DNA from: Candidatus Iainarchaeum sp.
GTDB taxonomy: Archaea; Iainarchaeota; Iainarchaeia; Iainarchaeales; VGJJ01
Direction: 5' to 3'
Assembly (NCBI GenBank): GCA_016198125.1
Contig: JACQJG010000010.1
Span: 1-33,723, forward strand
DNA length: 33,723 nucleotides
Below are positions 1-33,723 of the stretch, in pieces. Numbering within the stretch: position 1 is the stretch's first letter; each line of letters begins with the position of its first letter. Made by a program: the position numbers and the translations under genes. The notes below the pieces were generated by a model. That model did not search any database and was not told the origin of the DNA. It saw only the letters and a program-made list of their open reading frames with translations.

Positions 1-329
1 GGGTAATTGTAGTCAAAGAAAACATTCTGAGAACAAGAATTGGCATCGCTTATTTTAACCCCCAAATTCGCATCATCCACCAAAACACCATTAAAATCCG
101 TTACCCTACCCCGCAAACTCATTTTTGTGGGAATAGAATTGTGGTTTGAATTGGAAAAGCCTTGGCTGGAAGAAGAAAATCGAACGGAATCAATGGAATT
201 AAGGGCTGTGGTCGTGGCAAGCCCAGTGAAAATAGAAGCCATCCCACCAGAAACAAACTGGTATGCCATCAACCCTGCAATAAAACCAACTAAAACAAGC
301 CCAACGATTAACAACTTTCCCACTCCCAT
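1..329 (-). CDS. Partial membrane-anchored secreted protein (C-terminus runs off window)
   Basis: Manual reading of the minus strand from ATG at 329 gives MGVGKLLIVGLVLVGFIAGLMAYQFVSGGMASIFTG...GRVTDFNGVLVDDANLGVKISDANSC..., open to the window edge; N-terminal TM followed by a Ser/Asn-rich and carboxypeptidase-regulatory-like region. Confidence 0.55.
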   Translation of the reverse strand, partial: MGVGKLLIVGLVLVGFIAGLMAYQFVSGGMASIFTGLATTTALNSIDSVRFSSSSQGFSNSNHNSIPTKMSLRGRVTDFNGVLVDDANLGVKISDANSCSQNVFFDYNY

Positions 330-447
330 AAAACCAAAACCCCCACTTTTAGTACAACCATAGAAGTTAAAAGCATAACCAACACTTGCCTGCCAGTCAT
401 AAATAGGCTTGGTTTAACTGTAGTCAACTAAGACGTTGATTAAAATT

Positions 448-579
448 CTAAAGGCGCGAGGTAAGAAATATGATTATTTCAAGGATGATGACCAGTATTA
501 CCACTGCAAAACCCCATTTTTGGACTTTAAACTCGCGTTCAAGGGGCGGAATGCTCAGCTCTTCCAACTCCAATTGCAT
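448..579 (-). CDS. Possible 43-aa tail-anchored small membrane protein
   Basis: In-frame ATG at 579 gives MQLELEELSIPPLEREFKVQKWGFAVVILVIILEIIIFLTSRL, a charged head plus C-terminal TM; the upstream part of the listed 132-aa ORF is antisense-frame noise over the glycosylase gene. Confidence 0.35.
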   Translation of the reverse strand: MQLELEELSIPPLEREFKVQKWGFAVVILVIILEIIIFLTSRL

Positions 580-604
580 ACGGTATTCAATGCTTAAACA
601 CCTA

Positions 605-1333
605 TTAAATGTTTTTGTGGGCAGATGAAGAATATTCCAGGGCATATGCGCAATGGGAGTAAACCGGACAACGTTCGCAAACCGGGTTGTTTTTCTTGCA
701 ATGGCGTTTGGCGTGCTCCACGAGCAACGCGTGAAATTCGTTGAACATTTTAGGGTTTGAAGGCAGCCGGGATTCCGCATCCTTTTTTTGGGCCTCATAC
801 GATTGCATGCGTGTTCCATGCACGCGTCCAAGGATGCGGCGCGCATACGTGTCTGCTATAAATGCGGGTTTTCCTGCTGCGTACACCAAAATGGAGTCTG
901 CAGTTTCCGGGCCGATTCCATTCAACTCCAACAGTTCTGCGCGGAGCAAAGGAAGAGGCTTGGACAGCAGGACTTCTATTTTTCCATTGTACTTTTCTTG
1001 AACGTGTCTGGCCAGCACGCAAAGGCGCAAGGCCTTTTGGTTGAAGTAACCCGCAGAGTGAATGAGCGAAACCAGGCGTTTTTCAGGTATTCGTGCAATC
1101 GTTTCAACGCTCAAGGCCTTTGCCTTGCGCAATGCGGCAAGTGCTTTTTCTGCATTCTTCCAGGACGTGTTTTGCGTTAAAAGAGCCCCCGCGCAAACCT
1201 CCCACTGCTGGGCAGGGGTTAAACGCACGCGCTTCTTATACGTGGCATAAGGCATTCCTTCATCAGCCACGGGCCACCACCCCTGAGGGCCGTACGCGCC
1301 AAGAAGAGACTCATACAACGCACGTAAATGCAT
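605..1333 (-). CDS. Endonuclease III-like HhH-GPD DNA glycosylase with 4Fe-4S cluster
   Basis: HhH motif LNGIGPETADSILVYAAGKPAFIADTYARRIL with catalytic K/D-type Asp; C-terminal CX6CX2CX5C (CKKNNPVCERCPVYSHC). Confidence 0.88.
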   Translation of the reverse strand: MHLRALYESLLGAYGPQGWWPVADEGMPYATYKKRVRLTPAQQWEVCAGALLTQNTSWKNAEKALAALRKAKALSVETIARIPEKRLVSLIHSAGYFNQKALRLCVLARHVQEKYNGKIEVLLSKPLPLLRAELLELNGIGPETADSILVYAAGKPAFIADTYARRILGRVHGTRMQSYEAQKKDAESRLPSNPKMFNEFHALLVEHAKRHCKKNNPVCERCPVYSHCAYALEYSSSAHKNI

Positions 1334-1422
1334 GCAACCAACCCGTTAGTTTAGTTTAATGGGCAAAACACAAGTATTGTTGCATACCTTAAAAACACGT
1401 TTTGTCCTCCAAAAAATAATTT

Positions 1423-1959
1423 ATGCCCGCCTTTTCGCCCCGCCCAAACAAAGCCCCTTCCCTTGTTTCAATGAACAGGAAGCGCGTGCGCACGCTTAGA
1501 GCCATGAGACCCGTACGGCCGGATATTGCCAAAGAATATCATGCAAATGGCCTTAGGTTCCGCCGGTTTTACTCGAGCTACGCGGGAAAATTGTATGGGG
1601 TTTCAACACGCGCAAGCCCTGACGGCCCTGGAACAAAGGAAACCCGCGTTTTTGAGGTTTTCCCCAAAACAAGGGCGCGCGTATTAAGGGGCTCTGCGCG
1701 CGTTGAATTCACTCGGACGTCTGCGTTCATTTACAACCTTCAAAAACCCTCCCACCAACAACAACCCCGCCGCTACAAGGGGTTGGACGTTTTTCGCCCT
1801 ATCTTGGAGGAAACCCTAAGAGAATGCAGGAATCGGGGCATCCGCGCAATAAAATTGGAGGTAGTAAACCCAACGCTCATCCCTTACTATAAACGGTTTG
1901 GATTTGAGACGCGTTTCAAGTTTTGGCGGTATGCGCGAATGCGTTTACTGCTGCCATAA
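1423..1959 (+). CDS. GNAT-like N-acetyltransferase
   Basis: C-terminal pattern RGIRAIKLEVVNPTLIPYYKRFGFE typical of GNAT motif B/C; N-terminal part not diagnostic. Confidence 0.5.
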   Translation: MPAFSPRPNKAPSLVSMNRKRVRTLRAMRPVRPDIAKEYHANGLRFRRFYSSYAGKLYGVSTRASPDGPGTKETRVFEVFPKTRARVLRGSARVEFTRTSAFIYNLQKPSHQQQPRRYKGLDVFRPILEETLRECRNRGIRAIKLEVVNPTLIPYYKRFGFETRFKFWRYARMRLLLP

Positions 1960-1968
1960 GAAAGAAGG

Positions 1969-4900
1969 TCACGGCACCATGCACGCGTTCACCAAGGGGA
2001 ATGCATCCGAGGTAAAACCGTTGTTTAACAGGTCCGTGTGCAGTTTCTTTGGATTCCAGAACACGTTGGCATTCTGCGCGTCTCCCCCAATGCAGAGGTA
2101 TCCTGAACCAATCAAGTTGAACAAACTCTCAATGCTTTGAATGGACCCAATGGAAGAAGAACTGGCCGTGTAATCCACTCCAAAAGTCATATTGCCTCCT
2201 GCAACCTTGTCATGGGGCGCGAAAAAGGAAGCCTGCTTATTGTTCTGGCTGGGCGTTGACGGGGGGTTACTGCATGCGCCCACGAGTTCATACGACTTGC
2301 TTATGGGCGTGTAGAAAATGGTTTCATAGAATATTTCTTCGTTTGGAATATTGGAATAGGCAAATCCAAGGGCCTGGCCGTCGCTCCCGGAAAGCGAGCA
2401 GTGGGAAGTTGAACCTGCGCTTGCAGCGGTTGCATCTGGGAACTGCTTGGACGCAAATGCATTGCCTGAAAAGTCTGCGCACAACTTGCACTCCGGGCAT
2501 CCCGCATCAAAGAACTCTTTGCTGGACGCAATCGGATTCCACGCGGAAAGCATTCCATTAACCGGAGACAGCACCTGGGCGTCTTCCTTCAAATAATAAA
2601 ATGCCCCGTCCACTTTGCTGTTTACGGCCTTCAACTGCACGGCCACTGGCGTGGCATTGGACGGCAAATATGAAAGGGTTTGGCTTCCAAGGTTCACGCG
2701 CAAAACCACTCCCCGGTTGTTGATGTTGGTTTCCACAAAAGACTTGGGGTGGGAAACGCCCAGGGCATAAACCGTGTTCGCAGAATTGCCTCCGTACGTG
2801 TAAACGGCCTGGCTTCCTTTGAGGAGTACTGGAACATCTGTGGCGCCAAAGTAACTCACTCCGTACCCGTCACGGTGCAACGTAGAGGTATTGAAGTCAT
2901 ACCCCAGGGGACCGTCAAATGGAAGGCGGTAAAACGCGTTATCTTCCAAAACCGCGCTGATTTCCCCTATCTTGGAAAGGTTCACTGTAATACTTGCGGC
3001 AGGCGCGCCTCCTGCAAAGAACTGGCCTTCAGCGCCCAGCCAGTTCACGTCCACTTGAACGTTGTACAGGCCGCTGGAGGGAAGGGCAGTAGAACCCCCC
3101 GTGTTAAAATTCAACGTGTCAGGTATTGCGAAATAATGGGAGAAATTGGTGTCCCCTCCTGGAGCCCCGCGGAACCAGCTGGGGGTTTCAAAGAACGTGG
3201 ACGCATAATAGGACACAAAATCTTTTTTAAAGTCCTCGGAAAACCCGTCCTTGATCAAATAGGCGTTAAAATTCAGCAACGTGGGGGCTGCTGACAGGTT
3301 GCCTGCGTCCGCGGCTTCCTTGACCTGGTTGAGCTTGTTGAACAATTCAACGCTGAATTGCGCGGCATCGCACACCACAAATGCAGGGCTGCCTGCACCG
3401 TCTTTCTTGGATTCATCGCACAAGTCAGATTCAAGGCTGGTCCACTTCCAGTCCAATTTAACTTTGGGCTTGAATTCTGCGCCTGAAAAGCCTGTCAGCC
3501 CATTGGCGCCTTCGCACAACTCGGCTTCACTGGACACAAGCTTTACGCTGAACTGCTGGGTTTCAATGGGCAGCGTTTTCCTCAACAATAACTCTGCAAT
3601 AAAATTCAGGGGAGTGCCTTGGACGTAATCTGTGCGCATGCTTTCCACCCATCCATTGCGCTGGCCGGCAAAGAACCCAAAAAGCTGCAGGGTATCATTG
3701 GCTGAATAGGTGGATTCTGCAATAAGAGAGGCAATGCCTGATTCCACTGGAATGCCCATGAACACAACAGCGCTTACATTTTTTCCTGCCAATGCGTCCA
3801 CTGCGGCTTGGGCGGCTGCCTCTTCGTACGCCTGCCAATAGCTTGTCCCGGGAGCGTCGTTGTTCTTTCCGGTAGGGTCGTTGTCCGCGAAAAGCATGAG
3901 TGCACGGTATGAATTTTCTGTCCACGCGTGCTTGTTTGCAACGTCAATGATTCCAGGGCCCCAGGATTCTGTGTTATCATCCACTTGAACGGCATAAGAG
4001 TTTGAGTAATTCCAGCCTGCAACGCTTGCGCTTGCGCATTCACCAGGCAGACCGCTTGGAATGCCGCCTAAAACATACACTTTTCCATTTACGGTAAACC
4101 CTTTGGCTGCAAGCAGGGACTTTATTTGCGCATGTTGCGTACACGCCTCAGGCAATTCGCCTGCCATGCTATTGGACGTGTCTACAACGCTTACCAAATC
4201 AAATATTTTTGGAAAGGTCGTTGAAGGAAGCGCGTAATCCTGCACGGTAAACAAGGCATACTTGCTTCCTGAGAGCCCCTTGGAGGCAATGGAAAAATTC
4301 AGGTTTCCCTGATCGTCCTCTTCAGATCCCACGTATTGGGCAAACGCTTTGCCGTTGAACAGGAACGCGTGCACGTTGCTTGAAATACCTGAAGGACCGG
4401 TGCCACTTCCGCTAACGGAAACATTGGCGTTCCCCCCATCCTGCGGGTCAACGTTAGGGCCTACCACTTTGTCTGTTAAAACGCTTTCCACTTTCAACAG
4501 CGTGGAAGAACTTGCATTGAATTGTTTAAGGTAAAAGTGGTACGACTGTTCATCAAAGCCTCCCGCGAGCGCGTCTGCGGCTGAAGACTGCAAACTCCCC
4601 ACTTCTGTCGGCGTTGAGGTGCCTGGAACCAGGGTGCCTTGGCCGGTGTCATGGGTAGTGTTCGGAGACGGCTTAACTGCCGGGGCAATGGAAGCAAATT
4701 TGGACAGGGGCTTGTCATCCTTGTCTATTTTGGTGAAGACCTTGAGGAATGCATCCGTGCTTGAGCCGTCAGAGACCAGCACCTCGATTTTGTTTACCCC
4801 TTGGCGCAACGTCACATTATATTTTACCACGTCATTGCTTTGAGATTCCCCTTCTTTCTTGCCATTAAAGTAAAAGGCCACGGTGTGCTCGCCTTCAATG

Positions 4901-7900
4901 CGGATGACCAAAGGCGTTTCCGCATTGGCGTACATGAACGTGCGGTACATCCAAGTGTCATCCTCGTTTCCGCCCCCTTTACCGTTCAGAGGCAGGTTTA
5001 CTTCATCCTCTATCAGTGAAACCTCTACATCCGGGTAGCTGGAGTCAAAAGCACTGGGGTGAAAGAACGCTGTTCCGCCAAGGGCCACGCCGTTTACGTG
5101 GTAGCGAAGCCATTTCTTGTCATCACCGGAAAGCAAAAACGCTTGCCTGACTGTATCTGCAGACCAGTCCACTGTCAATGGAACATTTGGATTGAATCCC
5201 GGGGGCAAAACCTTGTTGGAAATAAACGCGCCGCTTTCCGCCAATGCAAACCCCGGCTTTGAAACATCCTGGACATGCACATGGCAATTGTTCTTTATCA
5301 TTCCAGCCGAAGGGCCTTGGGACAACTCATATTCAGTCTTGTCCAAGGACATGCACTTCACCGGATTGGTGACAAACGCTTTTATCTCCTTTACAAGGGA
5401 AGCCGTGGTCTCAGAGGAAAACTTTGCATACACATATACTGGCAGCTGCCCCAAAGGTTTGGAAGAAGGGGCTTCCACTTTCACGTCCTTGCTTTGATTG
5501 GCATCCAAAGAAAAACAGGGCGACTGGTTTGCACACGTCATGGGGGGATTGGTAGTTGAATGATCCAATGAAAGCGTGGTGCCTTCTCCTGCAATGGTGA
5601 TTTCAACGGTTTCCTTACAGTCATTGGACGTGACTTTGAACGTGTCCGAAGCCAGGCCCTGAATGAGGTTCAACGTGGACTTTGAAACGTCAACGCAGTC
5701 AAATTTAACTGAAGGGTCCTGGCCTGAGCCCAGGGAAACTGGAATGGTGGCATTGAACGGAACAAAGTCCGGAACTGTAACTTCCAACAGCACGTTTTTG
5801 CCGGGGTCCAATGCCGGCACTGCAATTCCAACAAACCCGTTTGCACTTGTCTGCGTGGCAATTAAGGGGTCATTGGCTTTTGAATCCACCCACACTTTCA
5901 CATCGGCAATCATAGGAGTATTGTTTGAATCCGTTACCCCCACGAGTAAAGTGTTGGGCACGCCTGCCAAGAGAAAGCCCGGAGAATAGGTTACAATCAA
6001 TTCCTTGTCCGCAGGAATTGAAAACTTCAGGTCCTTTTTCTTGTCCGGAGACGTGCCCACGTTCTGCAATTCCACGCGCACAGTTGCAAGAGAAGCCGAT
6101 GCTGTAGGCTTCAGGTAAAACGTTCCGCTGACTGTTTGATCATCAAAGAACGCGCCAAGTGGAATAGAAACAGGAATGGATGCCGTGGGGGCTGAAGCCA
6201 GGTCGACGAGCATAGATGCATTCAACGGAGTGACCTGCAAGCTCACATTGGAAGACGATGAAAAGTTTTGATCGGAAAAATTCGTGGCCTGAAAGTCCAC
6301 CTGGAACACGTCATTTTTCTTCAACTGGGTAACGCCTGCATCGTTGACCTGGCTTGAAACAGAGTCTCCTAGTTTTTTGATGAAAAACACAAACGCAAAG
6401 TCCGATTGGCCTTCAATGGGCTGGCCTACGGTGAACGTTTTAAGGAACGTGGGCGTTTTGCCTGTAATGCCGTCGGCTTGAAAGCGTACTTCTATTTTAT
6501 CGTTGGTTACAGCACCGGGTTTCACGAACACGTGCACAACGTACTGGTACTGGCCTGCACTCAACGTGGATAAATCCAGGTTGGCCAGCTTGGCATCTGT
6601 TGAAACAGGTTGCGGAATGCTGTACGCATTTGCGGGGTTGAATACTCCTGAATAAACAGGCGTGCCATTTCCGGGGAACAACTTGGCTATGTTCACAATG
6701 TCCTGGGCCTGGTCAAGGTTGGCTTCCTTTCCTGTACGCGTATGGGTTTTGAATGCCTGGCCTTCAAGCCCGGCAGGAACGGTTAAACGGAATTCCAATG
6801 CATAGGTTGAATTTGGAATCATCGTGGAGGCAAGGGATTGCTGGGAGGCATTCCACACTTTCAACAATTCAACATTCAGGGAATCCGATGCCCCTGGTTT
6901 TTTGAGCGTGGCAAATAGTGTTGAAACATTTCCCTTGATCACCTGAACGGCATACGTGTAAAACGCATAATACCCGGACTTTGAAACAACGGCATAAACC
7001 ACTTTGTTTGCATCAAAAGAGGCAGACGCTTTTCCCTGGGCGTTTGTGGCAACCGTGCTCAAAGGCGCTGTTGCTCCAAATGCATAAAATGCCACGTTTG
7101 CATCCGCGATTTTGAGCGCAGAGCCTTCCTCGCTTACCACCACATCCACTTTTCCCGCGCCCACGCTCAGTTTTACTGGAAATACAGTTTTCTTGCCAAG
7201 TACCACCTGATTCAAATCACTCTTTCCTTCCAGTGCATTACTGTCTGCGCGCCCCTGGTACGTGCCGGCGGGCAGGTTGTTGAAAGGAGCGTCTCCCTGG
7301 GCGTTGGACGATTTTTTGTCTACAAACAAGCCGTTAACATCCTTCCAGTAAAGCCATGCCGTAGCGCCGTTGATAGGAAACCCAACCTCATTGGACACTT
7401 TAACCTCGCCAATCCCTGCATTGGAAACTCCTCCTGAAGAATCAAATGCAAGGGCTTCCAATTGCACTACGTAAGGAGCGGTTTCATCCTTGTTGAGCAG
7501 GGGAATGGTTTCCAGTATTTTTATCACATAACTCGCATGCCCCACTACGGCTGCTGGAGAGGCATTGGTGTCTCCTGCATTAATGAAAGCAATGCCATTG
7601 GTGTCTGTGTACGTTGTATGAAACAGGGTTTTGTTCAGGAAAAAGTACGCCTGGGCATATGCGACTGGCTGCTGCTGGGGGTTCACCACTTTAACAAAGA
7701 ATTTCTTTTCATTTGAAGAGGGAGCCAGTACTATTGAAATGCTCACGTCCTGGCCTGCATTCACCTGTTTTGTGGTTGACTGCTCATTCTTAAACCCCGA
7801 TTTTTGCACGAGCACATAATAACTTCCAGGCTCCACGTCATTGAATGTAAATGTCCCCCCTGCATCTGTTGTGCCTTGATTTGCAAGCAATGCACTCCCA

Positions 7901-8718
7901 GTGTCAGGGACGCGGTACAATTTTACCTGGGCGCCTGCAATAAGGCTCTGAGTATTACTTGTCACGGAAACCGAAAGCGTGCCCTTTAATACCACTGGCG
8001 GGAGTTCGCTGAGCGTGGCTTCCGTGGAGCTTGCCTGCAGTTCCAATGTCTCCTCTTCAAACCCCGGCACAACAATGCGTGCAAACAATTTCCCGCATCC
8101 GGCAGGCTGGGGCACAGAGATTTCGCCAATCGAAGAATGAATGGGTTCCGGGGCATTGGAAGAATCCGTGCACGAAAAAGAAACCACAATTGAAACCGAA
8201 GATTCAGTGCCAAGCACTACTCCATCGCTGTCCTTGATGGTAAGCGATTTTGTCACAGGGGGCTGGGGAAGCTTTTGAAGGGAGATAAGAAACGTCTGAC
8301 TTTCGTTCACGTCAAATTGCTCGGAGAAAGGCTTGAATCCAGGCACGTTCAATTCTACTGTTAAAGGAGACTCTTCAGGTTTTACTTCAATGGAGAACTT
8401 TCCAGTTGCATTCGTTATCTTGTCCACCCCTTCTCCACTGGCCAGTGTGAGGGTTGCAGGAATGCCCGCCAATGGATTACCATCCGGGTCCTTGAGTTCA
8501 AAGTTAACGTTAAATGCCACAGGGGTTGGAGGCTGAAGGGGAATCCATTGAAATACTACGTATACCAGCCCTCCCAGGAGTACAAGAATAACTGCAATAA
8601 ATACAATGAAGCTTGGAACAACCCTGTCAATGGCGTCTGCGATGTTTCCCAAATGAAGGGCATCCACCATGTCATAATATTTGTCTTCCAGATTATGATA
8701 AAAGTCCATTAAACCCAT
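1969..8718 (-). CDS. Giant membrane-anchored surface protein (2249 aa) with carboxypeptidase-regulatory-like/Ig-like repeats and a vWA-like region
   Basis: Short N-terminal cytoplasmic segment, TM (FIVFIAVILVLLGGLVYVVFQWI), repeated Gly/Asp/Tyr beta-sandwich segments (TDAGGTFTFNDVEPGSYYVLVQKSGF), MIDAS-like DTSNS in LVSVVDTSNSMAGELPE, many N-x-S/T sites. Confidence 0.85.
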   Translation of the reverse strand: MGLMDFYHNLEDKYYDMVDALHLGNIADAIDRVVPSFIVFIAVILVLLGGLVYVVFQWIPLQPPTPVAFNVNFELKDPDGNPLAGIPATLTLASGEGVDKITNATGKFSIEVKPEESPLTVELNVPGFKPFSEQFDVNESQTFLISLQKLPQPPVTKSLTIKDSDGVVLGTESSVSIVVSFSCTDSSNAPEPIHSSIGEISVPQPAGCGKLFARIVVPGFEEETLELQASSTEATLSELPPVVLKGTLSVSVTSNTQSLIAGAQVKLYRVPDTGSALLANQGTTDAGGTFTFNDVEPGSYYVLVQKSGFKNEQSTTKQVNAGQDVSISIVLAPSSNEKKFFVKVVNPQQQPVAYAQAYFFLNKTLFHTTYTDTNGIAFINAGDTNASPAAVVGHASYVIKILETIPLLNKDETAPYVVQLEALAFDSSGGVSNAGIGEVKVSNEVGFPINGATAWLYWKDVNGLFVDKKSSNAQGDAPFNNLPAGTYQGRADSNALEGKSDLNQVVLGKKTVFPVKLSVGAGKVDVVVSEEGSALKIADANVAFYAFGATAPLSTVATNAQGKASASFDANKVVYAVVSKSGYYAFYTYAVQVIKGNVSTLFATLKKPGASDSLNVELLKVWNASQQSLASTMIPNSTYALEFRLTVPAGLEGQAFKTHTRTGKEANLDQAQDIVNIAKLFPGNGTPVYSGVFNPANAYSIPQPVSTDAKLANLDLSTLSAGQYQYVVHVFVKPGAVTNDKIEVRFQADGITGKTPTFLKTFTVGQPIEGQSDFAFVFFIKKLGDSVSSQVNDAGVTQLKKNDVFQVDFQATNFSDQNFSSSSNVSLQVTPLNASMLVDLASAPTASIPVSIPLGAFFDDQTVSGTFYLKPTASASLATVRVELQNVGTSPDKKKDLKFSIPADKELIVTYSPGFLLAGVPNTLLVGVTDSNNTPMIADVKVWVDSKANDPLIATQTSANGFVGIAVPALDPGKNVLLEVTVPDFVPFNATIPVSLGSGQDPSVKFDCVDVSKSTLNLIQGLASDTFKVTSNDCKETVEITIAGEGTTLSLDHSTTNPPMTCANQSPCFSLDANQSKDVKVEAPSSKPLGQLPVYVYAKFSSETTASLVKEIKAFVTNPVKCMSLDKTEYELSQGPSAGMIKNNCHVHVQDVSKPGFALAESGAFISNKVLPPGFNPNVPLTVDWSADTVRQAFLLSGDDKKWLRYHVNGVALGGTAFFHPSAFDSSYPDVEVSLIEDEVNLPLNGKGGGNEDDTWMYRTFMYANAETPLVIRIEGEHTVAFYFNGKKEGESQSNDVVKYNVTLRQGVNKIEVLVSDGSSTDAFLKVFTKIDKDDKPLSKFASIAPAVKPSPNTTHDTGQGTLVPGTSTPTEVGSLQSSAADALAGGFDEQSYHFYLKQFNASSSTLLKVESVLTDKVVGPNVDPQDGGNANVSVSGSGTGPSGISSNVHAFLFNGKAFAQYVGSEEDDQGNLNFSIASKGLSGSKYALFTVQDYALPSTTFPKIFDLVSVVDTSNSMAGELPEACTQHAQIKSLLAAKGFTVNGKVYVLGGIPSGLPGECASASVAGWNYSNSYAVQVDDNTESWGPGIIDVANKHAWTENSYRALMLFADNDPTGKNNDAPGTSYWQAYEEAAAQAAVDALAGKNVSAVVFMGIPVESGIASLIAESTYSANDTLQLFGFFAGQRNGWVESMRTDYVQGTPLNFIAELLLRKTLPIETQQFSVKLVSSEAELCEGANGLTGFSGAEFKPKVKLDWKWTSLESDLCDESKKDGAGSPAFVVCDAAQFSVELFNKLNQVKEAADAGNLSAAPTLLNFNAYLIKDGFSEDFKKDFVSYYASTFFETPSWFRGAPGGDTNFSHYFAIPDTLNFNTGGSTALPSSGLYNVQVDVNWLGAEGQFFAGGAPAASITVNLSKIGEISAVLEDNAFYRLPFDGPLGYDFNTSTLHRDGYGVSYFGATDVPVLLKGSQAVYTYGGNSANTVYALGVSHPKSFVETNINNRGVVLRVNLGSQTLSYLPSNATPVAVQLKAVNSKVDGAFYYLKEDAQVLSPVNGMLSAWNPIASSKEFFDAGCPECKLCADFSGNAFASKQFPDATAASAGSTSHCSLSGSDGQALGFAYSNIPNEEIFYETIFYTPISKSYELVGACSNPPSTPSQNNKQASFFAPHDKVAGGNMTFGVDYTASSSSIGSIQSIESLFNLIGSGYLCIGGDAQNANVFWNPKKLHTDLLNNGFTSDAFPLVNACMVP

Positions 8719-8773
8719 ACGGGACCCCTTGACTCGTGGTGAGAATACTATTAAAGCCCCCTATTTAAACCTT

Positions 8774-9787
8774 TCACGCGTGCACGGAGAATTCTTCAAG
8801 CACTGTTTGGGAAACCCCTTCCAGGGCGCGCGAAGCAATTCCTTTGCGGCGGTGCACATACCCTGCAAACTCCCTGGCATACCCGTGCATGCACAGCACC
8901 CGTTTTGCGCGGGAGCGCTCAACGTACTCCAACAACTGGGCAAAATCCGCGTGGTCTGAAAGCGGAAAAATCCTGTCAAAGTGCTGTTTGAAATTCCACC
9001 CGGTTGCAAGCGCGCTGGACACCGGCCTGTTCAGTGAAAACGAAAGCGCCTGCAACACATTAGGGGTGGCAAGCGTGGGAGGCAGAATGGCCACATTTGC
9101 ATCCTTCAAATTATGATTCAACAGCAAAAAATCTCCAAGACGCGCACCATGACGGTCATATACTTGATTATTGGAAAAAATACGCTCGTGCACCACTGGA
9201 ATTTCGCCTGCATACTCGTTGCACACCGCTGTGAGCTCTTGGGCTTTTCCTGTGGCATAGCCTGCAAGCACCACAAACTGGCCCAATCCAATCATGCGCC
9301 TAATCCAGGAACCCATTTCATGGTACACCTGCTCCCTGGGAGGAAAGGAAAAGCACGGCAGGCCAAACGTGGTTTCAATGACCAGTGTATCGCATTCCAA
9401 GGGCTCGGCTCCTTTTTGAATAATGGAATCCTGCAACTTGAAATCCGATGTAACAACTGCCCGTTCTTCGCCGTCATTCAAGGCCACTTGGCTGCTTCCC
9501 AGTATATGGCCGGCGGAATGCAGTTCCACGTCCATTCCATTTGAATGCCATGCACGCTTCCATTCCTTGCACTGCACGAGCCCCTTTTTTGGAATTTTGT
9601 GCGCAACCAGGTCGCGGGTGGCCTCTGTTAAATGGTACGTGCACGCATTCGCGCCAATCAATGCATGATCGGAATGGGCATGGGTGACAATGGCATCGGA
9701 AAACCCATGGGACTTGCGCGAGGGGTCGATGACCAGCTTCTGGCCAGCCTTCCCAGCCACGATTCCGTGGTCTATGTGCAGGTGCAT
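8774..9787 (-). CDS. Metallo-beta-lactamase fold / beta-CASP-type nuclease (mRNA 3'-end processing/exonuclease family)
   Basis: VTHAHSDHALIG motif, SAGHILGSSQV, TSDFK, PLSDHADF, CMHGYA; ORF track starts at 9937 but the conserved region begins at MHLHIDHG (ATG at 9787). Confidence 0.82.
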   Translation of the reverse strand: MHLHIDHGIVAGKAGQKLVIDPSRKSHGFSDAIVTHAHSDHALIGANACTYHLTEATRDLVAHKIPKKGLVQCKEWKRAWHSNGMDVELHSAGHILGSSQVALNDGEERAVVTSDFKLQDSIIQKGAEPLECDTLVIETTFGLPCFSFPPREQVYHEMGSWIRRMIGLGQFVVLAGYATGKAQELTAVCNEYAGEIPVVHERIFSNNQVYDRHGARLGDFLLLNHNLKDANVAILPPTLATPNVLQALSFSLNRPVSSALATGWNFKQHFDRIFPLSDHADFAQLLEYVERSRAKRVLCMHGYAREFAGYVHRRKGIASRALEGVSQTVLEEFSVHA

Positions 9788-9893
9788 GAACCAGTACCAC
9801 TCTATTGAAGAATAAAAATGCGCTCCCCCAGCCTTACTATCAAGCCGTTTGCGCAAAGAATTAAAAGTTCTGAAAGCAATGCACTTATGAATC

Positions 9894-10967
9894 ATGACCG
9901 AACCCGTTCTCGCACTGGACGAATTAGTCAAACACATCCAAGGCCTTCACCAAAGCAACAAGATGCCCTGGAACAAGCGTTCGAGGACTGCGCTCATCCA
10001 GCACCTGAAGGAAAACATCTCGGAATTGGAAAACGTGCGCGTGCTGCTGCGCGAACTGGACTCATCCCTGAAAACCAATCCCCATGTAGACGCCACGCTG
10101 ATTGCGTCCCACGAAGGAGAAGCCGAGCAGGTCATGCAGGTGCTCAAGCGCAACCTTGCATTCGAACACCAAAAACTGGAACAGGGATTTGACCCCCGGG
10201 AAAAAGTAGACGTACCGCAACTCTACGAGGAATTGGAACAACGCATCTTAGGCCTGGCGCTGAACATTCACACGTCCATTGAACGCGTTCAAGTGCAGCT
10301 CCGCAGGCAGGGATTGAATGTTTCTCCCGGCTCCAAAGACCATCATTTCATCAAACTCTTAAAATCCAAAGAAGACGAGTTGCACCATGCGCGCAAGGAA
10401 TTGGAGGAATGGAAGCGCAAAAGCTTTTTTGGGAGAATCGCAGAACCAAAATCCAATGACCTTGAACAGGAACTCATGGACCTGGAGCGCAAGCTTACCG
10501 GAGAAAAACACGCATTTGAAACTGCAATCAAAGGCTACCGCAGGCAGGTCGAAGCATTCGCGCAAGACTATGGTGTTATGGAGCAGGCCTTCAAAAAAAT
10601 GGAAAGCCTTATTGAAACGCACTCCGTAAAAGAATTGGACTTGCTTGCCGAACTCAAAAAAGAACGGGACTATGCCAAGAAAATGCTTTTGGAAATGCAA
10701 AACGAATTGGCCTTGTTGAGAAATACGTACTCTAAAGAGCTCATTGAACTTGAACAAAACAAACTCCAGGCGCGCCTGGAAGAACGGGAAAAATGGGAGT
10801 CCAGGCTCATTCAGCTCAAACGCGAACTCCAGGACCAAAAAGAAATATCCGGGCAGCTTGAAACCATTGCACGGGAAAAAGACGCGCTCATTGAAAGATT
10901 GCGCAGTGAATTGGCACAAAAAAGTGCGCCGGCCGCAAAAAAATCGCAGAATAAACAAAAGCAATGA
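9894..10967 (+). CDS. Coiled-coil protein of unknown function
   Basis: 357 aa, long Glu/Lys/Leu-rich heptad-like stretch from about residue 150 to the end, basic C-terminal tail. Confidence 0.75.
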   Translation: MTEPVLALDELVKHIQGLHQSNKMPWNKRSRTALIQHLKENISELENVRVLLRELDSSLKTNPHVDATLIASHEGEAEQVMQVLKRNLAFEHQKLEQGFDPREKVDVPQLYEELEQRILGLALNIHTSIERVQVQLRRQGLNVSPGSKDHHFIKLLKSKEDELHHARKELEEWKRKSFFGRIAEPKSNDLEQELMDLERKLTGEKHAFETAIKGYRRQVEAFAQDYGVMEQAFKKMESLIETHSVKELDLLAELKKERDYAKKMLLEMQNELALLRNTYSKELIELEQNKLQARLEEREKWESRLIQLKRELQDQKEISGQLETIAREKDALIERLRSELAQKSAPAAKKSQNKQKQ

Positions 10968-10975
10968 ATGGAATG

Positions 10976-11422
10976 CTATCCTTGCACGCGCACCCAGTCA
11001 TACAATTCCATTTGGACAAGGGTATTTGCATCTTCCCCTTCAAGCACGCGCTTGCGTATGACCACGCGAACCAAGACAGGGCTTTCCCTTACTTCCAAAG
11101 GCGCGTGCAACAACACTGAAATTTCCGATTGCAGGCCCGGGTCAAGCGGTTGCACGCCTGCATGGGCAAGCAACTGCCCCACGTACACAGAATAATCATA
11201 TGTGCGTGTGCGCGTTTCATGGTTGCCCATCCAAAATGAGACGTTAAAATCCTCGTTGGGTTGAACAGAAAACGGAACGCGCACCCCCCAGAAGGCCTCT
11301 GAAAAGCCTTCAGGCACGCGCGTGGCCAGCAGGTAAACGGACGCGCCAACCACTCCCACGAGCAAAATGCCCCCAAGAACGAGCATAAACCCTTCAAAGG
11401 ACCATCCCCTTTCACTGTCCAT
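10976..11422 (-). CDS. Single-TM membrane protein with extracellular beta-sandwich-like domain
   Basis: MDSERGWSFEGFMLVLGGILLVGVVGASVYLLATRVPEGF... N-terminal TM, then a beta-rich 100-aa region. Confidence 0.65.
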   Translation of the reverse strand: MDSERGWSFEGFMLVLGGILLVGVVGASVYLLATRVPEGFSEAFWGVRVPFSVQPNEDFNVSFWMGNHETRTRTYDYSVYVGQLLAHAGVQPLDPGLQSEISVLLHAPLEVRESPVLVRVVIRKRVLEGEDANTLVQMELYDWVRVQG

Positions 11423-11469
11423 AAAAAAGGCATAGGGGGAAAAGCATTAATATAATAACGCGGTTTTAT

Positions 11470-13020
11470 GTGCGCATGAGCTTTCCCTTACATACGCGCA
11501 GGGCACGCATTCAGGACACGTATACCACCCCAGACTCCTATGACACCCTTTACTCCGAGTTTGAAAAGCCTTCTCCATTTGACACGGTCAAAGGCATGGC
11601 GGGCAGCCCGGAAACCAAAGAATGGGCCAAGCGCGCACTCCTGGCCATAGCGGCTATTGCAATAGGGTATGGCGTGTACTGGTATTTCATTGGGTCCATT
11701 ACCCAGGTAACCATTGAAATCCGAAACACGGAAGACCAACTCTTGTCCGCATCCCAGGCGCGCGTGCATGAAAAAGGAAACACGAATTCCATCAAAGAGT
11801 TCTTTGGAAGCACTGTTATTGGCCTGCGGCCAGGGAATTATGAAGTGAAACTGGGGAGCATTGGCGCAGGGTATTCAAATCCCGGGACCATTGAGTTCAG
11901 TGTTACAGGCGCAGAAAAAGAACAATTCCAATTCATTGAAGTGGAAAAGGCATTAAACGTGAAAATATCCAACGTGGACCTGCCCGATGAGTTGGTGGTG
12001 GAACAGCAAATTTCAAGACCGGTTACATTTGAGAACAATTCCTCCAAGCCTGTTGAAGTAGAACTTGTTTTTGAAGGGGCCTACAAAGAACTTGCACTTT
12101 CCCTTACCCCTGAGAAAGTTCTTGTACCTGCCAACTCCACGGAAACCGCAACGCTTACCATTCAGGTACCATCCGACACCAAAGTGTCCAGTGCACGGGA
12201 CGGGGATGCAAAAACAGGTTCAATTCGCATCAAGTTCACGCGCGAAAGCGTTGAACAGGAATTCAGGCTGCGCGCAAAAACAAAAATAACCGTGAGCCCG
12301 GAAAAGCAGTTCACGCTCAAGGCAACGCCCGGAGGAAAAATCGTTGAAAAACAGCTTTCCGTTGAAAACAAAAACGCATATGCATTAACCGAACCCATTC
12401 AGGCCAGCGTTGTAATAGATTCTGCCCAAAATAACGTGCCCGACAGCATTGAAGAATGGTTTCAATGGAACCAGCCCCTGCCCTTGCCCGCACTTGAAAA
12501 AGCCCAGAAAGTGGCGGTTAACATTCAAGTCCTCGTGCCGATAAGCGCAAAACCGGACACCATCACAGGCCAACTCAACTTTTCAACTTCATTTTGGTCT
12601 TTCAACGTTCCATTCCTCCTTGAAGTGGGCGAACCTGAAATTGAATTGAACGTTACACTGGATGGCGGAACAACCAAGCAGTACACGCTTGCATTGAATG
12701 GGGCCTGGGAAACCAAGACTGCAAAACTGCGCTTAAGCAACGCCGGCGAAATCGAACTTCAAAACATTTTGGTTGAAATCCAAAAGTGCTCGCAGGAATT
12801 CATAAATTTCTCCAATCCCGAAGTGTTCCCGCTCACATTAGGAGGGCAGGGAAGCCCCACGGATACCATGGAAACGCTCATGCAGATTTCAGCCCCGGTA
12901 AATGCGCAGCCGGGAATTGCAGTGTTCTGCGAACTGCAATCCATTTTTGAGGACCCGCAAACCGGAGACCCTGTGGAAGGGCCTTTGATCAACGTACAAA
13001 TAACCCCCAAGGCCACGTGA
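11470..13020 (+). CDS. Single-TM membrane protein with multiple Ig-like/COG1470-type domains
   Basis: Cytoplasmic N-terminus, TM ALLAIAAIAIGYGVYWYFIG, repeated FENNSSKPVEVELVFEG / SVENKNAYALTEPIQ / LSNAGEIELQNILVEIQ segments. Confidence 0.75.
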   Translation: MRMSFPLHTRRARIQDTYTTPDSYDTLYSEFEKPSPFDTVKGMAGSPETKEWAKRALLAIAAIAIGYGVYWYFIGSITQVTIEIRNTEDQLLSASQARVHEKGNTNSIKEFFGSTVIGLRPGNYEVKLGSIGAGYSNPGTIEFSVTGAEKEQFQFIEVEKALNVKISNVDLPDELVVEQQISRPVTFENNSSKPVEVELVFEGAYKELALSLTPEKVLVPANSTETATLTIQVPSDTKVSSARDGDAKTGSIRIKFTRESVEQEFRLRAKTKITVSPEKQFTLKATPGGKIVEKQLSVENKNAYALTEPIQASVVIDSAQNNVPDSIEEWFQWNQPLPLPALEKAQKVAVNIQVLVPISAKPDTITGQLNFSTSFWSFNVPFLLEVGEPEIELNVTLDGGTTKQYTLALNGAWETKTAKLRLSNAGEIELQNILVEIQKCSQEFINFSNPEVFPLTLGGQGSPTDTMETLMQISAPVNAQPGIAVFCELQSIFEDPQTGDPVEGPLINVQITPKAT

Positions 13021-13067
13021 AAAATTCCTTGAAGCCCTTCAATGGCAATGCCCCTCCAGAAGTATTA

Positions 13068-13091
13068 AATAGTATTACCAGTAATACTATT
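13068..13091. promoter_or_regulatory. Perfect 11-bp inverted repeat (AATAGTATTAC-CA-GTAATACTATT), likely TA autoregulatory operator
   Basis: Read directly; overlaps a TATA-like TATTAAAT and ends 2 nt before the antitoxin ATG at 13094. Confidence 0.7.
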
Positions 13092-13093
13092 GC

Positions 13094-13324
13094 ATGACTG
13101 ATTCCACCCTCACAAGCAAGTACCAGGCAACCGTACCAAAACAGGTAAGAGAGTTCCTCGGCCTCAAGGCAGGCCAAACCATTTCATGGCACGTTGTCAA
13201 AGCCAGTGTTATAGTGGACGCACCCAAAAAAATAAAGAATCCGACCCGGGCCCTTACGGGCATGGGCATTCACCTGAACGTGGACGCCGTAAAACTTGTC
13301 AGAGAAGTGCGTGAAAACCTATGA
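13094..13324 (+). CDS. AbrB/SpoVT-type (VapB/MazE-like) antitoxin
   Basis: MTDSTLTSKYQATVPKQVREFLGLKAGQTISWHV matches the AbrB swapped-hairpin motif; overlaps downstream PIN gene by 4 nt (ATGA). Confidence 0.85.
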   Translation: MTDSTLTSKYQATVPKQVREFLGLKAGQTISWHVVKASVIVDAPKKIKNPTRALTGMGIHLNVDAVKLVREVRENL

Positions 13325-13743
13325 AATACCTGGACACGAACATTTTCATTTACGCCCTTGAAAACCACGAAAAGTATGGCAAAGCCTGCGCAAAAATCCT
13401 CCAAGACCTGGAAGATGGACGGTTAAAGGCCGCCTGTTCGTTCCTGGTCCCCATCGAGCTTATCGGAGCAATCCAGAAATTGAACAAAATGAATCCAAAG
13501 GCAAGGCAGCCTGAACTCAGCCCTTCAAAAACATTGGACATTATTTTCAGCTACCCCCTCGTGTGGCTTGATATTGGACTATTCACCATACGACACGCTG
13601 CCACGTATTCAGACGAGTTATTCGGCGCGGATTGCATCCACGCGGCAAGCATGGAATTAAACGGCGTAAGAGAAATCATTTCAGCGGATGCAGATTTTGA
13701 CCGGCTGCGCGGAATCAAGCGCGTGGACCCGTTAAAGTATTAA
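13321..13743 (+). CDS. PIN-domain toxin (VapC-like)
   Basis: MKYLDTNIFIYALE..., central E (PIELIGA), FGADCIHAASM and SADADFDRL acidic motifs. Confidence 0.87.
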   Translation: MKYLDTNIFIYALENHEKYGKACAKILQDLEDGRLKAACSFLVPIELIGAIQKLNKMNPKARQPELSPSKTLDIIFSYPLVWLDIGLFTIRHAATYSDELFGADCIHAASMELNGVREIISADADFDRLRGIKRVDPLKY

Positions 13744-13754
13744 AGCGGCAAAAG

Positions 13755-13919
13755 CGAGCCGGGTGGGATTTGAACCCACGACCCCTGCCTTACTCCTCTG
13801 CAAGAAATAAGTGACCGAAGGCCCGTTGGGGTTCCAACAGGAATCCCCAACCGTCCGCGGACCATCCCTACGCAATGGGATTAGGAGTGCAGTGCTCTTC
13901 CAAACTAAGCTACCGGCCC
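13755..13919 (-). tRNA. tRNA-Arg(CCT) with anticodon-loop intron of about 91 nt (about 13791..13881)
   Basis: Minus strand: GGGCCGG acceptor/CCGGCTC, GCTT...GAGC D-stem, CTGCA-CTCCTAA-GGCAG after splicing, GTGGG-TTCAAAT-CCCAC T-arm; exons sum to 74 nt. ACTCCT/AGGAGT with 3-nt bulges AAT and AAG forms a bulge-helix-bulge-like junction. Confidence 0.85.
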
Positions 13920-13967
13920 TTTAAAACAAGTTTGTTCTCCCGAGGTTTTAAAAGGGTTTACAGGAAG

Positions 13968-14531
13968 TCAAAGGAAAATGCTCACCGCAAACGCAGTAAC
14001 CAGGGGAATGGTCAGGGCATCGTTAATTGGAATGAATTCTGCAAGGCCTGCAAGCACTGCAATGCCCAGTGAGAAAGGGAATGGAAGAACAAGAGACAAT
14101 GCAAAAGCTGCTGCAACAACTCCTCCAAGAAAACCCTCCCCTGTTTTTTCACCCAACACTTTGTGCATGCCAAAGCGCTTTCCAACAAGGGTTGAAAACG
14201 AGTCCTCAAACGCCAATGCAACAATGCCTGCCAGCACAGGCGTTTTGGAGTGAAACAGCAAAAGCACCAGCGTAATCCCGAGCACAAAGAAAAATGCGCC
14301 CTGCCCCTGAATGGATTCTTCCTTGCGTTGCACGCGTTTCAAAAGCATTGACACAAACCACAACCCAAACCCTGCATGGTGCAGTGCCGAAACAATGCCC
14401 CCAACAAATAAAAGGAGCACGCAGAACAAGAGCACTTCTTCCAAAGGGAAGTGTTGAATTAAAAAGACAAAGAAGAGCCCCAAAGCCACGTGAAACACCT
14501 GGCGCACCCATTCCATTGAATGAAGGTTCAT
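13968..14531 (-). CDS. Dolichol kinase / CTP-dependent polyprenol kinase-like membrane protein
   Basis: Multi-TM, with FEDSFSTLVGKRFGMHKVLGEKTGEGFLGG resembling the SEC59/VTE5/DGK1 signature. Confidence 0.75.
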   Translation of the reverse strand: MNLHSMEWVRQVFHVALGLFFVFLIQHFPLEEVLLFCVLLLFVGGIVSALHHAGFGLWFVSMLLKRVQRKEESIQGQGAFFFVLGITLVLLLFHSKTPVLAGIVALAFEDSFSTLVGKRFGMHKVLGEKTGEGFLGGVVAAAFALSLVLPFPFSLGIAVLAGLAEFIPINDALTIPLVTAFAVSIFL

Positions 14532-14543
14532 TTTCGCCCCTCC

Positions 14544-15215
14544 TCATTTGCGCGCACAAAATACAAGCGCGTGATTTTTCTCAAAAGGCTCAAGTGAAAT
14601 GACTTGAAGAATGTCAAAACATCCTTCCAGGCGTTTTATTTCTTCTCCAATAACCTCCAATGAAGGGCGCACGGCATCAATGGAATCTGCTTTGACCACG
14701 AGCAGGGCTTTTTTCTTTTTGCCAAGGAATGCCCGTGCATTTTTGGCAAAAATTTCTGCCTGATTTTTTTGCGCAATATCCTGGTACAAGAGGGAAACCT
14801 TCACGCTTTTCACATCCTTTTTATACGATTCGGGTTGATTGGCATCCCCCAACACCGGCAAAATATTTGGGCGTTGTTCGCACCAGTACAAAAACTTGTT
14901 CATGGCCTTGGCTGACACGTCAACGCCCAACACTGTTCCGCTAAGGCCTACAATGTCGCTCACGTGCGATATTGTAGTGCCTTCCGCCGAACCCAAATAC
15001 AGGACTTTTGACCCTTCCTTGAAAGGAAATTTTTTCAATCCGTTCATGATGCCTGCGGCCAGCTTGGACCTGTACGGGTTCCACATGCGGTATTCAACGC
15101 CTTCAACGGCCACCATTTCAGACCCGAATCCTTTTACCCCTGGAACAAGGTTCCGGGTAAGCAGGGTGTCCTTGTACTTCCACACCCCCGGAAACACTTT
15201 TTCAAGTTTTAGCAT
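14544..15215 (-). CDS. flpA: Fibrillarin-like rRNA/tRNA 2'-O-methyltransferase
   Basis: YRMWNPYRSKLAAGI, VLYLGSAEGTTISHVSDIVGLSGTVLGVDVS; ORF track start 15254, better start MLKLEKVFPGVWKYK at 15215. Confidence 0.9.
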   Translation of the reverse strand: MLKLEKVFPGVWKYKDTLLTRNLVPGVKGFGSEMVAVEGVEYRMWNPYRSKLAAGIMNGLKKFPFKEGSKVLYLGSAEGTTISHVSDIVGLSGTVLGVDVSAKAMNKFLYWCEQRPNILPVLGDANQPESYKKDVKSVKVSLLYQDIAQKNQAEIFAKNARAFLGKKKKALLVVKADSIDAVRPSLEVIGEEIKRLEGCFDILQVISLEPFEKNHALVFCARK

Positions 15216-15378
15216 GAAAAAAGCCACCACGCGGGGATATTTAATTCTTTTCAAACAGGCAAGGAATGGGGGACTGTTTCATGCGCAAAATCATTCTTTT
15301 CATCGCACACGGTCTTGATAGCTTCATTGCATGCAGGCACCCTTGTGCAAGCCGCCCGAGGCACAGAAACCTATTTAA

Positions 15379-15392
15379 ACTACAATTGTAGT
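15379..15392. promoter_or_regulatory. Perfect 14-bp palindrome ACTACAATTGTAGT, likely TA operator
   Basis: Between TATA-like TATTTAAA and the ATG at 15403. Confidence 0.6.
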
Positions 15393-15402
15393 ATATTGTA
15401 AT

Positions 15403-15897
15403 ATGCTGTTCGTAGACGCATCAACGTTAATCCTTGCGGCAAAAGCCGAACTGCTGGATTTGCTGATTAATGCAAGCCATAACACGCTAACAATAGCAAC
15501 AGAAGTGGAAAAAGAGGCCACGAAAAAAAAGAGCTTTGACGCGCTTCTTATAGGCCAAAGAATAAGCGAGAAAAAAATAGCGGTAAAAAAGGTCAAAGAC
15601 CAGAAAATGGTTGAAAAAATAGAAAAGGACTTCAGCATGCACAAAGGGGAAGCGGAAACAATAGTCCTCTGCATGGAAAACAACGGAAAGGCCGTTGCAA
15701 CCGACGATTACAATGCCATGAAAGCATGTATGGTACTGAAAATAGAATACATTACAATTCTTGGAATTTTGTTAAGGCTTTATGAAGAAAAAAAACTGGA
15801 TAAGGAAGACGCAAAATTAAAATTTGAACGCCTGGCGCAGTACGGCAGGTATTCAACGGAAATCATAGATGATTTCACTGAAAAGCTGGAGGGATAA
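15403..15897 (+). CDS. PIN-domain protein (DUF3368-like toxin)
   Basis: MLFVDASTLILAAKAELLDLL, HKGEAETIVLCMENNGKAVATDDYNAMKAC; GILLRLYEEKKLD. Confidence 0.75.
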   Translation: MLFVDASTLILAAKAELLDLLINASHNTLTIATEVEKEATKKKSFDALLIGQRISEKKIAVKKVKDQKMVEKIEKDFSMHKGEAETIVLCMENNGKAVATDDYNAMKACMVLKIEYITILGILLRLYEEKKLDKEDAKLKFERLAQYGRYSTEIIDDFTEKLEG

Positions 15898-15900
15898 GAA

Positions 15901-16197
15901 ATGCAGAAGGTTTTGAGTATGAGAATAGATAAGGAAGACCTGGACTTTGTGAATCTCGAAGCAGTAGAAAAAAAGGCAGACAGGACAACCGTCATAAGGG
16001 ACCTAATAGGCAAGGGCAGGGTGCACCTTGCAATGGAACAATACAGGTGTGGAAAGGTATCAATAGGAAAATCCGCACAAAAGGCGGGCCTTACTATAAG
16101 CGAAATGATGGACAAACTGGCAGAATTCGGTGTAAAAAGCCCCGTAACAAAGGAGCAGTATCTTCACGGACTGAAAAACGCAAAAAAACTGCTTTGA
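15901..16197 (+). CDS. UPF0175-like antitoxin
   Basis: DRTTVIRDLIGKGRVHLAMEQYRCGKVSIGKSAQKAGLTISEMMDKLAEFGV; 3 nt after the PIN stop. Confidence 0.75.
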   Translation: MQKVLSMRIDKEDLDFVNLEAVEKKADRTTVIRDLIGKGRVHLAMEQYRCGKVSIGKSAQKAGLTISEMMDKLAEFGVKSPVTKEQYLHGLKNAKKLL

Positions 16198-16319
16198 ATG
16201 GATTTCAGGCAAAGAGGGCCGTATGCGCATGTTCAAAAACATCCAGCGCGAAACGCACTTATGGCTGAAAAAAACCAGGGCTTTTCCAGGCGGCCTTGTG
16301 GAATTGCATTACACCATTA

Positions 16320-19354
<3,035 letters not shown>

Positions 19355-19372
19355 TCAAGAGAATGCATAATT

Positions 19373-20785
19373 CTACAACCCCAACTCCTTTTTCCAATGT
19401 TCTGCAATGTACGTGGTTTTCTTCGAAGCAATGCCTGTGTACTGCAACGGGTCTTCAAGCAATGCACGCTGGGCAGGAGTAAAACGGTCCAAAAAAGGGG
19501 TTAGGGTTTTGTCTGAACGCGCAATTTTCATCAGGCCTTTTCCTTCTAATTGGGCCTTTAACGTAAGGCCGCGCACGGCCTCATGCGCGTCCGGGTGGCC
19601 GTGAAACGCAAGCAAAATGTACAGGGGTTCTGCGGCAATAAATGATTTATTCAAATCAAAGTTGCGCTCCATGTTCGCATGGTCTACACGCGCCCTGGAA
19701 ACCACCTTGGACAGGCGCACCGTACACAAATACAAAGCTACAATCATTTCCGGAAGAAAACGCTGGGACGCGCTGTTCGTCAAATCCCGCTGGTGCTCCG
19801 ATACCTGGTCCAGGTACACGGTAGTCATGCGGGGAACAAAGGCCTTCCAAAAACTTTTAACGTTTTCAAAGTTGATGGGATTGCGTTTTTGGGGCATGGT
19901 GCTGCTGCCCACCTGTTTTGTTTCAAATGCTTCTCCGGTTTCGCCAATTTCAGAACGTTGAAGGTGGCGCATGTCGTCAGCAAAATTGGCAAGCACGCCA
20001 AAACATGAAATTAGGGCATGCATGAAATCCGTTAACGGTTCGGGTTCAACAATTTGAGTGGAAGAAACAGACGGGCTTAACCCCAGTTCACGCATAACTT
20101 CCAATTCAAATTCCAGCGGGTCCTGCACGAGCAGACTGCTTGCATTGTATGCTCCAACAGCGCCGGAAAACTTTCCAGTCAACGCGTTCTTTGAACGCTC
20201 AATGGCTTGAATACGGTTCCCCAGGCGGCTCACGTACCCTGCAATAAACAATCCAAACGTAATGGGCTCGGCGTGCTGTCCATGCGTGCGGCCTATTTGA
20301 ATGGTATCCTTTTCACGCAAGGCCAGGTCCATGAGCACGCGCTCCAATTCCATCAGCGCTGGCAGAAGGGCTTTTTCAGCGGCTTCCTTGAACCGCAGGG
20401 CATTTGCGCTGTCTACAATGTCATAGGACGTGGCTGAAAAATGCACAAAAGGCTTGGCAGTATCGCTTACCTTGGAACGAATGGCATTGGCAAGCCCGCG
20501 AATGTCGTGCCTGAGAACGTCTTCCTGTTCATACATCTCCTCCACGGAAACCGCGTTGCACGCACCCTCAATTTCACGCGCAATTTGCGCGGAACAAATG
20601 CCTTTTTTTGCAAGCACGCGTGCAAGCGCGCTTTCAACCCGGCACAAATATTTAACCCTGGCGCGCTCGGAAAGAAAAGGCTGCAATGCACTGAATGCCT
20701 GCTTGTCCCGGCCATAATACCGGTAATCCAACGGCGAAATAGAATCAAACAAGTCCATGCACTCACCCATTAACCCATTCAACAA
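19373..20785 (-). CDS. purB: Adenylosuccinate lyase
   Basis: ISPLDYRYYG, IGRTHGQHAEPITFG, QVGSSTMPQKRNPINFENV signature. Confidence 0.95.
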   Translation of the reverse strand: MLNGLMGECMDLFDSISPLDYRYYGRDKQAFSALQPFLSERARVKYLCRVESALARVLAKKGICSAQIAREIEGACNAVSVEEMYEQEDVLRHDIRGLANAIRSKVSDTAKPFVHFSATSYDIVDSANALRFKEAAEKALLPALMELERVLMDLALREKDTIQIGRTHGQHAEPITFGLFIAGYVSRLGNRIQAIERSKNALTGKFSGAVGAYNASSLLVQDPLEFELEVMRELGLSPSVSSTQIVEPEPLTDFMHALISCFGVLANFADDMRHLQRSEIGETGEAFETKQVGSSTMPQKRNPINFENVKSFWKAFVPRMTTVYLDQVSEHQRDLTNSASQRFLPEMIVALYLCTVRLSKVVSRARVDHANMERNFDLNKSFIAAEPLYILLAFHGHPDAHEAVRGLTLKAQLEGKGLMKIARSDKTLTPFLDRFTPAQRALLEDPLQYTGIASKKTTYIAEHWKKELGL

Positions 20786-20820
20786 TCCAACCCTTGAATA
20801 GAGTCTCCCTCAACCATTTA

Positions 20821-20858
20821 CCACTACAATTGTGGAATATGTGTTAAAATTGTAGTGG
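20821..20858. repeat. Inverted repeat CCACTACAATT-N16-AATTGTAGTGG in the guaA-purB intergenic region
   Basis: Perfect 11-bp arms read directly (20821-20831 and 20848-20858). Confidence 0.7.
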
Positions 20859-20862
20859 CAAG

Positions 20863-22644
20863 CTATTCCCATTCAATCGTTCCCGGGGGCTTGTGGGTTA
20901 CATCATACAGTACGGCCCCCACCCCCTCAAGACCCATTAACGCAGTTGAAACCTTTTCAACGAATTCCATTGGAAGCTCGGCAAAGCGCGCGGTCATGGC
21001 CTCCGTGGAATTCACAGGCCGCAGGATAACGGCTTCTCCCTGACCGCATTCAAGCGGGGCCAGCACCACGGGAAACTGCCACACAGAATCATACAGTGCG
21101 AATGCGTGCAGGTTTTGCCCGACAAGGGCGTCTGCATTGCGCGCAACACCCAAGCGCTTTTTGGAAAGCAGGGCGTGCACTGTTCTTGGAGTTACAATGC
21201 CCTTCACAAGCCACGCCACGCGGTTTATTTCACGCACTTCATTGGTAATGCGCGTGGAAAGCGCTTCCAATTCCTTCCAGCTTCCTTTTCCCTTCAAAAC
21301 AGCAACGTGCTGGTACGTTCTATTGTCTCCCTGCACGCCCACGCTTTTGAGCGGTAGAATTACGGCAGTAAAACCTTTATCCATTGCAAGGGCGTTTACA
21401 CGATCCTGCACCTCCCGGGGCACCCCGGGTTCCTGTCCATTGGAGCACAGCACGCGCACTGCAAGCCCGGGGCCTGGAAAAGGATGGCGCTGCACTACAT
21501 TCAAAGGCAGGCCCAATTCGAGTCCCAAGGCGCGCACCTCGTCCTTGTACAATTCATCCAAGGGTTCAATCACTTTGCCCTGGGCAATCAATTCTTGAAC
21601 GGCCTGCACGCGGTTGTGATGGGTTTTAATGACTTTGGCATGCCTGGTTCGGCCGCTTTCAATGGTGTCCGGGTAAATGGTTCCCTGGCCCAACACCCAC
21701 TCGTCGCCGTTCAATCTCAGGTCAGACAACGCGCGTTGTTGGACTTCGATGAACGCGTTTCCAATGGCTTTTCTTTTTTCTTCCGGGTCAATCAATCCAT
21801 GCGTTTTTTCCAGGAAATACCCGGATGCATCCTCGTGCACAAAATTGGAAAACCCCTGCTGATGCAGTGCCTCAATCACGCGCTCGCTTTCATGCGCGCG
21901 CATAAACCCGTTGTCAATGTGCAATGCTTTCACATTCTCAGAACCCACTGCCCTGTTCAACAATGCCAGGCACACAGTGCTGTCCACGCCCCCGCTGGCC
22001 AGAAGGAACACTTTTTTCCCCCCAACCTGCACGCGGATTTCCTGAATTTTCTTATCCAAGTAGCCTGGAATGCCCCATTCATGTTTGCACGCGCACACGC
22101 GCAAAAAGTTTTCCAATATTTTCATTCCATTCTCGGTGTGCGTGACTTCCGGGTGAAACTGCAGTCCAAAAAAATTCTTGCCCGGATGATGGACTGCTGC
22201 CCCTGCACAATCACGCGTGCTTCCTATGCACTTAAAGCCCTGTGGAAGTTCCTGCACGGAGTCTGCATGCGACATCCACACGCGTTCGCTTTCACGAAGC
22301 CCTTCAAACAAGGGGTTGGATTGAATGGACAATTCCGCAACCCCAAATTCGTGGGTTTTCCCCTGCAAAACCTGGCCACCGAGCACGTGCATGAGCAATT
22401 GGTGGCCATAGCAAATGCCCAAAACAGGTCTTCCAAGGCCAAGTATTTGCTCGTTAAATGCAGGGGCATTTTCCCCGTACACGGATGCCGGGCCCCCCGA
22501 GAGAATGAATCCCTTGGCATGCCTGACTTCCAGTACACTGCTTGCAGGGTCTCTTACTTCTGCGTACACGCCTAAACGCCGTATGCGGTTGGCAATGAGG
22601 TGCGCGTACTGCCCCCCAAAATCCAATACCATCACAGTATCCAT
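20863..22644 (-). CDS. guaA: GMP synthase, fused glutaminase + ATP-PPase, long form
   Basis: GICYGHQLL, FHPEVTHTENG, LLASGGVDSTVCLALL, RHPFPGPGLAVRVL, VGVQGDNRTYQHV, KPPGTIEWE. Confidence 0.95.
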   Translation of the reverse strand: MDTVMVLDFGGQYAHLIANRIRRLGVYAEVRDPASSVLEVRHAKGFILSGGPASVYGENAPAFNEQILGLGRPVLGICYGHQLLMHVLGGQVLQGKTHEFGVAELSIQSNPLFEGLRESERVWMSHADSVQELPQGFKCIGSTRDCAGAAVHHPGKNFFGLQFHPEVTHTENGMKILENFLRVCACKHEWGIPGYLDKKIQEIRVQVGGKKVFLLASGGVDSTVCLALLNRAVGSENVKALHIDNGFMRAHESERVIEALHQQGFSNFVHEDASGYFLEKTHGLIDPEEKRKAIGNAFIEVQQRALSDLRLNGDEWVLGQGTIYPDTIESGRTRHAKVIKTHHNRVQAVQELIAQGKVIEPLDELYKDEVRALGLELGLPLNVVQRHPFPGPGLAVRVLCSNGQEPGVPREVQDRVNALAMDKGFTAVILPLKSVGVQGDNRTYQHVAVLKGKGSWKELEALSTRITNEVREINRVAWLVKGIVTPRTVHALLSKKRLGVARNADALVGQNLHAFALYDSVWQFPVVLAPLECGQGEAVILRPVNSTEAMTARFAELPMEFVEKVSTALMGLEGVGAVLYDVTHKPPGTIEWE

Positions 22645-22650
22645 ACCCTT

Positions 22651-23589
22651 TCACATCGCATTTATTTTCTCCGTGTACGCATTTATGTCCTGCACAATTT
22701 CCTCAACCGGGGGCGCGTTCCAAATTCTTTCACCCACCCAGGACTCGCACACGCTTTGATACATGCATGAAACCAGGTCAACCAAATCCCTTGGAAGAGG
22801 CTTGGGGGCATTCAAGTGATACGGCAGGCCCGCCTCCTTTTTTTCAATCTCTTTTCCCCACTGGGTTTTTGCATAATAATCTCTAATGACCTGCTTGGAA
22901 AGATGCATTCCATTCAACAAAAACCGGTCCTCATCCAGGGTTCCAAACGTGTCCACGAGCATCAGTTCCCGTTTGGGTGTGAAAGCCATTTCAATTTTTC
23001 CATCCGCATGCTCCAACCCAATGGACTCTGCCTTTTCGTTCAAAAACGCGTTCACTTTCAAAGCCATTTGCTCCATTTCCGCAAACTCTTTTTCCGTCAT
23101 GCAGGCCAGCACACGCGCTTCGTTATTTTTCAGGTGCCGGTCGGCTTTTTCCAGTTTGGTGGTATAGTCAATGATGGGCTTCTGCAAGCGCTCACCTTCC
23201 TTTGGAATGCGGGTCAAACCCACTTCCCCTGGTTTTAACGCTCCGCTTTGCAGGCGCTTGAGCATGGAACTTCCCCTTGGAAGCATGTTGCGGAAAATGA
23301 TTTCAAGCGGGATTAAGAAATTCGTTGTTTGAGGGCTTATCTCACCGCTTTCCGGGTAAAGCACGCGCACGGTTTTAACTTCAAATTCAAGGGGGGAAAT
23401 ACGTTTCACAAAATGCGTGCGCATGCCTGTTTTTTGAAGTTCCATGAAATTGTGCACGGCCATTCTGCACAAACTCTCTCCCTTGAATGGAATTTCATCC
23501 GGCATGCGCCCGAAATCAAAAATAGAATATTCATTGCGAAAACAAAAGGTGGCACGGCCAAACGCATGCGGGGTTGGGGGCTGAAGCAT
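22651..23589 (-). CDS. purC: SAICAR synthetase
   Basis: GRATFCFRNEYSIFDFGRMPDEIPFKGE, IPLEIIFRNMLPRGSSMLKR, LEHADGKIEMAF, LVDTFGTLDEDRF; track start 23640 overlaps purE, ATG at 23589 gives 11-nt spacing. Confidence 0.88.
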   Translation of the reverse strand: MLQPPTPHAFGRATFCFRNEYSIFDFGRMPDEIPFKGESLCRMAVHNFMELQKTGMRTHFVKRISPLEFEVKTVRVLYPESGEISPQTTNFLIPLEIIFRNMLPRGSSMLKRLQSGALKPGEVGLTRIPKEGERLQKPIIDYTTKLEKADRHLKNNEARVLACMTEKEFAEMEQMALKVNAFLNEKAESIGLEHADGKIEMAFTPKRELMLVDTFGTLDEDRFLLNGMHLSKQVIRDYYAKTQWGKEIEKKEAGLPYHLNAPKPLPRDLVDLVSCMYQSVCESWVGERIWNAPPVEEIVQDINAYTEKINAM

Positions 23590-23600
23590 GGTGACTGTTT

Positions 23601-24134
23601 TCACTTTTCCGATGATTTGGTTTCCAGGTACTTGGCCCATCCCATTCCCTCCAACTTTTTTGCTTTTTCCAGCACCTCTGCTGTCTGCCTGGCCCTGAAT
23701 GCATTCACCTTCTGCGCCACTTCAGGGTATTTTAATCCCAAAATTTGCGCGGCCAGCAGGCCTGCATTCTTTGCATTGCCAATGGCCACGGCAGCCACTG
23801 GAATGCCTGGCGGCATTTGCACAATGGAATGCAGGGAATCCACTCCATTCAACGTGCTGGTCCTAATGGGAACGCCGATTACAGGCAATTCCGTCAATGC
23901 TGCAATCATTCCCGGCAAATGGGCCGCGCCCCCAGCCCCTGCAATAACGACTTCAAACTGTTCATGCGCGCCCCGTGCAAACGCGTAAAGCCGTTCAGGC
24001 GTTCTGTGCGCAGACACAACGGTTAAAAAATAGGAAATGCCCATGGCATCCAGCACTTCCGCGGCCTCTTTCATGGTGGGAAGATCTGAATCCGAGCCCA
24101 TGACAATGGCCACGCGCGTTTTTTCCTGCGCCAT
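23601..24134 (-). CDS. purE: N5-CAIR mutase
   Basis: [87 protein letters not shown]. Confidence 0.95.
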
Positions 24135-25340
24135 TCAATGCACCTCTTCAAGGATGATTCTTTTAACCCGTTCGGCTTTGGCAAGCGCGGCATTCAAATC
24201 CTCATCAATAACTGTAACATGGCCCATTTTTCTCCTGGGCCTGGACTCTTTTTTTCCATAAATGTGCAGGTACGCCCCTTCTATTTGCAGAATTCGGCTC
24301 AAACCATTCAAATGAAAAGGCCCCTGGCTTTTTCCCAAAATGTTGACCATGACTGCAGGAAAAATCTGCTGCGTGCTCCCCAACGGCCAATTTAAAATGG
24401 CGCGAACATGCTGGTTGAATTGGCTGGTCTTACATGCTTCCAACGTGTAATGCCCTGAGTTGTGCACGCGCGGTGCAATTTCGTTTATGAGCACTTCATT
24501 GTTTTCAGTCAAAAACATTTCAATGCCAAAAACCCCTGAACCATTGAGCGATTCCATGGTCTTTCGTGCCAAGTCCTCGGCTTTTTTTCGCGAGTCTTGG
24601 GGAATGCGTGCAGGCACAATCGTGGTGTCCAAAATGCTTTCCTTATGAATGTTTTCTGCCACCGGGTAGGTTGCAATATCCCCTTGTTCATTGCGCGCCA
24701 CCATCACAGACAACTCTTTTTCGAATGAAACCCATTCTTCTACAAAGAACTCTTTTCCATTCAACCGGCCCTCCAACCCGTCAAGGTCTTTGAATCCCTG
24801 CAACTCCCAATTTCCCCTGCCATCGTACGCGCCCTGGCTTTGCTTGAGCATGGCATGGCCATTGAACTCCTGCAGGGCATGGCACACGTCTTCCTGGCTT
24901 TGAACAACAACAAATGCAGGGACTGGCAATCCTTGCCCGCGCAAAAATGTTTTCTGGCGGACTTTGCTTTGAGTAATGTAAAGCGTTTCCGGGCTTGGGT
25001 GTACAGGGTACCCGGTTGCGCTCAATTCCTTCAGGGCCTGGGAATTGGCTGCCTCGTCGAATTCAAATGTAAGACAATCGCTTTGGCTCGCAAGCGCTCT
25101 AAGCGCGCTTTCGTCCATGAAATCCGCAACGATTTGGTCATCGCTTACTCCAAATGCCGGGCACTGGGGCATAGGGTCCAAAACCGTAACCTGCAAGCCC
25201 ATGCGCTTGGCCGAGGACGCAAGCATCTTGCCCAACTGGCCTCCGCCAATAATGCCAAGGCGAGGAAAATCATTTGTTGTCTCTATGCCAATCCTCTCCC
25301 ACTCCCCAACCCCTTGGAATTGTAATGAAAGAACTTGCAT
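24135..25340 (-). CDS. purK: N5-carboxyaminoimidazole ribonucleotide synthase (ATP-grasp)
   Basis: LGIIGGGQLGKMLASSAKRMGLQVTVLDP, LKQSQGAYDGRGNW, FVEEWVSFEKELSVMVAR, NEIAPRVHNSGHYTLEAC. Confidence 0.95.
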   Translation of the reverse strand: MQVLSLQFQGVGEWERIGIETTNDFPRLGIIGGGQLGKMLASSAKRMGLQVTVLDPMPQCPAFGVSDDQIVADFMDESALRALASQSDCLTFEFDEAANSQALKELSATGYPVHPSPETLYITQSKVRQKTFLRGQGLPVPAFVVVQSQEDVCHALQEFNGHAMLKQSQGAYDGRGNWELQGFKDLDGLEGRLNGKEFFVEEWVSFEKELSVMVARNEQGDIATYPVAENIHKESILDTTIVPARIPQDSRKKAEDLARKTMESLNGSGVFGIEMFLTENNEVLINEIAPRVHNSGHYTLEACKTSQFNQHVRAILNWPLGSTQQIFPAVMVNILGKSQGPFHLNGLSRILQIEGAYLHIYGKKESRPRRKMGHVTVIDEDLNAALAKAERVKRIILEEVH

Positions 25341-25447
25341 TAAAATCTATGCTCAAATTTAATCAATACGTCAAGCGGCTTTAAAAAGTCTTTTAGATTC
25401 GAGGCCTCTAAACATAGTCTTAATAACTTGGGAGCTATCCAAATGTA

Positions 25448-25996
25448 ATGCCACGTGCACTACGAAAAACCCTGGCCAGAAAAATCCGAGAAGAATTCAA
25501 CCAAAAAAAGTATCGGGAAAATCCCGCACTAGCTTCTACTGGTTTTTCCCATATTACTACAACTCACTTGCTCGACAAACTGGGTTATACGGGAAAGAAA
25601 AGAGAACAAATGCAAAACGCAATAGCGCATCAGCAACGCATAGCCATTGCACAAGTTATAACTTCCATGGGCCAACCCATCTCTGTACGATCCTATAAAA
25701 GCATCTTGAAGAATATTGACACAGAAGCCAAAGCGTTAAGCACCTTGAGTGGACTATCCGATTATGAGAAGTCGGCGGTTCGTTTGGCGATAGAAGCAAG
25801 TCCAATAAAACTTAGAGAAATCTCAAGCGCGCCTGATGAACAGGGAATAGAAGTCCGTCCACTCATCATTGAACATGCAAGAATGATCCACGCCTGGTAC
25901 ATAAAATTACTTATGGGTGAAAAGAATTTTGAATGGTATTCAAAAAACCATGACCGATTCATGCGTGCAATAGCAAAAAAACTCCATTCCACGTAA
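25448..25996 (+). CDS. Hypothetical protein, divergent from the purine operon
   Basis: 182 aa, mainly helical, N-terminus basic; no family recognised. Confidence 0.6.
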   Translation: MPRALRKTLARKIREEFNQKKYRENPALASTGFSHITTTHLLDKLGYTGKKREQMQNAIAHQQRIAIAQVITSMGQPISVRSYKSILKNIDTEAKALSTLSGLSDYEKSAVRLAIEASPIKLREISSAPDEQGIEVRPLIIEHARMIHAWYIKLLMGEKNFEWYSKNHDRFMRAIAKKLHST

Positions 25997-26011
25997 ATAG
26001 AAAAAAAGCCC

Positions 26012-26920
26012 TTAGCCCTTGTAATTGGAGAGGGACTTTGCCCGTGCTTCTACCTGCTTTAAGAGGGTGGGTGCAACAAGCGTTTTTCCTTTTCCATACG
26101 CGTCCACGCGCGCGGCAATGGAAATCTTTCCCGCAAGAAAGCGCGCCATCTTGCCGCGTTTTTTGGAAGGAAACTTTTTCACCAACGGGAATTGAAAAAT
26201 AAGCCCATGCTTGGGAGGCTTGGCATGCTCCTTCAGGTGCGCAAACAACGCCTTTTCGGCGCCCAGCACTTGAACAGCCGAAGAAGGCATGAAGGCCAAC
26301 CGTTCAAGCCCGCCTGCGGCGCGCAATAATTTTGCGGCAAGCATGCCACCTAACAATTGGTGCAGGTTTGGAACCAATTCTTTGCACTCGGATTCAATGA
26401 ACGCGCCCAATTCCCTGCGCTGGGCGGAAACAGACAGGCACAACTTGGCCGCGGATTTCAGGGCATACGCCTCCTTTGAATTTAATAGAGCGCCTGCGGA
26501 TTCCCCGGCCTTGCATGCAATCTCCTTGGCAAGCAGGGCGTTGGCATACAAGGGCAAAATGTTTTGCTCGGAAAACGTGTCTCTACTGGTAAGCTGGGCC
26601 ACGAGTTTTATACACGTTTCAGGGTCGCGCACCAATAATTTGAGTTCAGGAAAATGAAACGCGTGCCACTCCAAGACCTGCTCGGCAAGCAAATTAAACA
26701 CGCTTTCCAGGTCCTCTGCAAGCGCGGCCGCACGCACCACGTGCAAGTCCCTGCTTGCAAGTTTCAAGGCGACCTGCTTCTTGGCCTTGCGCATCAACTC
26801 CTCGCGCAACAGTTCTACACGCGGGCGTTTGAATCCAGCACCCATCCCCCTGTGCTTTATGCTTTCCTTCCCGCGCATGTTTCCTTTGAATCGCATGCAA
26901 CGAAAATAGGAGAAACTCAT
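26012..26920 (-). CDS. nop5: Nop5/Nop56-58 family protein, apparently lacking the N-terminal fibrillarin-binding domain
   Basis: LLAEQVLEWHAFHFPEL and MPSSAVQVLGAEKALFAHLKEHAKPPKHGLIFQFPLV...KRGKMARFLAGKISIAARVDAYGK (Nop domain). Confidence 0.9.
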   Translation of the reverse strand: MSFSYFRCMRFKGNMRGKESIKHRGMGAGFKRPRVELLREELMRKAKKQVALKLASRDLHVVRAAALAEDLESVFNLLAEQVLEWHAFHFPELKLLVRDPETCIKLVAQLTSRDTFSEQNILPLYANALLAKEIACKAGESAGALLNSKEAYALKSAAKLCLSVSAQRRELGAFIESECKELVPNLHQLLGGMLAAKLLRAAGGLERLAFMPSSAVQVLGAEKALFAHLKEHAKPPKHGLIFQFPLVKKFPSKKRGKMARFLAGKISIAARVDAYGKGKTLVAPTLLKQVEARAKSLSNYKG

Positions 26921-26949
26921 TTAAAAAGGCTCGTAGTGACATTTAACGT

Positions 26950-28464
26950 ATGTCCCTGGAAGACCTGAACAACCTGGCCCTGCGCAGAAGCCTGTATTAT
27001 CCCGCGGCTGAAATTTACGCCAACGCCCCCGGAGGCTTTTTGGACTATGGTCCCCTGGGCTTGAAAATCAGGAACCAGATCGTGAACGCATGGCGACAGC
27101 AATTTGTTGAAAAGGAAGGTTTCATGGAAGTGGACGGCGCACAAATACTGCCCGAACCTGTTTTTCAGGCCTCCGGACACATTCAAAATTTCAACGATCC
27201 CCTGGTGCAATGCACGAAATGCCACTCTGTATACCGCGCGGACAAGCTGTTGGAAGAGAGACTTGAAAAAAACATTCCGGAAAGCACGCCGGTAAAAGAA
27301 CTGCACAAACTGATTGAAAAGGAAAAAATCCAATGCGCCAAGTGCAAGGGCAAGCTGGGCGAAGTAAAATCATTCAACATGATGATGGCGCTCAAAATCG
27401 GCGCCACGGGAACGCAGAACGCGTACCTGCGACCTGAAACGTGCCAAACCATTTTCCTCAACTTTGACCGGTTGTATAAAACGATGCGCACTCCGTTACC
27501 CCTTGGAATTTCCCAGGTTGGAAAAAGCTTCCGCAACGAAATCGCGCCGCGCAACGCGCTTTTAAGGGCACGGGAATTCTATCAAATGGAAACAGAAATC
27601 TTCTTCAACCCCCAGCGTATAAGCGAAGCAAAAAACTGGGAAAGTGTGAAAAAGTACCCTTTGCAATTAATGCTGCACACCGGCAAGAAAAAAGACACGG
27701 TCATGCCTGTTGCATGCGCGGATGCCGTGCAGGAAAAAATTGTAAGCGGAAAACTTGTTGCGTATGTGCTTGCGCGCGTGCAGCAATGGTATGAATACCT
27801 GGGCATTCCACGGGAAAAACTGCGTTTCCGCGAACTTGAAAAGGACGCGCGCGCGTTTTATGCAGCGGAAACATGGGACTTTGAAGTGGAAACCTCCCAG
27901 GGCTGGCTGGAATTGTGCGCGTGCAATTACCGCACGGATTATGACCTGAAACGCCATGCTGAATACAGCAAAAAAGACCTGCGCGTGAAAGAAGAAGGCT
28001 CCAAAGAAGCATTCATTCCCCACGTGTTTGAAGTGTCCATGGGATTGGACAGGCTGTTTTTCACGGTTTTGGATTTGGGGTTGAAAACAAAAAAACGCGG
28101 GCCTGAAGAACGCACGTACCTGGACATAAAACCCTTCCTTGCCCCCTACCTTGTGGCTGTATTCCCCTTGGTGAACAAAGACGGGTTGCCTGAAAAAGCC
28201 CATGAAATCTACGATGAACTCCGCACGCGCTCGCTGGATGCGTTCTTTGATTCAACAGGAAGCATTGGCAAGCGGTACGCGCGCGTGGATGAAATCGGCG
28301 CGCCCTTTGCAATCACCATAGATCATCAAACACTCAAAGACCAGACAGTAACCTTGCGCGAACGCAATTCACTCCAGCAAAAACGCGTACCTGTATTTGA
28401 ATTGCACAGGAAATTGTGGGATTTGAAAACCGAACGCGCGGCATTTGAAAGTATCAAGGAGTGA
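26950..28464 (+). CDS. glyS: Glycyl-tRNA synthetase (archaeal/eukaryotic dimeric type)
   Basis: LALRRSLYYPAAEIYANAPGGFLDYGPLG, YLRPETCQTIFLNF, QVGKSFRNEIAPRNALLRAREFYQMETEIFF, HVFEVSMGLDRL, zinc-type CX2C pairs. Confidence 0.95.
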   Translation: MSLEDLNNLALRRSLYYPAAEIYANAPGGFLDYGPLGLKIRNQIVNAWRQQFVEKEGFMEVDGAQILPEPVFQASGHIQNFNDPLVQCTKCHSVYRADKLLEERLEKNIPESTPVKELHKLIEKEKIQCAKCKGKLGEVKSFNMMMALKIGATGTQNAYLRPETCQTIFLNFDRLYKTMRTPLPLGISQVGKSFRNEIAPRNALLRAREFYQMETEIFFNPQRISEAKNWESVKKYPLQLMLHTGKKKDTVMPVACADAVQEKIVSGKLVAYVLARVQQWYEYLGIPREKLRFRELEKDARAFYAAETWDFEVETSQGWLELCACNYRTDYDLKRHAEYSKKDLRVKEEGSKEAFIPHVFEVSMGLDRLFFTVLDLGLKTKKRGPEERTYLDIKPFLAPYLVAVFPLVNKDGLPEKAHEIYDELRTRSLDAFFDSTGSIGKRYARVDEIGAPFAITIDHQTLKDQTVTLRERNSLQQKRVPVFELHRKLWDLKTERAAFESIKE

Positions 28465-28473
28465 ATTGAATTC

Positions 28474-28887
28474 ATGCCCAACCCGCGAAAGCCAAGAAAA
28501 AAGGCTGCGCCTGTCCAAACCCCCCTTAAACTTGGAAACGTGGTTCTCACCCCGTATCACCAGACGCGGTTCACTGTAACCGAAGCAGACAACAATGAAC
28601 TGCGCGTCTCTGCATTGGAAACCTCCCGCGCGTTAATCCTTGAACGCATTGAGTCCACGCTTCCAAGGAACCGCATGCACGAAGGCATTCAATTAATACT
28701 CAAACGTGCCAAGCATTTTGCCCAAGGCAAACAGGTAGTGTTATTCAAACCCAAGCTTGCCACTACCACCGGGAGGCGCATTGCACGCACGGCTATTTTG
28801 CGTTATGGCCTAACGCCTTCCACGCTTTCCGGAAAAATATTTGCAAGGCGCATGCAAGGCGCGCGCAAAAAACGCGGGCCCAAGTAA
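28474..28887 (+). CDS. Small basic protein of unknown function
   Basis: 137 aa, Lys/Arg-rich at both ends (MPNPRKPRKKAAP...RRMQGARKKRGPK); 9 nt after glyS. Confidence 0.65.
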   Translation: MPNPRKPRKKAAPVQTPLKLGNVVLTPYHQTRFTVTEADNNELRVSALETSRALILERIESTLPRNRMHEGIQLILKRAKHFAQGKQVVLFKPKLATTTGRRIARTAILRYGLTPSTLSGKIFARRMQGARKKRGPK

Positions 28888-28958
28888 AAGGGTTAAAAAA
28901 CCGCTCTTGGGAAAAAGCACTCAAGCATTACTTTAGCGGAATTTGCCCTTCAGTTAAG

Positions 28959-28965
28959 TATATAA
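28959..28965 (+). promoter_or_regulatory. TATA box of tRNA-Thr
   Basis: TATATAA 27-33 nt upstream of the tRNA 5' end. Confidence 0.55.
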
Positions 28966-28991
28966 TGGCTTTTGCAAGGAGTTTCCATGTT

Positions 28992-29068
28992 GCCCACGTA
29001 GCTCAGCCTGGTCTAAGAGCACGAGTTTCGTAAACTCGGGGCCGAGGGTTCAAATCCCTCCGTGGGCT
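28992..29068 (+). tRNA. tRNA-Thr(CGT), intact, no intron
   Basis: GCCCACG/CGTGGGC acceptor, CGAGT-TTCGTAA-ACTCG anticodon arm, GAGGG-TTCAAAT-CCCTC T-arm, discriminator T. Confidence 0.93.
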
Positions 29069-29069
29069 T

Positions 29070-30089
29070 ATGGAGAACCGGGTTTTTATTGGCGGAATTG
29101 ATGAAACAAAGCTCTTTTTTGAACAGGCAAAAAGATACGGTGATTTTAAAACGTGGAAAGCCCTCTGGACGTTTTTGGAGGTTGGCCGCGGAAGCTTTTG
29201 GAATATGTACATTGGAAAAACAAGTATCCCAAAAAATATTTTCCTAAAACTTTGCAAATTTCTTCCAAAAGAACACCAAAAAAGATACAACCATGTTGCT
29301 GTGGTTAAAGATGGAAACTGGGGCAGAAAAAAAGGCGGGCGGACGACTTATTCCAAGCACCCTGAAATATTTGAATTAGGAAGAAAAATGCCAAGAAAAT
29401 CAAATAACATGTTAGGGCAGAGAAGATTTAATTTTGACCAGCCACTTTCAAGCGATTTATGTGAGTTTCTTGGGGCGTTTGCAGGAGATGGGTTCACCAA
29501 CAAATATGGCCGCCACTTTCATACAGGATTCTCCGGAGACAACCGGTATGATATGGATTATTACAACACCAAAATACTACCTATTGCAAAAAGATTGTTC
29601 AATATTAATTCGGCTTATGTTAGAAAAAAGGGAAATGGAATGTGGGTTAATTTCCATTCCAAAGACCTATTTGAGCTGTTGACTAAACGATTTGGTATGC
29701 CTGCTGGAGTGAAGTTCGACAAGGTAACTATCCCCACAGAGATTATGAAAGATAGAATAGAGTACAAAACTGCATTTGTTCGAGGAATATTGGATACAGA
29801 TGGTTGCGTCTTTTTCGACAATCGAAAAACATACAAAACACCTTACTTCAGAATTGATATTACAATGTTCAATATTCCTATATTGGTTCAAATTAACCAA
29901 ATTCTAACCGAACTTGGAGTCCATTCAAAAGTTCTTGGAAATGGGAAACACTTACAGGTTACTTCAAAGAAAGACGTTGAAAAATTCCTTCGCATTATCG
30001 GATCTTCCAACGAACGACACATCTCCAAAATAGAGAAAAAGTGCCCTAATTTTAGACAATGGAATCCTGCATTCAACCCGCCTTCTTAA
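29070..30089 (+). CDS. LAGLIDADG homing endonuclease (two-motif)
   Basis: CEFLGAFAGDGFT and FVRGILDTDGCVFF dodecapeptide motifs about 125 aa apart; visibly A/T-richer than its neighbours. Confidence 0.85.
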   Translation: MENRVFIGGIDETKLFFEQAKRYGDFKTWKALWTFLEVGRGSFWNMYIGKTSIPKNIFLKLCKFLPKEHQKRYNHVAVVKDGNWGRKKGGRTTYSKHPEIFELGRKMPRKSNNMLGQRRFNFDQPLSSDLCEFLGAFAGDGFTNKYGRHFHTGFSGDNRYDMDYYNTKILPIAKRLFNINSAYVRKKGNGMWVNFHSKDLFELLTKRFGMPAGVKFDKVTIPTEIMKDRIEYKTAFVRGILDTDGCVFFDNRKTYKTPYFRIDITMFNIPILVQINQILTELGVHSKVLGNGKHLQVTSKKDVEKFLRIIGSSNERHISKIEKKCPNFRQWNPAFNPPS

Positions 30090-30095
30090 ATCCGT

Positions 30096-30125
30096 GGTCG
30101 AGGGTTCAAATCCCTCTATGGGCTT
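30096..30125 (+). pseudogene. Second partial copy of the tRNA-Thr 3' end (T-arm plus acceptor strand)
   Basis: GGTCGAGGGTTCAAATCCCTCTATGGGCTT; 18-nt block CGAGGGTTCAAATCCCTC identical to 29043-29060; next positions CG->TA, then TGGGCTT identical. Confidence 0.85.
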
Positions 30126-30190
30126 TGACTGGCAGGAAATCTCCTGGGCATTTCAATAACAATTAATAACAAGCGGCCCTTACAACGTGC

Positions 30191-30607
30191 ATGCAACACA
30201 CAGAATGGCTGCCCTTAGCGGTTTTGCTTGTGGGCGCGGCATTGGTGCTCGCGTTTGGGCCTTTTGCAAAGAACCCCATTAACTCCTACGAAGAATGCAT
30301 TGGCGCCGGGCATGCAAGCCTGAGAACCTACCCTGCTTCGTGTGAAACCCCTGAAGGACTTACCTTCTGGCAGGGCCTTGGGGACGCGACCATTGACTCT
30401 TATACTGAATGCGCCGCGGCTGGAAACGCCATCATCAAAACACTACCCCCTATATGCCGAATGCCTGATGGCACAGAGTTCAGGCAACTCAATGACTTTG
30501 GGGGAAGCATTGACTCGTTCGAAGAATGCGCCGCCGCTTATGGGGTTATCAAAACCCTTCCACCCCAATGCAAAACCCCGGACGGAAAAACATTTATCGG
30601 AACGTAA
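30191..30607 (+). CDS. Membrane-anchored protein with three tandem Cys-x(n)-Cys repeats
   Basis: TM then INSYEECIGAGHASLRTYPASCETPEGLTF / IDSYTECAAAGNAIIKTLPPICRMPDGTEF / IDSFEECAAAYGVIKTLPPQCKTPDGKTF. Confidence 0.75.
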   Translation: MQHTEWLPLAVLLVGAALVLAFGPFAKNPINSYEECIGAGHASLRTYPASCETPEGLTFWQGLGDATIDSYTECAAAGNAIIKTLPPICRMPDGTEFRQLNDFGGSIDSFEECAAAYGVIKTLPPQCKTPDGKTFIGT

Positions 30608-30679
30608 ATCGGTTTTGCCTTCCACTCAAACGCCAGGCTTTCCCACAGGTTTATAGCCTCCTTTGAAGGAATTGAATGC

Positions 30680-31390
30680 ATGCCTTTGCCGTTAAGAAAA
30701 AGACGTTTCAGGAAACCCGTTAAAAGACACTTGTTTTGGGTGGGAGCCGCACGCGCCCAGCGCAGAAGCATTGCATCCAATCCAAAAAAATACCAGTCCA
30801 TTTTTGCAGGGGCCCAGGCCATTCACGCGCTCCCGCGCATTCCACACTCACGTATGATTTTCATTGGAAGAGGCATGCGGCCGCTCTTTGAAACCATACG
30901 GGGATTGAATGAAATCCAGCCATTACACCCAAGAAAATACTTCCGCTATTTCATTGCATGGAACAGTAATCCGTCCGCCTTGAAAGTAAACCAAGAACAT
31001 GCGGCCCTGCTTGCACGACAACTCCAGGCCTGCAAGATTGTTGCAAAAGAAACAAACACGTATTTTATAGTGGACTCCCCGGCATTTGGCACTACTTTTA
31101 GAACCCTGCGCGCGGCCATCAAAATGATTCAGCCCCGTGCAAGAGTGCTGTTCCTCAGTTACCGTGGAAGCCCGCAAAAACTGGATTACCCAACCCTGAG
31201 AATCATCCGTAACGGGATTGGAGCATCGGATGACGTTCCACGGCCCACTGAAAAAAAGCATACAGGAAAAATACGCCCAAGGCTCTTTTCAGAAGAACAA
31301 GCTGACAGGGACGAGTATCTCTCCTTTCAAAAGACTTTGCAGGAGTTTCTCAGTTCCAAGCAAAAGAAACAACCCAACGGGCATTCCTGA
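30680..31390 (+). CDS. Divergent phosphoribosyltransferase-like protein
   Basis: MIFIGRGMRPLFETIRGL and YFIVDSPAFGTTFRTLRAAIKMIQPRARVLFLSY resemble type I PRTase beta-strands and PRPP loop, degenerate. Confidence 0.4.
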   Translation: MPLPLRKRRFRKPVKRHLFWVGAARAQRRSIASNPKKYQSIFAGAQAIHALPRIPHSRMIFIGRGMRPLFETIRGLNEIQPLHPRKYFRYFIAWNSNPSALKVNQEHAALLARQLQACKIVAKETNTYFIVDSPAFGTTFRTLRAAIKMIQPRARVLFLSYRGSPQKLDYPTLRIIRNGIGASDDVPRPTEKKHTGKIRPRLFSEEQADRDEYLSFQKTLQEFLSSKQKKQPNGHS

Positions 31391-31415
31391 AAAAATATGC
31401 AACGCCCGCCAAACG

Positions 31416-31916
31416 TCACTTGACAACCACTAAATTGGTCATGCCCCGGCGCTTGCGTTCAATGGCCCCCTTGGATTCCAGTTTGTCCAAGACACGGGAC
31501 AATTTGACTTTTGAAAAACCCGTGGAACGGATCAAATCGCTTTGAAACAGCGAACCATGGGCATCCACCATTTTCTGCCATACGGCTTGTTCGTCGCTTT
31601 CCAGCAGGGACGCATCAAAAGAAGGTTTTAATGCAACGGCTTCAGGTTCAAGAGCTTCGTGTTGAAGTGTATTTTTTTCCTTTCCACCGGTAAGCACAAA
31701 GTAAACGCCCATTCCAAATGCAATAAAAGAAACGCCAAAAGCCGTAATGAAATACCATGAAACGGCCTCATTGTGCGCGGGACACTGGGACATGTCCAAA
31801 TTCTCTTCCGTATAATACTGGCACAAGGCCAGGCCCTGCGCGTCGGTGTTGGCCTTGAGCGCGCCCAACGCGGCACCCAACACAATGGCGCTCAAGATGA
31901 GCACGATTCCAAGCAT
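31416..31916 (-). CDS. Membrane-anchored winged-helix (MarR-like) transcriptional regulator
   Basis: Two N-terminal TMs; C-terminal HGSLFQSDLIRSTGFSKVKLSRVLDKLESKGAIERKRRGMTNLVVV. Track start is 31955; a TATA-like TTTATAAA at about 31964-31971 is too close to it, so ATG at 31916 is favoured. Confidence 0.75.
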   Translation of the reverse strand: MLGIVLILSAIVLGAALGALKANTDAQGLALCQYYTEENLDMSQCPAHNEAVSWYFITAFGVSFIAFGMGVYFVLTGGKEKNTLQHEALEPEAVALKPSFDASLLESDEQAVWQKMVDAHGSLFQSDLIRSTGFSKVKLSRVLDKLESKGAIERKRRGMTNLVVVK

Positions 31917-32008
31917 GCGCGACTGAAACAAAGATGCCCCCAATAAATTACCCACAAACCCTCTTTATAAACCCCTCTCTTTTCACGAGTAAAACGCCTT
32001 TAAAGCCT

Positions 32009-32022
32009 TGAAACTAGTTTCA
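32009..32022. promoter_or_regulatory. Perfect 14-bp palindrome TGAAACTAGTTTCA upstream of TATA (TATAAAGG, 32031-32038)
   Basis: Read directly; in the divergent intergenic region. Confidence 0.65.
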
Positions 32023-32060
32023 CCAGTACGTATAAAGGCCGTTGCACGGGCATTGATTGC

Positions 32061-32117
32061 ATGAACAAACAAAAACAAAAATCCTGCCTACATGGCAGGA
32101 ATTGGAGGCGCGTGTAA
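32061..32117 (+). CDS. Possible 18-aa leader peptide/uORF MNKQKQKSCLHGRNWRRV
   Basis: ATG lies about 26 nt downstream of the TATA box; its TAA overlaps the downstream ATG (TAATG). Confidence 0.35.
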   Translation: MNKQKQKSCLHGRNWRRV

Positions 32118-32848
32118 TGAATGCTGAATGGTTAAACAAGTTATCCGTATGGCTGGTGGCACTGGCACTGGCTTTTTCGGTTATAAATTTTCTCCAGTTG
32201 TCAACGATTTCCGGAATGATAGGAAGCAACAGTCAGGGAACCGGCTCGCTTATCACAGGTCTTGCAGTTACCCCAAATTCCGGACAAACCCTGCCCACCC
32301 AAACAGGAAACACTGGGAAGACCCCGGTTACGGCCTCGTTTGAAGGATTGCCCAAAGGCGTTCCAGCCATTTATGGTGCTGAGTTAGGGGTAAGCTTTGA
32401 TGACGTAAGCGTGAAAAACCCGCAAAATGCCGATGCGACCATTAAAAAACTGGCCGTACTCGACCAGCAAATCACGTTGAGCGGAGCAGACTTGGAACGG
32501 TACAAAACCATTGCATTGCAGATCAGCTGCGAATATTGCTGCGGTGCCCCCTCCATTATCTTTGACAACGGTGACCCTGCTTGCGGGTGCGCGCACAGTT
32601 ATGCCATGCGCGGTCTCGCCAAATACCTCATAACAAAACATGGAATCGAATACTCGGATGACCAAATTCTTGAAGAAATGGCAAAGTGGAAAACGCTTTT
32701 CTTCCCCGATGTAATGGCCCAAAAAGCCCAGGTCATGAGTGCAAAAGGAATTGAATTCAATTACATCAACCTGGCGTCCAACAAGTACCGGGGCCTTGAA
32801 AACGAAGCGCAAAGCAATGGAAGCGGCGGAATGGTTGGAGGGTGTTAA
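32117..32848 (+). CDS. Single-TM protein with extracytoplasmic CxxCCG...CGCAHS domain and C-terminal MVGGC
   Basis: TM LSVWLVALALAFSVINFL; ISCEYCCGAPSIIFDNGDPACGCAHSYAMRGLAKYLI; ends SGGMVGGC. GGAGG at 32104-32108 favours ATG 32117 over the track start TTG 32057. Confidence 0.8.
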   Translation: MNAEWLNKLSVWLVALALAFSVINFLQLSTISGMIGSNSQGTGSLITGLAVTPNSGQTLPTQTGNTGKTPVTASFEGLPKGVPAIYGAELGVSFDDVSVKNPQNADATIKKLAVLDQQITLSGADLERYKTIALQISCEYCCGAPSIIFDNGDPACGCAHSYAMRGLAKYLITKHGIEYSDDQILEEMAKWKTLFFPDVMAQKAQVMSAKGIEFNYINLASNKYRGLENEAQSNGSGGMVGGC

Positions 32849-32849
32849 A

Positions 32850-33203
32850 ATGAACGAAGAATCCCCAAACCATTCCAGCGAAGAAAAGCCCTGCTGCGGG
32901 CACTGCGCCACGCATTCCAAACATTTCAAAGAGGAAAATGCAGAGGCAACAGATTCGAAAAGCACGAATGGCATGAAAGCCTATTTTTTGGTGGGCGCTG
33001 CACTGGTGTTGGCGCTCATTTCTGCCATTCAATTCGTGCAAGCCGCCCAACTCGTACAGGAAATTGAACGCTCGCCTTCCGTATTCTACGGGGCGCCCGG
33101 TACAGGCCTTGCCACTACAGGCCTCCTGGATTCTGCCTATTCAACGCCTGACTCCAAGGAATCGAGCACAGCCAACAGTTCGACTATGGTGGGAGGGTGT
33201 TGA
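32850..33203 (+). CDS. Single-TM protein with N-terminal CCGHC motif and C-terminal MVGGC
   Basis: ATG at 32850 gives MNEESPNHSSEEKPCCGHCATHSKHFK...TM...SSTMVGGC; 1 nt after the previous stop. Confidence 0.78.
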   Translation: MNEESPNHSSEEKPCCGHCATHSKHFKEENAEATDSKSTNGMKAYFLVGAALVLALISAIQFVQAAQLVQEIERSPSVFYGAPGTGLATTGLLDSAYSTPDSKESSTANSSTMVGGC

Positions 33204-33659
33204 ATGCATGCAAGGATTGCACGCGTGCTGGGGGCAGTGGGAGTTGGACTCCTTTCACTTCCACGACTTGTTTCCGCCCATTGCCCTGCATGCGCCCTTG
33301 CAGTAGGCGCTGGCGCGGCCACGGCTTCCTATTATGGAATGGGGGCCGGCGCCGTAGGCACATTCGTTGGAGGCTTTGGCATTGTGATGGGCCTATGGAC
33401 TGCACGAATACTCAAACACGACCATAAACCCGTTCATAAAACGCTCATTGTGGGAGGCACGCTGGGCCTCACCCTCCTTGGACTTGGAGCGATTCCAAGC
33501 CAAACCATGTACGCGCCGGTCTCTCTTATTGGGGCTCCTGGAACATGGCTAAACAAAGTGTACTGGCTGGACAAAGCACTGATAGGAGCCGGGCTTGGAA
33601 TACTTGCCGCATTGGCCGCACACTATGCGCACAACCGCTTGAATAAGTCTCTGGGTTGA
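33204..33659 (+). CDS. Polytopic membrane protein with HCPACA motif after the first TM
   Basis: MHARIARVLGAVGVGLLSLPRLVSAHCPACALAVGAGAATASYYGMGAG... about four TM stretches; ATG directly abuts the previous TGA. Confidence 0.75.
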   Translation: MHARIARVLGAVGVGLLSLPRLVSAHCPACALAVGAGAATASYYGMGAGAVGTFVGGFGIVMGLWTARILKHDHKPVHKTLIVGGTLGLTLLGLGAIPSQTMYAPVSLIGAPGTWLNKVYWLDKALIGAGLGILAALAAHYAHNRLNKSLG

Positions 33660-33723
33660 ACCCTCTTTCCCTTTCAAGGAATTGCTTTCATGATTGCCTT
33701 CCTTGCTGTTACCGCTGGCGCAC

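Follow-up and report, generated by a model that had tools for sequence, protein, structure and literature searches.

Two membrane proteins encoded side by side in Candidatus Iainarchaeum sp. end in the same five residues, MVGGC, and the question raised by their locus is what a C-terminus shared in this way might do. The initial annotation had proposed a thiol, metal or lipid-anchoring system, in which the terminal Cys is a site of modification, metal transfer or sorting and the product of a third gene is the enzyme or transporter partner.

Organisation of the locus

In the window (the whole stretch of DNA that was analysed, 33,723 nucleotides) three genes, here called P1, P2 and P3, follow one another on the + strand with gaps of 1 nt (P1 to P2) and 0 nt (P2 to P3). 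P1 (32117..32848), delimited by its open reading frame (ORF) and its relatives, encodes 243 amino acids comprising a transmembrane (TM) anchor, a flexible linker, a Cys/His domain with the sequence CEYCCG...ACGCAHSYAMRGLAKYL, a short linker and the MVGGC tail (32831..32845). Its most likely start is the ATG at 32117 rather than the TTG at 32057, because a putative Shine-Dalgarno sequence, GGAGG, lies just upstream (32104..32108, + strand). P2 (32850..33203; ORF and partner ORFs) encodes 117 amino acids, with a CC motif predicted to lie inside (CCGHC, 32892..32906), a TM segment, a low-complexity linker and the MVGGC tail (33186..33200). P3 (33204..33659; ORF and family alignment) is an accessory polytopic membrane protein with an (A)HCPxC motif after the first hydrophobic segment (HCPAC, 33279..33293). 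The first two proteins end SGGMVGGC and STMVGGC, and both tails contain GGAGG directly before the next start, so that they probably double as the Shine-Dalgarno sequences of P2 and P3, respectively. All motifs and the packing of the genes are as the initial annotation had described; its span, 32009–33659, takes in the three genes but begins about 100 nt upstream of the likely P1 ATG.

A divergent regulator gene (31416..31955, − strand; Pfam PF24034, E 5.5e-12) precedes the set and encodes two TM segments, a Cys-containing loop (CQYYTEENLDMSQC) and a C-terminal MarR-type winged helix (DUF7343). Elsewhere in the window, inspection by eye indicated a stand-alone protein resembling LAGLIDADG homing endonucleases (29070–30089, + strand) and a membrane-anchored surface-type protein of 2249 amino acids with repeated carboxypeptidase-regulatory-like segments (1969–8718, − strand).

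Distribution of the MVGGC tail

Genomes were scanned with the pattern ATG-GTN-GGN-GGN-TGY-TRR / ATGGTNGGNGGNTGYTRR, the reversed pattern serving as control. The genome of origin (846 kb in 20 contigs, 71% complete) has two matches, which are the ends of P1 and P2, and none to the control; the identical pentapeptides first noted are thus the sole two such ends in that genome. When 87 genomes of the window's phylum were scanned blind, 18 of them proved to have tail sites, 36 in total; each site belonged to a P1 or P2 gene, and the control had no match. Relatives of P1 are present in 19 of these 87 genomes and nearly all end in M/QVGGC, and when the 19 loci were aligned the gene after P1 encoded a short single-TM protein with the same tail in every locus of sufficient length.

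A search of the GTDB genome collection for P1 relatives gave 251 stretches; of the 80 that were kept, nearly all are DPANN and carry the labels Woese-, Pace-, Aenigm-, Nano- or Micrarchaeota or Diapherotrites. Each of the 38 genomes bearing collected P1 loci has tail sites, and the controls gave none. A second phylum, to which a Woesearchaeota genome belongs, was sampled evenly (237 genomes) and yielded 150 tail sites in 64 genomes against two matches to the reversed pattern. In this sample 64 genomes have both P1 and the tail, two have P1 only, none has the tail only and 171 have neither, so that every tail-bearing genome (64/64) has P1. The two genomes with P1 only, as judged by the pattern, carry variants: in G135 both P1 and P2 end in QVGGC, and in G199 P1 ends in IVGEC. 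Every tail ORF that was inspected individually was P1 or P2.

Among 80 Bacteroidota genomes there were two tail matches (one a stray P1, the other lacking a stop codon) and four in the controls. The reversed-pattern controls and the Bacteroidota genomes rule out the tail as an artefact of chance or composition. A P1 with MVGGC lies on a Bacteroidetes-labelled contig beside other genes (L146), which represents a chimeric assembly, contamination or transfer. In the DPANN genomes, MVGGC is found on essentially nothing but P1 and P2 and is conserved among orthologues; the original observation is correct and much stronger than was first stated.

P1 and its Cys/His domain

The cluster C138, C141, C142, C156, C158 and H160 (32528..32596, + strand) is invariant in alignments of 20 and of 90 P1 sequences. 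The structural model has an N-terminal TM segment, a low-confidence linker, an ordered helical core (pLDDT >90) and a flexible tail (pLDDT ~60–70). Neither P1, P2 nor P3 has a convincing family match in Pfam or NCBIfam, and the description of the system as new is borne out for these libraries; the P1/P2 system is described in no library searched. The 90 P1 members gave no Pfam match to metal proteins, to thioredoxins or to families relevant to MerA or HgcB. The helical model has no PDB match at E <= 0.001, no PDB sequence match was obtained either, and neither P1 nor P3 had a usable match in the structure search. Membership of the thioredoxin family was rejected on the helical model and the absence of PDB (E <= 0.001) and Pfam thioredoxin matches, and homology to MerA/HgcB on the absence of a relevant Pfam match and of a PDB sequence or fold match.

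The sole distant relative found is the C-terminal domain of neighbouring proteins that we label 'PQ' (YRPCC...DCNHGMAALALAELMA..., no Pfam family), with which the P1 Cys domain aligns (HHalign 83%). The 'PQ' proteins differ from P1 in being lipoprotein-like, in having fewer Cys residues and in lacking the MVGGC tail. PCYCGC proteins (PF13798), which also have a Cys-rich extracytoplasmic domain, occur in some of the same loci as P1; P1 was rejected as a member of that family (no hmmscan match, HHalign 1%). In L020/L042, L196 and L197 a MerT-like multi-TM segment with CPSC or CPVCQ precedes the P1 domain in a fusion protein. In L240 (3304–3862, − strand) a divergent P1-like protein lies directly before P3, with no P2, and ends in GTGGC, a third variant of the tail.

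P2 and the origin of the pair

P2 consists of an anchor, a linker (median 40 residues) and the tail. In all of 128 P2 sequences no further Cys lies between the TM segment and the terminal Cys; a CC pair precedes the TM segment in 21 of them and, by the distribution of positive charges, the N-terminus is predicted to be inside in most. The terminal Cys is thus predicted to be exposed at the outer face of the membrane. A P2 with the tail follows P1 in 111 of 116 distinct P1 loci, and several loci have two P2 genes, both tailed.

It had been argued that the two tails follow otherwise dissimilar sequence and so speak against gene duplication. The dissimilarity is only partly right, as P1 and P2 can be aligned over their TM/juxtamembrane segments with an HHalign probability of 95.7%, while five control TM families reach at most 12.4%. 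The case against duplication therefore fails, the pair having the anchor as well as the tail in common, and a duplication is likely, P2 having the appearance of a P1 minus its Cys domain. The synonymous sites of the P1 and P2 tails agree at 40% within one genome and at 33% between genomes. With synonymous agreement of 0.40 vs 0.33, a recent duplication of tail DNA can be rejected and the identity of the tails must lie at the protein level, which supports the earlier proposal of a selected tail and points to strong selection on the protein.

Loss and variation of the tail

The tail is absent from 18 of the 116 distinct P1 proteins, and in all 18 cases the next gene is a tailed P2 (15 MVGGC, 3 QVGSC). 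Five tailed P1 proteins are without P2 in the same count, four of them close to the ends of contigs or stretches; the fifth is L073, in which P2 is present and its MVGGC is followed by a further seven residues. Two genomes (L017 and G135) have Gln in place of Met in both P1 and P2. Tail loss limited to P1, together with the paired Met-to-Gln changes, argues that the P2 tail is the indispensable one and that a single partner seems to read both tails; of the tail residues, Cys varies least. Agreement between P1 and P2 in the residues just before Met reaches significance in the second tail type alone, where the relatedness of the genomes could explain it.

P3 is linked to P1 but optional

H26, C27 and C30 of P3 are invariant in the family alignment. 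In the window's phylum P3 is present in 5 of 87 genomes, all of which have P1 (hypergeometric chance ~3e-4), and in the second phylum in 44 of 237, 41 of which have P1. Run on these 237 genomes, the co-occurrence check set out by the initial annotation has P1 accompanying the tail in 64 of 64 genomes and P3 in 41 of 44. It is absent from 14 of the 19 P1 genomes of the former and from 25 of the 66 of the latter. P3 is thus linked to P1 but optional, and the proposal that it is an obligatory enzyme or transporter partner does not hold. Three genomes bear P3 without P1, and in two of these a short single-TM protein ending in or near Cys is encoded just upstream; these proteins (L237 and L238), which end ...TMQGC or ...AVLGCSG, are possibly analogues of P2.

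In the window, the ORF of P3 is ended by an in-frame TGA (33657–33659, + strand) that lies inside the family match, and homology to the family runs on in frame past it as TLFPFQGIAFMIAF to the end of the contig. This copy is truncated, nonsense-mutated or mis-sequenced. P3 resembles the MerT-type mercury carriers (PF02411) in being a membrane protein with a Cys motif near metal genes, but its Cys motif precedes the second segment. It was rejected as a MerT member, since none of 57 P3 proteins has a MerT match and HHalign with the MerT-like neighbours gives 9%.

Gene neighbourhoods

Relatives of the membrane regulator adjoin P1 in 73 of about 94 loci examined. The usual order in loci of the window type is the MarR-like membrane regulator, P1, P2 (one or two copies) and P3, followed by a soluble helical protein ending in DCCKE, an ACCxHH membrane protein and DUF411; subsets of these loci have HMA proteins and P-ATPases, cupredoxins, PCYCGC proteins, MerT-like proteins and BlaI/M56 regulators. 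In another genome of the same family (G074) the order is P1, P2, P3, the helical protein ending in DCCKE, an ACCAHH protein and, further on, CopA. The soluble helical family ending in (D)CCKE follows P3 in ~41 loci (L135, L134, L024 and others) and has no Pfam match, and another neighbour family is weakly MerT-like (PF02411).

Among the neighbours DUF411 was counted in 35 loci, an HMA ATPase in 13 and a cupredoxin in 9; in the co-occurrence count with P1, DUF411 is rare in the window's phylum. The linked P-ATPases, present in only a minority of loci, mostly have CPC, N(x)6YN(x)4P and MxxSS, which are P1B-1 Cu(I) signatures. The genome of origin has, on another contig (C11; L231 1772–7503), a cluster encoding a cupredoxin-like protein, an HMA chaperone, a CopA ATPase and a multicopper oxidase, adjoining a MarR-like membrane regulator similar to that of the window. 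P1B-1 ATPases are Cu+ pumps (PMC5552934), and a DUF411 protein of Pseudomonas is responsive to copper stress (PMC6444534). In many loci P1 and P2 thus adjoin known copper-resistance sets of bacteria and archaea (CopA P1B-1 ATPase, CopZ/HMA, cupredoxin, multicopper oxidase, DUF411), from whose members P1, P2 and P3 differ in having no convincing match in the family libraries. These neighbours suggest that, outside the cell, copper or a similar soft metal is handed from protein to protein by the terminal Cys.

Loci of a second type encode mainly CcdA/DsbD, TlpA-like and tandem glutaredoxin-like proteins. In such loci (L185, L188, L195 and L198) a small lipoprotein gene lies right after P2 and encodes an internal, tail-like VGGGCG or GGCG.

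Proposed function

The reading that we prefer, at a probability of about 0.5, is that P1 and P2 form a membrane-tethered relay for a soft metal, most likely Cu(I), at the outer face of the membrane. The Cys5-His domain of P1 would be the binding or receiving site, and both proteins would use the C-terminal Cys of their flexible tails as a mobile thiolate arm to take up the ion. The ion could then be handed over within the P1–P2 pair and to membrane partners that vary by locus, namely P3 with its AHCPxC motif, the MerT-like and ACCxHH proteins, the Cu-ATPase and the cupredoxins. One tail would be enough, so that loss of the P1 tail may be tolerated while the P2 tail stays, and we propose that the need for both tails to fit one common reading site preserves the Val, Gly and small residues near the Cys. 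Met, being replaceable by Gln, is not an obligatory ligand. The divergent membrane-bound regulator probably switches the set on. We infer metal binding, the identity of the metal, its hand-over and the direction of transfer.

There are precedents in HgcB and MerA, in which C-terminal Cys tails transfer metal; in HgcB the loss of either tail Cys is tolerated and the loss of both is not (PMC7305189). By analogy, a terminal Cys on a flexible tail may in P1/P2 also capture a soft metal for delivery to an internal Cys site, and the sufficiency of one of two Cys in HgcB resembles that of one of two tails here. The features that such an analogy calls for are present: the tail is modelled as flexible, the Cys occurs in all P2 proteins collected, and the invariant Cys/His cluster of P1 is a candidate internal site. 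The tails of MerA and HgcB differ in that they end a soluble enzyme and a ferredoxin, respectively, while those of P1 and P2 are TM-anchored, are predicted to lie at the outer face and have a fixed pentapeptide.

The relay is favoured by the pairing of P1 and P2, by the exclusivity and conservation of the tail, by the concerted changes, by the single thiol predicted outside and by the copper-gene neighbourhoods, among which a linked Cu(I) P1B-1 ATPase places a minority of loci with copper-resistance modules by context. Against it, the genes most specific to copper are found in only a minority of loci, a thiolate ligand alone needs no invariant Val-Gly, and no fold or profile match puts P1 among metal proteins. 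The second locus type, rich in thioredoxin-like and CcdA proteins, fits thiol redox chemistry equally well. Overall, the direction of the initial annotation stands, its role for P3 and its argument against duplication having failed; a thiol or metal role fits, but lipid anchoring is the least supported of its options because P1 and P2 already have a TM anchor.

Alternative explanations

The neighbours in the second locus type lead to a metal-free alternative, which we consider unlikely without dismissing it, in which electrons travel between CcdA/DsbD-type membrane carriers and the P1 cluster or thioredoxin-like partners by way of the terminal Cys of P2 and P1. Thioredoxin reductases have mobile C-terminal redox tails to which those of P1 and P2 may be likened, and the CxxCC cluster of P1 and the one predicted-outside thiol per P2 would suit such a relay. 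P1, however, has neither a thioredoxin fold nor a CxxC active site, as judged by the model and Pfam, and the commonest recognisable neighbours in loci of the window's type are metal genes.

The near-strict conservation of five residues across phyla, and the M-to-Q changes made in concert by two proteins that would need one common reader, could also be understood if MVGGC were a recognition or modification tag whose Cys is lipidated, ligated or trimmed by an enzyme, giving a second attachment to the membrane or the cell wall. This seems distinctly unlikely, as both proteins are already anchored, no candidate enzyme is common to all loci examined, and some tails are extended or altered (the P2 of L073, seven residues past the Cys, and the IVGEC of the G199 P1). 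Sortase and archaeosortase signals need a hydrophobic and a basic segment after the motif; no such segment follows MVGGC, which is the extreme C-terminus, and P1 and P2 were accordingly rejected as substrates of these enzymes.

It is less probable still that the tails are structural, the terminal Cys joining P1 to P2, or two P1, by a disulfide with the shared TM segment as the dimer interface. The common anchor, the obligatory pairing and the single Cys per P2 ectodomain would all be expected of such a dimer, but a disulfide needs no invariant M-V-G-G, and the P2 tail is conserved even where a tail-less P1 has removed the partner of the bond.

Finally, Gly-Gly-Cys codons can spell GGAGGTG, and the tail as a mere by-product of the next gene's Shine-Dalgarno sequence has a negligible probability and is ruled out as the sole cause. 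In its favour, GGAGG is present in each of the window's two tails, 0–1 nt separating them from the next start, and it is commoner where the next start is near (44/58 vs 18/34). Against this, it is absent from 113 of 221 tails (present in 108), tails are kept with the next partner, P2, up to 716 nt away, and many are a long way from the start that follows. Moreover, Val and Gly are each encoded by all four of their codons, and conservation extends to Met, Val and Cys.

Significance

The MVGGC tail in the sense described here was not found in the literature searched. A broader reading of the tail, which is possible but which we hold only tentatively, is that MVGGC is a dedicated DPANN C-terminal address or modification tag, borne by two kinds of membrane protein per system, with one partner that modifies the Cys, docks on it or transfers cargo there. 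To our knowledge, such a class of C-terminal protein signal is not known in any organism.

The system is conserved, easily recognised and made up of unnamed families, and roughly one in four of the DPANN genomes sampled has it. It bears on how DPANN archaea handle metals and thiols. The tail offers a five-residue handle with clear predictions, namely whether its thiol is free, whether Cu(I) is bound and which protein reads it. If the metal relay is true, P1 and P2 would represent a tethered-tail way of moving copper outside a cell with a tiny genome; if the tag is true, MVGGC would be a new kind of C-terminal signal.
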